From Variovorax fucosicus (GTDB lineage: Bacteria; Pseudomonadota; Gammaproteobacteria; Burkholderiales; Burkholderiaceae_C), in NCBI RefSeq assembly GCF_030316825.1, contig NZ_JASZYU010000001.1, positions 930,001 to 994,000 on the forward strand: a stretch of DNA of 64,000 nt. Direction: 5' to 3'. The position numbers and the translations under genes are program-made. The notes below the pieces were generated by a model that worked only from the letters and a program-made list of their open reading frames with translations, was not told the DNA's origin and did not search any database. This document shows positions 1 to 64,000 of this stretch, in pieces; positions within the stretch are counted from its first letter, which is position 1, and every line of letters begins with the position of its first letter.

Positions 1-207
1 CCGGTCGATCACCTCGTCGATCGGTTTGCCGGCGTGCTTTTTGACGGCCTCGTCGAGCAGCGGCCGGTATTCGGGCTTCTGCACGGCCTTGAGGATCAGC
101 GACGGGTTGGTGGTCGCATCCTGCGGTTTGGAAGCACTGATCTGCTTGAAATCACCTGTGTCGGCGACAACGGTGGTCCACTGGCGGAGGGCATCGAGTT
201 GGTTCAT
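1..207 (-). CDS. tal: Transaldolase, N-terminal part (cut by window edge)
   Basis: The reverse strand encodes 69 residues from an ATG at 207 and runs out of the window without a stop. The start [20 protein letters not shown] and the block [12 protein letters not shown] are characteristic of class I transaldolase (TalB type), which moves a dihydroxyacetone unit between sedoheptulose 7-phosphate and glyceraldehyde 3-phosphate in the cytosol. The catalytic lysine lies in the missing part. It is the last visible gene of the sugar operon read leftwards from 9805, with an 83-base gap after the preceding dehydrogenase. It may therefore have its own promoter as well. A transaldolase fits a pathway that ends in a transketolase, because both feed the non-oxidative pentose phosphate network. 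Confidence 0.9.
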
Positions 208-290
208 CGAAACATTATCTGACGGCGCTTTGACAGTTGCCTGTACGTTATTGCGTTGTCCTGGTTTGCGGTGCAGCTTCGCCTGCAAGC

Positions 291-1076
291 TCAGGACATG
301 AACATGCCGCCGTCCACGTTGATGGTCTGGCCCGTGATGTAGGACGCGTCCTCCGACGCCAGGAAGGCCACCAGCCCGGCCACGTCTTCGCCGGTGCCGG
401 CGCGGCCCATCGGAATGCCTGCCACCCATTCGGCCATCAGTTCGCCGGGCTTGTAGTCGCCCATCAGCCTGCCCCAGGCCGCATCGTTGTAGGCCCACAT
501 GTCGGTGCTGATGATGCCGGGGCAAAAGGCGTTGACCGTGATGCCGGTCGAGGCCAACTCCTTGGCCAGGCTCTGGGTAATGCCGAGCACGCCGAACTTG
601 CTGGCCGCATAGTGCGGCGTGTAGATGAAGCCCTGGCGGGCCTGGCCCGAAGCGGTATTGATGAGACGCCCCTTCTTGCCGCCGCTGCGCATGCGGATCG
701 CAGCTTCCTGGCAGCACAGGAACACGCCCTTGGTGTTGACGGCCAGCACCTTGTCCCACTCCGCCTCGGTCATGTCCTCGAGCCGGGCCACCGTGATGAC
801 GCCGGCGTTCTGGACCGACACATCGACTTCGCCAAGTTCCTGCGCCACGCGGTCGTACATGGCTTTGACCTCCTCGCGACTTGTCACGTCCACGGCCGCC
901 GAGATCGCTTTCGCGCCGCCGGCACGCAGGGCTGCGGCGGTTTCATGCACCAGCGGCTCGTTGGCCGCAACGCACACGCTCGCACCCTCGCGCGCAAAGC
1001 GCTCTGCAATGCTCTTGCCGATGCCGCGGCTGCCACCCGTGATCACCACCACCTTGCCTTCGAATCGTTGTGGCAT
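291..1076 (-). CDS. Short-chain dehydrogenase/reductase (SDR), operon copy 2
   Basis: A 261-residue classical SDR. Near the N-terminus is the cofactor motif ITGGSRGIG, followed by the NAG motif (QNAGV), the catalytic tyrosine and lysine in YAASK, and the C-terminal GGMFMS end typical of polyol or acyl-carrier reductases. The start ATG at 1076 is chosen because the open frame upstream overlaps the previous SDR gene and loses homology. It lies 8 bases downstream of the other SDR in the sugar operon. It probably oxidises a polyol or sugar to a ketose, but the substrate cannot be read from the sequence. Confidence 0.88.
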
Positions 1077-1084
1077 GCGGCCCC

Positions 1085-1852
1085 CTACCAGCAGACGAAT
1101 CCACCATCGACCACGAGGTCGACGCCGGTGCAGAAAGACGAGGCCTTGCTGGCAAGGAACACGGCCGGGCCGACCAGCTCGTCGACCGTCGCCATGCGGC
1201 CCAATGGCGTGTCGCGCTCGAAGACCTTGCGCTGCTCGGCGACCTCGGGGCGCAGGTTCATCGGCGTCAGCGTGTAGCCGGGGCTGATGCTGTTGACGCG
1301 CACCCCGCGGTCGCTCCATTCCATGGCCAGGCTCTTGCTGAGATGGATCACGCCGGCCTTGGAACTGTTGTAGTGCGCCTGCAGGATGCCGCGGTTGACG
1401 ATGCTGCCGGACATCGATGCGATGTTGACGATCGTGCCGCGTCGGCGCGGCAGCATGACGCGGGCCTGCGCCTGGCACGACAGGAACACACCGGTCAGGT
1501 TGATCGCCATCAGGCGCTCCCACTGCGCCAGCGGCATCTCCTCGGCCGCGGCCGCGTTGGCAATGCCCGCACAATTGAGCGCCACGCTCAACGCACCGAG
1601 CTCGACCTCGGTACGGCGCACCGCTTCGGCCAGATCGTCGGCCTGTGTCACATCGCCCTTGAAGGTCAGTGCGCGCCCGCCACGCTGCCGTATTTCTTCG
1701 GCTGTCTGCTCCAGTCCGGCACTGGTGGCCAGATCGAAACAGGCAACTGCGCAGCCAGCCTCGGCCAGCCCGATCGCCAGACGCTGGCCAATGCCGCTGC
1801 CGGCACCGGTCACCAGTGCGATCTCGTTGTTCAAGTCGAAGAGGTCCATCAC
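1085..1852 (-). CDS. Short-chain dehydrogenase/reductase (SDR), operon copy 1
   Basis: A 255-residue SDR with the glycine-rich motif VTGAGSGIG at the N-terminus, LNCAG in the middle, an active-site YNSSK and the tail VDGGFVCW. It resembles D-threitol and other sugar-alcohol dehydrogenases of the family. That is a family impression, not proof of substrate. It follows the SorC-type regulator by 13 bases in the same transcript and precedes the second SDR. Two non-identical SDRs in one sugar operon suggest oxidation of two substrates, or an oxidation followed by a reduction. Confidence 0.88.
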   Translation of the reverse strand: MMDLFDLNNEIALVTGAGSGIGQRLAIGLAEAGCAVACFDLATSAGLEQTAEEIRQRGGRALTFKGDVTQADDLAEAVRRTEVELGALSVALNCAGIANAAAAEEMPLAQWERLMAINLTGVFLSCQAQARVMLPRRRGTIVNIASMSGSIVNRGILQAHYNSSKAGVIHLSKSLAMEWSDRGVRVNSISPGYTLTPMNLRPEVAEQRKVFERDTPLGRMATVDELVGPAVFLASKASSFCTGVDLVVDGGFVCW

Positions 1853-1865
1853 AAGTTCTTTAATG

Positions 1866-2846
1866 TCAGGGCGCGGCCAGCAGGCGCTGCGCGGTGCCCA
1901 GGTCGGTAATCAGGGTGCTGATCCAGCCACCGCGCAGCGCGGCCCGGATTGCTTCGAATTTGCGTTCGCCGGCGGCCACGGCGACGCGCCGGCGCGTGCG
2001 CCGGATCTGCTCGACGTCGATGCCGAGCACGCGCTGGTCGAACGGCGTGCGCAGGTGCCGGCCCTCTGCATCGAAAAAGCGCATGCAGACATCACCGACC
2101 GCGCCGGCCTCGCGCAGATCCTCGAGATCCTGCTCGGTGAACACGTTCCCGCTCTCGCGCAGCATGCGCGAGGGCGGAATCGCACCGACGCCCATCAGCA
2201 GTGCCGACAGCTCGTCGAAGTGGCCCAGCGCAGCCACGCAGGAGGGGTCGTTGAGCAGCACCTCCTTGGTTGCGAGGCTGGACACCACGCCGGGGGCGAG
2301 CATGAAGATCGCCTCGGCCTTGGCCAGCTGCGCCAGCCGTTCGGTGAGACGCGTGGCAAACACCTGCGACGCCGCGAAGCCCAGTCCGCCCATCACCTGC
2401 ACCACGCTCTCCGTTTCACCGGGGCCGGTCGCCCGCATCACATTGACCGCGTGCAGCAGCGTCGCGCTCCACGACGAGACGCCGATATGGCGCCAAGTCG
2501 GCACCGAAAGCTCGAGGTAGTTGGCCGCCGTGGCCGACAGGGCCTGGCTCGATTGCTCGTCATCCTGCGCGGCACCATCGGTCATCTCGACCACCAGTGC
2601 CTCGTCGAGCCCGTACTGCAGCTCGATCTTTTCCTCAACCTCGGCATGCACGCCGGCCGGCACCTGCACCGTGGTGCGCACGATGCCGAGCTCCCCCGCC
2701 TGCTTGAGCAAGCGCGACACGCGCGCCTGCGAAAGCCCGAGCTGCTCGGCGATGCGCGCCTGGCCGATGCGGCGCTCGTGGTACATGGTGGCCACTCGGG
2801 TGGTCAGGCGCAGCAGGTCGTGCGAGGGTTGGCGGGGTGTGGGCAT
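1866..2846 (-). CDS. SorC/DeoR-type sugar-responsive transcriptional regulator
   Basis: The 326-residue product has an N-terminal winged helix-turn-helix (about residues 25-50, with IAEQLGLSQARVSRLLKQA) and a long sugar-phosphate-binding domain (SorC family, PF04198), including the VMGGLG and GVGAIPPS blocks. The start at 2846 sits 17 bases after the ABC ATPase stop codon. The longer open frame upstream overlaps that gene and lacks homology. Members are tetrameric regulators that bind phosphorylated sugar intermediates. Its place inside the operon suggests autoregulation, and the palindrome at 9810-9823 is a candidate operator. Confidence 0.9.
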   Translation of the reverse strand: MPTPRQPSHDLLRLTTRVATMYHERRIGQARIAEQLGLSQARVSRLLKQAGELGIVRTTVQVPAGVHAEVEEKIELQYGLDEALVVEMTDGAAQDDEQSSQALSATAANYLELSVPTWRHIGVSSWSATLLHAVNVMRATGPGETESVVQVMGGLGFAASQVFATRLTERLAQLAKAEAIFMLAPGVVSSLATKEVLLNDPSCVAALGHFDELSALLMGVGAIPPSRMLRESGNVFTEQDLEDLREAGAVGDVCMRFFDAEGRHLRTPFDQRVLGIDVEQIRRTRRRVAVAAGERKFEAIRAALRGGWISTLITDLGTAQRLLAAP

Positions 2847-2863
2847 CGACGGACGACCGGTAG

Positions 2864-4345
2864 TCAGGACACGGCCAATTCCATCACACGCGGCCCGCTG
2901 GCTTCGGCCCGCGTCAGCACGCCGCGCGTCTCGCCCCGGGCCATCACCATCACGCGGTGCGACAGACCCAGCACCTCGTCGAGATCCGAGCTCACGACGA
3001 TCACGGCCATGCCCTTGCGGGCCAGTTCGGCGATCACCTCGTAGATCGCGGCGCGTGCACCGACGTCGATACCGCGCGTGGGCTCGTCGAGGATGATCAC
3101 CCGCGGATCGCGCGCCACCCATTTGGCGATCACCACCTTCTGCTGGTTGCCGCCCGAAAGACTTCCCGCGGCCTGCGCCGGCGTCCCCTTGACGCCGAGC
3201 CTGCGGATCAAGCCGGCCGCGAACTCGGCCGCCCGCGCGGGGCTGATCCAGCCATTCGGGGCGACCTGGTCGAAGTTGTTGTAGGCGCAGTTGTCGGCAA
3301 TCGAATGCGGCAACACCACGCCAAGTGCCTTGCGGTCGTCGGGCACCAGCACGAGCTGCGCACGTATGGCGTCCATCGGCGAATTGAGGGTCAGGGTTTT
3401 GCCCTGCATCGACACGCGGCCGCTGGCGATCGGATCGATGCCCGCGATGGCGCGCATCAGTTCGGTCCGACCGGCGCCGACGATGCCGGCAAAGCCGAAC
3501 ACCTCGCCCGGTCGCACCGCAAACGAGATGTCCCGAAAGCTTCCGTCGGGCGCGGTCAGCCCTTCGACTTCCAGCGCTGCCTCGCCGGTCACGGGTTCAG
3601 CGATGTCCGGAAACAGCCGGTCGACACTGCGCCCCACCATCTCGCGCACCAGTTGGGTGGTCGGCACCTGGGCGGTGTCGTGCTGCGCCACCTGGGCGCC
3701 GTCGCGAAGCACCACGATGCGGTCGGCCACCCTGGCAATCTCGGCCAGCCGGTGGCTCACGTAGATGAACGACATGCCTTCGGCCTTCAGGCGATGCACC
3801 TGTTCGAACAGGCGGTCGGTTTCCTCGTCCCCGAGTGCCGCCGTCGGTTCGTCCAGGATCAACAGGCGCGCATCGAGCGTCAGCGCCTTGGCAATTTCCA
3901 CCTGCTGCTGCGCCGCCACGCGCAGGGTGCCGACCTTGCGCGTGGCCGGCACGTCCAGGCCCAACCGTTCGAGCTGGCGCTGCGCGCGCTCGACCATGGT
4001 GGCCATGTCGATGCGCCCGCCTTTCATGAGCCAGTGACCGACGAACACGTTCTCGGCGATCGACAGCTCCGGCAGCAGGCGCATCTCCTGGTGGATCAGG
4101 CCGATGCCGGCGTGCAGCGCATCCGCCGGGCTGCGTGGCGCATAGGGCTCGCCCTGCCATGTCATCACCGCACCGGTGTCGGGCGGGATGACGCCGGCAA
4201 TGATGGACGACAGCGTCGACTTGCCGGCACCGTTCTCCCCCAGCAGCGCCACCAGTTCACCCGGCCTGACTTCGAGGTCGACACCCCGCAGAACGGTGTT
4301 CCCGTAGTAGGTCTTGCCGACGTTCTTCAGCACCAGTCCCGACAT
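2864..4345 (-). CDS. Ribose-type sugar ABC importer, ATP-binding subunit (RbsA-like)
   Basis: A 493-residue duplicated ATPase of the carbohydrate uptake type 2 class. The first half has an intact Walker A (GENGAGKS) and Walker B (LLILDEPTAAL) with a weak signature (LRVAAQQQ). The second half has a degenerate Walker A (GIVGAGRT) and a good signature (LSGGNQQK). This asymmetry is normal for RbsA and MglA. The start at 4345 (MSGLVLKN) is preferred over one nine codons upstream because AAGGTG lies six bases before it. It powers the permease at 5452-6438 and works with the binding protein at 4419-5354. Confidence 0.93.
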   Translation of the reverse strand: MSGLVLKNVGKTYYGNTVLRGVDLEVRPGELVALLGENGAGKSTLSSIIAGVIPPDTGAVMTWQGEPYAPRSPADALHAGIGLIHQEMRLLPELSIAENVFVGHWLMKGGRIDMATMVERAQRQLERLGLDVPATRKVGTLRVAAQQQVEIAKALTLDARLLILDEPTAALGDEETDRLFEQVHRLKAEGMSFIYVSHRLAEIARVADRIVVLRDGAQVAQHDTAQVPTTQLVREMVGRSVDRLFPDIAEPVTGEAALEVEGLTAPDGSFRDISFAVRPGEVFGFAGIVGAGRTELMRAIAGIDPIASGRVSMQGKTLTLNSPMDAIRAQLVLVPDDRKALGVVLPHSIADNCAYNNFDQVAPNGWISPARAAEFAAGLIRRLGVKGTPAQAAGSLSGGNQQKVVIAKWVARDPRVIILDEPTRGIDVGARAAIYEVIAELARKGMAVIVVSSDLDEVLGLSHRVMVMARGETRGVLTRAEASGPRVMELAVS

Positions 4346-4418
4346 AGCTTCACCTTGTTGGTTGGATGGCATGGTGGCCGCTCCGGGCAGGCAGCGCCCG
4401 CGCGGCCTGCCACCTGCG

Positions 4419-5354
4419 TCAGGGGTGGCTCTTCAGGAACTTGTCGACGTTGGCCTTGGTCGTCAGCACGCCTTCCATCGGCTGGTCGACCGGCGGCTTC
4501 TTGCCGGCGAGCAGGTCGGTGACTGCATCCACCGCCATGCGGCCCATGGTGAAGGTGGGCTGCGTCACGGTGGCGTCCAGCCCGCCGCTTTGCACCGCCT
4601 TCAGGCCCCCGACGTCGCCGTCGTAGCCCACCACCCAGACCTTCTGTGCCGGCTTGGCCAGCTTGACCGCTTGCGCCGCACCCAGCGCGATGCCATCGGC
4701 CTGGCCGAAGATGACGTTGATGCTCGGGTCGCGCTGCAGCATGTCCTGCGCGATCTTGGCGCCTTCATCGGCCGCCCACCGCTCGGTGAACTGGTTTTGC
4801 GTGATCTTGACGCCGGGGCACTTGGACAGGCCCGCCACGAAGCCCTTCATGCGGTCGACTTCTGGCGAGGTGCCCTTCTGGCCGTGGATGACGACAGCAT
4901 TGCCCTTGCCGCCGCTTTGCTTGCAGATCCATTCGCCAAGTTCGGTCGTGGCCTTGATCGACTCGCCGCGGATGAAGGTGTCTCCCGGTGCGCCATCGGC
5001 GTTGCGGTCGACGCTGACGACCGGAATGCCGGCGGCGCGCGCGGCCTTGACCGGCACCGACGCGGCGGTGGCACCAGCCGGGATGTAGATCAGCGCATCG
5101 ATCTTCTGCGTCAACAGATCCTGGATCTGGTTGACCTGCGTGGTGGCGTCGCCCTTGGCATCAACCGTGATGATGGTGTAGCCCTTTTCCTTGCCGTAGG
5201 CCTCGACCGACTGCTTGATCATGTTGAAGAATTCGGCCTGCAGGTTGGCCACGGCCAGGCCGATTTTCTTGGTCTGGGCCTGCGCGCCACCGGATGCCGC
5301 GAGGGCAGCCAGTCCTGCAATGACGATGATTTTCTTGAGTTTGAACTTGAACAT
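4419..5354 (-). CDS. Periplasmic sugar-binding protein of the ribose-type importer
   Basis: A 311-residue periplasmic binding protein of the RbsB fold (Peripla_BP_4). A basic, hydrophobic signal peptide ends near residue 26 (AQA). The mature part starts KKIGLAVANLQAEFF and contains VDAKGD, DRNADGAPGD and VVGYDGD, standard ribose, xylose or polyol-binder blocks. The start at 5354 has an AGGAG site. It is read with the ATPase downstream and the permease upstream. The ligand is probably a pentose, tetrose or polyol because of the split transketolase and FGGY kinase in the operon. Confidence 0.93.
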   Translation of the reverse strand: MFKFKLKKIIVIAGLAALAASGGAQAQTKKIGLAVANLQAEFFNMIKQSVEAYGKEKGYTIITVDAKGDATTQVNQIQDLLTQKIDALIYIPAGATAASVPVKAARAAGIPVVSVDRNADGAPGDTFIRGESIKATTELGEWICKQSGGKGNAVVIHGQKGTSPEVDRMKGFVAGLSKCPGVKITQNQFTERWAADEGAKIAQDMLQRDPSINVIFGQADGIALGAAQAVKLAKPAQKVWVVGYDGDVGGLKAVQSGGLDATVTQPTFTMGRMAVDAVTDLLAGKKPPVDQPMEGVLTTKANVDKFLKSHP

Positions 5355-5451
5355 GTTGGCTCCTGGATTTGTTGACTGTGTTGTGAATGACGCAACTGGC
5401 GTCGGCATGCAGTTCGTGGGTGATGTGTTCAGTGTTGGCCGCCTTCCTTTC

Positions 5452-6438
5452 CTAGCGGATTCGACGCTTGTTGGCGTCGACCGCAACCGCCAGCACGATC
5501 ACGACGCCGATGATGATTTGCTGAACAAAGGGCGACACGCCGACCAGGTTCAGGCCGTTGCGCAGCACCCCGATGGTCAGCACGCCCATCAGGGTTCCCC
5601 AGATCGTTCCGACACCGCCGGACAGGCTCGCGCCGCCGATCACCACGGCGGCAATGGTGTCCAGTTCGTAGCCCAGGCCGCCGCTGGGCTGTGATGAATC
5701 GAGCCGCGTCGACATCACCACGCCCGCCAGGCCGGCGAGCAGGCCGCACACGGTGTAGACCAGCAGCGTGACGCGCTTGACCGGAATGCCGGCCAGCCGC
5801 GCGACTTCGGCGCTGCCGCCGATGGCGTAGAGCGCACGCCCGCCGGTGCGGTACTTCATGTAGAGCGCCGCCAGTACCGTGAGCACGATGAACAGCGCCA
5901 CGGTGATCGAGAGAAAACCGAAGTGGCGATTGATCGACATGGCCGAAAACCAGTCGGGATAGCCGACGATCTGCGAGCCGTCCGTCACCATGTTGGCCAG
6001 TCCGCGCGCGATCGACATCATGGCCAGCGTGCCGATGAACGCCGGCAGGTTGGCACGCGTGACCAGCAGGCCCGAAACGGCACCGCACACGGCACCGACG
6101 ACCAGCGCTGCGACGATGGCCAGGGGCATCGGCACGCCGAACACGTTGGCGAGGCTGCCCATCACCATCATCGAGAGCGCGAGCACCGAGCCGACCGACA
6201 GGTCGATGCCACCGATCACGATCACAGCGGTCATGCCCAGCGCCATGATCCCCAGCACGGTGAGTTGGTCCAGCACGTTCAGCAGGTTTCTGAAAGTCAG
6301 GAACGTGTCGGTCGACAGCGCGAAACCGATGCACAACACGATCAGGCTGAGCTCGGGTCCATGTGCGACCAGGAAGTCGAGCGCGGATCGGTGCTGCCGC
6401 GGCGCGGCAGCGACCGTTCCGGATGAAAGTGCATTCAT
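5452..6438 (-). CDS. Ribose-type sugar ABC importer, permease (RbsC-like)
   Basis: The 328-residue polytopic membrane protein is of the RbsC family. It carries the conserved block VIVIGGIDLSVGSVLAL near residues 70-90 and GYELDTIAAVVIGGASLSGG near the C-terminus, both hallmarks of these permeases. Its ATG at 6438 overlaps the stop of the FGGY kinase (ATGA), showing translational coupling. It forms the membrane pore for the importer made with the genes at 2864 and 4419. Confidence 0.93.
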   Translation of the reverse strand: MNALSSGTVAAAPRQHRSALDFLVAHGPELSLIVLCIGFALSTDTFLTFRNLLNVLDQLTVLGIMALGMTAVIVIGGIDLSVGSVLALSMMVMGSLANVFGVPMPLAIVAALVVGAVCGAVSGLLVTRANLPAFIGTLAMMSIARGLANMVTDGSQIVGYPDWFSAMSINRHFGFLSITVALFIVLTVLAALYMKYRTGGRALYAIGGSAEVARLAGIPVKRVTLLVYTVCGLLAGLAGVVMSTRLDSSQPSGGLGYELDTIAAVVIGGASLSGGVGTIWGTLMGVLTIGVLRNGLNLVGVSPFVQQIIIGVVIVLAVAVDANKRRIR

Positions 6439-7934
6439 GGCGTCCCTCTGGTCGATGAGATGGCGGGTGGCGACGAACCCAGGCGCGACTGGCGCACCGC
6501 ATGCGCCCAGCGCCCGCGCGCCGCGTGCATGCTGGCAACCGGTCGCGTCGAGCACGTCTGGTGCTGGGCGCGTGGCAGCGCGTGCAGCGCCTGCCAGTCC
6601 CAGAGCCCGGCCCCGAGGCCTGCCAGATGGGCGACGCCCAGCGCCGACAGTTCCGGATCGGTGCAGTGCACGACGGGCCGCGCAATGGCGGCCGACAGCA
6701 GGTCGAGCAGGTGCGGATTGCGCGACGGGCCTCCGTCCAGCAGCAACCGGTCGATGCCCGGAACGCTGGCGTCCATCGCGTCCATCACATCGGCCACCTG
6801 GTGCGCGATCGACTCGACGGCGGCCGCCAGCAGCGCGCCCTTGCCGGTGCCGAGGGTGAGGCCGCTCAACAGGCCCGTGGCATTGGCATCCCACCAGGGC
6901 GCGCCGAGCCCGCCGAAAGCGGGCACCAGGCAGACTCCGGCGCTGTCGCTGCGGGCGGCCAGCTCGGCTGCGCTCGCACTGTCCAGACCGAAGAGCTCGG
7001 CCACCCAGCGCAGGGTCGAACCGGCCGCGCGGATGTTGCCCTCGAGGGCCCGAACCGGTCCGCTGCCGCTGTCCCAGGCCACTGTGAGGCACAGCCCCGG
7101 ATGCGGCACGCCGGTGCCGTCGAAAAGCCCCATCACCGAAGAGCCGGTGCCCAGCGTGGCCTTGACCCGCCCGGGCGCATAGACGCCATGCGCGAACAGC
7201 GCCGCATGCGAGTCCGCCATCACGGCCTGCACCGGAACGCCCTGCAGCGAAGCATGCAATCTGCCCGCATCGGCGCAGCGGCCGAGCGACGGCACGACTT
7301 GCGGCATGGCCGCGCGCGGTACGCGGAACAGGCGCAGCAGTTCATCGTCCCAGTCGAAGTCGTGCACATTGAAAAGTTGCGTGCGCGAAGCGTTTCCCAC
7401 CTCGATCACATGCCCGGCACCGAGGCGCGCCAGCAAGAACGCATCGACGGTGCCGGCGCACAGCGCACCGGCCGCGCTCTGCGTGCATTGCGGATCGACC
7501 TGGTCCAGCAGCCAGCCCAACTTGAGCGCAGAGAACATCGGATCCAGCGGCAGGCCGGAGCGCTCGCGCACCGCGGCGGCCACCCCTGCTTCGCCCTGCA
7601 ACCGGTCGCGCAGCGCGACGGTACGCTGATCCTGCCAGCTCAACAGCGGCGTCACCGGTGCGCCGTCGGCACGGCGCCAGACCATGGCCGACTCACGCTG
7701 CGTGCTCAGACCCACCGCAATCACGCGGTCGGCGGGCCGGGCAGCCAGACATTGCTGCACCGCCTGCTGCACGCTGCGCCAGATCGCCTCGGCATCCTGC
7801 TCGACCCAGCCGGGCTGCGGATAGTGTTCGCCCAGCGCGACGACTGCCTTGGCGACAACTGCGCCACCGGCATCCACCAGCAGGCACTTGGTGGCGCTGG
7901 TGCCCTGGTCGACCGCAAGGACGAGGTCGCCCAT
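6435..7934 (-). CDS. FGGY-family carbohydrate kinase
   Basis: A 499-residue sugar kinase with two actin-like ATPase domains. The N-terminal phosphate loop is VDQGTSATK, the sugar-binding aspartate region reads ADSHAALF, and the second-domain phosphate motif is GTGSSVMG. LLLDGGPSRNP matches the adenosine motif. The layout resembles glycerol kinase and xylulokinase relatives. The last 25 or so residues are rich in Arg and Ser and poorly conserved. It lies directly after the small transketolase subunit without a gap. It probably phosphorylates the ketose formed by one of the SDRs, giving the substrate for the split transketolase. Confidence 0.92.
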   Translation of the reverse strand: MGDLVLAVDQGTSATKCLLVDAGGAVVAKAVVALGEHYPQPGWVEQDAEAIWRSVQQAVQQCLAARPADRVIAVGLSTQRESAMVWRRADGAPVTPLLSWQDQRTVALRDRLQGEAGVAAAVRERSGLPLDPMFSALKLGWLLDQVDPQCTQSAAGALCAGTVDAFLLARLGAGHVIEVGNASRTQLFNVHDFDWDDELLRLFRVPRAAMPQVVPSLGRCADAGRLHASLQGVPVQAVMADSHAALFAHGVYAPGRVKATLGTGSSVMGLFDGTGVPHPGLCLTVAWDSGSGPVRALEGNIRAAGSTLRWVAELFGLDSASAAELAARSDSAGVCLVPAFGGLGAPWWDANATGLLSGLTLGTGKGALLAAAVESIAHQVADVMDAMDASVPGIDRLLLDGGPSRNPHLLDLLSAAIARPVVHCTDPELSALGVAHLAGLGAGLWDWQALHALPRAQHQTCSTRPVASMHAARGRWAHAVRQSRLGSSPPAISSTRGTP

Positions 7935-8887
7935 TCAGTGCTCCCGCGCCACCAGTTCGCTGGCCCGATGCACGATGCCGGCGGCAGTGAGGCCAAAGTG
8001 CTCGAGCAGGAAATCGGTGTTGCCTGTCGGCGCGAAACCGGACACGCCCATGATGCGCATCGGCACCGGATGCCATTGGGAAACCAGCTCCGCAACCGCC
8101 GAACCGAGCCCGCCATAGACGATGCCCTCCTCGACCGTGACGATGCGGCCGGTTTCACGCGCTGCCGCCAGCATGACATCGCCATCCAGGGGTTTGACCG
8201 AGGCGGCATTGATCACGCGCGCCTCGATGCCGCCCTCGGCCAGCAGGTCGGCGGCCGCCAGCGCGCGCGACACCATGGTGCCGATGGCGATCAGCGCGAT
8301 GTCGTTGCCGTCGCGCAGGATCGTCGCCTTGCCGATGCTGAATTCAGCGCCCGGCGGCGTGACGGCCGGAACCTTGTGGCGACCGATGCGCAGATAGGCC
8401 GGCTTGCCCGAAGCGACCACGGCCCGCATGGCCGAACGGGTTTCGGCCGGGTCGGCCGGCACCAGCACCGCGAGATTGGCGATCGCACGCATCCAGGGCA
8501 GGTCCTCGATCGAATGATGGGTCGGGCCAAGCTCGCCGTAGGCCATGCCCGGGCTCATGCCGCACAGCACGACCGGGAAGTTCGAGTACGCCACGTCGGC
8601 CTTGATCTGCTCCAGCGCCCGCCCGGTGAGGAAGGGCGCGGCTGCGCAGACAAACGGAAGGTAGCCGCCGTTGGCCAACCCGGCGGCAACACCCACCATG
8701 TTCTGCTCGGCGATGCCGACATTGATCACGCGATCCGGAAACGCGGCGCGGAACGCCACCAGATTGCTCGACCCGACGGAGTCGTTGCAGACCGCCACGA
8801 TGCGCGGATCCTGCTTCGCCAGCGCGGTCAGCTCATCGGCAAATGCGACCCTGCAGTCGAAGCTGCCCGGAATCTGAACGTCCTTGC

Positions 8888-8891
<4 letters not shown>
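7935..8891 (-). CDS. Transketolase, C-terminal (pyrimidine-binding) subunit of a split enzyme
   Basis: The 318-residue protein matches the second half of transketolase. The Pyr domain holds the catalytic glutamate in VGIAEQNMVG, then GPTHHSIED and a C-terminal domain ending with FGLTAAGI. It overlaps the large-subunit gene by four bases (ATGA), so the two are made in balanced amounts. Split transketolases occur as pathway-specific enzymes, for example the apulose-4-phosphate transketolase of D-apiose catabolism. The operon has no obvious apiose isomerase, so another ketose phosphate is possible. Confidence 0.93.
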
Positions 8892-9805
<914 letters not shown>

Positions 9806-9809
9806 ATTT

Positions 9810-9823
9810 ATTCATATGTGAAT
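9810..9823. promoter_or_regulatory. Perfect palindrome, candidate operator of the sugar operon
   Basis: The sequence ATTCATATGTGAAT is an inverted repeat with 5-base arms and a 4-base spacer. It lies 4 to 18 bases upstream of the first start codon of the transketolase operon, in an AT-rich patch of otherwise GC-rich DNA. A repressor bound here would cover the leader and the ribosome binding region. The SorC-type regulator encoded at 1866 is the obvious candidate. The assignment is inferred from position and symmetry only. Confidence 0.4.
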
Positions 9824-9905
9824 GTCTAATCCAAAGTTTAGAAAGCACGGCAAAGGTCGACCATCGGGGTTTTCCCCGCCAATGGGCGCCAGGATTGGGG
9901 TGCGA

Positions 9906-9931
9906 GGCCGGCGCGCCACGGAGCGCCGGCC
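9906..9931. terminator. GC-rich hairpin between two minus-strand operons
   Basis: GGCCGGCGC at 9906-9914 pairs perfectly with GCGCCGGCC at 9923-9931 across an 8-base loop. It lies between the end of the AfuC-like ATPase gene (10049) and the sugar operon. No run of T follows on either strand, so it is not a classical intrinsic terminator. It may slow polymerase, protect an mRNA end or be a degenerate repeat. The rest of 9824-10048 holds no gene I can support. Confidence 0.3.
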
Positions 9932-10048
9932 ACCGGAGGACGGAAATTTCAGGAAGTGGTCGACCCGGACGAGCGGATACAGGTCACCGATGCAGGGCGA
10001 CAACTGCCCCTGAAGCCCGACCGCGAATGGCTATGGGGGCTGTGGCGT

Positions 10049-11107
10049 TCAGGCGGCGCCGGGCACAACCGACACGCCATGCGTGCCCAGCGTGAGCGTG
10101 GTTTCGGCGCCCGCCGCGAGCGGGCGGGCCAGATCGTTCGACACCACGAACACCGGGCCGAGCACCGTGTCGAATCCGTATTCGTAGAAGCCGCCGAGGT
10201 AGGCCGCCTTGCGCAACGTGGCGGGCAGTCCGCCCGGCAGCCCGATCAGCCAGGCCTCGGGCCGCACCGCCACCTTGACCGCGCCGGGCGCGACCGCGTG
10301 CCGCGGCGTCAGCGTCAACGGGCCGAGTCCGACCTGCCCGTCGGCGTGTGCGGTGGCCGGGAACACCATGGCCTCACCCATGAAGCCCGCGACGAATTCG
10401 CTCTCGGGCCGCCCGTAGAGCTGCTCGGGCGTTCCGCGCTGCGCGATCACGCCATGGTCCATCACGATGATCTGGTCGCTCACCGCGAGCGCCTCGCTCT
10501 GGTCGTGCGTGACATAGGCCACGGTGAGCTGGAGGCGCTGCTGCAGCGAGCGGATTTCCTCGCGCATCTCGCGCCGCAGGCGGGCGTCGAGGTTCGACAG
10601 CGGCTCGTCGAACAGCAGCACCGCCGGCTCCAGCACGAGCGCACGGGCCAGCGCCACGCGCTGTTGCTGGCCGCCCGACAACTCGCTCGGCAAGCGTTCG
10701 TCGAAGCCGACCAGCCCGACGCCCTTGAGCGTGTCGCGCGCACGGCGTGCAATCTCGTCCTTCTTGACGCCGCTCATCTTCAGGCCGTAGCCGACGTTCT
10801 CGATCACGTTCATGTGCGGGAACAACGCATAGCTCTGGAACATCATGCTCACGTTGCGCTCGGCCGGGCCGAGCGTGGTGACGTCGCGGCCACCCATGAT
10901 GATCGAGCCCGAGGTGGGCGACTCCAGCCCTGCGATCATGCGCAGCGTGGTGGTCTTGCCGCAGCCCGAGGGGCCGAGGATGGTGGTCAGCGTGCCGACC
11001 GGCACTTCGAAGCTGATGCCCTTGACCGCCAGCGGCGCCGACGGGTCGGTGCCATAGCGCTTGGTGACGTTGCGAAACTCGATGCCGTTCGTCATGGTGC
11101 CTGTCAT
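10049..11107 (-). CDS. ABC importer ATP-binding subunit (AfuC/FbpC/PotA type)
   Basis: A 352-residue ATPase of the iron, spermidine and hexose-phosphate class. Walker A is GPSGCGKTT, the Q-loop region reads MMFQSYALFPHM, the signature is LSGGQQQR and Walker B is VLLFDEPLSNLD. A C-terminal TOBE-type domain spans about residues 280-352. The start at 11107 has AAGGA seven bases upstream and fits better than the second ATG five codons later. It follows the double permease by 11 bases. It is the energy subunit of the importer formed with the genes at 11119 and 13466. Confidence 0.92.
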   Translation of the reverse strand: MTGTMTNGIEFRNVTKRYGTDPSAPLAVKGISFEVPVGTLTTILGPSGCGKTTTLRMIAGLESPTSGSIIMGGRDVTTLGPAERNVSMMFQSYALFPHMNVIENVGYGLKMSGVKKDEIARRARDTLKGVGLVGFDERLPSELSGGQQQRVALARALVLEPAVLLFDEPLSNLDARLRREMREEIRSLQQRLQLTVAYVTHDQSEALAVSDQIIVMDHGVIAQRGTPEQLYGRPESEFVAGFMGEAMVFPATAHADGQVGLGPLTLTPRHAVAPGAVKVAVRPEAWLIGLPGGLPATLRKAAYLGGFYEYGFDTVLGPVFVVSNDLARPLAAGAETTLTLGTHGVSVVPGAA

Positions 11108-11118
11108 GTCTTGTTCCT

Positions 11119-13368
11119 TCAATGTCCCACCACGACCGGCGCAGCCACGCCGCCCGTCTTGCGCCGCCCCAGCTTGCGCTCCCCCACCACGAACTGGATC
11201 AGCGCGATGGCGGCCGACATCAGCACGATCAGCACCGTGCAGTAGGCCAGCGCCACGCCGTAGTCGCCGTTGCCGACACGGCCGATGATGTAGGTCGTCG
11301 CGAGTTCGTTCTCGGCCGTCACCAGAAAGATCACTGCACTCACCGTCGTCATCGCGCGCACGAAGCTGTAGACCAGCGCGGCCACCAGCGCCGGCTTCAG
11401 CAGCGGCAGCACCACCTTGAACAGCGTCTGCGAAGTCGATGCGCGCAGCATCAGCGACGCCTCGTCGAGCGAGCGGTCGAGCTGCTTGAAGGCCGCCGTG
11501 CCGGCGCGCACGCCGACCGGCAGATTGCGGAACATGAAGCACAGCACGATGATGAGCCCGGTGCCTGTGAGTTCGAACGGCGGCACGTTGAAGGCCAGGA
11601 TGTAGCTCACGCCCAGCACGGTGCCCGGAATCGCAAACGCCAGCAGCGCGCCGAACTCGAAGGCGCCCTGCCCCTTGAACTCGTTGCGCGCCAGCAGCCA
11701 GGCGATGAGCAACCCGAGCGCCGCGGTGATCGGTGCCGAAATGCCCGCGAGCTTGAGCGTGGTCAGCAGCGAGTTCCACGCGGTGCCGGCCCACACCAGT
11801 CCGAACTGCCCCCACTCCAGCGAGAACGCGGTCTTGAAGTGGTTCAGCGTGAAGGTGTAGTCGCGCCCCCAGGTTTGCACGAAACCGCCCGCAAACGCGA
11901 ACAGGTAGACCACCACCGTGAACACGATCCACGGAAACGCGATGCAGTAGACCGTGCGGCGCACGCCGTCGGGCAGCGCCATGGCGATGCCGGCATCGCC
12001 CTTGCCGCTGACAGTGGTGTAGTTTTTCTTGCCGAGCACGCCGCGCTGCAGGGCGAACACGGCCAGCGCAAAGAACGTGAGGATCCAGGCGAGCGACGCG
12101 GCGCGGCCCTGGTCGTACTGCGCACCGACGATGGCGAAGAAGATGTCGGTCGACAGCACCGAGAACTGTCCGCCCACCACGACCGGGTTGCCGAAGTCGG
12201 CAATGCTTTCGATGAAGCCGACCAGGAAGGCATTGGCCAGCCCCGGCTTCATGAGCGGCAGCGTGATCGTGAAGAAGGTGCGGCGCCGGTCGGCGCGCAG
12301 CATCTGCGCTGCCTCTTCGAGGCTCGGCGCGATGCCCTGCACCACGCCGCGCATGATCATGAAGGCGATCGGCGTGAACGCAAACAGCTGCGCCACCAGC
12401 ACGCCCGGCATGCCGTAGAACCAGCGCGTCGGCTCGATGCCGAACCACGACTCCAGCGCCTGGTTGACCACGCCCGCGCGGCCGAACAGCAGGATCAGGC
12501 CCAGGCCCACGACGAACGGCGGCGTGATGATCGGCAGCAGCGCGAGCACGCGCAGCGGGCCCTGCCAGCGCTTGCCGCCCCGCTCGGCCATGAGCGCCAT
12601 CAGCGTGCCGAGGAAGGTGGTGCCGGCCGCGGTGAGCAATGCCAGCGCGAGCGTGTTCCAGGCCACGCCGCAGCGCACGCCCCCGGCCAGGCAACCGAGG
12701 CCCCAGATCCGTTCGGTGAACACGCGGGCGACGAAGGCGGTGATCGACCATTGCCCGTCTTCATTGAAGAAGGCGCCGGCCAGCGCCTTGCTGACCGGAT
12801 AGGCGATGAACAACGCCATCATCACGCCGCAGCCGATGACGGCGCCCGATACGAACAGGTCGCCCTTGAAGAAGCCGAGCCGCGCCAGTCCGAAGGCGGT
12901 GAGCAGCACCAGCGCGGTGAGCGCAACGAAGCCGCCGGCGCCGATGCCGAACTGGTTGATGGCGAGCTCGCCAAAGCTGCTGTTGAGCGCCGCGAAACTC
13001 CAGCCGCGCGCGCCAATCGCAAAGCCGCTGACGGCAAGCCCGAGCGCACCGACCAGCCCCCCGGCCAGCAGCCAGCGCCCCTGCGCTCGCCCGGCCGGCA
13101 TCGCCGCGCCGACGGCGCACAGCGCAAGGCCGGCCAGGCCGATGAACAGCCAGCTGCGCCCTTGCGTCGCCGCCTGCATCACGCCATTGGCGCCCTCGGC
13201 CGACCCGAAGACCTGTGGAATGGCCTGGTACCAGGTGGTGTCCTGGATCGCGTACCACGGCAGCGCGAGGTAGGCAGCAATCCCGATCGCAACCCAGAGC
13301 CAGATCGAGCCCTGGGCGCGCCTGGCCGCGGCCAGCGCCGCGGAGTTGACGGGCACGCCGCCGATCAT
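11119..13368 (-). CDS. ABC importer double-length permease (AfuB/FbpB type)
   Basis: The product has about 749 residues and two fused permease halves. Each half carries an EAA-type loop: EEAAQMLRADRRRTFFTITLP and later DEASLMLRASTSQTLFKVVLP. Extra membrane segments precede the first half. Fused permeases are typical of FbpB/AfuB-type importers. The start is set at the ATG at 13368, but GTG at 13380 is possible because neither has a strong ribosome binding site. A palindromic repeat separates it from the binding-protein gene upstream. Confidence 0.88.
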   Translation of the reverse strand: MIGGVPVNSAALAAARRAQGSIWLWVAIGIAAYLALPWYAIQDTTWYQAIPQVFGSAEGANGVMQAATQGRSWLFIGLAGLALCAVGAAMPAGRAQGRWLLAGGLVGALGLAVSGFAIGARGWSFAALNSSFGELAINQFGIGAGGFVALTALVLLTAFGLARLGFFKGDLFVSGAVIGCGVMMALFIAYPVSKALAGAFFNEDGQWSITAFVARVFTERIWGLGCLAGGVRCGVAWNTLALALLTAAGTTFLGTLMALMAERGGKRWQGPLRVLALLPIITPPFVVGLGLILLFGRAGVVNQALESWFGIEPTRWFYGMPGVLVAQLFAFTPIAFMIMRGVVQGIAPSLEEAAQMLRADRRRTFFTITLPLMKPGLANAFLVGFIESIADFGNPVVVGGQFSVLSTDIFFAIVGAQYDQGRAASLAWILTFFALAVFALQRGVLGKKNYTTVSGKGDAGIAMALPDGVRRTVYCIAFPWIVFTVVVYLFAFAGGFVQTWGRDYTFTLNHFKTAFSLEWGQFGLVWAGTAWNSLLTTLKLAGISAPITAALGLLIAWLLARNEFKGQGAFEFGALLAFAIPGTVLGVSYILAFNVPPFELTGTGLIIVLCFMFRNLPVGVRAGTAAFKQLDRSLDEASLMLRASTSQTLFKVVLPLLKPALVAALVYSFVRAMTTVSAVIFLVTAENELATTYIIGRVGNGDYGVALAYCTVLIVLMSAAIALIQFVVGERKLGRRKTGGVAAPVVVGH

Positions 13369-13390
13369 GGCCGCGCTCACGACGCCGCCG

Positions 13391-13461
13391 CCGGGCCGCA
13401 CCAAGGCGGGGTGCTGCCCCCTCGGGGGGCAGCGAGCACACGAAGTGCCGGGCGTGGGGGC
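13391..13461 (-). repeat. Intergenic hairpin repeat, family 2, copy 1
   Basis: This element has a near-copy at 61235-61302. Both begin with CCGGGCCGCA, contain a C5/G5 hairpin and ACACGAAGTGC, and end with GGGGGC just before the stop codon of the upstream gene. In this copy the stem CTGCCCCC/GGGGGCAG (13414-13421 with 13425-13432) is 8 base pairs with a 3-base loop. It is transcribed between binding protein and permease, so it may reduce read-through or protect the upstream message, giving more binding protein than permease. Confidence 0.7.
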
Positions 13462-13465
13462 AACA

Positions 13466-14476
13466 TCAGCGCGGCAGCGAGTTGACGTCCTTCTCCCAGC
13501 GCGCAATCAGGCGCCGACGCTCGGCGCTGGCGCCATACTTGGCGTAGTCGTAGTTGATCATCTTGATCTTCTTGAAGTCGGGCACGTTGGCGTCGACCAC
13601 GGTGCCCTTGTTCGACGGCAGCTGGAACTGCTTGGCGGCGGCACCGAAGGTCTGGGCCTGGGGCGTCAGCGCCCATTCGTAGAACTTCTTGGCCTCTGCC
13701 AGGTTGCGCGCACCCTTGACGATGCTCATGGAGCCGATCTCGGCGCCGGTGCCCTCTGCGGGCGTCACGGTCTCGACCGGGAAGCCCTGCATGCGCTCTT
13801 GCGGCGCGTCGTGCACGAAGCTGATCGACACCGCGGTTTCGCCGCGCGCCACCGCCTTGATCGGCCCAGTGCCCGAGCGCGTGTACTGGCCGACGTTCTT
13901 GTGCAGGCCCTTGAGGTAGTCGAAGGCCTTCTCTTCGCCCATGAGCTGCACCAGCGTGGCGATCATCGTGTAGGCGGTGCCGCTCGAAGCCGGGTTGGCG
14001 ACCTGGATGTCGCCCTTGTATTCGGGCTTGAGCAGGTCGGCCCAGCTCTGGGGCACGGCCAGCTTCTTTTTCTTCAGCAGCTCGGTGTTGTAGCCAAAGC
14101 CCAGCGGGCCTGAGTAGATGCCGACGGTCTTGAAGCCCGACTGCTGCGCCTGCTGCTGGGCCCAGGGATAGAGCTGCGACAAGGTGGGCGACTTGTATTC
14201 GAGCGTGAGGCCCGATTCGGCCGCCTGCAGGTGCGGGTCGCCGGTGCCGCCGAACCAGACGTCGGTCTTGGGGTTGTCCTTTTCGGCGATCAGCTGGGCC
14301 AGTGCTTCGCCCGAGCCCTTGAGGGCGAGGTTGATCTTGACGCCGGTGGTGCGGGCATAGACCGTGGCGATCATGTTGCACCAGTCAGCCTGCACCGAGC
14401 AGATCACGTTAACCTGTTGCGCCGATGCCAGCGACGACATGCCCACCAGCGCTGCCGCGCACAGAAGCTTCTTCAT
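13466..14476 (-). CDS. Periplasmic binding protein (AfuA/FbpA-like)
   Basis: A 336-residue extracellular solute-binding protein family 1 member. The signal peptide ends near residue 19 (ASA). The blocks GPLGFGYNTELL, NPASSGTAYTM and SGTGPIKAVARGE are typical of AfuA-like binders. The double-tyrosine iron ligand of classical FbpA is not evident. Members of this group bind ferric iron, hexose phosphates, aminoethylphosphonate or similar anions. The start at 14476 has a GAGGG site five bases upstream. It is the first gene of the importer operon, divergent from zwf. A terminator-like hairpin precedes it. Confidence 0.9.
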   Translation of the reverse strand: MKKLLCAAALVGMSSLASAQQVNVICSVQADWCNMIATVYARTTGVKINLALKGSGEALAQLIAEKDNPKTDVWFGGTGDPHLQAAESGLTLEYKSPTLSQLYPWAQQQAQQSGFKTVGIYSGPLGFGYNTELLKKKKLAVPQSWADLLKPEYKGDIQVANPASSGTAYTMIATLVQLMGEEKAFDYLKGLHKNVGQYTRSGTGPIKAVARGETAVSISFVHDAPQERMQGFPVETVTPAEGTGAEIGSMSIVKGARNLAEAKKFYEWALTPQAQTFGAAAKQFQLPSNKGTVVDANVPDFKKIKMINYDYAKYGASAERRRLIARWEKDVNSLPR

Positions 14477-14491
14477 TCGACCCTCGCCTTC

Positions 14492-14514
14492 AAAAAAAAA
14501 TGGCCCGGCGGGCC
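14492..14514 (-). terminator. Intrinsic-terminator-like hairpin in the importer leader (attenuator?)
   Basis: Read on the minus strand, GGCCC and GGGCC pair around a 3-base loop and are followed at once by nine T. This is a compact factor-independent terminator shape. It ends only 15 bases before the start codon of the binding-protein gene, so transcripts from the zwf intergenic region must pass through it. It could end a short leader RNA or regulate the importer by attenuation. The GC stem is only 5-6 pairs long. Confidence 0.5.
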
Positions 14515-14613
14515 GCGCGTGAGCATAGTCGTGGCGCTGCGTATCGAGCATCCGTACAAGTACCATTAAAGTGACGGGCTGATTCAGCTTCCTCCACCAC
14601 ACGGATATCTTTC

Positions 14614-16089
14614 ATGAGTTTCGACCTCGTTCTGTTCGGCGGCACCGGTGACCTCGCATGGCGCAAGCTCATGCCCGCGCTGTTTCAGGCCTTCCGCCAT
14701 GGCAGCCTGCCCGAAGGCGGGCGAATCATCGGCGTGGCGCGCGATGACCTGTCGGACGACCAGTACCGCGCGTTGATCCAGTCGCGCTTCAAGGCGGTAG
14801 AAGGCGCCAAGCGCCCGACCGAAGAAGAGTTCAAGGCGTTCGCGTCGATGCTCTATTACCTGCGGCTCGACCTCTCCAAACCGGCCGACTATGCGCAGCT
14901 CGCCGACATGCTGAAGTCGCGCAACGCGGGCAACATCGTGATGTACGTGGCGACCGCGCCGGCTCTCTTCACGCAAACGGTCCAGCAGATCGCCGCGGCC
15001 GGCCTGAATGGCCCGAACACCCGCATCGTGCTCGAAAAGCCGCTGGGCCACGACCTCGCATCGAACCGCGCGATCAACGAGGCGGTCGGCAAGGTGCTGC
15101 ACGAGAACCAGGTGTTCCGCATCGACCACTACCTCGGCAAGCCCTCGGTGCAGAACCTGTTTGCGCTGCGCTTCGGCAATGCGCTGTTCGAGCCGATCTG
15201 GCGCCGCGAGCACATTGCCAACATCCAGATCACGATCGCGGAAGACCTTGGCGTCGAGAAGCGCGGCGCTTTCTACGACCAGACCGGCGCGCTGCGCGAC
15301 ATGGTGCAGAACCACGCGCTGCAACTGGTCTGTGCGATTGCGATGGAGCCACCGATCAACTCGCACGCCGACGCGATCCGCGACGAGAAGCTGAAGGTGC
15401 TGCGCTCGTTGGCGCGCTGGACGCCCGAGACTCTGGGCCTGCAGGCGATCCGCGGCCAGTACACGGCGGGCACCGCCTACGGTGAGCGCGTGCCCGGCTA
15501 CAGGGACGAGCCCGGCGTCGACCCCGAGAGCCGCACCGAAACCTTCGTCGCGCTGCGCACCGAGATCGAGAACTGGCGCTGGGCCGGCGTGCCGATCTAC
15601 ATCCGCACCGGCAAGCGCCTGGCCTCGCGCGACGCGCGCATCGAGATCAATTTCCGCCCCACGCCGCACGCCATCTTTCGCACGCCAGCCGGCGTGGCGA
15701 ACAGGCTGGTCATCAACCTGCAGCCCAAGGACGGGCTCGAACTGCACTTGCTGGCACAGGCGCAGGATCAGCGCGTCACCACCAAGGGCGGTGTGCGCGG
15801 CGGCATGCTGCCACTGGCACCGGTGCAACTCGACCTCGACTTCGACAAGCGCTTCGGCACCGAGCGCGTTGGCGCCTATGAGCGGCTGCTGCTCGACGTG
15901 ATCGACGGCCGCCTCAACCTGTTCGTGCGCAGCGACGAGCAGGAAGAAGCCTGGCGCTGGGTCGAGCCGCTGATCGACAGCTGGGGCACGGATGGCGGCC
16001 CGCGCCCCTATGCGGCCGGCACGTGGGGGCCGAGCGCGTCGAGCGCGATGATTGCCCGCGACGGTTTCGCCTGGGGCGAAGAACAATAG
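14614..16089 (+). CDS. zwf: Glucose-6-phosphate 1-dehydrogenase
   Basis: The 491-residue enzyme oxidises glucose 6-phosphate to 6-phosphogluconolactone with NADP+ or NAD+, opening the oxidative pentose phosphate and Entner-Doudoroff routes. The N-terminal cofactor motif is GGTGDLAWRKL and the substrate-binding motif is RIDHYLGK at residues 169-176, with the catalytic histidine shortly after. EKPLGHD and YIRTGKRL are also present. Length is as expected. It is transcribed alone, divergently from the AfuA-type importer operon, and ends 31 bases from the convergent lipase gene. Confidence 0.97.
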   Translation: MSFDLVLFGGTGDLAWRKLMPALFQAFRHGSLPEGGRIIGVARDDLSDDQYRALIQSRFKAVEGAKRPTEEEFKAFASMLYYLRLDLSKPADYAQLADMLKSRNAGNIVMYVATAPALFTQTVQQIAAAGLNGPNTRIVLEKPLGHDLASNRAINEAVGKVLHENQVFRIDHYLGKPSVQNLFALRFGNALFEPIWRREHIANIQITIAEDLGVEKRGAFYDQTGALRDMVQNHALQLVCAIAMEPPINSHADAIRDEKLKVLRSLARWTPETLGLQAIRGQYTAGTAYGERVPGYRDEPGVDPESRTETFVALRTEIENWRWAGVPIYIRTGKRLASRDARIEINFRPTPHAIFRTPAGVANRLVINLQPKDGLELHLLAQAQDQRVTTKGGVRGGMLPLAPVQLDLDFDKRFGTERVGAYERLLLDVIDGRLNLFVRSDEQEEAWRWVEPLIDSWGTDGGPRPYAAGTWGPSASSAMIARDGFAWGEEQ

Positions 16090-16120
16090 CCGAAAGTGCC
16101 TGAGTTCTAGACAAGCGAGC

Positions 16121-17569
16121 TCAAGCCAGAACCGGCCCGCTTTGCATTGGAGCAGGCTGGTTCAGCTGCTGCGCCCGCTGTTGGCGCTGTTGTTGGGCCT
16201 GCTCCTCGACGAAAGCTCGTGAACTCTCCGCAAGCGGCGTGTTCAGCGCCACCATCGTCGGCACGTCGATCAGCTTGGAATGCACGCTTCCCGGCGAGCC
16301 TTGTATGGCAATGATCTTGTCGCCCTTGGTGCCACCCAATTCCATGATCTCGATGCACGTCATGCGGGCGCATTGCGCTTTGACTGCCACGTGGCCTGCG
16401 GCGTTGTCGGTTTGATGATCCGATAGGCGTCCGTACTTGGCATCGATCGCCTGCATGCCGGCTTGGGCTTGCTTGAACAGTCCGTTGCCGGGATGGGCAG
16501 GGTCAGAGAGAAGGGGAACAAGAGGAGTCGGATCGGCCTGACTGCCGAGCCATGAACCGGGACGGGTGAGCTTGTCAACGGCTTGGGAGGCGCGATCGTG
16601 GAGCGCCTTACCGGCCTGATCCAGTGCTTGTCCTGCCCGCTGGGCGCCTTTGACTGCCGCATCGCGCGTGGCATCGTAGGCTAGCCCGGCGGCGTGGCCG
16701 ACTGCGTTCACACCATGACCGACCGCCTGGCCGGCCTGCATCCCGGTTTGCAGCGGAACCGATGCGATGGCACGAGCGTCGTACACATCGCTGCGGTACC
16801 GATCGATCATGCTGTGGTGCGCCCGATAGCGTGCTTGGCTCTCCGGCGAGAGGATCGATTGCCCCAACGTTTGGCTGTTGGGCACGAAGTTGTCGATCGA
16901 GTGGGCACCGAAGTCGATCGCCTTGATCGGATTGCGCGCACTCACCGTCCCGCCATCCTCTCGGTAGCCGGCCTTGCCCAGCGTGTCGATATCCTGCTGC
17001 GCCGCATAGGTGCGCACCTCGCCAAAATGCGCGCTGGCCGCGCTCACCGGATCGCCGGCCCGAACATGGTTGATAACCTGATGCCCGCCTTTCGGGACGC
17101 CATGCACCAGACCGGCCGCGCCAAAGGCATTGAAGGTCTCGCCCTTGAGGCCGAACTTGTGGGCCTCCAGCTCGGCCAGCGTGCCGCCAAGGGAGTGGCC
17201 GGTGACGGTGACGTTGAGGGGGTGAGGGGTCAGCTGCGAATCGGCCTTGGCCAGCGCCAGCACCCTGTGCGTGAAGACTCGCGCATCGGGCGCTTGGGCA
17301 TTGATGCCGGCCAGGGCCATGCCCGCATCGACGGTGCCATCGTGCACGGGCTCGCGGCCGAACTCGGTGCCGCGATAGGCGATCACCACCTCGCCCGTGT
17401 CGACGCGCTGGTAGGCCGTGGCCTGGAAGCCAGTCGCCGGGTTGTCGGTGTGGTCGAAGATCTTGTATTTCGCACCGTCCAGAATGACCTCTCTTTTCCT
17501 CGGATCAGATTCTGGGGTTCTGTATGAATGCTCTGCCAGCAACGCATAGTCCGTCGACGTGATCGTCAT
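16121..17569 (-). CDS. Class 3 lipase with effector-like C-terminal domain (putative type IV secretion effector)
   Basis: A 482-residue protein without a signal peptide. The lipase part has an oxyanion-type YRGT (65-68), the nucleophile elbow GHSLGG (Ser126), and likely partners Asp173 (GDPV) and His223 (HSIDNF). A helical Ala/Gln linker spans about 270-335. Residues 350-452 (LLSDPAHPGN ... AIQGSPGS ... LNTPLAESS) resemble the XVIPCD secretion domain of Xanthomonas-type T4SS effectors, and a Gln-rich tail follows, also typical of them. The ATG overlaps the stop of a lipoprotein gene, a probable immunity partner. Lipase function is clear. The secretion domain is my reading of the sequence and was not searched. 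Confidence 0.8.
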   Translation of the reverse strand: MTITSTDYALLAEHSYRTPESDPRKREVILDGAKYKIFDHTDNPATGFQATAYQRVDTGEVVIAYRGTEFGREPVHDGTVDAGMALAGINAQAPDARVFTHRVLALAKADSQLTPHPLNVTVTGHSLGGTLAELEAHKFGLKGETFNAFGAAGLVHGVPKGGHQVINHVRAGDPVSAASAHFGEVRTYAAQQDIDTLGKAGYREDGGTVSARNPIKAIDFGAHSIDNFVPNSQTLGQSILSPESQARYRAHHSMIDRYRSDVYDARAIASVPLQTGMQAGQAVGHGVNAVGHAAGLAYDATRDAAVKGAQRAGQALDQAGKALHDRASQAVDKLTRPGSWLGSQADPTPLVPLLSDPAHPGNGLFKQAQAGMQAIDAKYGRLSDHQTDNAAGHVAVKAQCARMTCIEIMELGGTKGDKIIAIQGSPGSVHSKLIDVPTMVALNTPLAESSRAFVEEQAQQQRQQRAQQLNQPAPMQSGPVLA

Positions 17570-18174
17570 TCGAATTTCTCCTGGGCAGACAGAGTCGTCG
17601 AGAAGGTGTTGTTCGAGTCTTCCTTGAAGTCAGAGCGGTGTGCATTGCCACTGGTGATGAGCGGATGACCATCTGGCTTCGCCTTGGCGTATTCGCTGAC
17701 AAAAGAGTGCTTATTGAAATACCTGGGCACGGACTTCCCCGCCAGGACTTCATCGAGATCAAGGGAATGGCTGAATATCAGGTTCCCGACCCGCAGCCCG
17801 AAACCCACAGAGGTCAGCGACCAGCGGCACACGCCGAGGCCGAAGTAGTCCTCGTCCTTCAGATGATCCACGTAGAGCGTGCCCTTGTAGACCCTGTCGC
17901 TCACGCGGGTCAGGGCGATCGGGAGGGATTTTTCGGGGGTAGGCCGGGCGCCGCTGAAGGGTTCCAGTGGCACACAGCGATCGTTCGACACGTCGTAGCC
18001 CGACGACCCGTCAATGACATCAAAGGGCCCCGGCGCATCTTCAATGGTCAGCGTGACCTCATAGCGCATCTTGGGATGCGGATTGAGCTTAATGTCGGGC
18101 TTTTTCATGGACTGGCCGCAGGCGGTGGTGGTGAGGGCAAGAAAAATGGCGAGCGCGGGGATGAGACGCCTCAT
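17566..18174 (-). CDS. Predicted lipoprotein, candidate immunity protein of the lipase
   Basis: The 202-residue product starts with a short signal ending LTTTAC, placing a lipid-modified cysteine at residue 19 followed by Gly, which predicts outer-membrane sorting. The -3 position is Thr, so the lipobox is not perfect. The rest is a soluble beta-rich sequence with Cys47 and others; I do not recognise the family. Its stop codon overlaps the lipase start codon. In X-type T4SS pairs the immunity protein is often a periplasmic lipoprotein coded next to the effector, which is why I suggest that role. Confidence 0.7.
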   Translation of the reverse strand: MRRLIPALAIFLALTTTACGQSMKKPDIKLNPHPKMRYEVTLTIEDAPGPFDVIDGSSGYDVSNDRCVPLEPFSGARPTPEKSLPIALTRVSDRVYKGTLYVDHLKDEDYFGLGVCRWSLTSVGFGLRVGNLIFSHSLDLDEVLAGKSVPRYFNKHSFVSEYAKAKPDGHPLITSGNAHRSDFKEDSNNTFSTTLSAQEKFE

Positions 18175-18179
18175 GATGG

Positions 18180-18695
18180 CTATTGAATCCGGACCGGCTG
18201 GCTGCAGTCGGTGTAGTAGACGTGGCAGTTGGCGTTGCCAGCGACACCTTGGCAGTCACGCATGGCTTGCTGTTTGGCGGCATCTAGGTTCTTGCGAAAA
18301 ACGGCCCCATGCCAATTGTCATCAATCACAAAGGCGATGCAGCCATTGCCATACGACGCTTCTTGCTTGCAATCGATCCCACCCCTGGCCTTGCAATCCG
18401 CAATGGCTGCTTGCTCCGACGCTGCGCGGCTTGCCAAGCTTGTGGAGGTTCCCATTGCGCCTTTTGGCAAGTCCAGATAGATCGCCCCATACCGATCTTG
18501 CCAAACCTCGGCGGGTCGTTGGGGAACTGCACGCTGGGCCCCATTGGGAAGCGGCGCGCATCCCATCGTCCCCTGTCCGCCTATGGGGTAGTACCCGTTT
18601 GGGCAACTGCCACCTTCAGCTTGCACCGTAAAACTCACCACCACGCCCAGCAGTAACCCAGTCAAGCTGCGCGTCAGCGATAGCGTGCTCATCAC
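18180..18695 (-). CDS. Secreted DUF4189-like protein
   Basis: A 171-residue protein with a signal peptide ending near residue 26 (VQA). The mature part has a Trp-Tyr-Gly-Ala block (RYGAIYLD), ASEQAAIADCKARGG, NGCIAF and several paired cysteines, matching the DUF4189 pattern of small secreted cysteine-containing domains. Its function is unknown. Such domains occur near T4SS and effector genes in other proteobacteria. The ATG overlaps the end of the VirB6-like gene by four bases and the lipoprotein follows after 5 bases. GC content looks lower than in neighbouring operons. Confidence 0.7.
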   Translation of the reverse strand: MMSTLSLTRSLTGLLLGVVVSFTVQAEGGSCPNGYYPIGGQGTMGCAPLPNGAQRAVPQRPAEVWQDRYGAIYLDLPKGAMGTSTSLASRAASEQAAIADCKARGGIDCKQEASYGNGCIAFVIDDNWHGAVFRKNLDAAKQQAMRDCQGVAGNANCHVYYTDCSQPVRIQ

Positions 18696-19801
18696 GCTTC
18701 CCCAGCAACCTTGAGTGCCTTCGATGGAGGCGGTGGAGGAACAGAAGCTGTCCTGATCTCATCGCGCGGGGGCTCTGTCGAGGTACGGGCAACAGGAGGA
18801 AGGTTGGCTGTAGATCCAGTCCCTTGGTTCGTCTGCGCGGGGGCGTTCGCCGGCTGATACCCAACCTGCCCCGGCATCCCCGTCGCATTGGCCTGCGCGC
18901 CCCCTCCAGACGCCCCACCCAGCTGTGAGAACGAATAGAAGGTACCGATCGTCGCGCCGAAGAACTGCGCCGCCATCGGTGGCGCGGTCACCAGCAGCAC
19001 CGTCATCAACAACCCAATGCCGCCTTGCTGCATCGCCTGGCTGGTCAGCCCCGCGCCGCCATCGCCCAGGCCCAGCAGGGTGTTGATGGCGCTGGCCGAC
19101 CACAGCGCCACCGCCACCTTCAACATCATCTCCATGATCACCGAGGTCATGAAACTGAGCACCGCCAGGCTGAACATCGTGGCCAGACCGTACTTGAGCC
19201 ATCCATGAAACAGTTGCTTGGTCGCATCGTGCAGCAGACACAGGATGAAGATCGGCCCCAGCCCCACGAACAAGTTGATCGCGAAGGTGTACATCAGCAG
19301 CATGGCACCGGCCGTCATGGGCGGGCCGGCCACGCCCAGGGCGGCGACCATCTTGGCGCTGGAGGCCGAGGCCACGTTCTCGGCGCTGATGCCGGCGTTC
19401 AGGCCCTGGGCGCCGTCCATGGCCGCCATGGTCACCGCGATGTAGACCAGGTTCTTGTCGATGGACTTCTCCGGCGAATCGTCGCTTCCCGTGACCAGGT
19501 GGTTGATGCCATTGGGCAAGTCCGTCAGCAGCAGTTGTTTGATCGGGATGTTGCCCAGCGCCATGGTGGTGGCGGCGGTCACGATGAGCGCGTTGCGGCT
19601 CATCTCCAGCACCAGGCCCATCAGGGATTCCTGGGAGCGGCCCGTGACGATGCGAAAACCCTTGGTCAGGATGATGAGCGTCAGCACGAGCAGCGCGATG
19701 ACGGACACGAAGCTCATCGTGTTGCCCAGCAGGTTGTCGCCGAAATCGTTGATCTGGCGGGTGAGGTATTGCTTGATGAGGGCGTAGTAGGCGGCTTCCA
19801 T
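18692..19801 (-). CDS. VirB6/TrbL-like type IV secretion inner-membrane protein
   Basis: A 369-residue polytopic membrane protein. Membrane segments lie at about 30-48, 68-83, 152-176, 180-192, 205-235 and 262-288. The central block GLGPIFILCLLHDATKQLFHGWLKY holds the conserved tryptophan region of VirB6/TrbL proteins (PF04610). The C-terminal 75 residues are Pro/Gln/Thr-rich and probably periplasmic or cytoplasmic tail. It begins the four-gene cassette, with a GGGAG site before its ATG. No VirB4, B8-B11 or VirD4 gene is seen in the window, so it is an orphan here. Confidence 0.82.
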   Translation of the reverse strand: MEAAYYALIKQYLTRQINDFGDNLLGNTMSFVSVIALLVLTLIILTKGFRIVTGRSQESLMGLVLEMSRNALIVTAATTMALGNIPIKQLLLTDLPNGINHLVTGSDDSPEKSIDKNLVYIAVTMAAMDGAQGLNAGISAENVASASSAKMVAALGVAGPPMTAGAMLLMYTFAINLFVGLGPIFILCLLHDATKQLFHGWLKYGLATMFSLAVLSFMTSVIMEMMLKVAVALWSASAINTLLGLGDGGAGLTSQAMQQGGIGLLMTVLLVTAPPMAAQFFGATIGTFYSFSQLGGASGGGAQANATGMPGQVGYQPANAPAQTNQGTGSTANLPPVARTSTEPPRDEIRTASVPPPPPSKALKVAGEA

Positions 19802-19923
19802 GTTGTTCTCCCTGAAAAATTCTTGATTGAAGGCTGGTTACGAAGTGCAGAGCGCCTGAGGTGGTGGCCACAATCACGCAGGCCCTTCGGCCTTCAAAAA
19901 TATCGCACGGGGGCAGCTTCGTA

Positions 19924-20733
19924 TCACTCTGCCGCTGCCCCATCGGCCCCACGTGCCCGCAGGCAGTCCTTGAAGCTGAACCACACGGCGGTATGCACCA
20001 CGGCCTCCAGCACCACGACGACCACAAACACGGCCATCTTGCCGGCCAGCATGTCGATGGGGCCGGCGAGGGGTGTCGCGGTCTTGGTGGTGACGAAGCT
20101 CATCCACGCGACAAGCGCCGCCAGGCCCGCGCCCCACGCCAGGCCCAGCACCGCCATGGCGCCAAGGTTGCGCAGGCAAGTCACTGTGCTGAAGAAAAGG
20201 CTCTTGACGGGCGCGACGCCATGCCAGTGCACCAGCCCGGGGGCATGCCAGAACATGAGGATCACGAGCGACCTCAGGAGGTAGTAAAAAAGCAAGCCCG
20301 TGACGACCGTTGGACTTGCAGCTGAGCCGGGAATGGTCGTGCTCAGGTCGGCAGTGTCGGAAGCCAGAGCGCCGGCGAATGCCAATGCCGCCTTTCCGGC
20401 TAGCAGCAGGGCGGCGCCATGCATGAGGCCCAGCACCGCCAGCGGACGAATGCGAGTGCGCGTGGCCTGGAGGGCCGAGAGGAATACTTGCCGTGTCGAG
20501 GTCCCTGCCTGCAGCAGGCTGGCCGTGGCGGCCATGAGCGCCAGCGTCATCGCGGGGGCCAGCGCGCCCTCGAAGGCCCGACTCAAGGCGGGCGAGACAA
20601 GCGACAGCAGGTGCACGGGCAGCAAGTACGCCATGACCAGCACAAAGGGCACCACGGGTTGGCGCATGAAGGTGAAGAACCCCTCGCGCAGCCAGCGCAC
20701 GCCCGTGCGTGACTCAACATGCCGCAGTTGCAT
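19924..20733 (-). CDS. BPSS1780-like polytopic membrane protein
   Basis: A 269-residue membrane protein starting MQLRHVESRTGVRWLREGF, a start like that of the BPSS1780 family of Burkholderiales membrane proteins of unknown role. Several hydrophobic segments follow, including FVLVMAYLLPVHLLSL and VFVVVVVLEAVVHTAV. I prefer the ATG at 20733 to one 50 codons upstream, because the upstream part is Arg-rich and unlike the family. It stands alone between the dipeptide importer operon and the VirB6 cassette, both on the same strand. Confidence 0.7.
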   Translation of the reverse strand: MQLRHVESRTGVRWLREGFFTFMRQPVVPFVLVMAYLLPVHLLSLVSPALSRAFEGALAPAMTLALMAATASLLQAGTSTRQVFLSALQATRTRIRPLAVLGLMHGAALLLAGKAALAFAGALASDTADLSTTIPGSAASPTVVTGLLFYYLLRSLVILMFWHAPGLVHWHGVAPVKSLFFSTVTCLRNLGAMAVLGLAWGAGLAALVAWMSFVTTKTATPLAGPIDMLAGKMAVFVVVVVLEAVVHTAVWFSFKDCLRARGADGAAAE

Positions 20734-20844
20734 GGCGTTGCTGCGCGATGGCCTCCCCAGGGTGTTCACGGGCCGTATTGTGGCGCATGCCAGCCGGCCG
20801 CTGACGTCTTTCGCGCCTGCGGTTGGACGCTGGCGCTGTCCGGA

Positions 20845-20903
20845 GATCAAACCCGGACCGAAGCGCCCGTGGGATGAGCGCAATCAGCTATCAAATTGAT
20901 AGC
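20845..20903 (-). repeat. Intergenic palindromic repeat, family 1, copy A
   Basis: GCTATCAAATTGATAGC at 20887-20903 is an almost perfect palindrome. In minus orientation it is followed by a GC-rich segment with a TTGCGC and a GGGCGC block, as in copies at 33353, 35961 and 58731. It sits just after the stop of the DppF-like gene. The family is frequent in Comamonadaceae intergenic regions as I recall. No function is established from this sequence. Confidence 0.65.
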
Positions 20904-20908
20904 AGTCG

Positions 20909-21942
20909 CTAGATACGTCCCTCTTCCACCGCGTGGCAGGCGACCTGGATGCCTTCGAAGTTCTGCAGCTTCGGCCGCTCGGCCGAGCAGCGTGCGTTGG
21001 CGTGCGGGCAGCGTGGATGGAACGCGCAGCCGGCCGGCGGTGACAGCGGGTTCGGCACCTCGCCCTGCACCGGCGTGCGGGCGCGGCCGGTCGCGTGCAT
21101 CTGCGGAATCGCGTCGAGCAGCATGCGCGTATACGGGTGCCGCGGCGTGGCGAACAGCGTGCGCTTCTCGGCCACCTCGACCAGCCGGCCGAGATACATC
21201 ACGCCGACCTGGTCGCTCACATGGCGCACCACCGCGAGGTTGTGCGAGATGAAGAGATAGGTCAGGCCTCGCTCGCGCTGCAGGTCTTTCATGATGTTGA
21301 GCACCTGCGCCTGCACGCTCACGTCGAGCGCCGAGGTCGGCTCGTCGCACACCAGGAACTCGGGCGCAGTGGCGAGGGCACGCGCGATCGAGATGCGCTG
21401 TCGTTGGCCGCCCGAGAACTGGTGCGGGTACTTCACCATGTCGAGCGGGCTCAGGCCGACCGAGCGCAGCAGTTCGCCGACGCGGTCGCGCAGCGCGCCC
21501 TTGTCCATCACCAGCCCGTGCTCGACCACCGGCTCGCCGACGATCGCCTCGACCGTCCAGCGCGGGTTGAGGCTCGCGTACGGATCCTGGAAGATCATCT
21601 GGATGCGCTGGCGCAACGCGCGCCCGCGCGCTGACGCAAAGGTGCTGTGCACGTCCTCGCCGGCAAAGTTCACATGGCCCCGGCTCGGGTTGTAGAGCCC
21701 GACCAGCAGGCGCGCCACGGTGCTCTTGCCACAGCCGGATTCGCCGACCAGCGCCAGCGTCTGCCCGCGCGGAATGGTGAAGCTCACGCCGTCGACCGCA
21801 TGCAGCAGCAGCCGTGGCTGCCGCTCGATGACGCGGTTGAGCCAGGGGGCCGATACGTCGAAGGTCTTGGCGATGTCGTGGGCGACGACCAGCGGTGCGG
21901 TGTCGGTGGCCGCGGCCGCACCTGCGTTCTGAAGAACCGCGC

Positions 21943-21946
<4 letters not shown>
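20909..21946 (-). CDS. Dipeptide/oligopeptide ABC importer ATPase (DppF-like)
   Basis: A 345-residue ATPase with Walker A GESGCGKS, Q-loop IFQDPYASLNPR, signature FSGGQRQR, Walker B FLVCDEPTSALD and the C-terminal cysteine-rich oligopeptide domain FHPRCPHANARC. That domain probably binds an iron-sulfur cluster in this subfamily. Its ATG overlaps the stop of the DppD-like gene by four bases. It is the last gene of the peptide operon. Confidence 0.93.
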
Positions 21947-22931
<985 letters not shown>

Positions 22932-22932
<1 letters not shown>

Positions 22933-23843
22933 CAGTGCAGCCTCGGATTCATTGCGTCGCGCAACCAGTCGCCGAGCAGGTTCACGCTCAGCGCAATCAG
23001 GACGAGTGCAGCGCCAGGGAACACGATGCTCCACCACTCTCCCGAAAAGAGGAACTGGTTGCCATTGCTGATCAGGGTGCCCAGGGAGGGCGACGTCGAC
23101 GGCACGCCGACACCCAGAAAGGACAGGGTCGCCTCGGTGATGATCGCGGTCGCGACCTGCACCGTCGAGATCACGAACACCGGGCCCATGACGTTCGGCA
23201 GCACGTGCTTGCGCATGATGCGCAGCGGCGAGACGCCGGTGACGCGCGCGGCCTGTACGTATTCCTTGTTGCGTTCGACCAGCGTGGAACCACGCACGGT
23301 GCGGGCGTAGTCGACCCATTTGGTGAGCGAGATGGCAAGGATCAGCACGCCGAAAGCGACCGTGTTGTGCGCATCGGGAAACAGCGCGCGGCCGACGCCG
23401 GCGATCAGCAGCGCCACCAGAATCGCGGGGAACGACAGCACCACGTCGCACAGGCGCATCAGGAACGCATCGACCCAGCCGCCGCGAAAACCCGCGAGCA
23501 GCCCGAGCGTCACCCCCATCAGCATCGACAACAGCACCGAGACAAAACCGACGACCAGCGAGACGCGCGCGCCATACATCAGTGCGGACACGATGTCGCG
23601 GCCCTGGTCGTCGGTGCCAAGCAGGTATTTGCGCGAACCCTCGGCCATCCAGGCCGGCGGCAGGCGCGCGTCACTGAGCTCGAGCGTGGCGAGGTCGTAA
23701 GGGTTGTGGGGCGCGATCCAGCCCGCGAAGGCGGCACTGAACACGCAGATAAAAGCGATAACAGCCGCCGCAATCGCCATCGGCGAATTGCGGAAGCTGT
23801 GGCCGACATCGCTGTCGAGCCAACGGGCGAGCGTTTTTTTCAT
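22932..23843 (-). CDS. Dipeptide/oligopeptide ABC importer permease (DppC-like)
   Basis: A 303-residue permease with the OppC-type N-terminal domain, six membrane segments, the GTDDQGRDI motif before the second segment and the EAA loop (EYVQAARVTGVSPLRIMRKHVLP). The start at 23843 lies 45 bases after the binding-protein stop. It pairs with the DppB-like permease at 26820. Confidence 0.93.
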
Positions 23844-23888
23844 ACAACCGACCCGGCACGCAGGGTGCGTGCCAGGGGTGCGTCATCG

Positions 23889-25472
23889 TTAGGGCTTGAT
23901 GCTCATCCACTTGAAGAACATGAAGTTGTCGGCAAGCTGGGTCAGCTCGACCTTCTTGCTGACACCCCAGGCCAGCGACTGCTGGTGCAGCGGCAGATGG
24001 CCCACGTCGTCGGCATGCATCGCAAACGCTTCCTTGATCAAGGCGTTGCGCTTGGTCTTGTCGGACTCGGACTGGATCTGCTTGGTCAGCGCATCGAGCT
24101 TGGGATTGCAGTAGGCGCCCAGGTTGAACTGGCCCGTGCCCTTGTCATCGGGGCATGCGGTCAGCGAGCTCAGCGCGTTGTGCGAGTCGTAGGTGGTGGG
24201 CGTCCAGCCGAGCAGGTAGAAGCTGGTGTCACGGCGCAGGATCTTGGGGAAGTAGGTTCCCTTGGTCTCGGTCACGAGATTGATCTTGACGCCGATCCTG
24301 GCCAGGTTCGCGGCCACGCTCTGGCAGATCTGGCCGTCGTTCACGTAGCGGTCGTTCGGGCAGTTGAGCGAGACTTCGAAGCCCTGCGGATAGCCGGCAT
24401 CGGCCAGCAGCTTCTTGGCGGCGTCGACGTCGAAGGGCAGGCGCTTGTCCTGCTCGGCGTTCCAGCCATTGATGCCGGGGCCGACCAGCAAGGCGGTCGG
24501 GCGCGAGGCATCACGCATCACGGTGCGCTTGATGCCGTTGATGTCGATGGCCTGGTAGAAGGCCTGGCGCACGCGCTTGTCCTTGAACGGGTTCTTTCCC
24601 TTCACGCTCGAGTACAGGAGCTCGTCGCGTTTCTGGTCCATGCCGAGGAAGATGGTGCGCAGCTCGGCGCCGGCGATCACGCGCGCGCTGGCCGTGGCGT
24701 TGATGCGGGCGATGTCTTGCACCGGCACCGGTTCCATCACGTCGATTTCACCCGACAGCAGCGCGGCCACGCGGGTCGATGGATTGGCGATCGGCGTGAA
24801 GATGATTTCCTGCGCGTTGCCTTCGATCTTGCCCCAGTAGGTGCCGTTGCGCGTGAACACGGTGCGCACATTGGGCTGGCGTTCGCGCACGCGGAACGGG
24901 CCGGTGCCGTTGGCCTTGAACGAAGCGGTGTTCTCGATGCCCTTGCGGCGGTCGACCGGCATCGTGGCCTTGTTCTCCTCGCACCACTTCTTGCTCATGA
25001 TCATGGTCAGCGAGATCACGTCGGGCAGGATCGGGAACGGGCCGGCGGTCTCGATCTCGACCGCCAGGTCGCCAACCTTGCGCACTTCCTTGATGTCGCT
25101 CAGCGTGGCTCGCAGGTCGGAGCCTTCGCCCTTGGCGCGCACGAAGCTGAACACCACGTCGTCGGCAGTGAACGGCGTGCCATCGTGGAACTGCACGCCC
25201 TTGCGCAGTTCGAAACGCCAGACATTGGGCGAGGTCTGCTTCCAGCTGGTGGCCAGCAGCGGCGCCAGGCTCAGATCCTTGTTGCGCCCGACCAGGGTTT
25301 CATAAACGTTGGAGTCGACGCTGAGCTGCAGCGATTCGTTCAGCGAATGCGGATCCAGCGAGAGCGCATCGCCCTGGTTCGCGATCCGGATGGTCTGCGC
25401 GCTGGCCATCAGACTGGCGGCGCTCAACGCAGCGAACAGGCTGGCCAACAGCACTTTTGACTTGAAACTCAT
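23889..25472 (-). CDS. Peptide ABC importer periplasmic binding protein (DppA-like)
   Basis: A 527-residue family 5 solute-binding protein. The signal peptide ends near residue 25 (ASA). Conserved blocks include LDPHSLNES, ELRKGVQFHDGTPFTADDV near residue 95 and FKDKRVRQAFYQAID. This size and set of motifs fit dipeptide, oligopeptide or glutathione binders. The start at 25472 follows a GAGGAG site. It lies after the M20 hydrolase and before the second permease in the operon, with 94 bases between hydrolase stop and its start, enough for an internal promoter. Confidence 0.93.
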   Translation of the reverse strand: MSFKSKVLLASLFAALSAASLMASAQTIRIANQGDALSLDPHSLNESLQLSVDSNVYETLVGRNKDLSLAPLLATSWKQTSPNVWRFELRKGVQFHDGTPFTADDVVFSFVRAKGEGSDLRATLSDIKEVRKVGDLAVEIETAGPFPILPDVISLTMIMSKKWCEENKATMPVDRRKGIENTASFKANGTGPFRVRERQPNVRTVFTRNGTYWGKIEGNAQEIIFTPIANPSTRVAALLSGEIDVMEPVPVQDIARINATASARVIAGAELRTIFLGMDQKRDELLYSSVKGKNPFKDKRVRQAFYQAIDINGIKRTVMRDASRPTALLVGPGINGWNAEQDKRLPFDVDAAKKLLADAGYPQGFEVSLNCPNDRYVNDGQICQSVAANLARIGVKINLVTETKGTYFPKILRRDTSFYLLGWTPTTYDSHNALSSLTACPDDKGTGQFNLGAYCNPKLDALTKQIQSESDKTKRNALIKEAFAMHADDVGHLPLHQQSLAWGVSKKVELTQLADNFMFFKWMSIKP

Positions 25473-25566
25473 GGGAGGCACTCCTCTTGGGGGTTGGAAA
25501 CAGGATCTACTGTGGAACGATGCGCCGGCTTGTGGCCAACGCAAGGTGGGGGCCCGATCATGTGGG

Positions 25567-26820
25567 CTATTGCATGGCACCGATCTTGGCGTTTTCCTGC
25601 GTTGCGGCAGCGGCTTTCAGTGGCATGCCCTGCTCGATCAGGCTTGCATGCAAGGCGGCGCCGAGGGGCAGGATCTCGTCGTTGAAGTCGTACCGGCTGT
25701 TGTGCAGAAAGGCACCGTCCCGCACGTCCTGGCCGATGCGCAGGTAGGCGCCGGGCTTCTTTTGCAACATGAAGGAGAAGTCTTCCGCGCCCATGCTGGG
25801 CTCCATGTTGCGCTCGACGTTGCGCGCACCAACCAGGCCCTGTGCCACGTCGCCAGCGAACAGCGCCTCGGTCGGCGTGTTGATGGTGGCCGGGTAGATC
25901 CGCTCGAAGCGCACCGTCGCACTGGCACCGAATCCGGTGGCCACCGCGCTGCAAAGCTCCGTCAGGCGTTGCTCGACCTGGGCCTGCACCTTGGCGCTGA
26001 AGGTGCGCACCGTGCCGACCAGCGTGGCCTTGCCCGGCACCACGCTCATCGCGCCCAGATCGCCGGCCTGCACCGCGCAGACGCTGATCACGGCCGCATC
26101 GATCGGCCGGACGTTGCGCGAGACGATGCTTTGCACCGCCGTGATGATGTGCGCCGCGACCAGCACCGGATCGATGGTCTGGTAGGCGTGGGCGCCATGG
26201 CCACCCTTGCCGGTGACCTCGATCGTGATGCGGTCGGCCGCCGCCATCATCGCGCCGCTGTTCAGGCCAATGGTGCCGGCCGGCATGCCGGGCCAGTTGT
26301 GCATCGCGAAGACCGATTGCACCGGAAAGCGGTCGAACAGGCCGTCTTCGATCATGACGCGGGCGCCCGCGAAACCCTCTTCGCCGGGCTGGAAGACCAG
26401 AACCGCCGTGCCGTCGAAATTGCGTGTTTCGGCCAGGTAGCGCGCTGCGCCGACCAGCATCGAGACGTGGCCGTCATGGCCGCAGCCATGCATCACCCCG
26501 TTCTTGGCGGAGCGCCAGGCGAAGCTGTTGTCCTCGCACATCGGCAGCGCGTCCATGTCGGCGCGCAGGCCGATCATGCGGCCGCTTGCTGTGGACCTGC
26601 CGCGGATGACGCCCACCAGGCCGGTCTTGCCGATGCCGGTGTGGATCTCGTCCACCCCGCAGGCACGCAGCGCCTCCTGCACCCGCGCCGCGGTGTAGAC
26701 CTCTTCGAAACCCAGTTCCGGATGCGCATGCAGATCGCGGCGGAACGCAGTGATCTCCGGATGAAAGCGCGCGATGTGCGCAAAGGCCCGGCCTGCAACC
26801 TGCCAGCGTGGCAACCCCAT
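25567..26820 (-). CDS. M20-family amidohydrolase/peptidase
   Basis: A 417-residue zinc-dependent hydrolase of the hippuricase and N-acyl amino acid amidohydrolase type. Metal ligands are visible in HGCGHDGH (near residue 110), the glutamate pair in QPGEEGF, a histidine in MHNWPG and the late GAEDFSFM. It starts at 26820 in a TGATG overlap with the permease, so the two are translationally coupled. Being inside a peptide-import operon, it likely cleaves the imported dipeptide or N-acyl amino acid in the cytoplasm. Confidence 0.9.
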   Translation of the reverse strand: MGLPRWQVAGRAFAHIARFHPEITAFRRDLHAHPELGFEEVYTAARVQEALRACGVDEIHTGIGKTGLVGVIRGRSTASGRMIGLRADMDALPMCEDNSFAWRSAKNGVMHGCGHDGHVSMLVGAARYLAETRNFDGTAVLVFQPGEEGFAGARVMIEDGLFDRFPVQSVFAMHNWPGMPAGTIGLNSGAMMAAADRITIEVTGKGGHGAHAYQTIDPVLVAAHIITAVQSIVSRNVRPIDAAVISVCAVQAGDLGAMSVVPGKATLVGTVRTFSAKVQAQVEQRLTELCSAVATGFGASATVRFERIYPATINTPTEALFAGDVAQGLVGARNVERNMEPSMGAEDFSFMLQKKPGAYLRIGQDVRDGAFLHNSRYDFNDEILPLGAALHASLIEQGMPLKAAAATQENAKIGAMQ

Positions 26821-27800
26821 CAATGTCCTCCCGTGGTGGAAACGCGCAGCCGTGGATCGACGGCGAAATACAGCAAGTCGACGACCAGGTTGATGGTCAC
26901 GAAGATCAGCGCAATCAGGCACAGGTAGGCCGCCATCACGGGAATGTCGGCATAGGTCACGGCCTGGATGAACAGCAGGCCCATGCCGGGCCACTGGAAC
27001 ACGGTCTCGGTAATGATCGCAAAGGCGATCAGCGAGCCCAGTTGCAGGCCCGTGATGGTGATCACGGGCACCATCGTGTTGCGCAATGCGTGACCGAAGT
27101 GGATCGCCCGATCCGACAGGCCGCGCGCGCGGGCGAACTTGATGTAGTCGGTGCGCAGCACTTCGAGCATCTCGGCGCGCACCAGTCGCATGATCAGCGT
27201 GAGCTGGAAGACGGCGAGCGTGACGGTCGGCAGCACCAGATGGCTCCAGCCATCGCGCGTGAGCAAGCCGGTGCTCCACCAGCCGAGATTGACCACCTCG
27301 CCCCGACCAAAGCTCGGCAACCAGCCGAGCCAGACCGAGAACACGAGGATCAGCAGAATGCCGATCAGGAAGGTCGGCAACGATACGCCCAGCAGCGACA
27401 GCGCCATCACGGCCTGGCTGCCGACCGTGCCGCGCCGCAGCGCCGCATAGACACCCATCGGCAAGCCGACCAGCAGCGCCAGCAGCGCCGCCACCAGGGA
27501 GAGCTCCAGCGTGGCCGGCAGACGCTCGCCGATCAGGCGCGACACCTTCGCACCCTGCCGCAAGCTCAGGCCGAACTCGCCCTGTGCCGCGTTCAGCAGG
27601 AAGTGCCAGAACTGCACGAAGAAGGGCTGATCGAGCCCCAAGTCGGCTCGCAGTTGCCGGATCTGATCGGGCTTGGCGTCCTGCCCCAACAGGAAGACCA
27701 CGGGATCTCCCACGTACTGGAACAAAAGGAAGGCAATGAAAGCCACCACGACCATCACGATCACGGCTTGAAGAAGGCGGCGCAGTACGAAAACGAGCAT
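26820..27800 (-). CDS. Dipeptide/oligopeptide ABC importer permease (DppB-like)
   Basis: A 326-residue permease of the OppB/DppB class with a first membrane segment at about 9-30, the motif RADLGLDQP near residue 50 and the EAA block (DYIKFARARGLSDRAIHFGHALRNTM). It opens the operon dppB, M20 hydrolase, dppA, dppC, dppD, dppF. No good ribosome binding site lies before the ATG, and the promoter must sit within the 60 bases before the porin terminator. Confidence 0.93.
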   Translation of the reverse strand: MLVFVLRRLLQAVIVMVVVAFIAFLLFQYVGDPVVFLLGQDAKPDQIRQLRADLGLDQPFFVQFWHFLLNAAQGEFGLSLRQGAKVSRLIGERLPATLELSLVAALLALLVGLPMGVYAALRRGTVGSQAVMALSLLGVSLPTFLIGILLILVFSVWLGWLPSFGRGEVVNLGWWSTGLLTRDGWSHLVLPTVTLAVFQLTLIMRLVRAEMLEVLRTDYIKFARARGLSDRAIHFGHALRNTMVPVITITGLQLGSLIAFAIITETVFQWPGMGLLFIQAVTYADIPVMAAYLCLIALIFVTINLVVDLLYFAVDPRLRVSTTGGH

Positions 27801-27860
27801 CGGATGTAGGTGGTGACCTTAGCAGAGCAATGTATGTGCCCAATGCAGGATTAACCCAAT

Positions 27861-27895
27861 AAAAAAAGCCACCCGACTTTCGTCGAGTGGCTTTT
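27861..27895 (-). terminator. Rho-independent terminator of the porin gene
   Basis: On the minus strand, GCCACTCGAC and GTCGGGTGGC form a stem with two mismatched positions and a 3-4 base loop, followed by seven T (complement of AAAAAAA at 27861-27867). It lies 40 bases past the porin stop codon. A few T also occur on the other strand, so it may work both ways. Confidence 0.85.
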
Positions 27896-27934
27896 CGAGT
27901 CTTTCAACATCAGCTGGCGTTAGCCAGCGTCAGA

Positions 27935-29197
27935 TCAGAAAGCGTGACGGATACCGAAGTCGTAGCCGGTCGAGTTGCGCGGCTGGTAGCCAGCAGAGTT
28001 GGCCACAGCAGGGTTGAAGGTGTTCGTGAACACAGGAGCGCCACCAACGGTGATCGGCAGGCCGTTCTTGTTCGCGGTGCGTGCAACCGTGGCGTACAGC
28101 GCAGTGCGCTTCGACAGGTTATGCACGTAGCCGATGGCGAACTTGTTGGCCTTCGGATCAGGCGTGTCGGTTTGGAAGAAGCCAGCGCTGTTAGCGTTGT
28201 TGTCGAACTTGACCTTCACCCACGAGTACGAAGCGCGGATCAAGCCAGCACCGACCGGCACGGTCACGCCGAGCAGGTAGCCATTGCCCTTGAAGTCAGA
28301 AGCCGAGCCGAACAACGGTTGGGTTTCGAAGTCGTTCTTGTTCTTCGTTTGCGACAGTTCGCCGAACAGCTTGACGACGCCGAAGTCATACGAAGCGCCC
28401 AGGTTGGCGATCTTCACGTTCGAAGTGACGCCGGGGTAGAACTGGTCACCCACGGTGCTTTGGCCATAGGCAAAAGCGACGTCGAGCGGGCCGTTGGCGT
28501 AGCCGAAGCGACCAGCAACATTGCGGCCGGTGCGGCTGTTGTTGGCGACTGCAGGCGTCGTGTTACCCGGATCGTACTTGACCTTTTCGTGGAAGGAGTA
28601 CTGCAACTGGCCGTAGAAACCACCCAGGTTCGGCGGCAGGAAGTAGCCGATGCTGTTGCTGGCGCGAACGTAGTTGGCGTTGCCGGTGGCATTGCCCGGG
28701 CCATAGATCGAAGCTGCGTTCAGACCGAAGATCAGGTTGGTGCCAACGCCGTTGGTGCCGAACGGATCGAACACGGTGTCGTTCCAGAAGGTCGGGTTGT
28801 AGTCACGGCCGAGGCGGACTTCACCGAAACCACCCGACAGGCTCACGGTCGAACGACGCGCGAAGCTGAAGCTCGTGCTGCTCGAACCGTCATCGTTGCT
28901 CAGGGGAGCTTCGAGCCAGAAGCTAGCTGCCAGGCCACCACCGAGGTCTTCCGTACCACGGAAGCCGAGGCGGCTCGAGTTGTAACCCGAGTTGGTCAAC
29001 ACGGTTTGGCTTTGCTTGATGTTGCCGTAGTACTGGCCCAGCACCGGCACGAAGAACGGGTTGGTGTTGATGTAACGGCTGCTGGTTTCGTAGTGGCTGA
29101 TCGACGCATCGACCACACCGAACAACGTGACCGACGACTGAGCCGAGGCAACGCCAGCGACAGCCAGGGCAGCCAAAGCAACTAGGGATTTTTTCAT
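27935..29197 (-). CDS. Trimeric general porin (Porin_4 / OmpC-like)
   Basis: The 420-residue outer-membrane protein has a signal peptide ending at residue 19 (ASA), a first strand QSSVTLFGVVDAS, GFRGTEDLGGG, and a C-terminal phenylalanine (IRHAF) required for outer-membrane assembly. This is the Neisseria/Burkholderia porin family (16-stranded barrel) for small-solute diffusion. The start at 29197 follows a GGAG site. Its codon use is more uniform than its neighbours', as expected for a highly expressed gene. A terminator follows it and a 284-base divergent region precedes it. Confidence 0.95.
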   Translation of the reverse strand: MKKSLVALAALAVAGVASAQSSVTLFGVVDASISHYETSSRYINTNPFFVPVLGQYYGNIKQSQTVLTNSGYNSSRLGFRGTEDLGGGLAASFWLEAPLSNDDGSSSTSFSFARRSTVSLSGGFGEVRLGRDYNPTFWNDTVFDPFGTNGVGTNLIFGLNAASIYGPGNATGNANYVRASNSIGYFLPPNLGGFYGQLQYSFHEKVKYDPGNTTPAVANNSRTGRNVAGRFGYANGPLDVAFAYGQSTVGDQFYPGVTSNVKIANLGASYDFGVVKLFGELSQTKNKNDFETQPLFGSASDFKGNGYLLGVTVPVGAGLIRASYSWVKVKFDNNANSAGFFQTDTPDPKANKFAIGYVHNLSKRTALYATVARTANKNGLPITVGGAPVFTNTFNPAVANSAGYQPRNSTGYDFGIRHAF

Positions 29198-29379
29198 TGC
29201 AAGTTTCTCCAAGGTTAAACATAGGGCTCCGGTGCAGAGGGCTCACCGTGACTGGCACTTTTTTGTGCTCCCACCGGACCCCGGGCCAACCTCCTTTTGG
29301 GAAGTTGTTGCTATTGCACCAGAGCCGCTGCGTCAGGGCAAAGCAATTCAGCCGAAATATGGGAAGGGTTCCACGTTTC

Positions 29380-29395
29380 GTTGCAGCGGTGCAAC
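29380..29395. promoter_or_regulatory. Inverted repeat in the porin/coq7 divergent region
   Basis: GTTGCA and TGCAAC flank a 4-base spacer, giving a perfect 6-base inverted repeat 86 bases before coq7 and 183 bases before the porin. It could be a regulator site for either gene. No promoter core elements close to it are convincing. The remaining part of 29198-29481 shows no gene. Confidence 0.3.
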
Positions 29396-29481
29396 AAAGC
29401 TTTGCGCCCATCCACGACTTCACGATGTGAAACGAAAAAACATCGCCGTCGCCCGCTCCCGGGATGCGTTCAAATCGCGCC

Positions 29482-30111
29482 ATGACCCGTTCGCTCGACC
29501 CCCTTTTGAACGCCGCAGACGCGGTATTGCGCACCTTGTTCGCCCGCCCTCACGCCACCCGTCCGGCGCCGCAGCCGGCGCTGCCGCCCGGCCCGCTGAC
29601 CGACGTCGAGCGCCGTGAAGCCGGCGCACTGATGCGGGTCAACCACGTCGGAGAGATCTGCGCGCAGGCGCTCTATACGGCCCAGGCCGCCGTGACGCGT
29701 GACCCGGCACTGCGCGAGCAGTTCGTAAAGGCGGCCCATGAAGAAACCGACCACCTCGCCTGGACACGCCAGCGGCTTGACGACCTGGGCGCGCGGCCAT
29801 CGCTCCTGAATCCGCTCTGGTACGCGGGCGCTTTCGGCCTGGGCCTGGTGGCAGGACGACTCGGCGATGCGCTGAGCCTCGGCTTCGTGGCAGAAACCGA
29901 ACGGCAGGTCGAAGCCCATCTTGACGGGCATCTGGAACGCCTGCCAGCACCCGATACCGCCTCGCGCGCGGTCGTGACGCAGATGAAAGAGGACGAAGCC
30001 CGGCATGCAGCGCAAGCCTGGAGCGCCGGCGCGCGCGAACTCCCCGCACCCGCACGAGCCGCAATGCGCCTGGCTTCACGCGTCATGACGACGGTGGCGC
30101 ACCGGATCTGA
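29482..30111 (+). CDS. coq7: 2-polyprenyl-3-methyl-6-methoxy-1,4-benzoquinone monooxygenase (Coq7)
   Basis: The 209-residue di-iron hydroxylase carries out the penultimate ring hydroxylation in ubiquinone biosynthesis at the membrane. Iron-ligand motifs are visible: [14 protein letters not shown] near residue 50, [11 protein letters not shown], an [10 protein letters not shown] segment and KEDEARHA. The start at 29482 (MTRSLDPLL) matches the family; an in-frame ATG six codons upstream is less likely. It converges on the OsmC-like gene with only 9 bases between stops. Confidence 0.95.
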
Positions 30112-30120
30112 GCTGCGAAC

Positions 30121-30570
30121 TCAGGTGTCGATCAGCTCGAAGCTGGTCGTGATCTCCGCCGTCTTGCCCAGCATGATGGTGGCCGAGCAGTAGGTGTCGT
30201 GGCTCAGCGCAATCGCGCGCTCGACAGCGCTCGCGGGAATGCCCTTGCCGGCCACCGTGAAGTGCATGTGGATCTTCGTGAAAACCTTCGGATCCTTTTC
30301 GGCGCGCTCGCTGGTGAGCTTCACGCTGCAGCGCTCGACCTTGTGGCGGCCGCGCTTGAGGATCAGCACCACGTCATAGGCGGTACAGCCGCCGGTGCCG
30401 GCCAGCACGGTTTCCATCGGCCGCGGTGCCTGGTTGCGCCCCCCGTTTTCCGGCTTGGCCGCGTCCGGCGCGCCGTCCATCGTCAGCACATGGCCACTGC
30501 CGGTCTCGGCCACGAACCCCATCGGGGACTGGGTACCGGCAGCGCCGATCCAACTCACTGTGCATTCCAT
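30121..30570 (-). CDS. OsmC/Ohr-family protein (YhfA-like)
   Basis: A 149-residue OsmC-fold protein. The two redox cysteines are at about residue 62 (GTGGCTAYD) and 128 (THDTYCSATI-like segment, here SHDTYCSATI), the positions expected for organic-peroxide-reducing OsmC/Ohr proteins. The sequence is nearest to the YhfA subgroup, whose physiological substrate is not settled. It is single-gene and its promoter region is shared with the RNA candidate at 30687. Confidence 0.9.
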   Translation of the reverse strand: MECTVSWIGAAGTQSPMGFVAETGSGHVLTMDGAPDAAKPENGGRNQAPRPMETVLAGTGGCTAYDVVLILKRGRHKVERCSVKLTSERAEKDPKVFTKIHMHFTVAGKGIPASAVERAIALSHDTYCSATIMLGKTAEITTSFELIDT

Positions 30571-30652
30571 CGATCTACTGACTCCGAGAGAGGTCGGCCG
30601 CGGACAAATTTCACGGGGCCATCGGTTTGTGTGGGAAAAGCATCACTGCTTG

Positions 30653-30680
30653 TTGCATCGCAGCAAACTGTCGATATACT
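30653..30680 (+). promoter_or_regulatory. Sigma-70 promoter of the small RNA / ilvA leader
   Basis: TTGCAT (30653-30658) and TATACT (30675-30680) are separated by 16 bases. The match is unusually good for this GC-rich genome, and transcription would begin near 30687, leading into the structured segment that ends in the terminator at 30747-30777. Confidence 0.65.
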
Positions 30681-30686
30681 TTATTT

Positions 30687-30777
30687 CATCGCGCGGCACA
30701 TTGCCGTGCACCGGTTGTCTCCTCCACCCTTCCAATTGGTGGATTTAGCCCCGAGTCGCAAGACTCGGGGCTTTTTT
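30687..30777 (+). ncRNA. Candidate small RNA, or ilvA leader with attenuator
   Basis: A roughly 90-nucleotide transcript is framed by a strong promoter and a strong terminator. A first weak hairpin involves GGCAC/GTGCC-like repeats. Then comes TCTCCTCCACC, in which CCTCC could pair with ribosome binding sites or be hidden in the hairpin TCCACC/GGTGGA. The terminator closes it. There is no likely open frame inside. It could be an independent trans-acting RNA. It could also be the leader of ilvA (start at 30823), with the terminator acting as attenuator. Confidence 0.6.
30747..30777 (+). terminator. Strong intrinsic terminator upstream of ilvA
   Basis: AGCCCCGAGTC pairs with GACTCGGGGCT around a GCAA loop, an 11-pair stem, followed by six T. 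It is the best intrinsic terminator in the window and lies 45 bases before the ilvA start. Confidence 0.9.
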
Positions 30778-30822
30778 ATGCCCGGAATCTGCAGCCGGCC
30801 ACGGCCCTATGATCGCGGCCCT

Positions 30823-32367
30823 ATGCCCAGCCCGCTCACCCCCGCCGACTACCTCAAGAAAATCCTGACCGCACGCGTCTACGACGTGGCGGTCGAGTCG
30901 GCGCTCGAGCCGGCCAAGGCCTTGAGCATTCGGCTCGGCAATACCGTGCTGCTCAAGCGCGAGGATCAACAGGCCGTGTTCAGCTTCAAGCTGCGCGGCG
31001 CCTACAACAAGATGGCGCACCTGAGCGCCGAGCAATTGGCCAACGGCGTGATCTGCGCCTCGGCCGGCAACCATGCGCAGGGCGTCGCGCTCAGCGCGCG
31101 CACGCTCGGCACGCGCGCCGTGATCGTGATGCCGGTGACGACGCCGCAGCTCAAGATCGACGCGGTGCGCGCGCTCGGTGGCGAAGTGGCGCTGCACGGC
31201 GAGAGCTATTCCGACGCCTACGGCCACGCGCTCGAACTGCAGGCCGCGCAGGGCCTGACCTTCGTGCACCCATTCGACGACCCCGACGTGATTGCCGGCC
31301 AGGGCACGATCGCGATGGAAATTCTGCGCCAGCACCAGGGCCGGCTCGACGCGGTGTTCGTCGCGATCGGCGGCGGTGGGCTGATCTCCGGCGTCGCCAA
31401 CTACATCAAGGCCGTGCGGCCCGAGATCAAGGTGATCGGCGTGCAGATGAACGACTCCGACGCGATGATGCAGTCGGTCGCCGCGCACCAACGCGTCACG
31501 CTGCCCGATGTGGGCCTCTTCTCCGACGGCACTGCGGTCAAGCTGGTCGGCGAGGAAACCTTCCGCATCGCGCGCGAGCTGGTGGACGAGTTCATCACGG
31601 TCGACACCGACGCAGTCTGCGCCGGCATCAAGGACATCTTTGTCGATACGCGCAGCATCGTCGAGCCGGCCGGTGCGCTCGCGGTGGCGGCGATCAAGCA
31701 ATACGTCGAGCAGCACGGCACACACGGCGAGACCTATGCCGCGATCCTCTGCGGCGCCAACATGAATTTCGACCGGCTGCGCTTCGTGGCCGAGCGGGCC
31801 GAGGTCGGCGAGGAACGCGAGGCCCTGTTCGCCGTGACCATTCCCGAAGAGCGCGGCAGCTTCCGCCGTTTCTGCGAACTGGTCGGCGAGTTGCCGGGCG
31901 CATCGCGCAACGTGACCGAGTTCAACTACCGCATCAGCGACACGGCCGAGGCGCATGTGTTCGTCGGACTCACGACCAGCGCGCGCGGCGAATCGACCAC
32001 CATTGCCGAGACCTTCGTCGCGCATGGCTTCGGCGCGCTCGACCTGACCCACGACGAACTGGCCAAGGAACACGTCCGCCACATGGTCGGCGGCCGTACC
32101 GGCCTGGCGGGCAACGAGCGGCTGTTGCGCTTCGTATTTCCCGAGCGTCCCGGTGCGTTGCTGAAGTTCTTGAACCTGATGCGGCCGAACTGGAACATCA
32201 GCCTGTTCCACTACCGCAACCAGGGCGCCGACTACGGCCGCATCCTGGTCGGCGTGCAGGTGCCGACGGCCGACCACGCGGCGTTCGACAGCTTCCTGCA
32301 GACGCTCGGCTACCCGTTCGTCGAGGAAACCGACAACCCGGTCTACAAGCTGTTTCTGAAGGCCTGA
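30823..32367 (+). CDS. ilvA: Threonine ammonia-lyase (threonine deaminase), biosynthetic
   Basis: A 514-residue PLP enzyme that makes 2-oxobutanoate from threonine for isoleucine synthesis. The catalytic domain has the PLP lysine in FSFKLRGAYNKM (Lys56), SAGNHAQG, and the phosphate-binding GGGGLISG. Two C-terminal ACT-like domains (from about residue 325 to the end) explain the length and predict feedback inhibition by isoleucine. The ATG at 30823 is the first in register with homology. The hairpin before it suggests control by premature termination. Confidence 0.95.
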   Translation: MPSPLTPADYLKKILTARVYDVAVESALEPAKALSIRLGNTVLLKREDQQAVFSFKLRGAYNKMAHLSAEQLANGVICASAGNHAQGVALSARTLGTRAVIVMPVTTPQLKIDAVRALGGEVALHGESYSDAYGHALELQAAQGLTFVHPFDDPDVIAGQGTIAMEILRQHQGRLDAVFVAIGGGGLISGVANYIKAVRPEIKVIGVQMNDSDAMMQSVAAHQRVTLPDVGLFSDGTAVKLVGEETFRIARELVDEFITVDTDAVCAGIKDIFVDTRSIVEPAGALAVAAIKQYVEQHGTHGETYAAILCGANMNFDRLRFVAERAEVGEEREALFAVTIPEERGSFRRFCELVGELPGASRNVTEFNYRISDTAEAHVFVGLTTSARGESTTIAETFVAHGFGALDLTHDELAKEHVRHMVGGRTGLAGNERLLRFVFPERPGALLKFLNLMRPNWNISLFHYRNQGADYGRILVGVQVPTADHAAFDSFLQTLGYPFVEETDNPVYKLFLKA

Positions 32368-32373
32368 AAAGGA

Positions 32374-32859
32374 TCAGGGCGCCGGCGGCGGCCCCGGCAT
32401 CGCCATCGGGCGGGCGGGCAATTGCAGCGTGAAGGCGGCCGGCCCCTGCGCGTTGCCGCCGAGCGTGGCGGCGCGTGCACCCACCGACTGCAGCACATAA
32501 CTGTCGCCGAGTTTGGCGCCGACACGGAACGGCCGCGCCGGCTTGCCATCGACCGCGATCAGCGCAGCACCCTGCCCGTCGGTGTCGGCGATCACGCCCA
32601 ACAGCACGAACCGGCTGGCCGCATCGGGCGTTGCCGCCACCACCGCCGCCGAATCGACCGCGCCGAGCAGGTGCCCCACAGCCGCCGGATCGACTGCGGC
32701 CGGCGCACTGGCCACGGCAGGTGGCGCCACCGCATCGGCCGGCGCAGCAAGCCGCAAGCCCCAGAACACGATGCTCGCGGCGGCCAGTGCCCACACGACG
32801 GTCGTGGCGACGGGCGCGGGCCAGCGGGCAGCAGCAAAGGGAACAGTGTGTGCAGACAT
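32374..32859 (-). CDS. gspC: Type II secretion GspC-like protein (inner membrane)
   Basis: A 161-residue protein with one N-terminal membrane segment (about 18-38), a Pro/Ala linker and an HR-like domain (RFVLLGVIAD, AALIAVDGKPARPFRVG, YVLQSVGA) as in GspC, which bridges the inner-membrane platform to the GspD secretin. It ends after the HR domain in a Pro-rich tail and lacks the PDZ domain of long GspC. It is on the opposite strand to the other gsp genes, divergent from gspG by 47 bases, and ends 6 bases from ilvA. Confidence 0.82.
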   Translation of the reverse strand: MSAHTVPFAAARWPAPVATTVVWALAAASIVFWGLRLAAPADAVAPPAVASAPAAVDPAAVGHLLGAVDSAAVVAATPDAASRFVLLGVIADTDGQGAALIAVDGKPARPFRVGAKLGDSYVLQSVGARAATLGGNAQGPAAFTLQLPARPMAMPGPPPAP

Positions 32860-32906
32860 GTGGGCGGATTATCATTCAGCGCCACCTGATCCGAAGCCCA
32901 TTCACC

Positions 32907-33347
32907 ATGACACCTTTGCACCGCACGCCGCGCACGCCCCTGCAACGCGGCTTTACGCTGATCGAGCTCATGGTGGTGCTGGTCATCATCGGCGTGCTGG
33001 CCGCGCTGATCGTGCCAAACGTGATCGGTCGCGCCGACGACGCGCGCGCCACCGCCGCCCGCACCGACGTCAACAACCTGATGCAGGCACTGAAGCTCTA
33101 CCGCCTCGACAACCAGCGCTACCCGACCGCCGACCAGGGGCTGCAGGCGCTGCTCACACGGCCCACCGCAGGCCCGGCAGCGCCGAACTGGAAGCCCTAC
33201 GTCGAGAAACTGCCCAGCGACCCCTGGGGCAAGCCCTACCAGTACCTGAACCCTGGCATCAAGGGCGAGATCGACGTGTTCTCGCTCGGCGCCGACGGCC
33301 AGCCGGGCGGCGAAGGCAACAATGCCGACATCGGCAGCTGGCAGTAA
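32907..33347 (+). CDS. gspG: Major pseudopilin GspG
   Basis: The 146-residue protein has a 14-residue leader ending in Gly before FTLIELMVVLVIIGVLAALIV, the prepilin-peptidase signature with Glu at +5. The conserved LYRLDNQRYPTADQGLQALL and a calcium-site-like C-terminus (ADGQPGGEGNNADI) identify the major pseudopilin of type II secretion. It heads the gspGHIJK run. Confidence 0.95.
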   Translation: MTPLHRTPRTPLQRGFTLIELMVVLVIIGVLAALIVPNVIGRADDARATAARTDVNNLMQALKLYRLDNQRYPTADQGLQALLTRPTAGPAAPNWKPYVEKLPSDPWGKPYQYLNPGIKGEIDVFSLGADGQPGGEGNNADIGSWQ

Positions 33348-33849
33348 GCCTTGCTATCAAATCGATAGCTCCAAACGCCCACTTGGTGGGCGCCATCGGC
33401 CTTTTTTGCCTGATTTTTCCCGCGGCTTCACGCTGCTCGAACTGATTGTGGTGATCGCCATCATGGCGCTAGCCACGGCCGGCGTCAGTTTCGCGATGCG
33501 CGATAGCGGCGAGGCCGCGCTCGAGCGCGAGGCCGATCGGCTCGCGGTGTTGCTCGACGCTGCCCGCGCCCAGTCGCGCGCCAGCGGCGCCACGGTGCGC
33601 TGGCGCGTGACGCCTGAAGGTTTCGTCTTCGATGGCTTGCCGGTCAACAGCCTGCCCACCGGCTGGCTCAATGCAGGCGTCAGCGCGCAGCCGTTCACGG
33701 CGGATGGCCGCGCCGGCAACGTGCTGCTGCTCGGGCCCGATCCGATCATCGCGGCGCAGCAGGTGGAACTGACGCTCGAAGGGCCGCCAGTGCGCACCCT
33801 GCGCCTTGCGACCGACGGGCTGCGCCCGTTCACCGTGGTGGCGCCATGA
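33322..33849 (+). CDS. gspH: Minor pseudopilin GspH with extended leader
   Basis: A 175-residue open frame whose ATG at 33322 overlaps the end of gspG by 26 bases and has GAAGG five bases upstream. The mature pilin begins at FTLLELIVVIAIMALA (after Gly35). The 35-residue leader is long because repeat copy B (33353-33410) is read in frame as residues 11-30. An alternative TTG at 33406 would give a normal 7-residue leader, but it lies inside a hairpin and has no ribosome binding site. The C-terminal domain fits GspH. Confidence 0.82.
   Translation: MPTSAAGSKPCYQIDSSKRPLGGRHRPFLPDFSRGFTLLELIVVIAIMALATAGVSFAMRDSGEAALEREADRLAVLLDAARAQSRASGATVRWRVTPEGFVFDGLPVNSLPTGWLNAGVSAQPFTADGRAGNVLLLGPDPIIAAQQVELTLEGPPVRTLRLATDGLRPFTVVAP
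33353..33410 (+). repeat. Intergenic palindromic repeat, family 1, copy B (inside gspH leader)
   Basis: GCTATCAAATCGATAGC (33353-33369) is followed by the hairpin CGCCCA/TGGGCG (33376-33392) and a GGCC-T6 stretch. The layout matches copy D at 58731-58794 in opposite orientation, including spacing between palindrome and hairpin. Here it lies between gspG stop and the gspH mature start. Confidence 0.75.
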
Positions 33850-34211
33850 AGCGCTTTCGGGTCCGCGGCTTTACGCTCATCGAAGTGCTGGTCGCGCTCG
33901 GCATCGTCGCGATCGCCCTCATGGCCGGCACCCAGGCCACGGGTGCCCTGACGCGCAACGCGCAGCGCCAGTCGGACGTGATGCTGGCCCAGCTTTGCGC
34001 CGAGAACGAACTGGTCAAGGCCCGGCTCGCGCGCGTGATGCCGGAAGTCGGCGACAGCAGCCTGGTCTGCACCCAGGCCGGGGTCAGCTTCGACGTCCTC
34101 GTGTCAACCACCGCCACGCTGAACCCGAACTTCCGCCGCGTCGACGTGCAGGTGCGCGATGCTGACGCGGCGCCAGTGCTGCGTGTGTCGACCGTGGTGG
34201 GGCGGTACTGA
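33846..34211 (+). CDS. gspI: Minor pseudopilin GspI
   Basis: A 121-residue pseudopilin with leader MKRFRVRG before FTLIEVLVALGIVAIALMAG. ATG overlaps the gspH stop by four bases. Size and conserved CAENELVKAR region fit GspI, part of the pseudopilus tip complex with GspJ and GspK. Confidence 0.93.
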   Translation: MKRFRVRGFTLIEVLVALGIVAIALMAGTQATGALTRNAQRQSDVMLAQLCAENELVKARLARVMPEVGDSSLVCTQAGVSFDVLVSTTATLNPNFRRVDVQVRDADAAPVLRVSTVVGRY

Positions 34212-34212
34212 C

Positions 34213-34863
34213 ATGAAGCGGCAGCGCGGCTTCACGCTGATCGAAGTCATGGTGGCCATCGCGGTGATGGCGCTGCTCGCCATCATGAGCTGGCGCGGGC
34301 TCGACGGCATGGCACGCGCACAGGAACGGAACAAGGAGCGCGGCGAAGCGGTGCTCGCGCTGCAGACCACGCTCGCACAGTGGAGCGCCGATCTCGACGC
34401 GATGGTGGTGCTGCCGACGACCCGTGCGCTCGACTGGGACGGCCGCCTGCTGCGCATCACGCGGCGCGGCAGCGACGACCTGCGGCCGGTCGTCTACGTG
34501 GTGGCCTGGACGTTGCGCAGCGATGCCAACGGCGCCCACTGGAGCCGCTGGCAATCGGCCCCGCTGACCGCCCGCAACGAATGGCAGCAGGCCTGGAACC
34601 GTGCCGCATCCTGGGCGCAGGACAGCGCAACCCGCAGCAACGCGCAGGGGGCCGAGGTTGCACTGATGCCGCTCGAAAGCTGGCAGCTGTCCTACTTTCG
34701 CAACAACGCGTGGGGCCCGGCCGTCGGCGCCGGGGCGCTCGACACCTCCAGCACCCTGCCCGACGGCGTGCGCCTGGTGCTGACGCTGCCGCCCGGCGCC
34801 GCGCTGGCCGGGCTGCTGACGCGCGACTGGGTGCGCCCCACGGCCGGAGCCCCGAAGACATGA
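34213..34863 (+). CDS. gspJ: Minor pseudopilin GspJ
   Basis: A 216-residue pseudopilin with leader MKRQRG before FTLIEVMVAIAVMALLAIMSWRGLDGM. The conserved start of the mature helix with WRGLD is typical of GspJ. It begins two bases after the gspI stop. It caps the pseudopilus with GspI and GspK. Confidence 0.93.
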   Translation: MKRQRGFTLIEVMVAIAVMALLAIMSWRGLDGMARAQERNKERGEAVLALQTTLAQWSADLDAMVVLPTTRALDWDGRLLRITRRGSDDLRPVVYVVAWTLRSDANGAHWSRWQSAPLTARNEWQQAWNRAASWAQDSATRSNAQGAEVALMPLESWQLSYFRNNAWGPAVGAGALDTSSTLPDGVRLVLTLPPGAALAGLLTRDWVRPTAGAPKT

Positions 34864-35927
34864 CGCCGCGCCGCCCGCCTTCGTTGGCACGCCAGAGCGG
34901 CGCCGCGCTGCTGATGGCGATGCTGACGGTGACGCTGGTCGCCACCTTCGCCGCCGCCGCGCTCTGGCAGCAGTGGCGCGCCGTCGAGGTCGAGTCGGCC
35001 GAGCGCGCACGGGTGCAGTCGGCCTGGGTGCTGGTCGGCGCACTCGACTGGGCCCGGCTGATCCTGCGCGAGGACGGCCGGACTGCCGGTGCCGATTACC
35101 TCGCCGAACCCTGGGCCGTGCCGCTCGAGGAAGCGCGGCTGTCGAGCTTTCTTTCGGCCGAGAAGAACGTCGCAAGCGACTCGCTGGAAGGACTGCCGGA
35201 TGCTTTCCTGTCCGGCCGCATCGTCGACGCGCAATCCAAGCTAAACGTCCTGAGCCTGATCGAGGGCAACAAGCCGGCGCCCGCGGCGGCCGCGGCCTTC
35301 GCCAAGCTGTTCGATCTGCTCGGCCTGCCCGCCGGAGAACTGAGCCTGCTGACCATTGGCGTGCAGCGCGCCACCGCCGGCATCGCGCCTGTCACGCCGG
35401 CCGCGACCACCGGCGCAGCGGCTGCCAGCGCGACGCCCACGCCTACGCCCACTGCGACGGCCAGCGACAGCAGCGAAACCTCGTCCACCGCCGCACCCCT
35501 GATGCCGCAGCATGTCGCGCAGTTGGTGTGGTTCGGGCTTTCACCGCAAACCGTGGCCGCGCTGGAGCCCTACGTGACGGTGCTGCCGGTGCGCACGCCG
35601 CTCAACATCAACACCGCCAGTGCCGAAGCCATCTTCGCCAGCGTGCCGGCGCTCGACCTGGCCAGCGCCAAGCGGCTCGTGGCACAGCGCACGCGCAACC
35701 ATTTCCGCAGCCTGACCGACACCAGCAGCGTGCTGCGCGACCAGGCCGGCGCGTTCGATTCACAGCGCCACAGCGTCAGCACCAACTATTTCGAGGTGGT
35801 AGGCCGGTTGCGGCTCGACAAGACCTGGGTGGAGGAACATTCTTTGCTGCGACGCGACGGGATCACCGTGACCACCATCTGGCGCGAACGTGGCGCCGGC
35901 GCTACGCTCCCTGCACCGAACCCCTAA
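34860..35927 (+). CDS. gspK: Pseudopilus tip protein GspK
   Basis: A 355-residue protein with ATG overlapping the gspJ stop. The leader ends in QSG before AALLMAMLTVTLVATFAAAALWQQW, which lacks the +5 Glu, as usual for GspK. VDAQSKLNVLSLI and LNINTASAEAIFASVPAL are the conserved blocks. A Pro/Thr/Ala-rich linker lies around residues 180-215. It is the last gene before repeat copy C. Confidence 0.92.
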   Translation: MTPRRPPSLARQSGAALLMAMLTVTLVATFAAAALWQQWRAVEVESAERARVQSAWVLVGALDWARLILREDGRTAGADYLAEPWAVPLEEARLSSFLSAEKNVASDSLEGLPDAFLSGRIVDAQSKLNVLSLIEGNKPAPAAAAAFAKLFDLLGLPAGELSLLTIGVQRATAGIAPVTPAATTGAAAASATPTPTPTATASDSSETSSTAAPLMPQHVAQLVWFGLSPQTVAALEPYVTVLPVRTPLNINTASAEAIFASVPALDLASAKRLVAQRTRNHFRSLTDTSSVLRDQAGAFDSQRHSVSTNYFEVVGRLRLDKTWVEEHSLLRRDGITVTTIWRERGAGATLPAPNP

Positions 35928-35960
35928 GTCGAACGTTCTCTTTCATGTTTATCAGGTAAA

Positions 35961-36011
35961 ACCGCTTTAAAAGCCCGTCCTGCTTGCGCAAGGTGCTATC
36001 AAATCTGGAGC
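35961..36011 (-). repeat. Intergenic palindromic repeat, family 1, copy C (degenerate)
   Basis: In minus orientation the left palindrome reads GCTCCAGATTTGATAGC, imperfect, followed by TTGCGCAAGCAGG and GGGC blocks seen in other copies. It lies between gspK and gspL. A TACAAT at 36032-36037 just after it could serve as -10 for the gspL group, but a matching -35 is not clear. Confidence 0.5.
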
Positions 36012-36063
36012 GGAGTACCCGGGTGCGCTTCTACAATGGTTACCCTTTTTCACATCATCCTGC

Positions 36064-37275
36064 ATGCCCGCACTGATCGTCCGCCCGCCACTCTCACCGG
36101 CCCATGCCGGTGTCGAGCACGGCTGGGCGCTGTTGGCGGATGACGGTCGAACACTGTTGTCCCATGGCAGCGCGCCACTGGCGTTGCTGCCGGCCGGCGA
36201 CGAAGTGACGGTGCTGGTGCCGGGCGCCGCACTGTCGTGGCACACGGTGACCTTGCCGCAAGGCAATCTCGGCGGCGCGGCGCGCTTGCGTTCGGTGCTC
36301 GACGGGCTGCTCGAGGAGCGCCTGCTCGACGAACCCGAGGCGCTTCACTTTGCGCTCGAACCCGGGGCCAAGCCGGGCGCAACGGTGTGGGTGGCGGCCA
36401 GCCAGCGCATCGCGCTGCGCGCAGCGGTGCAGGCGCTCGAAGCCGCCGGGCGGCGCGTGACCCGCATCGTTCCCGAATTCGCCCCGCAACCCGATGGCGC
36501 GCCGGCACTGCTGTTCGCCACCGGGGAGCCAGAGGCGGCGCAACTCACGATCTGCGATGCCAGCGGCGTGGCGACGCTGCCGCTCAATGCGGCCGGTCTG
36601 GCGCTGGTCGGCTCCGCGCCGCTCGACACCGCCGTGGCGAGTGCCGAGCCGGCTGTCGCCGCCATGGCCGAGGCCCTGCTCGGGCAGCGCCTGCCGATTG
36701 CGCAGGCCCCTGAGCGCTGGTTGCAGGCGGCCCGCGCGCCCTGGGATCTGGCCCAATTCGACCTGGCCAGCAGCGGCCGCGCGCGCGCTGGCAAGAAGTT
36801 CAGTGCGCTGCTGCAAACGCTGCGCCATGCGCCGCAATGGCGCGCCGCACGCTGGGGCGCCGTGGCGCTGGTGCTGGCGCAACTGATCGGGCTCAACGCC
36901 TGGGCCTGGAAAGAGCGCAGTGCGCTCGATGCCAAGCGCGGCAGCATCAACGCCATGCTGACCCAGACCTTCCCGTCCGTGAAGCTGGTGGTGGACGCGC
37001 CAGTGCAGATGGCGCGCGAGGTGGCGGTGCTGCAGCAGGCCACCGGTGGCGTGGCCGCGCTCGACCTGGAGCCGATGCTGGTCGCGCTGGCCGCAAGCCT
37101 GCCGCAGGGACGGGTGCCGAACGCGCTCGACTACAGCGCCGGCCAGTTGCGGCTGCGTGGGCTCAACCTGTCGGCCGATGAACTCACCGGCCTCTCGAAC
37201 ACGCTGGCGCCGCGCGGCTACAGCGCACGCAGCGAAGGCGACCTGCTGCTGGTGCAGGCGGAGGCCACACGATGA
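36064..37275 (+). CDS. gspL: Type II secretion platform protein GspL
   Basis: The 403-residue protein has an actin-like cytoplasmic domain (about 1-245, with LLPAGDEVTVLVPG and the SLLDGLLEE-like LDGLLEERL), one membrane segment at about 260-278 (WGAVALVLAQLIGLNAWAW) and a ferredoxin-like periplasmic end. GspL links the ATPase GspE to the inner-membrane platform. The gspM ATG overlaps its stop. Confidence 0.92.
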   Translation: MPALIVRPPLSPAHAGVEHGWALLADDGRTLLSHGSAPLALLPAGDEVTVLVPGAALSWHTVTLPQGNLGGAARLRSVLDGLLEERLLDEPEALHFALEPGAKPGATVWVAASQRIALRAAVQALEAAGRRVTRIVPEFAPQPDGAPALLFATGEPEAAQLTICDASGVATLPLNAAGLALVGSAPLDTAVASAEPAVAAMAEALLGQRLPIAQAPERWLQAARAPWDLAQFDLASSGRARAGKKFSALLQTLRHAPQWRAARWGAVALVLAQLIGLNAWAWKERSALDAKRGSINAMLTQTFPSVKLVVDAPVQMAREVAVLQQATGGVAALDLEPMLVALAASLPQGRVPNALDYSAGQLRLRGLNLSADELTGLSNTLAPRGYSARSEGDLLLVQAEATR

Positions 37276-37808
37276 GCCCCCGCGAAACGCTTCAGGCGCG
37301 CTGGGCCGAACTGGCACCGCGCGAGCGCCAGATGGTCGCAGTGGCCGTGACGCTGTTGGCGCTGGCCCTACTGTGGTGGGTCGCCCTGGCGCCGGCCTTG
37401 CGCACCTTGTCCGCGGCGCGCGAAGAACATGCCAGGCTCGACGCACAGTTGCAGCAGATGAGCACGCTGCAGGCGCAGGCCAAGGCGTTGCAGGCCCAGC
37501 CGCGCGCCAACCGCGACGATTCGATGCGCGCGCTCGAAAGCTCGGTGCGCCAGGGGCTCGGCCCCAATGCCCAGTTCGCGCGGGCCGGCGACGGCGCCAA
37601 TGTGGCGATGCGCGGTGCGCCAGCCGACGTGCTCGCGCAATGGCTGGCACAAGCACGCAGCAATGCACGCGCCTTGCCACGCGAAGCGCATCTGACGCGC
37701 TCCCAGGCCGCGCCTCCCGCAGCCCCAGCCAACACCAAGGCCGCAGACGAGCCGGCACGCGCGCGCTGGGACGGCACGCTGGTCATGGCCTTGCCGGCCG
37801 CCCGCTGA
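37272..37808 (+). CDS. gspM: Type II secretion platform protein GspM
   Basis: A 178-residue bitopic protein with a membrane segment at about 20-42 (VAVAVTLLALALLWWVALAPAL), a coiled-coil stretch (REEHARLDAQLQQMSTLQAQ) and a small periplasmic domain. Its start overlaps gspL by four bases. GspM binds GspL. Confidence 0.9.
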   Translation: MSPRETLQARWAELAPRERQMVAVAVTLLALALLWWVALAPALRTLSAAREEHARLDAQLQQMSTLQAQAKALQAQPRANRDDSMRALESSVRQGLGPNAQFARAGDGANVAMRGAPADVLAQWLAQARSNARALPREAHLTRSQAAPPAAPANTKAADEPARARWDGTLVMALPAAR

Positions 37809-37816
37809 AGCCCGCC

Positions 37817-38617
37817 ATGGTCGCGCGCGCCGCCCGCCCCCTCGCCCCGACTGCCACCGGCTGGCGCTGGGCCGTGCTCGGCATGCTGTGCGGGGTGCTG
37901 GCAACGCTGGCACTGTTCGCGCCGGCGCGCTGGCTGGCCCAGAGTCTGAAGGACGCAACGAGCGGCCGGCTGGTGCTGGTGAACCCGCGCGGCACCGTCT
38001 GGAACGGCAGCGCCGGCGTGGTGTTCGCCAGCGGCCAGGGCGGCGCCGAATCGATTTCCCTGCCCGGCCTGCTCGACTGGCGGCTGCGTCCGGCCTGGGG
38101 CGGCGTGGCGGCCGCGCTCACCCTACCCTGCTGCGCGCCGCAACCGCTCCACTTCAAGGCGCTGCCGCACACCGATGGCCTGCAACTCGACTGGCAGGAC
38201 GGCCAGTCGCGCTGGCCGGCCGCGCTGCTCAGCGGTTTCGGTGCGCCGTGGAACACGCTCAAGCCCGACGGCGTGCTCGATATCTCCACGCAGGCGTTCT
38301 CGATGCGCTGGAGCGGCCCGCAGCTCGCACTGGCCGGCCGTGCCACGCTGGCGGCCACCGACATTTCGTCCAGCCTGTCAACGCTCAAACCGATGGGCAG
38401 CTATCGCCTCACGCTCGAAGGCGGTGCACAACCAACCCTGCTGCTCGCCACGCGCGAAGGCAGCCTGCAACTCAGCGGCAGCGGCCGCTGGAACGGCCGT
38501 GCGCTGCGCTTCGACGGCGAAGCCAGTGCCGCCCCGGGGCGCGAAGACGCGCTTTCGAATCTTCTGAACATCATCGGACGGCGCGACGGCGCGCGTTCGC
38601 TCATTACACTGGGTTGA
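37817..38617 (+). CDS. gspN: Type II secretion protein GspN
   Basis: A 266-residue protein with an N-terminal membrane anchor (about 19-38) and a periplasmic part with PRGTVWNGSAGV and LLDWRLRPAW, typical GspN motifs. GspN is an accessory protein of many but not all type II systems. It begins 8 bases after gspM and is followed by gspD after 2 bases. Confidence 0.85.
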   Translation: MVARAARPLAPTATGWRWAVLGMLCGVLATLALFAPARWLAQSLKDATSGRLVLVNPRGTVWNGSAGVVFASGQGGAESISLPGLLDWRLRPAWGGVAAALTLPCCAPQPLHFKALPHTDGLQLDWQDGQSRWPAALLSGFGAPWNTLKPDGVLDISTQAFSMRWSGPQLALAGRATLAATDISSSLSTLKPMGSYRLTLEGGAQPTLLLATREGSLQLSGSGRWNGRALRFDGEASAAPGREDALSNLLNIIGRRDGARSLITLG

Positions 38618-38619
38618 CC

Positions 38620-40905
38620 ATGAAGCACCTGTCTTCGCTCGGCGCTCGCACCGGCATCGTCGCACTCGCGGTGCAGGTGCTGTTCGCCACCTGCATACCC
38701 GCCGCATTCGCGCAGCAGGAACCGGGCGCGCCCCGGCGCGGCGAGCCGATCACGCTGAACTTCACCAACGCCGAGATCGAATCGGTGGCCCGCACCATGG
38801 CCGTGGTGACCGGGCGCGACGTGGTGGTGGATCCGCGCGTCAAGGGCACCGTCACACTGCAAACCGACCGCGCCATTGCGCCCGTCGCCGCATTCGACCA
38901 GTTTGCCGCTGCACTGCGGCTGCAGGGCTTCGCCGTGGTGCAGACCGACGGGCTCTACAAGGTGGTGCCCGAGGCCGACGCCAAGATCCTCGCCACCAAC
39001 GTGACGACCTCGACCACCGGCACGCGCGGCGTGGGCGGCAGCCAGATCGTGACGCAGGTGTTCCGCCTCAACTACGAGTCGCCCAACAACCTGCTGCCGG
39101 TGCTGCGGCCGCTTATCGCGCCGAACAACACGATCAACGTGAACCCCGGCAACAACTCGCTGGTGATCACCGACTACGCCGACAACATGCGCCGGCTCGG
39201 CCGCATCATCGCGGCACTCGACGTGCCGAACGCGTCGGACATCGAGGTCATTCCACTCAAGCATTCGGTGGCGACCGACATGGTGCCGCTGGTGCAACGT
39301 CTGGTCGACGGCGGCTCGGGCACCGCCGGTGCTGCGGCGCCGGGCACCGCGGATGCGTCGTTCCGCACCACGCTGCTGGCCGAGCCGCGCAGCAACTCGC
39401 TGATCCTGCGCGCCGCCAACCCGGCCCGCGCGCAGCTGGTGCGCACGCTGGTGGAACGGCTCGATCGCCCGCCGATCGACAACAGCAACGGCGCGGCCGG
39501 CAACATCTACGTGATCTACCTGAAGAACGCCGACGCGGTGCGCCTCGCCGTGACGCTGCGCGCGGCGCTGGCGAGCGACGCGCGCGGCGGCACCAGCGGT
39601 GGCGGCGCCGCCGGCGCGTCGGCACTCAGTGCCGGCACCCAGCCGGTGGCCAACGTCCAGGCGAGCGGCGCGCAGGGAAGCTCGCCAGCCAACACGCCGC
39701 TCAACAACACCAACCAGCCTTCGACCGGTGGCCAGATCCAGGCCGATCCGGCCACCAATTCGCTGATCATCACGGCCTCGGAGCCGCAATACCGGCAGAT
39801 CCGCGCCGTCGTCGACCGGCTCGACGGCCGCCGCGCGCAGGTGATGATCGAAAGCCTGATCGTCGAGGTCAACGCCACCAAGGCGGCCGAGTTCGGCGTG
39901 CAGTGGCAAAGCGCGCTCGGCAAGAGCGGCGACCGCAACGTCGGCGTGATCGGCACCAATTCGAGCCTGGGCGGGCAGAACATCATCGACCTTGCAGTCG
40001 GCCTCGCCACCAGCAACACGGCGACGCGGCCCTCGACCGGTCTCAACTTCGGCATCGGGCACCGCATCAATGGCCAGTACGTGCTGGGCTTCCTTGCGCG
40101 CTTTCTGGCCAGCAACGGCGAGGGCAACGTGTTGTCCACGCCCAACCTGCTGACGCTCGACAACGAAGAGGCCAAGATCGTGATCGGCCAGAACGTGCCG
40201 TTCGTGACCGGACAGTACGCGAGTACCAACGGCAACACCTCGACCATCAACCCATTCACCACCGTCGAGCGCAAGGACGTGGGCCTGACGATGCGCGTGA
40301 AGCCGCAGATCAACGAGAACGGCACGATCAAGCTGGCGATCTTCCAGGAGGTCTCGAACGTCGACGCCGCCACCCGCAACGACCTGAACGGCCCGACCAC
40401 CAACAAGCGCAGCATCGAGTCGAACGTGCTGGTTGAAGACGGCAGCGTCGTGCTGCTCGGCGGCCTGCTGCAGGACGACTATTCGTCCAGCACCGAGAAG
40501 ATCCCGCTGGCCGGCGACATCCCGATCATCGGCAACCTGTTCAAGAGCGAGACGCGCAGCCGCAACAAGACCAACCTGATGGTCTTCCTCCGGCCGGTGG
40601 TGATGCGCGACGGTACGAGTACCGATGCGTTCTCGGCCGACCGCTACGACATGATGCGCCAGCTGCAGCAGGGCACCCAGCCGCAGAGCACGCTGCCGCT
40701 GAACTCGGTGCGGGAATCGGCCGTGCTGGCGCCGCTGCCGGAACCCACGCCGACGCCGGGCGTGCCGTCGGATCGCCGCATCGAAGGCACGCGCTTGGTG
40801 CCGCCGCCGCTGATGCCGATGAACAACTCCCGCCTCGGCACTGGCCCGCTGAAAGGCGCGCTGCCGCCCACGGCCGACCCGACCAGCGCGCGCGAACTAC
40901 CGTGA
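38620..40905 (+). CDS. gspD: Type II secretion secretin GspD
   Basis: The 761-residue outer-membrane channel has a signal peptide ending near residue 31, an N0 domain (ITLNFTNAEIESVARTMA), N1-N3 domains (FRLNYESPNNLLPVLRPL and two SNSLII/TNSLIITA blocks), a Gly/Ser/Ala-rich loop in N3 (about 325-370), and the secretin core with VPFVTGQY and VGLTMRVKPQI. The Pro-rich C-terminus has no recognisable pilotin-binding S-domain. Confidence 0.95.
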   Translation: MKHLSSLGARTGIVALAVQVLFATCIPAAFAQQEPGAPRRGEPITLNFTNAEIESVARTMAVVTGRDVVVDPRVKGTVTLQTDRAIAPVAAFDQFAAALRLQGFAVVQTDGLYKVVPEADAKILATNVTTSTTGTRGVGGSQIVTQVFRLNYESPNNLLPVLRPLIAPNNTINVNPGNNSLVITDYADNMRRLGRIIAALDVPNASDIEVIPLKHSVATDMVPLVQRLVDGGSGTAGAAAPGTADASFRTTLLAEPRSNSLILRAANPARAQLVRTLVERLDRPPIDNSNGAAGNIYVIYLKNADAVRLAVTLRAALASDARGGTSGGGAAGASALSAGTQPVANVQASGAQGSSPANTPLNNTNQPSTGGQIQADPATNSLIITASEPQYRQIRAVVDRLDGRRAQVMIESLIVEVNATKAAEFGVQWQSALGKSGDRNVGVIGTNSSLGGQNIIDLAVGLATSNTATRPSTGLNFGIGHRINGQYVLGFLARFLASNGEGNVLSTPNLLTLDNEEAKIVIGQNVPFVTGQYASTNGNTSTINPFTTVERKDVGLTMRVKPQINENGTIKLAIFQEVSNVDAATRNDLNGPTTNKRSIESNVLVEDGSVVLLGGLLQDDYSSSTEKIPLAGDIPIIGNLFKSETRSRNKTNLMVFLRPVVMRDGTSTDAFSADRYDMMRQLQQGTQPQSTLPLNSVRESAVLAPLPEPTPTPGVPSDRRIEGTRLVPPPLMPMNNSRLGTGPLKGALPPTADPTSARELP

Positions 40906-42296
40906 TGCGCTACCCGCTGCCCTACGCCTTCGCGCGCAGCCAGCAATTGCTGCTGGAGCAGGCCGACGACGGCAGCGCCACACTGTGGATGCCGCAGAAC
41001 CCGCCGCGCAGTGCGCTCGGCGAGGTGATGCGCAAGTACGCGGTGACGTCGTTCGAGCCGCTCACGGCACCGGTGCTTGCGCAGCGCATCAGCGCGGCCT
41101 ATGCGCAGGGCGAATCGAGTGCGGCCTCGGTGGTGAGCGAGGTGCAGAGCGACGCCGACCTCACGCGCATGATGCAGGAACTGCCGGCAGTGGAAGACCT
41201 GCTGGAAAACGCCGGCGATGCGCCGATCATCCGCATGCTGAACGCGCTGTTGACGCAGGCCGCGCGCGACGGCGCCAGCGACATCCACATCGAGCCGTAT
41301 GAACGGACGTCATCGGTGCGCTTTCGCATCGACGGCACGCTGCGCGAAGTGGTGCAGCCGAACCGTGCGCTGCATGCGGCGCTGATCTCGCGGCTGAAGA
41401 TCATGGCCGACCTCGACATCGCCGAGAAGCGCCTGCCGCAGGACGGCCGCATCAGCCTGCGCATCGGCACGCGCGCGGTCGACGTGCGTGTGTCGACCCT
41501 GCCGAGCGCGCACGGCGAGCGCGCCGTGCTGCGGCTGCTCGACAAGACCGAATCCAAGCTCACGCTCGAAGCGGTCGGCATGCAGGGCGACACGCTGTCG
41601 CGTTTCGAGCAATTGATCAGCCAGCCACACGGCATCATCCTCGTGACCGGGCCGACCGGCTCCGGCAAGACCACCACGCTCTACGCAGCGCTGGGCCGGC
41701 TCGATGCCAGCCGCAGCAACATCATGACGGTGGAAGACCCGATCGAATACGAGCTGGCGGGCGTCGGGCAGACCCAGGTCAACGCCAAGATCGAGCTGAC
41801 CTTCGCCAAGGCGCTGCGCGCGATCCTGCGGCAGGATCCGGACGTGATCATGATCGGCGAAATCCGCGATTTCGAGACCGCGCAGATTGCGATCCAGGCC
41901 TCGCTCACAGGCCATCTGGTGCTGGCCACGCTGCACACCAACGACTCGGTGAGCGCCGTGACGCGGCTGACCGACATGGGTGTGGAGCCTTTCCTGCTGA
42001 GTTCCTCGCTGCTCGGCGTGCTGGCGCAGCGGCTGGTGCGCAAGGTCTGCACGGTGTGCCAGGGGCCGGGCTGCGAAGCCTGCGGCCAGACCGGCTACCA
42101 GGGCCGCACCGGCATCTTTGAGTTGCTGGTGGCCGACGACGCGGTGCAATCGCTGATCCACAGCCGCGCTCCCGAAAGCCAGCTGTTCGTCGCGGCCGAA
42201 CGCGGCGGCCTGCGCTCGATGCGGGAAGACGGCGAGCGGCTGGTGGAAACCGGCATCACCTCACGCGCCGAACTGCTGCGCGTGACCAGAGACTAG
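40905..42296 (+). CDS. gspE: Type II secretion ATPase GspE
   Basis: A 463-residue secretion ATPase. Walker A is GPTGSGKTT (249-257), the Asp box is SDIHIEPYE (125-133), Walker B is DPDVIMIGEIRD (311-322) and the His box is LATLHTND. The zinc motif is C382-x2-C385-x4-C390-x2-C393, much shorter than the usual spacing of over twenty residues between pairs. The ATG overlaps the gspD stop (TGATG); a GTG three bases earlier is possible. It drives pseudopilus assembly at the cytoplasmic face. Confidence 0.94.
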   Translation: MRYPLPYAFARSQQLLLEQADDGSATLWMPQNPPRSALGEVMRKYAVTSFEPLTAPVLAQRISAAYAQGESSAASVVSEVQSDADLTRMMQELPAVEDLLENAGDAPIIRMLNALLTQAARDGASDIHIEPYERTSSVRFRIDGTLREVVQPNRALHAALISRLKIMADLDIAEKRLPQDGRISLRIGTRAVDVRVSTLPSAHGERAVLRLLDKTESKLTLEAVGMQGDTLSRFEQLISQPHGIILVTGPTGSGKTTTLYAALGRLDASRSNIMTVEDPIEYELAGVGQTQVNAKIELTFAKALRAILRQDPDVIMIGEIRDFETAQIAIQASLTGHLVLATLHTNDSVSAVTRLTDMGVEPFLLSSSLLGVLAQRLVRKVCTVCQGPGCEACGQTGYQGRTGIFELLVADDAVQSLIHSRAPESQLFVAAERGGLRSMREDGERLVETGITSRAELLRVTRD

Positions 42297-42298
42297 CC

Positions 42299-42868
42299 TC
42301 AGTCCATCACCACCAGATTGCGCGTCTGCGGGTCGGTCGTCACTTCGCTGACCCGGCCCGATCGGTCGAACTGCACCTGGAACTCGCTGAAGCTGCCGAG
42401 CCACATGCGCCAGGTCGGCGCGTCGAGGTTCGGGTTCTCGCTGCTGATCGGGTAGCCGACCGCCATCGCCACCTGTTCGCGCGTCATGCCTTTGGCGATG
42501 CGTGCGGACTTGATGGCATCGCGGATCTTCGGTGGAAATTTTGCGATCTTGGCCGAGGGATCCTCGGTCACCACCCAGCGTTTGGCGAAAGTGCCCAGAT
42601 CGAGATCGCGGCTGTAGTCGTTGCCGATCGCCTGCTTGGCGCCGTTGATTTCCACCTGCACGCGGCTGCGGCCATAGCCCGTCACCCGGGTCGGCGTGCC
42701 GACCGGAATCACGCGCTTACCGCTTTCGGCATAGTTGCTGTCGCTGATCCAGCTGCCGTCGGAGCGCACGTTGCAGCAGAGGTAACCGTCGTAGGTGGGC
42801 TGAGCCGCCGCGGGGAGCGAAAACGCGCCAAGCAGCGCGGCGCCGGCAATGAAATGAAGCAACGACAT
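42299..42868 (-). CDS. Periplasmic BamE/SmpA-like small protein
   Basis: A 189-residue protein with a signal peptide ending near residue 22 (AAA). The mature part has CC at about 31-32, and the region ARIAKGMTREQVAMAVGYP ... WRMWLGSFSEFQVQFDRSGRVSEV resembles the BamE/OmlA fold. No lipobox is seen. It is transcribed against the gsp genes and splits gspE from gspF. Whether it helps the secretin or is an unrelated insertion is unknown. Confidence 0.65.
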   Translation of the reverse strand: MSLLHFIAGAALLGAFSLPAAAQPTYDGYLCCNVRSDGSWISDSNYAESGKRVIPVGTPTRVTGYGRSRVQVEINGAKQAIGNDYSRDLDLGTFAKRWVVTEDPSAKIAKFPPKIRDAIKSARIAKGMTREQVAMAVGYPISSENPNLDAPTWRMWLGSFSEFQVQFDRSGRVSEVTTDPQTRNLVVMD

Positions 42869-42966
42869 GGCAGAGTCTCCTCAATGGTCGATTGCGAAAC
42901 ACAAGGCGGCGAAGAACGGTGCCAAACGCCGACAATGCAGGCTCGCGCATTTTGCCGACAACCACC

Positions 42967-44199
42967 ATGCCCGCCTATTCCTTTGAAGCCATAGACCAAC
43001 AGGGCCAGACCCGCAAAGGCGTGCTGGAGGCCGACACGGCACGCGCCGCTCGCGGGCTGCTGCGCGCGCAGGCGCTGATTCCGCTGACGGTCGCCTCGGT
43101 CGGCGGCCAGAACCCGGACACGCCCGATCGCGGCGGCTGGCGGCGCTGGTTCGGCGGCGGACGGGTGTTCAACGCCACCGGCCTCGCCGTCTGGACACGC
43201 CAGATTGCCGGGCTCGTCTCGTCCGGCCTCACGCTGGAGCGCGCACTCACCGCGCTGACCGAAGAAGCCGAAACCGAAGCCGAGCGCAACCTGATCGCAT
43301 CGCTGCGCGCCGAGGTGAACGCCGGCTCGCAATTCGGCCGCGCGCTGGCGCGGCACCCGCGCGAGTTCACGCCGATCTACACCGCCGTGATCAGCGCCGG
43401 CGAGCAAACCGGCAACCTCGGCCTGGTGCTCGAACGACTGGCCGACGACCTCGAGCAGCGCCAGGCGCTGCAGCAGAAACTGGTGGGCGCGGCGCTCTAT
43501 CCGGCCATCGTGACGCTGGTGGCCATCGCCATCGTGATCTTTCTGGTGACCTACGTCGTGCCGCAGGTCGCCAACGTGTTCGCCGGCACCAAGCGGGCGC
43601 TGCCGTTTCTCACCTCGGCCATGCTGGCGATCAGCGCGTTCGTGCGCGACTACGGCTGGGTGCTCCTGGCTGCTTTCGTGCTGTTTGTCGTGGGCGCCCG
43701 GATGGCGCTCGCCAACGCCTCGTTCCGCCTGAAGTTCGATGCCGCCTGGCTGAAGCTGCCGCTGGTCGGCAAACTGGCCCGCGGCTACAACGCGGCACGC
43801 TTCGCCAGCACGCTGGCGATGCTGGCGACGGCCGGCGTGCCGATCCTGCGTGCGCTGCAGGCCGCGGCCGAAACGCTGGGCAACCACGCGATGCGCGCCG
43901 ACGCGCTAGACGCGCTGGTGCTGGTGCGCGAAGGCGCGCCGCTCGCCTCGGCGCTCTCGCAGAAAAAACGCTTTCCCGGCCTGGTCTCGATGTTCGCGCG
44001 ACTCGGCGAGCAAACCGGCCAGTTGCCGCTGATGCTGCAGCGCGCCGCCAACCAGCTCGGCGCCGAAGTGCAGCGCCGCGCGATGCACCTGGCGACCATC
44101 CTCGAACCGCTGCTGATCGTGGCGATGGGCGGGGTCGTGATGCTGATCGTGCTGGCGGTCCTGATGCCGATCATCCAGCTCAACCAATTCGTCAAATGA
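42967..44199 (+). CDS. gspF: Type II secretion platform protein GspF
   Basis: The 410-residue protein starts MPAYSFEAIDQQGQTRKGV, the usual GspF start, and has two T2SSF domains (VWTRQIAGLVSSGLTLERAL and RFASTLAMLATAGVPILRAL), each followed by membrane segments, three in all. It forms the inner-membrane core of the pseudopilus assembly machine. It stands apart from gspE because of the antisense gene. Confidence 0.94.
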   Translation: MPAYSFEAIDQQGQTRKGVLEADTARAARGLLRAQALIPLTVASVGGQNPDTPDRGGWRRWFGGGRVFNATGLAVWTRQIAGLVSSGLTLERALTALTEEAETEAERNLIASLRAEVNAGSQFGRALARHPREFTPIYTAVISAGEQTGNLGLVLERLADDLEQRQALQQKLVGAALYPAIVTLVAIAIVIFLVTYVVPQVANVFAGTKRALPFLTSAMLAISAFVRDYGWVLLAAFVLFVVGARMALANASFRLKFDAAWLKLPLVGKLARGYNAARFASTLAMLATAGVPILRALQAAAETLGNHAMRADALDALVLVREGAPLASALSQKKRFPGLVSMFARLGEQTGQLPLMLQRAANQLGAEVQRRAMHLATILEPLLIVAMGGVVMLIVLAVLMPIIQLNQFVK

Positions 44200-44215
44200 A
44201 GCTCAGGGTGCACGC

Positions 44216-46515
<2,300 letters not shown>

Positions 46516-46575
46516 GCGGCCATCCGCTTCAGCGCCGCCTAAGGGAGGCAGCGCCGCCGACGCTACGATCGGCAG

Positions 46576-48375
46576 ATGGCCCCTTCCACTGCGCTCTCGC
46601 AAACCCAGTCCTTCCTCGCCACCCTGCGCCGCGTTTGGCGCCTCGCGGCGCCGTACTTCCGATCCGAGGAAAAGTGGAAGGCGCGCGGCCTTCTGCTGTG
46701 CGTGGTGGTACTGAACCTCGGCACGGTTTACGTCACGGTGCTCATCAACGACTGGAGCCGCGTCTTCTACGACGCCCTGCAGGCCAAGAACCAGCCAGTG
46801 TTCTGGACGCAGCTGCTGCGCTTTACCTACATTGCGATGGCGGGCATTCTGGTGGCCGTGCTCAAGTTCTACCTCACGCAGTTGCTGCAGGTTCGCTGGC
46901 GGGCATGGATGACGCGCAGCTATATGGCGCGCTGGATGGCGCACCACACCTTCTACCGGCTGGAACTCGCACGCTATGCCAAGCCCGCGGCCGGTTCAGG
47001 CGCGCAACCGGTCAATCCCGACAACCCCGACCAGCGCCTCCAGGAGGACATGCATCTTTTCACCGCCAGCACGGTGTCGCTGTCGATGGGCATCCTGAAC
47101 TCGGTCGTGACGCTGGTCACCTTCATCGGCATCCTGTGGTCACTGTCGGGCCCGCTCTCCTTCACGCTGGCCGGGCACGCCTTCAACATCCCTGGCTACA
47201 TGGTCTGGGTGGCCGTGCTGTATTGCGTCGTCGGCACCACCATCACGCACTTCATCGGTCGCTCGCTGATCGGCCTCAATTTTCGCCAGCAACGTTTCGA
47301 GGCCGACTTCCGCCATCACTTGGTGCGCGTGCGCGAGCACAGCGAGGCGATCGCACTGGATCGCGGGGAGACGGTCGAGCATGCACAGCTCGATACTCGG
47401 TTTTCGAGCGTGCTGCGCAACTACCTCGCGCTGGTTCGGCAGCAAAAGAACCTGGTGGCTTTCACCGCCTCCTTCGCCCAGTTGTCGGTGGTGTTCCCGT
47501 TCTTCCTGGCGGCGCCGCGCTTCTTCAGCGGCGCGATCCAGTTCGGTGAGCTGATGCAGATCTCGCGCACCTTTAGCACGGTGCAGGATGCGCTGTCGTG
47601 GTTCGTCGAAAACTACGACAGCGTGGCCGCCTGGCGTGCCACCGCCGACCGGCTCACGAGCTTCGACGACGCGATGCAGGCGCATGCCAAGCCGGACGGC
47701 GCGCTGGTGCGCGGGCACATGGACAACGCCCTCGCAACGAGGGATCTCGACGTGACCCTGCCGGACGGTACGCCGCTGCTGGCCGGCGCGGCGCTGGCGG
47801 TGCAGCCCGGTGACACGGTGCTGTTGCAAGGGCCTTCGGGCAGTGGCAAGTCGACCCTGTTCCGCGCTTTCGCTGGCATCTGGCCCTTCGCGCGCGGGCA
47901 CGTCAACGTGCCGGGCAACGCGATGTTCATTCCGCAGCGGCCCTACGTGCCGGACGGCACCCTGCGTGATGCCCTGGCCTACCCGAACCCCGCTGCCGAC
48001 TACAGCGACGAGGCGCTGAAGAAAGCGCTCGCCGACGCCCTGCTGCCCGACTTGGCCGGCCGGCTCGACGACAGCGACGCGTGGAGTCAGAAGCTTTCGG
48101 GCGGGGAACAGCAGCGCCTTGCGATCGCGCGGGTGCTGCTCAAGAAGCCGGCCTGGCTGTTCGCCGACGAAGCCACCAGCGCACTCGATGCCGAGGCCGA
48201 GAGCACCCTGTACAAACGGCTCGCGGCGACCGTGCATTCCGCCGGCGGCGCCATGGTGTCGATCGCGCACCGGGCCGCCGTGGCCGACCACCACCGACAG
48301 CGCTGGACGCTCGTGCCGGAGGCCGAAGGCGCGCCGGCCCGCTACCGCCTGCGCATTGAAGGAGCCTCCGCATGA
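46576..48375 (+). CDS. ABC transporter with SbmA/BacA-like membrane domain (YddA type)
   Basis: A 599-residue half transporter. The N-terminal part (about 1-370) is the SbmA_BacA/ABC_membrane_2 type, with LINDWSRVFYDALQAKN and LNFRQQRFEADFRHHLVRVREHSEAIAL. The C-terminal ATPase has Walker A GPSGSGKS (419-426), signature LSGGEQQR and Walker B AWLFADEATSALD. Homologues are called vitamin B12/bleomycin/antimicrobial peptide transporters, but the bacterial substrate is usually unknown. The downstream gene overlaps its stop. Confidence 0.9.
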   Translation: MAPSTALSQTQSFLATLRRVWRLAAPYFRSEEKWKARGLLLCVVVLNLGTVYVTVLINDWSRVFYDALQAKNQPVFWTQLLRFTYIAMAGILVAVLKFYLTQLLQVRWRAWMTRSYMARWMAHHTFYRLELARYAKPAAGSGAQPVNPDNPDQRLQEDMHLFTASTVSLSMGILNSVVTLVTFIGILWSLSGPLSFTLAGHAFNIPGYMVWVAVLYCVVGTTITHFIGRSLIGLNFRQQRFEADFRHHLVRVREHSEAIALDRGETVEHAQLDTRFSSVLRNYLALVRQQKNLVAFTASFAQLSVVFPFFLAAPRFFSGAIQFGELMQISRTFSTVQDALSWFVENYDSVAAWRATADRLTSFDDAMQAHAKPDGALVRGHMDNALATRDLDVTLPDGTPLLAGAALAVQPGDTVLLQGPSGSGKSTLFRAFAGIWPFARGHVNVPGNAMFIPQRPYVPDGTLRDALAYPNPAADYSDEALKKALADALLPDLAGRLDDSDAWSQKLSGGEQQRLAIARVLLKKPAWLFADEATSALDAEAESTLYKRLAATVHSAGGAMVSIAHRAAVADHHRQRWTLVPEAEGAPARYRLRIEGASA

Positions 48376-48713
48376 CCATCGCCGACACGCCCGAGCCGCC
48401 CTACTACGCCGTGATCTTCAGCTCGCTGCGCACCGACGGCGACAACGGCTATGGCGCCATGGCCGAGCGCATGGACGCGCTCGCGGCACAGCAGCCGGGC
48501 TACCTCGGCGTCGAGTCGGCCCGGGAAGGCCTCGGCATCACGGTGAGCTACTGGCGCGACCTCGCCTCGATCCGTGCCTGGAAGGCCAACGCCGAGCACC
48601 TGGTCGCGCAGCAGACCGGTCGCAGCACCTGGTACACCGACTACAAGACGCGCATTTGCAAGGTCGAGCGCGACTACGGCCTCGACGACGCGTTCGCTTC
48701 GCGCACCGAATAG
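48372..48713 (+). CDS. Antibiotic biosynthesis monooxygenase (ABM)-domain protein
   Basis: A 113-residue single-domain protein with the dimeric alpha-beta barrel pattern: [48 protein letters not shown]. Members are small heme- or quinone-related oxygenases or stress proteins. ATG overlaps the ABC gene stop (ATGA). Its 3' end overlaps the convergent queC gene by 40 bases. Confidence 0.85.
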
Positions 48714-49393
48714 CGCTCCCAGCCCCGCTGGCGCAGTTCGCAGGCCGGACAGGTGCCACAGCCATAGCCCCAGGCATGGCGATGCACGCGGTCGCCGAGG
48801 TAGCAGGTGTGGGTGTCTTCGACGATCAGGTCGATCAACGGCTGGCCGCCGAGCGAATCGGCGAGCCGCCAGGTGTCGGCCTTGTCGATCCACATCAGCG
48901 GCGTCTCGATCAGCAGGCGCCGCTCCAGCCCGAGCGACAGCGCGAGTTGCATCGCCTTCATGGTGTCGTCGCGGCAGTCCGGATAGCCCGAGAAGTCGGT
49001 TTCGCAGACGCCGGTGACGATCACCTGCAGCCCGCGGCGATAGGCCAGCGCACCGGCGAGCGTGAGGAACAGCAGGTTGCGTCCCGGCACGAAGGTGTTG
49101 GGCAAGCCGTCCGCCTGCATCGCGAACGCCACCTCGTCGGTGAGCGAGGAGCCACCGAGCTGGTGCAACGCGTCGAGCGTGAGCGTGTGGTCTTCGCCAA
49201 GCCGCGGCGCCCAGGCCGGAAAGCGCTCGCGCAGGTGGGCCAGCACCACGCCGCGCATGTCGAGCTCGACGCGGTGGCGCTGGCCGTAGTCGAAGCCGAG
49301 CGTTTCCACGCGTTCGTATTTGGAGAGCGCCTGGGCCAGGCAGGTGGTGGAGTCCTGCCCGCCGGAAAACAGGACAAGGGCGGTCGTGTGCAT
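48674..49393 (-). CDS. queC: 7-cyano-7-deazaguanine synthase (QueC)
   Basis: The 239-residue enzyme converts 7-carboxy-7-deazaguanine to preQ0 with ATP and ammonia for queuosine tRNA modification. The PP-loop motif is [12 protein letters not shown] near the start. The zinc site is in the C-terminal CGTCPAC motif plus an upstream cysteine. The ATG at 49393 (MHTTALVLF) is preferred to upstream starts, which add unrelated sequence. It is alone on the minus strand. Confidence 0.94.
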
Positions 49394-49478
49394 CGGAAGT
49401 TTCGGTCTGGAAAAGCCGCTGTAGGCCAAGCGCGCAAGTTTCGCAGCATCCCCCGGTTCGGTCGCTACGATCCGGCGC

Positions 49479-49889
49479 ATGACCACCCGATACCTGCTGG
49501 CTTGGGCCGCCACCTTCATTGCAATGATCGCGATCGACCTGCTCTGGCTGGGCGTGATCGCCAAGGGGCTGTACCAGCAGGGCATGGGCAATCTGATGGC
49601 GCCGCAGCCGCGGCTCGCAGTTGCCGCGCTGTTCTACCTGATGTACCCGGTCGGGCTGGTGATCTTCGCGGTGCTGCCCGGGATGGCGGCGGACAGCCTC
49701 GCGCGTGCGGCACTGCTGGGCGCGCTGTTCGGCCTGTTCGCGTACGGCACCTACGACCTGACCAACCTCGCCGCGGTGCGCGGCTGGCCGGTCGGCCTGT
49801 CGTTGATCGACATGGCCTGGGGCACGTTCGTCAGTGGCGTCTCTGCAACAGCGGGGCTCGCCGCATTGCGCTGGATCAGTTCGCGCTGA
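49479..49889 (+). CDS. DUF2177 family membrane protein
   Basis: A 136-residue protein with four membrane segments (about 5-25, 45-68, 75-95, 108-130). [15 protein letters not shown] and [10 protein letters not shown] are the conserved blocks of DUF2177. Its function is unknown. It is coded between queC (divergent) and the acyltransferase gene, 46 bases upstream of it. Confidence 0.82.
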
Positions 49890-49935
49890 CCGCTTCCGGG
49901 GAAAATCAAGGCCTCTTTGGGAAGAGGCTGATCGA

Positions 49936-51039
49936 ATGCGCGCAAGTGGGTCGCAAGGCGACCACGACAAGTTTCTGGAGACACGGAGTTTCGCAGCCCT
50001 GGACGGCTTGCGTGCCGTTTCCGTTTTTCTCGTCTTCACCTTTCATTTCGGTGGACCGGCCTGGGCCAAGCTCTCCGGCTGGCTGGGTGTCTACGCCTTT
50101 TTTGTTCTCTCCGGCTTTCTGATCACCACGCTGCTGCTGCGCGAACACGATGCCACCGGCGGCGTGTCGCTGAAGGCGTTCTACATCCGCCGCAGTACGC
50201 GGATCCTGCCGCTCTACTTGCTCGTCTACCTTGTTGTGCTGGCCCAGAGCTGGTTTGCGCAGGGCGAACCGTGGGCGCAGATGAAGGCGGCAACGCCGTA
50301 CTACCTCACTTTCCTGAACGAGTTCGCCGACCTTGCGCCGCTCCACATGACGTGGACGCTGGGCGTGGAATGGAAGTACTACCTGGTGTGGCCGCTGCTG
50401 TTCGCGCTGCTCGGCACCACGGTCGCGTCACGCTTCGCCACGGCCCTTGGCTGCGTGATGGTGCTGGTGGCGATCTGGCTCAGCCACATCCCGCCGGCCT
50501 GGTTCTCGCCCTGGCATTACCTGGGCATGCTGATCGGCTCGCTGGTGGCCATCGCGATGCACACGCGCAGCACCTTTCGCTGGGCGCGCGCACTGATGCG
50601 CGATGGGGTGGCCCTCGCCATCGCGCTGGCGCTGTTCGTGATGCACCGCAAGTCGGTCGTCATCGCCAAGCACCTCGGCGAGCCGCAGATGATTGCCCTC
50701 TACACCGTGCTGGTGGGGCTGTTGCTGCCATCGCTGGTGGCGCGCACCGGCATCGGCCGGGTGTTGTCCCGGCAGTTCCTCGTTTTCATCGGGCAACGGT
50801 CGTACGCGATGTACCTGGTTCAGTACCTGGCAGCCCAGGCCCTCATTGCCGTGCTGCCCGGCACGGTGGCGGGGCCGCTGCTGCTCGGCGGCGCGTTCGT
50901 GCTGGCGCTGGCCGTGTCGGATGTTCTCTTCCGCGGGTTCGAGAAGCCGTTGACGCAATGGGGTCACCGGTGGGCGAAGGCGGCCAGGCAGCAACCCACG
51001 CTGGAGCCAGGCAACTCGCGCTTTCGGCCGCTTTCCTAG
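49936..51039 (+). CDS. Acyltransferase 3 family membrane protein (OafA/YrhL-like)
   Basis: A 367-residue polytopic enzyme with around ten membrane segments. The family motif LDGLRAVSVFLVFTFHF holds the essential Arg and His, and FFVLSGFLITTLLL and RRSTRILPLYLL follow. These enzymes O-acetylate cell-surface polysaccharides or lipids, substrate unknown here. The ATG at 49936 has GAGG eleven bases before it. Its stop codon and that of the convergent DUF1854 gene share the palindrome CTAG. Confidence 0.88.
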   Translation: MRASGSQGDHDKFLETRSFAALDGLRAVSVFLVFTFHFGGPAWAKLSGWLGVYAFFVLSGFLITTLLLREHDATGGVSLKAFYIRRSTRILPLYLLVYLVVLAQSWFAQGEPWAQMKAATPYYLTFLNEFADLAPLHMTWTLGVEWKYYLVWPLLFALLGTTVASRFATALGCVMVLVAIWLSHIPPAWFSPWHYLGMLIGSLVAIAMHTRSTFRWARALMRDGVALAIALALFVMHRKSVVIAKHLGEPQMIALYTVLVGLLLPSLVARTGIGRVLSRQFLVFIGQRSYAMYLVQYLAAQALIAVLPGTVAGPLLLGGAFVLALAVSDVLFRGFEKPLTQWGHRWAKAARQQPTLEPGNSRFRPLS

Positions 51040-51506
51040 AGAAAGCGCTCCAGCAACCTGCGCGAGCCGCGGTCCAGCGCCTTGACATCGGGAATGCGGA
51101 ACTGCACGCCATGTGCGCTGCCGATCAGCAGCGCGCCGCCTTCCAGCCGGCGGATATCTTCCTCGGCCTTCAGCACGAATTCGGTCTCGCCGCGATCGGT
51201 GCTCACATGCCAGGTGCTCGGCACGCCAAAGCTCGACACGCGGTGCAGCTTCTGGAGGATCGGTGCGAAGTCGCGCGCCGCCAGGTCGGCATCGAGGGTG
51301 GCGCGCATGGCCGCCGGCAACTGGTCGATGCGGTCGATCCAGACCTGCTCACGCCCGTCGCTGCCGACCAGCGAAAGCCCCTGATCCGGCGCCGTCAGGG
51401 GAAACGCGCGAACCGGCACGATGCCCACATGGCGCTCGCCTTCGGCGTCGATCAGCACCAGCCGTCCGAAGTCGTCGCGCTCGAGTTGAAAGTTCGTCGT
51501 CATCAT
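51036..51506 (-). CDS. DUF1854 protein associated with cyanophycin metabolism
   Basis: A 156-residue soluble protein of the DUF1854 family, which is found next to cyanophycin genes and ABC transporters in betaproteobacteria. Blocks FQLERDDFGRLVLIDAEGE, HRVSSFGVPSTWHVSTDRG and RRLEGGALLI are visible. Its start overlaps the ABC gene stop by four bases. Its function is unknown. Linkage suggests that it serves the transporter or the cyanophycin granule. Confidence 0.85.
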   Translation of the reverse strand: MMTTNFQLERDDFGRLVLIDAEGERHVGIVPVRAFPLTAPDQGLSLVGSDGREQVWIDRIDQLPAAMRATLDADLAARDFAPILQKLHRVSSFGVPSTWHVSTDRGETEFVLKAEEDIRRLEGGALLIGSAHGVQFRIPDVKALDRGSRRLLERFL

Positions 51507-53782
51507 GCTTCCCCCGCCGGATGCGCCGCATGGGTGTGCAGCACGGCCGCGACCGCGCTGCGCTCGGCGGCTGCCGCGTCGGCGTCTTCCTCGTCGGCCT
51601 GCCGCAGCTGGGCCTGGTAGAGCCGCCAGTAGGCGCCCTGCTTCTCCATGAGTGCGTCGTGCGGCCCGACCTCGACCACCTCGCCGCGGTCCATCACCAC
51701 GAGACGGTCCGCCTTGCGCAGCGTCGACAGGCGGTGCGCGATCGCGATCGTGGTGCGGCCCTTCACCAGGTTGTCGAGCGCCTTCTGGATTTCTTTCTCG
51801 GTCTCGGTGTCGACCGCCGAGGTGGCCTCGTCGAGGATCAGGATGCGCGGGTCGATCAGCAGCGCCCTTGCGATGCTGATGCGCTGGCGCTCCCCGCCCG
51901 AAAGACCCTGGCCGCGTTCGCCCACCAGCGAGTCGTAGCCGTGCGGGAGGCGCAGGATGAAGTCGTGTGCATGGGCCGCGCGGGCCGCCGCAACGATCTC
52001 CTCGCGCGTCGCTTCGGGCTTGCCGTAGGCGATGTTCTGCGCGATGGTGCCGAAGAACAAAAAGGGCTCCTGCAGCACCAGGCCGACATGGCGCCGGTAA
52101 TCGGCCACGGCGAAGCGGCGAATGTCGGTGCCGTCGACCTTGATGGCGCCGTCGGTCACGTCGTAGAAGCGGCAGATCAGGTTGACCAGGGTGCTCTTGC
52201 CCGAGCCGCTGTGGCCGACCAGGCCGATCATCTCGCCGGGGCGGATCGTCAGGTCGAGGTCCCGGATCACGGCGCGCGAGCCGTAGCGAAAGCCCAGGCC
52301 CTTCATCTCGATCTGCCCCTGCAACTGCTCGACCTTGACCGGATTCGCCGGCTCCGGCACGTTGCTCACGTGGTCGAGGATGTCGAAGATGCGCTTGGCG
52401 CCGGCGGCGGCCTTCTGCGTGACCGAGACGATGCGGCTCATCGAATCCAGGCGCGTGTAGAAGCGCCCGATGTAGGCGATGAAGGCCGTCAGCACCCCGA
52501 CCGTGATGCGCCCGCGCGCCACCTGCCAGATGCCGAAGCCCCAGACCACGAGCAAGCCGATCTCGGTGAGCAGCGACACGCTCGGCGTGAACAGCGACCA
52601 GGTCTTGTTGAGCTTGTCGTTGACCTGGAGGTTGTATTTGTTGGCTTCGCGGAAGCGGTCGGCCTCGCGCTTTTCCTGCGCAAAGGCCTTCACCACGCGG
52701 ATGCCCGGAATGGTGTCGGCCAGCACGTTGGTGACCTCGCTCCAGACGCGGTCGATCTTCTCGAAGCCGGTGCGCAGCCGGTCGCGCACGACATGGATCA
52801 TCCAGGCGATGAAAGGCAGCGGCACCAGGGTGACCACCGCCAGCAGCGGGTTGATCGACACCAGGATCACCGCGGTCATCGCGATCATCAGCACGTCGGT
52901 GAGGAAGTCGAGCGCGTGCAGCGACAGGAACACGTTGATGCGGTCGGTTTCGGAGCCGATGCGCGCCATCAGGTCGCCGGTTCGCTTGCCGCCGAAATAG
53001 TCGAGCGGCAGCGTCAGCAAGTGCTCGTAGGTGGTGGTGCGCAGATCGGCGCCGATGCGCTCGGACACCAGCGCCAGCAGGTAGGTGCGGGCCCAGCCGA
53101 GCGCCCAGCCGGCCAGCGCCGACGCCAGCAGCGCCGTGAGGAACATCGCGACCTTGCCGACCGCAATCTGCTGCCCGTTCTGGAACGGGATCAGGATGTC
53201 GTCCATCAGCGGGATGGTCAGATAAGGCGGCACCAGCGTCGCCGCGGTCGACGCCAGCGTCAGCAGGAAGCCGGCAATCAGTTGCTTGCGGTAGGGTCGG
53301 GCGAAACGGCCCAGACGCAGCAGCACCCAGGTCGACGGCGGGGTTTGCGCTTCGGTTTCACCAGCCGCGATGTCTTCGCGCTCGGCCGCGTCGGCCGCGT
53401 CGGCTGTCACCTGCGCGACGCTGGCCGAGCGCTGCTCGAACAGCTTGAGCAGCCGCAACGCCGCCGTCTGGTGCACCAAGGTGTAACGCCAGCGCGCCAG
53501 AAGACCCTGCGCACCGGTCAGATCGAGGGTCCCGACGCCCGCGTGGTCGTGCAAATGCAGCGCCAGCCCGGATTCGGCGAGCGGCCAGTCGTGCCACCCA
53601 CCGGCGGTGTCGCGCGCGATCAGGCGGGTTTCGGTCAGCGCCAGCAAACCGTCTGCAAACAGAAGTTCGGCGTCGAGGTCAACCGCGAGCGTGGCCAGAA
53701 CGTTTTCCGCGACTGTGAGCCGGCTTTTCAGAGCCGCCCCTGCTTCGCCCTCCGGGGTGCCGACTGGATCGTGATGTTGCAT
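51503..53782 (-). CDS. Cyanophycin-associated ABC exporter (fused membrane and ATPase)
   Basis: A 759-residue half exporter. An extra N-terminal soluble region of about 150 residues (RLTVAENVLATLAVDLDAELLF) precedes the six-segment membrane domain. The ATPase has Walker A GHSGSGKST, signature LSGGERQR and Walker B ILILDEATSAVD. I choose ATG 53782; one 13 codons upstream is possible. It is divergent from the synthetases with 67 bases between starts. Such transporters are conserved beside cphA in betaproteobacteria. The cargo is unknown; arginine, aspartate or cyanophycin dipeptides are candidates by context. Confidence 0.88.
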   Translation of the reverse strand: MQHHDPVGTPEGEAGAALKSRLTVAENVLATLAVDLDAELLFADGLLALTETRLIARDTAGGWHDWPLAESGLALHLHDHAGVGTLDLTGAQGLLARWRYTLVHQTAALRLLKLFEQRSASVAQVTADAADAAEREDIAAGETEAQTPPSTWVLLRLGRFARPYRKQLIAGFLLTLASTAATLVPPYLTIPLMDDILIPFQNGQQIAVGKVAMFLTALLASALAGWALGWARTYLLALVSERIGADLRTTTYEHLLTLPLDYFGGKRTGDLMARIGSETDRINVFLSLHALDFLTDVLMIAMTAVILVSINPLLAVVTLVPLPFIAWMIHVVRDRLRTGFEKIDRVWSEVTNVLADTIPGIRVVKAFAQEKREADRFREANKYNLQVNDKLNKTWSLFTPSVSLLTEIGLLVVWGFGIWQVARGRITVGVLTAFIAYIGRFYTRLDSMSRIVSVTQKAAAGAKRIFDILDHVSNVPEPANPVKVEQLQGQIEMKGLGFRYGSRAVIRDLDLTIRPGEMIGLVGHSGSGKSTLVNLICRFYDVTDGAIKVDGTDIRRFAVADYRRHVGLVLQEPFLFFGTIAQNIAYGKPEATREEIVAAARAAHAHDFILRLPHGYDSLVGERGQGLSGGERQRISIARALLIDPRILILDEATSAVDTETEKEIQKALDNLVKGRTTIAIAHRLSTLRKADRLVVMDRGEVVEVGPHDALMEKQGAYWRLYQAQLRQADEEDADAAAAERSAVAAVLHTHAAHPAGEA

Positions 53783-53849
53783 TGTGTTTCTGTGTCTCTG
53801 GCCCACTGCAGGCCCCCTCATGGCACCCGACGGGCGCCGATTCTGACCG

Positions 53850-56150
53850 ATGACAATGGACGTGCTTGAGAGCGCGTCCGTGCTCGGTCAAAGCACATCG
53901 AACGTTTCCATGACCCATTTCGACGACATCCAGCTGCTGCGCACCCACTATTTGCGTGGCCCGAACCTCTGGACCTACCGCCCCGTGCTCGAAGTCTGGC
54001 TCGATCTGGGCCGCCTCGAGGACTTCCCTTCCAACCTGATTCCGGGCTTCACAGACCGCCTGACCACGCTGCTGCCGGCGCTGATCGAGCATCACTGCGG
54101 CGTCGGTGAGCGCGGCGGCTTCATCCAGCGCCTGAATGAGGGCACCTGGGCCGGCCATGTGCTCGAGCACGTGGTGATCGAGCTGCTCAACCTGGCCAGC
54201 ATGCCGACCGGCTTCGGCCAGACCCGCAGTACCTCGCGGCATGGCGTCTACCGCATGGTGTTCCGCGCGCGCGACGAGCAGGTTGCCCGCGCGGCGCTGA
54301 CCGAAGGCCACCGCCTGCTGATGGCCGCCATCAACAACGACCCGTTCGATGCCGCCGAAGTGCAGCGCGCGGTCGACGCAGTCAAGGCCAAGGTCGAAGA
54401 CTGCTACCTCGGGCCCAGCACCGCCTGCATCGTCAGCGCGGCCACCGATCGCGGCATTCCGCACATGCGGCTGAACAACGGCAACCTGGTGCAACTGGGC
54501 TACGGCGCCAACCAGCAGCGCATCTGGACGGCCGAGACCGACTACACCAGCGCCATCGGCGAATCGATCGCGAGCGACAAGGAGCTCACCAAGTCGCTGC
54601 TCGCCAGCTGCGGCGTGCCGGTGCCCGAAGGCCAGGTCGTGGCCACGGCCGCGGAAGCCTGGGAAGCGGCCGAAGACATCGGCCTGCCGGTGGTCGTGAA
54701 GCCGTCCGACGCCAACCATGGCCGCGGCGTCTCGCTCGAGCTGCATACGCGCGAAGAGGTCGAGGCCGCCTTCGCAGTGGCCGAGCCCGAAGGCAGCGAC
54801 GTGATGGTCGAGCGCTTCATCCGCGGCTCCGAGCACAGGCTGCTGGTGGTCGGCGGCCAGGTGGTTGCGGCCGCGCGCGGCGAGATCATCACCGTCACCG
54901 GCGACGGCAAGGCCACCGTGAGCGCGCTGATCGACAGCCAGCTCAACAGCGACCCGCGCCGCGGCGTCGAAGAGGAATTTCCGCTCGATTTCATCGATGC
55001 CGCGACCGACGCCAAGCTGCAGCTCGAGCTGCAGCGCCAGAAACTCGACGCTGCAGCCGTACCGGAGGCGGGCCGCGTCGTCACGATCCAGCGCAACGGC
55101 AACCTCGGCGTCGACTGCACCGACCAGGTCCATCCCGAAGTCGCGCATGCGGCGACGCTGGCCGCCCGGGTCGTGGGACTCGACATCGCCGGCATCGACC
55201 TGGTTGCCCAGGACATCTCCCGGCCGCTCGCCGCGCAGGGCGCCGCGATCGTCGAAGTCAACGCCGGCCCCGGCCTGCTGATGCACCTGAAGCCGGCGGT
55301 CGGTTCGCCGCGCCCGGTGGGCCGTGCGATCTGCGACCACCTGTTTCCGGACGACGCTCCGGGCCGCATTCCGGTGGTCGGCGTGGCCGGCTCGCAGGAC
55401 ACGGCCGTGCTGGCGCGGCTGGTCGCCTGGCTCCTCAATCTGGGCGGCCGCCATACCGGCCTGGCCTGCCGCGACGGCCTGTTCCTCGAACGCCGCCGCG
55501 TCGACGCGCGCAGCAGCGCCAACTGGGAAGCCGGCCACCGCCTGCTGGTGAACCGCGCGGTGCAGGCGGTGGTGATCGAGAACGGCGCCGAAACCATCCT
55601 GCGCGACGGCCTGGCCTACGACCGCTGCGAAGTCGGCATCGTGACCGACCTCGAAGGCGCAGGCGCGCTGGCCGAATACGACATCACCGAGAGCGACCAG
55701 CTGGTGAAGGTGCTGCGCACCCAGGTCGACGTGGTGCTGCCCGAAGGCACGGCCGTGCTCAACGCGGCCGACCCGCGCGTGGCCGGCCTGGCGCCGCTGT
55801 GCGACGGCGCCGTGATCCTCTACGCGTCCGACGCGACTGCGCCAGCGCTGGAGCCCCATCAAGCCGCCGGCGGCAAGGCCGTGCTGGTGCGGCAAGACCG
55901 CGTGGTGCTGGCCAATGGCAGCAGCGAATCGTTCCTGCCCGGCCTGGGCCGACTCACGGTCTGGCGCGCCAACCATGCGGGCGTGAGCATCGACAGCCTG
56001 CTGGCCGCCGTGGCCGCCGCCTGGGCGCTCGGCATCCCGCTCAACCTGATCGGCGCTGGCGTCGAAGCCTTCGAATCCGACCTGCACGCCGCGCTCGCGT
56101 CGCTGCAGCTGTCGCAAACCATTCCCTCGCCGGACAAACAACTCGCCTGA
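53850..56150 (+). CDS. Cyanophycin synthetase-like protein with degenerate ligase P-loop (CphA'/CphA2-like)
   Basis: A 766-residue CphA homologue. The N-domain begins FDDIQLLRTHYLRGPNLW, the ATP-grasp domain (about 235-450) is intact with VVVKPSDANHGRGV and VEVNAGPGLL, but the Mur-ligase P-loop reads VAGSQDTAVLARL near residues 511-524 instead of GTNGKTT, so the lysine and threonines for ATP are gone, and the ligase region is about 90 residues shorter than in the next gene. It may add only one amino acid, polymerise dipeptides as reported for cyanobacterial CphA2, or regulate CphA. Start ATGs at 53850, 53856 and 53910 are possible. Confidence 0.9.
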   Translation: MTMDVLESASVLGQSTSNVSMTHFDDIQLLRTHYLRGPNLWTYRPVLEVWLDLGRLEDFPSNLIPGFTDRLTTLLPALIEHHCGVGERGGFIQRLNEGTWAGHVLEHVVIELLNLASMPTGFGQTRSTSRHGVYRMVFRARDEQVARAALTEGHRLLMAAINNDPFDAAEVQRAVDAVKAKVEDCYLGPSTACIVSAATDRGIPHMRLNNGNLVQLGYGANQQRIWTAETDYTSAIGESIASDKELTKSLLASCGVPVPEGQVVATAAEAWEAAEDIGLPVVVKPSDANHGRGVSLELHTREEVEAAFAVAEPEGSDVMVERFIRGSEHRLLVVGGQVVAAARGEIITVTGDGKATVSALIDSQLNSDPRRGVEEEFPLDFIDAATDAKLQLELQRQKLDAAAVPEAGRVVTIQRNGNLGVDCTDQVHPEVAHAATLAARVVGLDIAGIDLVAQDISRPLAAQGAAIVEVNAGPGLLMHLKPAVGSPRPVGRAICDHLFPDDAPGRIPVVGVAGSQDTAVLARLVAWLLNLGGRHTGLACRDGLFLERRRVDARSSANWEAGHRLLVNRAVQAVVIENGAETILRDGLAYDRCEVGIVTDLEGAGALAEYDITESDQLVKVLRTQVDVVLPEGTAVLNAADPRVAGLAPLCDGAVILYASDATAPALEPHQAAGGKAVLVRQDRVVLANGSSESFLPGLGRLTVWRANHAGVSIDSLLAAVAAAWALGIPLNLIGAGVEAFESDLHAALASLQLSQTIPSPDKQLA

Positions 56151-56153
56151 TCC

Positions 56154-58721
56154 ATGGAAGTCACCCGCATCCGCGCCCTGCGTGGCCCGAATCTCTGGAG
56201 CCGCCACACGGCCATCGAAGCCATCGTGGCCTGCCGCGGCGACGAAAACGCCGTACCGAAACTGCCCGGCTTCGAAGCGCGGCTGCGCGCGCTGTTCCCG
56301 ATGATCGGCGAACTGCACCCGATCGTGCTGGGCCAGCCGCTGGCGCTCGCCCACGTGCTCGAAAACGCGGCCATGGCGCTGCAGACGCAGGCCGGCTGCC
56401 AGGTGAGCTTCGGCCACACGGCGCCCACCCCCGAAGAAGGCGTCTACCAGGTCACCGTCCAGTACACCGAAGAGGCCGTTGGCCGGCTCGCACTGAAGCA
56501 GGCCGAACAACTGATCGAGGCCGCGCTCAACAACACGGCTTTCGATCCCATCGCCGCCATCACCGAACTGCGCGACCTCGACGAATCGGAGCGCCTGGGC
56601 CCGAGCACGGGCTCGATCGTCGACGCCGGTGTGGCGCGCGGCATCCCCTACCGCCGGCTCACCAGCGGCAGCCTGGTGCAGTTCGGCTGGGGCGCCAAGC
56701 AGCGCCGCATCCAGGCGGCCGAGATCGACAGCACCAGCGGCGTGGCCGAGTCGATCGCGCAGGACAAGGAACTCACCAAGCAGTTGCTGAATGCCGCCGG
56801 CGTGCCGGTACCGCTGGGCCGGCCGGTGGCCGACGCCGACGACGGCTGGGCCGCCGCACTGGAGATTGGTCTGCCCGTGGTGGTGAAGCCGCAGGACGGC
56901 AACCAGGGCAAGGGCGTCACCGTCAACATCACGACGCGGGAGCAATTGACTGCGGCCTGCGAGTCCGCCGCCCGGTACGGCGAAGTGATGGTCGAGAAGT
57001 TCTTGCCAGGCTTCGACTTCCGCCTGCTGGTGGTTGGCGACAAGCTCGTCGCGGCGGCGCGACGCGATCCGCCACAGGTGATCGGCGACGGCCGCAGCAC
57101 GGTGCGCCAGCTGGTCGAAACGGTAAACCTCGACCCGCGCCGCGGCGAAGGCCATGCCACCTCGCTCACCAAGATCCGGCTCGACGACATCGCGATCGGC
57201 CGGCTCGAGGCCCAGGGCCTGACCCCTGACAGCGTGCCCACGCGCGGCCAGCGCGTGGTGCTGCGCAACAACGCGAACCTCTCGACCGGCGGCAGCGCCA
57301 CCGACGTGACCGACACCGTGCACCCCGAGATCGCGGCGCGCGCGGTCGACGCGGCGCAGATGGTCGGCCTGCACATCTGCGGTGTCGACATGGTGTGCGA
57401 GAACGTGCTGCGCCCACTCGAAGAGCAGCATGGCGGCGTGGTCGAGGTCAACGCGGCGCCCGGGCTGCGCATGCACATTTCGCCCTCGTTCGGACGCGGC
57501 CGTGCGGTCGGCGAGGCCGTGATCGACACCCTGTTCGCGGCCGGCGACGACGGCCGCATCCCGGTGGTCGCCGTGACCGGCACCAACGGCAAGACCACCA
57601 CGGCGCGGCTCATCAACCATCTGCTCGCCTCGAGCGGCCTGCGCACCGGCATGACCAACACCGATGGCGTGTGGGTCGATGGCCGCCAGACCGACAGCGG
57701 CGACTGCAGCGGCCCCAAGAGCGCGCGCAACGTGCTGATGCATCCCGATGTGGATGCGGCCGTGTTCGAAGTGGCGCGCGGCGGGGTGCTGCGCGAAGGG
57801 TTGGGCTTCGACCGCTGCCAGGTGGCGGTGGTCACCAATGTGGGCAGCGGCGACCATCTCGGCCTGAACTACATCACGACGGTGGAAGACCTGGCCGTGC
57901 TCAAGCGCGTGATCGTGCGCAACGTGGCCAGCGACGGCTACGCGGCGCTCAACGCCGCCGACCCGAACGTGGCCGCGATGGCGACCGGCTGCCCCGGCAG
58001 CGTGATCTTCTTCGCCGCCGATCGCCAGCATCCGGTGATGGCCACGCACCGCGCCCAGGGCAAGCGCACGGTGTACGTCGACAACGACGTGCTGGTGGCG
58101 GCCGAAGGCTCGTGGCGCGAGCGCGTGCCGCTGCGCGACGTGCCGATCACGCGCAATGGCACGCTGCCGTTCCAGGTCGAGAACGTGATGGCGGCGGTGG
58201 CCGCGGGCTGGGCCGTGGGCCTCGACTGGGACACCATTCGCAGCGGCCTGTCGAGTTTCATGAACGATCCGGCCGGCGTGCCCGGCCGCTTCAACGTGAT
58301 GGAGTTCCGTGGCGCGACCGTGATCGCCGATTACGGCCACAACACCGACGCCATGAAGGCACTGGTCGCCGCCGTGGACACCATGCCGGCGAACAAGCGC
58401 TCGGTGGTGATCAGCGGCGCCGGCGACCGGCGCGACTGCGACATCCGCGACCAGACCGCGATCCTCGGCGAAGCCTTCGACGACGTGATCCTCTACCAGG
58501 ACGCGGCCCAGCGCGGCCGCGCCGACGGCGAGGTGATGGCGTTGCTGCGCCAGGGCCTGCAGGGCGCGCGCCGCACGCAGCAGATCGACGAGATCCGCGG
58601 CGAATTCATCGCGATCGACGCCGCCCTCGAGCGGCTGCAACCGGGCGACCTGTCGCTGATCCTCGTGGATCAGGTCGAAGAAGCCCTGGCGCACCTGGCC
58701 AAACGCATCGCGGCTGGCTGA
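56154..58721 (+). CDS. cphA: Cyanophycin synthetase
   Basis: The 855-residue enzyme makes cyanophycin, poly-aspartate with arginine side chains, without ribosomes. The N-domain opens RIRALRGPNLWSR. The ATP-grasp domain (about 220-460) has VVVKPQDGNQGKGV and VEVNAAPGLRMH. The Mur-ligase domain has the P-loop VTGTNGKTT near 474-482 and ADYGHNTDAM. Both active sites look intact. It starts 3 bases after the CphA'-like gene, so the pair is one transcript. Confidence 0.95.
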   Translation: MEVTRIRALRGPNLWSRHTAIEAIVACRGDENAVPKLPGFEARLRALFPMIGELHPIVLGQPLALAHVLENAAMALQTQAGCQVSFGHTAPTPEEGVYQVTVQYTEEAVGRLALKQAEQLIEAALNNTAFDPIAAITELRDLDESERLGPSTGSIVDAGVARGIPYRRLTSGSLVQFGWGAKQRRIQAAEIDSTSGVAESIAQDKELTKQLLNAAGVPVPLGRPVADADDGWAAALEIGLPVVVKPQDGNQGKGVTVNITTREQLTAACESAARYGEVMVEKFLPGFDFRLLVVGDKLVAAARRDPPQVIGDGRSTVRQLVETVNLDPRRGEGHATSLTKIRLDDIAIGRLEAQGLTPDSVPTRGQRVVLRNNANLSTGGSATDVTDTVHPEIAARAVDAAQMVGLHICGVDMVCENVLRPLEEQHGGVVEVNAAPGLRMHISPSFGRGRAVGEAVIDTLFAAGDDGRIPVVAVTGTNGKTTTARLINHLLASSGLRTGMTNTDGVWVDGRQTDSGDCSGPKSARNVLMHPDVDAAVFEVARGGVLREGLGFDRCQVAVVTNVGSGDHLGLNYITTVEDLAVLKRVIVRNVASDGYAALNAADPNVAAMATGCPGSVIFFAADRQHPVMATHRAQGKRTVYVDNDVLVAAEGSWRERVPLRDVPITRNGTLPFQVENVMAAVAAGWAVGLDWDTIRSGLSSFMNDPAGVPGRFNVMEFRGATVIADYGHNTDAMKALVAAVDTMPANKRSVVISGAGDRRDCDIRDQTAILGEAFDDVILYQDAAQRGRADGEVMALLRQGLQGARRTQQIDEIRGEFIAIDAALERLQPGDLSLILVDQVEEALAHLAKRIAAG

Positions 58722-58730
58722 CGCTTCGTT

Positions 58731-58794
58731 TTTAAGCCCGAAATCGGACGCCAACGCCCGCCTGCCGGGCGTCTGAAGCTATCTTTTCGATAGC
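58731..58794 (-). repeat. Intergenic palindromic repeat, family 1, copy D
   Basis: Palindrome GCTATC/GATAGC at 58778-58794 and hairpin ACGCCCG/CGGGCGT at 58754-58772, with a T5 tract near 58729. In minus orientation it aligns well with copy B. It lies just after the cphA stop codon and may end or stabilise that message. The rest of 58795-58966 shows no gene. Confidence 0.72.
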
Positions 58795-58966
58795 AGATCA
58801 AGCGCAACCGGAAACTTGGAGGCGGCGCTGTCCGACATCGATCCCCGCGTCAGGAGGGCCGATGACGCCCGGCCGTCCCACAGCCGCTGCCGCCGTCGGG
58901 GGCCATATTGGTGATCCAGCGGGCCAATGCCCGCTTCGCTTTCATCCATATGAAGAGGAAACGCCC

Positions 58967-59368
58967 ATGAAAACAACTCGAACATTTGCGTCGGCCGCGC
59001 TGACGGCGCTGGCTTGCCTGTCCTTCTCCGCCGGCGCACAGACCAGTGCGCCGCCGGGATCGGCCGCCCGCATGCAAAGCGAGCGCGCGACCTGCGACGG
59101 GGTGCTGCAGGACAAGGCGGCCTGCCTGCGCGAAGCGGGTGCGGCGCGTCAGGAAGCCGGCCGTAGCGGCCTGACCAGCGCCGGCCCGGGCGGCAACGAA
59201 TCGAACGCGATGGCGCGCTGCCAATTGCAGCCGCCGGCCGATCGTGCCGACTGCGAGGCGCGCCTGCGGGGTGCTCCCGGCAGCACCACGACGACCAGTG
59301 GCAGCGTCATGGGCGGCGGCGTGATCCGCGAAACCGTGACGCCGCTGCCGGCCACGCCCGCGCGTTGA
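58967..59368 (+). CDS. Small secreted protein, tandem paralogue 1
   Basis: A 133-residue protein with a signal peptide ending near residue 25 (AGA-Q). The mature part has four conserved cysteines (ATCDGVL, AACLREAGAARQ, ARCQLQP, ADCEARL) and a tail GSVMGGGVIRETVTPLP. GAGGA lies before the ATG. The next gene is a clear paralogue with the same cysteines and tail. Function unknown; I recognise no named domain. Four cysteines suggest two disulfide bonds in the periplasm. Confidence 0.78.
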   Translation: MKTTRTFASAALTALACLSFSAGAQTSAPPGSAARMQSERATCDGVLQDKAACLREAGAARQEAGRSGLTSAGPGGNESNAMARCQLQPPADRADCEARLRGAPGSTTTTSGSVMGGGVIRETVTPLPATPAR

Positions 59369-59399
59369 TGCGATGCCCATCGATCGAAAGGAGCACACC

Positions 59400-59777
59400 A
59401 TGTTCAGATTGACCCATTCGGCCCTCGCCCTTGTGTTGGCAGCGGGTGCCGTCACCACTGCTACCGCGGCCACGCCGCGCGGCGGTTCCGCCACATATCA
59501 ACAGGAACTCGCGGTCTGCGGCCATATCCAGCAGGATCGCGCCGCCTGTATCCGTGAGGCCGGCGCTGCGCGCCAGGCTGCCGCAACAGGCCAGTTGACC
59601 AGCGCGCCGGACTATCGGCAGAACGCGCTGGCCCGCTGCCAGTTGCAACCGGTCAGCGACCGCGGCGCGTGCGAGGCGCGCGTCATGGGCACCGGTGATA
59701 CCGGTATTCAGGGCAGCGTGCTGGGCGGTGGGCTGATCCGCGAAACGGTTACGCCGATTCCTGCGCCGCTGCAATAA
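59400..59777 (+). CDS. Small secreted protein, tandem paralogue 2
   Basis: A 125-residue protein with signal peptide ending near residue 23 (ATA). It shares with the preceding protein AVCGHIQ, AACIREAGAARQ, ARCQLQPVSDRGACEAR and GSVLGGGLIRETVTPIP. AGGAG lies before the ATG. It starts 31 bases after paralogue 1, so the pair arose by tandem duplication and is likely cotranscribed. Function unknown. Confidence 0.78.
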   Translation: MFRLTHSALALVLAAGAVTTATAATPRGGSATYQQELAVCGHIQQDRAACIREAGAARQAAATGQLTSAPDYRQNALARCQLQPVSDRGACEARVMGTGDTGIQGSVLGGGLIRETVTPIPAPLQ

Positions 59778-59803
59778 GAGCGGCGGTGTTGTGGGGGCTG
59801 GGG

Positions 59804-59848
59804 CTGTCACGGGACTGTCATAAAACTCCGGCGACTGCTAGCTATAGT
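59804..59848 (+). promoter_or_regulatory. Pho-box-like promoter upstream of the small gene at 59883
   Basis: CTGTCAC (59804-59810) and CTGTCAT (59815-59821) are direct 7-base repeats with a 4-base spacer, the layout and sequence of PhoB half-sites. A weak third half-site (CTCCGGC, 59826-59832) keeps the 11-base period. Ten bases further lies TATAGT (59843-59848) as -10. This is the geometry of PhoB-activated promoters, where the box replaces the -35. Confidence 0.6.
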
Positions 59849-59882
59849 TCTCGATTCATTTCGTCAATCGAGGTAACTCCCC

Positions 59883-60134
59883 ATGAACGCCATCAAGGCC
59901 GCACGTCGCTTCATCGAAGCGGATTCGGACAACGAATCCGCGAAGATCCTGGCCCGGCTGGTGTTGGCGCTGGAGTCGGAGCGCAGCTTCGAACTCGTGA
60001 CGCTCTACGGCCTCGACTACAAGAGCTTCCAGCTGGCCATCGAGATCCTGCAGGAATGGCGCCTGGATCGCTACTACGCAAGCAAGTCGAAGCTCTACGA
60101 CATCTCGCTGCAGGTGGACGAACTCGAAAGCTGA
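59883..60134 (+). CDS. Small conserved protein of unknown function
   Basis: An 83-residue, acidic, helical protein (MNAIKAARRFIEADSDNESAK start) without signal or membrane segment. SFELVTLYGLDYKSFQLAIEILQEWRLDRYY has a pattern of alternating hydrophobic residues. GAGG lies upstream of the ATG. I do not recognise a family. The Pho-box-like promoter upstream suggests a role in phosphate starvation, which is inference. The 111 bases after it show no gene. Confidence 0.7.
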   Translation: MNAIKAARRFIEADSDNESAKILARLVLALESERSFELVTLYGLDYKSFQLAIEILQEWRLDRYYASKSKLYDISLQVDELES

Positions 60135-60245
60135 TAGCGCAGTCGGGTTCGGCCACGGGTAGGCCGCTGGCTGGGGGACATTCGCGGAGCAGCGTGCCCC
60201 GCCGCCCTGAGCCCGCCCTGAACCCGCCCCGGAACGACGAAGGCG

Positions 60246-61178
60246 TTACCTACCCCAGCGCAACACCAACGGATCGAGCCGCCGCGCCGTCTCCAGCAGG
60301 CCGGCGCGCGTCTCCGGATGCATCGGCGGCAGCGGATGGCGCGGTGCCTCGCATGCAATCACGCCGCCCTCTTTCATCAGCGTCTTGGCGGCAAGCAACC
60401 CGGCCTGCCGATTTTCGTAGTTGATCAGCGGCAGCCACTGCTGATACAGCGCAAAGGCCTTGTCACGATCGCCCTGGCGGTGCGCTTCGATGATCGGGCG
60501 AATGCCGTCGGGGAAACCGCCACCGGTCATCGAGCCGGTCGCACCTGCATCGAGGTCAGGCATCAGCGTGATCGCCTCCTCGCCGTCCCACGGGCCTTCG
60601 ATGGCCTCTCCACCAAGCCGGATCAGTTCGCGCAACTTGGACGCCGCACCCGCCGTTTCGATCTTGAAGTACGCGACGTGTTCGATCTCGGTCGCCATGC
60701 GCGCCAGGAACGGCGCCGACAGCACCGTGCCTGCGGCCGGAGCGTCCTGGATCATGATCGGAATGTCGATCGCATCCGAAAGACGCGCGTAGAACTCCTC
60801 GATCTTCGGCTCGGGCACGCGGAAGGTCGCGCCGTGGTAGGGCGGCATCACCATCACCATCGCCGCGCCCATGTCCTGCGCACGGCGGCTGCGCGCGGCG
60901 CAGACGGTGGTTGAGAAGTGCGTGGTCGTCACGATCACTGGCACGCGCCCGGCCACATGTTCGAGCGCCATGCGGGTCAACACTTCGCGTTCGTCGTCGG
61001 ACAGCAGGAACTGCTCCGAGAAATTGGCAAGGATGCAGAGCCCGTCGGAGCCGGCATCGATCATGAAATCGATACAGCGCTTCTGGCTTTCGAGATCCAG
61101 CTCGCCCGATTCGGTGAAGATGGTCGGCACCACCGGAAAGATGCCGCGGTATCTGGGATTGGAAAGGCTGTGGTTCAT
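60246..61178 (-). CDS. L-2-keto-3-deoxyarabonate dehydratase (DHDPS family)
   Basis: A 310-residue dihydrodipicolinate-synthase superfamily enzyme. The Schiff-base lysine is Lys172 in YFKIET. NFSEQFLL and MIQDAPAAGT match the KDA dehydratase of the non-phosphorylative L-arabinose pathway, which makes 2-oxoglutarate semialdehyde from 2-keto-3-deoxyarabonate. The neighbouring arabinonate dehydratase at 61306 supports the assignment. A hairpin repeat separates the two. Confidence 0.88.
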   Translation of the reverse strand: MNHSLSNPRYRGIFPVVPTIFTESGELDLESQKRCIDFMIDAGSDGLCILANFSEQFLLSDDEREVLTRMALEHVAGRVPVIVTTTHFSTTVCAARSRRAQDMGAAMVMVMPPYHGATFRVPEPKIEEFYARLSDAIDIPIMIQDAPAAGTVLSAPFLARMATEIEHVAYFKIETAGAASKLRELIRLGGEAIEGPWDGEEAITLMPDLDAGATGSMTGGGFPDGIRPIIEAHRQGDRDKAFALYQQWLPLINYENRQAGLLAAKTLMKEGGVIACEAPRHPLPPMHPETRAGLLETARRLDPLVLRWGR

Positions 61179-61234
61179 GGTTGGGCAGTGCTTTTAAATG
61201 GGGGCTTTTCAAGAACACCGCGGAACCGGCTTAG

Positions 61235-61302
61235 CCGGGCCGCAGGTGTTGCCCCCGGTAGGGGGTTGGCGAAGCGACACGAAGTGCGCGAAGCCTGGGG
61301 GC
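61235..61302 (-). repeat. Intergenic hairpin repeat, family 2, copy 2
   Basis: Shares CCGGGCCGCA, a C5/G5 hairpin (CCCCC at 61252-61256 with GGGGG at 61261-61265), ACACGAAGTGC and the terminal GGGGGC with copy 1 at 13391. Like copy 1 it sits between cotranscribed minus-strand genes, ending 4 bases before the stop of the upstream gene. Confidence 0.7.
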
Positions 61303-61305
61303 GAG

Positions 61306-63042
61306 CTAATGCGAATGGCGTGGAACGTCGGCGCCGCGGCAGCCGACGAGGAAGTCGAAGTCGCAGCCTTCGTCGGCCTGCAGCACATGCTCGACATACA
61401 GGCGCTGGTAGCCGCCGCGCTGCGGCGCAATCGTGGCTGCCACGGCGCGCAAACGCTCCGCGAGTTCGGCGTCGCTGATGTCCAGGTGCAGGCGCCCCGC
61501 TTCGCAGTCGAGCTCGATCCAGTCGCCATCGCGCACCGCTGCGAGCGGCCCGCCGTCCGCCGCCTCGGGCGCCACGTGCAGCACCACGGTGCCGTAGGCG
61601 GTGCCGCTCATGCGCGCGTCGGAAATGCGCACCATGTCCTTGATGCCCTGCCGCAGCAGCTTAGGCGGCAAGCCCATGTTGCCGACCTCGGCCATGCCGG
61701 GGTAGCCCTTGGGCCCGCAGTGCTTCATGACCAGCACCGAGTTCGCGTCGACGTCGAGGTTCTCGTCGACGATGCGTTCCTTGTAGTGCTCCAGGTTCTC
61801 GAACACGACCGCGCGGCCGCGGTGCTTGAGCAGTTCGGGCGACGCGGCCGAGGGCTTGAGCACCGCCCCGCGCGGCGACAGGTTGCCGCGCAGGATGCAG
61901 ATGCCGCCGTCCGCGATCAGCGGCTTGTCGAGCGGGCGGATCACCTCGTCGTTGTAGCTGGGCGCCTCGCGCACGTTGTCCCAGAGTGAGCGGCCATTGA
62001 CGGTGAGCGCATCCGGATGCGGCAGCAAGCCGTGCTCGCCAAGGCGGCGCAGCACCGCCGGCAGCCCGCCGGCGTAGTAGAACTCTTCCATCAGGAAGCG
62101 GCCTGAAGGCTGCAGGTCGACCAGCGTCGGTGTGCCGCGGCCGATGCGCGTCCAGTCCTCGAGTTCGAGCGGCACACCGATGCGGCCTGCAATCGCCTTC
62201 AGATGAATCACCGCATTGGTCGACCCGCCGATCGCGGCGTTGACGCGGATGGCGTTCTCGAAGGCTTCGCGCGTGAGCACCTTCGACAGCGTCAGCCCTT
62301 CGCGCACCATCTCGACCGCGCGCATGCCCGACATGTGGGCCAGCACATAGCGGCGCGCATCGACCGCGGGAATCGCTGCGTTGTGCGGCAGCGAGGTGCC
62401 GAGCGCCTCGGCCATGCAGGCCATGGTGGAGGCGGTGCCCATCGTGTTGCAGGTGCCGGCAGAGCGCGACATGCCGGCCTCGGCCGAAAGAAACTGGTGC
62501 ACGTCGATCTCGCCGGCCTTGAGCGACTCGTGCAGGCGCCACACGGCCGTGCCCGAGCCGATGTCCTTGCCGTCGAGCTTGCCGTTGAGCATCGGGCCGC
62601 CGGTGACGACGATGGCCGGCACGTCGCAGCTCGCCGCGCCCATCAGCAGCGCGGGCGTGGTCTTGTCGCAGCCAGTGAGCAGCACCACGCCGTCGATCGG
62701 GTTGCCGCGGATCGCCTCCTCCACATCCATGCTCGCGAGGTTGCGCGTGAGCATGGCGGTCGGCCGCAGGTTCGATTCGCCATTGGAAAACACCGGGAAT
62801 TCGACCGGGAAACCGCCCGCTTCGTAGATGCCGCGCTTGACGTGTTCGGCAATCTTGCGGAAGTGCGCGTTGCAGGGCGTCAACTCCGACCATGTGTTGC
62901 AGATGCCGATGACCGGGCGCCCGTCGAATTCGTGATCGGGAATGCCCTGGTTCTTCATCCAGCTGCGGTACATGAAGCCGTTCTTGTCGGCCGAGCCGAA
63001 CCATGCGGCCGAACGCAGTTTTTTGGGGGAGGTGTCCGTCAT
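61306..63042 (-). CDS. L-arabinonate dehydratase (IlvD/Edd family)
   Basis: A 578-residue iron-sulfur dehydratase of the IlvD/EDD group. Cluster cysteines are at 57 (SELTPCNAH), 125 (TGCDKTTPA) and 198 (GTCNTMGT), the arrangement known for arabinonate dehydratase with a [2Fe-2S] cluster. Mg-binding and substrate motifs such as GGSTNAVIH and DARMSGTAYG are present. It dehydrates L-arabinonate to 2-keto-3-deoxyarabonate. Length and neighbours fit. D-xylonate or L-fuconate as alternative substrates cannot be excluded from sequence alone. Confidence 0.88.
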   Translation of the reverse strand: MTDTSPKKLRSAAWFGSADKNGFMYRSWMKNQGIPDHEFDGRPVIGICNTWSELTPCNAHFRKIAEHVKRGIYEAGGFPVEFPVFSNGESNLRPTAMLTRNLASMDVEEAIRGNPIDGVVLLTGCDKTTPALLMGAASCDVPAIVVTGGPMLNGKLDGKDIGSGTAVWRLHESLKAGEIDVHQFLSAEAGMSRSAGTCNTMGTASTMACMAEALGTSLPHNAAIPAVDARRYVLAHMSGMRAVEMVREGLTLSKVLTREAFENAIRVNAAIGGSTNAVIHLKAIAGRIGVPLELEDWTRIGRGTPTLVDLQPSGRFLMEEFYYAGGLPAVLRRLGEHGLLPHPDALTVNGRSLWDNVREAPSYNDEVIRPLDKPLIADGGICILRGNLSPRGAVLKPSAASPELLKHRGRAVVFENLEHYKERIVDENLDVDANSVLVMKHCGPKGYPGMAEVGNMGLPPKLLRQGIKDMVRISDARMSGTAYGTVVLHVAPEAADGGPLAAVRDGDWIELDCEAGRLHLDISDAELAERLRAVAATIAPQRGGYQRLYVEHVLQADEGCDFDFLVGCRGADVPRHSH

Positions 63043-63066
63043 GCGGGAGTCCTGAGGGGAAAAGCG

Positions 63067-64000
63067 TCAGCGGCGCGGTGCGCGCGACGTGAAAAAGCGT
63101 TGCAGCAGGCAGAAGAAGAACAGCAGTGCACCGACGACGATGCGCGTCCACCACGAGCTCAGCGTGCCGTCAAAGGAAATCAGCGTCTGGATGATCCCGA
63201 GCATCAGCACGCCGAACAGCGTGCCCGCCACATAGCCCACGCCGCCGGTGAGCAGCGTGCCGCCGATCACCACCGCAGCGATGGCGTCGAGCTCGAGGCC
63301 CACCGCGTGCAGCCCGTAGCCCGAGAGCATGTAGAAGGTGAAGATCACGCCGGCCAGCGCGGAGCAGAAACCCGAGAGCGTGTAGACACCGATCAAGGTC
63401 GAGCGCACCGGCAAGCCCATCAGCATTGCCGAATGCTCGCTGCCGCCGATGGCGTAGACCGCGCGGCCGAACGGCGTGCAGTGCGCAATGAACACCGCCG
63501 CCAACACCACCACGATGGCGATCACCGCGCTGATCGAGAGCGAGGCCTCGCCCCAGACCGGAATGCGGATCTGCGACACCTCTGCGTAGAACTCGTTCGT
63601 GATGCTGACCGAGTCGATGCTGATGAGGTAGCAGAGCCCGCGCGCGAGGAACATTCCTGCAAGCGTCACGATGAAGGGCTGGAGCCGGAAGCGCTCGATC
63701 AAGAGGCCCATGAACGCGCCGAACACCGTTCCCATGAGCAGCACCAGGGGGATCACGATGGCCGGGCTCCAGCCATGCTTTTCGACCAGCGAAGCCGAGA
63801 CCATGGTAGTGAGCGCGATGACGGAGCCGACCGACAGGTCGATGCCGCCCGACAGGATGACGAAGGTCATGCCCACGGCCACGACGATCAGGAAGGCGTT
63901 GTCGATCAGCAGGTTCAGGAATACCTGCGCCGAGAAGAAGCCGTCGTAGAGCACCGAGCCCAACGTGCCCATCAGCACGAACAGCGAGATGGTGGCCGTC
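63067..64000 (-). CDS. Sugar ABC importer permease, YjfF-like (5' end outside window)
   Basis: At least 311 residues of a RbsC-family permease. GMTFVILSGGIDLSVGSVIAL, VGLELDAIAAVVIGGTLLTGG and SFDGTLSSWWTRIVVG match YjfF, the second permease of the galactofuranose/arabinofuranose importer Ytf. The frame stays open to the window edge, so the true start lies outside. GTG at 63978 is within it. It precedes the dehydratase by 24 bases and probably imports arabinose in its furanose form. Confidence 0.88.
   Translation of the reverse strand, partial: TATISLFVLMGTLGSVLYDGFFSAQVFLNLLIDNAFLIVVAVGMTFVILSGGIDLSVGSVIALTTMVSASLVEKHGWSPAIVIPLVLLMGTVFGAFMGLLIERFRLQPFIVTLAGMFLARGLCYLISIDSVSITNEFYAEVSQIRIPVWGEASLSISAVIAIVVVLAAVFIAHCTPFGRAVYAIGGSEHSAMLMGLPVRSTLIGVYTLSGFCSALAGVIFTFYMLSGYGLHAVGLELDAIAAVVIGGTLLTGGVGYVAGTLFGVLMLGIIQTLISFDGTLSSWWTRIVVGALLFFFCLLQRFFTSRAPRR

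What the first reader, a model, noticed from the sequence alone, without database searches (positions are those of the whole stretch)
53850..56150. Cyanophycin synthetase paralogue with a dead ligase P-loop next to an intact one
The first synthetase lost GTNGKTT and about 90 residues of its ligase half, but its N-domain and ATP-grasp look intact. It therefore probably cannot add arginine by the Mur-ligase site. It may be a dipeptide-polymerising CphA2-type enzyme, a primer-making factor or a structural partner of CphA. The genes are 3 bases apart, which suggests a complex.
Basis: partly seen in the sequence, partly recalled or inferred. Interest (0 to 1): 0.6.

Follow-up and report, generated by a model that had tools for sequence, protein, structure and literature searches.

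The report
Two-gene cyanophycin synthetase with divided sites
Next to a normal-looking gene for making the nitrogen-storage polymer cyanophycin lies a sister gene whose protein has lost one ligase site but kept the polymer-cutting site that its neighbour has lost, so the two proteins probably work as one machine, one cutting starter pieces and the other growing them.

Summary
The 53850-56150 protein (CphA', probable start 53910) has no ligase P-loop (GSQDTAV for GTNGKTT) and no Mur-ligase C domain. It lost the zinc site of the N domain (Cx19HxxEH), the endo-cyanophycinase that makes primers in CphA1 (PMC9262961). CphA' keeps that site in 91 of 91 sequences; the neighbour has it whole in 0 of 89. 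CphA' also lost residues that bind aspartate in the ATP-grasp site (R323G, R458L, S396 deleted), which the neighbour keeps. The genes are sister clades from one duplication, both under purifying selection, found together in 120 of 147 genomes with a match, usually beside a divergent ABC transporter and DUF1854 gene. Best reading: CphA polymerises Asp and Arg but needs primers; CphA' is the primer-cutting subunit, with a re-tooled ligase of unknown substrate. It is not CphA2 by sequence or fold. The tandem pair is known in print; I found no description of the split of sites in an open-access library. Activity and complex formation are inferred, not shown.

The parts
53910..56150 (+). CphA' (M-dead paralogue); ORF runs from 53850 but the conserved start is probably Met21 at 53910
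   Evidence: AlphaFold model mean pLDDT 91.5, residues 1-18 under 50
54096..54170 (+). Zinc endo-cyanophycinase site of the CphA' N domain: C83 (54096-54098), H103 (54156-54158), E106-H107 (54165-54170); C-x19-H-x2-E-H
   Evidence: alignment to SuCphA1 C59/H79/E82/H83, kept in 91 of 91; role from PMC9262961
54408..55358 (+). CphA' ATP-grasp (G) domain (limits approximate): K284, H290, R330, D450, E469 kept; aspartate-pocket residues replaced (G344 for R323 at 54879-54881, L477 for R458 at 55278-55280, S396 loop deleted)
   Evidence: residue roles from PMC9427784
55389..55406 (+). Dead Mur-ligase P-loop (GSQDTA in place of GTNGKT)
55716..55730 (+). R623 and D627 of the M remnant, equivalent to SuCphA1 S603/E607 that touch polymer at the N site; R and D in 91 of 91 CphA'
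   Evidence: contact stated in PMC9262961
56154..58721 (+). CphA: full-length synthetase, G and M sites largely intact (Q251 in place of H267), N-domain zinc site lost
   Evidence: model mean pLDDT 90.3
56304..56390 (+). Degenerate N-site region of CphA: metal-ligand loop shortened (no C59), H83 replaced by N71 (56364-56366)
57579..57599 (+). Intact Mur-ligase P-loop GTNGKTT of CphA
51503..53821 (-). Cyanophycin metabolism-associated ABC transporter, divergent
   Evidence: NF052233 1362 bits, cut-off 880; in 89 of 90 fetched CphA' loci
51036..51506 (-). DUF1854 protein of the same cassette
   Evidence: NF052234 221 bits, cut-off 150; in 89 of 90 fetched CphA' loci

Best explanation
The two genes encode a cyanophycin synthetase whose three catalytic sites are divided between sister proteins after one tandem duplication. 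CphA (56154-58721) carries the working elongation sites: the ATP-grasp site that adds aspartate and the Mur site that adds arginine. Having lost the N-domain zinc site it should be primer-dependent. CphA' (53910-56150) carries the working N-domain zinc site, cuts cyanophycin chains into short pieces, and feeds them as primers to CphA, free or in a mixed oligomer. Its M domain no longer ligates arginine but stays folded as a wall of the N-site groove. Its ATP-grasp site still has its ATP-binding residues but no longer the aspartate-binding ones, so in most species it probably ligates something else (for example a beta-Asp-Arg dipeptide or fragment); this is secondary, because several lineages lost it while keeping the zinc site. 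Shown here: presence and absence of sites, conservation, phylogeny, selection, gene order. Inferred: catalysis, primer supply, physical contact.
For: Zinc-site residues C59, H79, E82, H83 kept together in 91 of 91 CphA' and 0 of 89 CphA, and in 26 of 27 single CphA1; in 80 named loci, overlapping that set in part, 80 of 80 and 0 of 77. CphA keeps R323, N394, R458 and all ten M residues checked in 89 of 89; CphA' has G at 323 in 88 and L at 458 in 89 of 91. M-remnant residues lining the N-site groove are R603/D607 in 91 of 91 CphA'; position 607 is acidic in 20 of 26 single CphA1 but in 2 of 89 CphA. Eight of 91 CphA' lost H267, one of these with most of its G domain, none the zinc site. Domain identity over 89 pairs: CphA' N 0.65, G 0.66, M 0.49; CphA N 0.60, G 0.74, M 0.73. 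dN/dS in 15 Variovorax-type sequences each: CphA' 0.12, 0.15, 0.17 and CphA 0.23, 0.11, 0.11 for N, G, M. Sister clades. By my count over, 120 of 147 genomes with a match carry both. Precedent: SuCphA1 with dead G and M sites made primer-dependent TmCphA1 primer-independent in trans (PMC9262961).
Against: No activity was measured. CphA has Q in place of catalytic H267 in 87 of 89; H267A is used as an inactivating mutation in SuCphA1, so its G site may be weak; only one single-gene relative with Q was found and it is cut by a contig end (L115). E215, which binds the polymer end, is kept in 1 of 89 CphA and 2 of 91 CphA', though also in only 14 of 26 single CphA1. Three of 89 CphA still have HxxEH, without the cysteine. 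The duplication is one event, so 91 against 89 is conservation, not 90 independent trials; and by PMC9262961 17% of nr70 CphA1 sequences lack the full motif, so N-site loss is not special to this pair. Two CphA' (L088, L092) still have a full M domain, so M loss is not part of the founding state. New residues at G positions are nearly fixed in CphA', which suggests that its G domain does something the primer model does not need. A review reports that no cyanophycin was detected when the R. eutropha H16 homologues were overexpressed (PMC8560796).
Confidence: 0.6

Rival explanations
1. CphA2-like dipeptide polymerase: the G site of CphA' joins beta-Asp-Arg dipeptides, salvaging breakdown products, with the zinc site an accessory.
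For: CphA2 also lacks the Mur P-loop and lid (passage in PMC9427784); the CphA' G domain keeps K220, K261, R309, D431, E450 in 88 to 91 of 91 and has lost three aspartate-binding elements, with nearly fixed replacements.
Against: Sequence and fold nearer CphA1 than CphA2; CphA2 lacks the N motif that CphA' kept in 91 of 91; 8 of 91 CphA' lost H267; 54 of 75 pair-bearing family genomes show no S51 cyanophycinase to make dipeptides at the threshold used. Whether CphA2 has the same changes at 323, 396 and 458 was not tested.
Confidence: 0.18
2. Split synthetase: CphA' adds aspartate (it keeps H267), CphA adds arginine (its G site has Q267); both are needed for every cycle.
For: H267 in 83 of 91 CphA' and Q in 87 of 89 CphA; in the only two pairs where CphA has H267 (L079, L080) CphA' has lost it. 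H267 is reported as critical for the G reaction (PMC9427784).
Against: CphA' lost R323, S396 and R458, and Ala changes of N394, R323 or R458 impair TeCphA1, while CphA keeps R323, N394 and R458 in 89 of 89; in 5 of 89 pairs H267 is R or D in CphA' and Q in CphA, and in a sixth the CphA' G domain is largely gone.
Confidence: 0.09
3. Pseudo-enzyme scaffold: CphA' is a catalytically silent partner that builds a mixed tetramer or regulates CphA.
For: Adjacent gene order in the fetched loci, co-occurrence in 120 genomes, M core predicted to fold well.
Against: A silent scaffold gives no reason for all seven N-site residues checked to be fixed in 91 of 91; the SuCphA1 tetramer residue W672 is not conserved in CphA'.
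Confidence: 0.1
4. Decaying duplicate without function.
For: Loss of P-loop and lid.
Against: dN/dS 0.12 to 0.17 over all three domains in 15 Variovorax-type sequences; an ORF of at least 674 aa in each of 91 CphA'.
Confidence: 0.03

Closest known systems
CphA1 with an active N domain (SuCphA1, PDB 7LG5)
   Same: Same N-G-M architecture, same Cx19HxxEH site in CphA', same M site and most of the G site in CphA; the CphA' model matches SuCphA1 and TeCphA1 chains at TM-score 0.82 to 0.86 and 36% identity.
   Different: There one chain holds all three sites; here the N site is in one protein and the elongation sites in the other.
Primer-dependent CphA1 (T. morbirosei TmCphA1, 7LGN)
   Same: Like CphA it lacks the N motif (PMC9262961).
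   Different: TmCphA1 is treated as a lone enzyme in the parts I read; the N-dead CphA of this clade was always found with an N-active sister (120 genomes).
CphA2 (Gloeothece 7TA5, Stanieria 8FXH)
   Same: No Mur P-loop and no Mur lid.
   Different: CphA2 lacks the N motif and is more distant (20 to 22% identity, TM-score 0.59 to 0.65); CphA' is the sister of CphA by a duplication (no CphA2 sequence was in that tree).
Tandem cphA pairs of Betaproteobacteria in print ('two copies of cphA' with an ABC transporter and no cphB, PMC10687191; 'CphA1, CphA2' of Sideroxydans, PMC5178258)
   Same: By description the same two-gene arrangement.
   Different: The passages I read give no account of which catalytic sites each copy keeps; the CphA2 label in PMC5178258 does not fit the protein studied here.

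Membership tests
CphA1 (TIGR02068 equivalog), for CphA' | Score over the curated cut-off (850 bits) | tested here: not met
   685.6 bits
CphA1 (TIGR02068 equivalog), for CphA' | Working Mur-type site: P-loop, D585/H586, C-terminal lid | tested here: not met
   all three present in only 2 of 91 relatives
CphA1 (TIGR02068 equivalog), for CphA' | Aspartate-binding residues R323, N394, S396, R458 | tested here: not met
   G, N, deleted, L in the window; G at 323 in 88, L at 458 in 89, S396 deleted in 91 of 91; N394 kept in 79
CphA1 (TIGR02068 equivalog), for CphA | Score over cut-off, G and M sites intact | tested here: met
   961.9 bits; ten of ten M residues and nine of eleven listed G residues kept in 89 of 89; the exceptions are H267 (Q in 87) and E215 (E in 1)
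CphA1 (TIGR02068 equivalog), for CphA | Synthesis of cyanophycin from Asp, Arg and ATP | not testable with these tools
   needs assay
N-domain primer-making endo-cyanophycinase (PMC9262961), for CphA' | Cx19HxxEH with supporting H57, R70, E87 | tested here: met
   91 of 91
N-domain primer-making endo-cyanophycinase (PMC9262961), for CphA' | Zinc binding and cutting of (beta-Asp-Arg)n | not testable with these tools
   needs assay
N-domain primer-making endo-cyanophycinase (PMC9262961), for CphA | Cx19HxxEH | tested here: not met
   0 of 89; 3 of 89 keep HxxEH without the cysteine
CphA2 | Loss of Mur P-loop and lid | tested here: met
   feature as stated in PMC9427784
CphA2 | N motif absent | tested here: not met
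   motif present; feature as stated in PMC9262961
CphA2 | Nearest relative by sequence and fold is CphA2 | tested here: not met
   CphA1 461 bits, CphA2 177 bits; CphA1 chains take the ten best fold matches
CphA2 | Same changes at 323, 396, 458 as CphA2 | not tested
   no CphA2 sequence could be obtained
CphA2 | Polymerises beta-Asp-Arg dipeptides | not testable with these tools
   needs assay

The most novel reading that the evidence does not exclude
The four-gene cassette (DUF1854, ABC transporter, CphA', CphA) is not a nitrogen-storage system but a make-and-cut machine for export: CphA makes the polymer, the zinc site of CphA' cuts it to short (beta-Asp-Arg)n pieces, its re-tooled ligase caps or joins pieces, and the ABC transporter sends soluble oligopeptides out, for example into the biofilm. 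Compatible facts: the own genome and 54 of 75 pair-bearing family genomes have no S51 cyanophycinase at the thresholds used; the ABC and DUF1854 genes are in 89 of 90 CphA' loci (the exception is at a contig end) and in 1 of 27 other CphA loci; a cyanophycin synthetase gene of Variovorax paradoxus EPS, which copy is not known, is among the top 25 biofilm-specific genes, 27-fold up (PMC7494200).
Probability: 0.13. Interest if true: 0.85.

Novelty: new variant of a known kind. Interest (0 to 1): 0.6.

Why it matters
It would turn a widespread gene pair now annotated as two copies of one enzyme into a two-subunit machine with divided catalytic sites, and could explain why expression of such genes has yielded no polymer. 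It offers a natural test of the three-site model of cyanophycin synthesis, where a cutting site and two building sites normally share a chain, and a practical clue for heterologous production: express both genes or add primer. It also bears on how cyanophycin is handled in bacteria in which no cyanophycinase is found.

Tried and rejected
CphA2 membership: rejected on sequence, fold and N motif. I tried to bring CphA2 sequences in for a residue check through structure-sequence alignments with four queries (only the five best alignments are printed and these were always CphA1) and looked for a GshF protein to use as another query (0 of 94 genomes at the threshold); both failed, so that comparison is missing.

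Split synthetase (CphA' adds Asp, CphA adds Arg), my own first idea on seeing Q267: disfavoured by loss of the aspartate pocket in CphA', though two pairs fit it (L079, L080).

Pseudogene: rejected. Plasmid spread: tblastn in plasmids gave only matches under 60% identity. DUF1854 in papers: 0 papers. Two small secreted proteins downstream: relatives in 3 of the 117 loci searched, so not part of the cassette.

M-loss count: one change on a quick tree of 89 CphA'; L088/L092 may be a retained ancestral state nested among losses, so the number of losses is not settled.

Rows dropped: L107 from the residue counts of the singles (my extraction lacked its N domain; one search shows that its ORF has no N motif, so I now count 26 of 27); the broken CphA of L042 (two ORFs); L121 has no partner because its contig ends; L080 and L081 CphA' from the tree for long branches; CphA' and CphA were thinned to 34 and 33 in the tree.

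Full report
What is there. Two ORFs, 53850-56150 and 56154-58721 on the + strand, lie 3 bases apart. Both belong to the cyanophycin synthetase family by NCBIfam NF010623; only the second passes the TIGR02068 equivalog cut-off. I call them CphA' and CphA. The divergent neighbours are the 'cyanophycin metabolism-associated' ABC transporter (NF052233) and DUF1854 protein (NF052234). The name CphA' for the short copy is one I recall from work on Ralstonia eutropha; no call gave it. The CphA' start is more likely 53910 than 53850.

In CphA' the Mur P-loop GTNGKTT reads GSQDTAV, D585/H586 (SuCphA1 numbering throughout) are A/G, and Pfam at E 0.001 finds no Mur_ligase_M or Mur_ligase_C. The remaining M core is predicted to fold well (model mean pLDDT 91.5).

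PMC9262961 (I read parts 1 to 3 of 7) shows that the N domain of SuCphA1 holds a zinc endo-cyanophycinase site, Cx19HxxEH, that cuts polymer into primers; TmCphA1, which lacks it, needs primer; SuCphA1 with dead G and M sites supplies primer function to TmCphA1 in trans. CphA' has the full motif (C83, H103, E106, H107). CphA does not: the loop with the cysteine is shortened and H83 is N71, although its N domain is still predicted to fold. So each protein lacks what the other has.

Is it general? I fetched 117 loci from genomes found and aligned the proteins. Counting the window, the four motif residues are kept in 91 of 91 CphA', and 0 of 89 CphA have the motif; 3 of the 89 keep HxxEH but not the cysteine. 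Of 27 single CphA1, 26 have the motif and one, L107, does not; PMC9262961 gives 83% for CphA1 at large. In 80 named loci (Variovorax, Polaromonas, Acidovorax, Rhodoferax, Roseateles and others), some from the same genomes, the motif is in 80 of 80 CphA' and in 0 of 77 CphA; an intact P-loop is in 0 of 80 CphA' and 76 of 77 CphA; 3 loci are too short to show CphA; the ABC gene is seen in 75 of 80. In the family sample 76 of 120 genomes have a match and 75 of these have both proteins. Adding, I count 147 genomes with a match, 120 with both (a few as fragments at contig ends) and 27 with one. Of these 27, 26 were put on the tree and 25 fall outside the pair's clade; the other is L115. The named loci place the window in or near Variovorax (87 to 90% identity; 24 of 25 genomes of the window's genus, itself included, carry the pair, at least in part).

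The G domain. PMC9427784 (section 7 and passages read) assigns K220, K261, D431 and E450 to ATP and Mg, R309 and H267 to the acyl phosphate, N394 and R323 to the beta-carboxylate and R458 to the alpha-carboxylate of aspartate, places aspartate beside S396, and E215 at the polymer end. CphA' keeps K220 (90 of 91), K261 (91), R309 (91), D431 (90), E450 (88), H267 (83) and N394 (79), but R323 is G in 88, R458 is L in 89, and S396 is deleted in 91. CphA keeps R323, N394, R458 and the ATP residues in 89 of 89, with H267 changed to Q in 87. E215 is kept in 1 of 89 CphA and 2 of 91 CphA'. So CphA is the better candidate for aspartate addition, and the CphA' G domain looks re-tooled rather than dead: its replacements are nearly fixed. 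Eight CphA' lost H267 (5 R, 1 D, 1 L, 1 A), and in L081 only 26 of 78 invariant G sites remain, yet all keep the zinc site. On a quick tree of 89 CphA' the H267 state changes 6 times. In the two pairs where CphA has H267, CphA' lacks it (L079, L080), which fits a split-synthetase reading; six other pairs lack it in both.

The M remnant. In the SuCphA1 complex M-domain residues S603 and E607 touch polymer at the N site. These positions are R and D in 91 of 91 CphA'; position 607 is acidic in 20 of 26 single CphA1 and in 2 of 89 CphA. This suggests that the dead M core is kept as part of the N-site groove. The SuCphA1 tetramer residue W672 is not kept in CphA', so the oligomer is open.

History and selection. 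On a G-domain tree of 94 rows CphA' (34 rows) and CphA (33 rows) are each one group (SH-aLRT 95 and 99) and join at 100; L115 sits at the base of CphA with 88. L115 (genome G586) has the ABC and DUF1854 genes beside a CphA with N site, Q267 and intact P-loop, cut by the contig end; it may show a one-gene form of the cassette. Two CphA' (L088, L092) keep P-loop, DHLG and lid but already have G and L at 323 and 458, so the G change probably came before the M loss. dN/dS in 15 Variovorax-type sequences of each gene (105 pairs) is 0.12, 0.15, 0.17 (N, G, M) for CphA' and 0.23, 0.11, 0.11 for CphA: both proteins are maintained, and the most relaxed domain is the N domain of CphA. Identities over 89 pairs agree. 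The duplication is one event, so conservation must not be read as 90 independent trials.

Mechanism. Shown: which sites are present, and their conservation. Inferred from homology: CphA elongates with Asp and Arg; CphA' cuts chains into primers for it. Inferred more weakly: the two associate; the CphA' G domain ligates something other than aspartate. The main weakness is Q267 in CphA: H267A is an inactivating mutation in SuCphA1, and whether Q works is unknown.

Known or new. Paired cphA genes are in print: 'two copies of cphA' with an ABC transporter and no cphB (PMC10687191, section 11 read), 'CphA1, CphA2' in Sideroxydans with the remark that cyanophycinase genes had not been found in Betaproteobacteria (PMC5178258, passages), and two copies without cyanophycinase in Herminiimonas (PMC5670224, passages). 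A review reports no cyanophycin from the R. eutropha H16 homologues (PMC8560796, passages; the original, Adames 2013, was not read). A survey of cyanophycin genes (PMC10206079, abstract and passages) does not mention the pair in what I saw. I found no description of the division of sites in searches, which cover only openly licensed PMC papers and of which I opened eight; Krehenbrink 2002 and other reviews were not read. I therefore call it a new variant of a known kind, with that limit.

Cassette and degradation. ABC and DUF1854 genes flank 89 of 90 fetched CphA' loci (the exception ends at a contig end) and 1 of 27 other loci, L115. The own genome has no match to TIGR02069 at E 0.001 or PF03575 at E 1e-8. 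Crossing, and taking both to have drawn the same 120 genomes as their handles suggest, 21 of 75 pair-bearing genomes have a PF03575 hit, several weak, and 54 have none. How the polymer is mobilised is open, which is why I keep an export reading as the novel case.

Noticed in passing
L098:7782-9464, L119:7781-9550 and 13 other single-CphA loci: A stand-alone Mur-ligase-type ORF of 561 to 668 aa resembling only the M half of cyanophycin synthetase (TIGR02068 368 and 350 bits over the M part in the two scanned) lies next to the CphA1 gene in 15 of 27 single-CphA loci: a second, different way of splitting or doubling the enzyme.
   Followed up: partly
L115 (genome G586): The ABC and DUF1854 cassette with one CphA that has the N site, Q267 and an intact P-loop, cut by the contig end; possibly the form before the duplication.
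   Followed up: partly
58862-59368 and 59373-59777: Two small secreted-looking proteins with similar cysteine patterns in tandem downstream of CphA; relatives in only 3 of 117 fetched loci.
   Followed up: partly
53289-53821 (- strand): The first 177 residues of the ABC transporter ORF match no Pfam family at E 0.1; an extra N-terminal domain of unknown role.
   Followed up: partly
G040 (locus L095): The one matching genome of the family sample with a single CphA has a PF03575 match about 4 kb from it on the same contig, unlike most pair-bearing genomes.
   Followed up: no
L042:3664-7562: The CphA partner is broken into two overlapping ORFs in one genome while CphA' is whole; sequencing error or a true break.
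   Followed up: no
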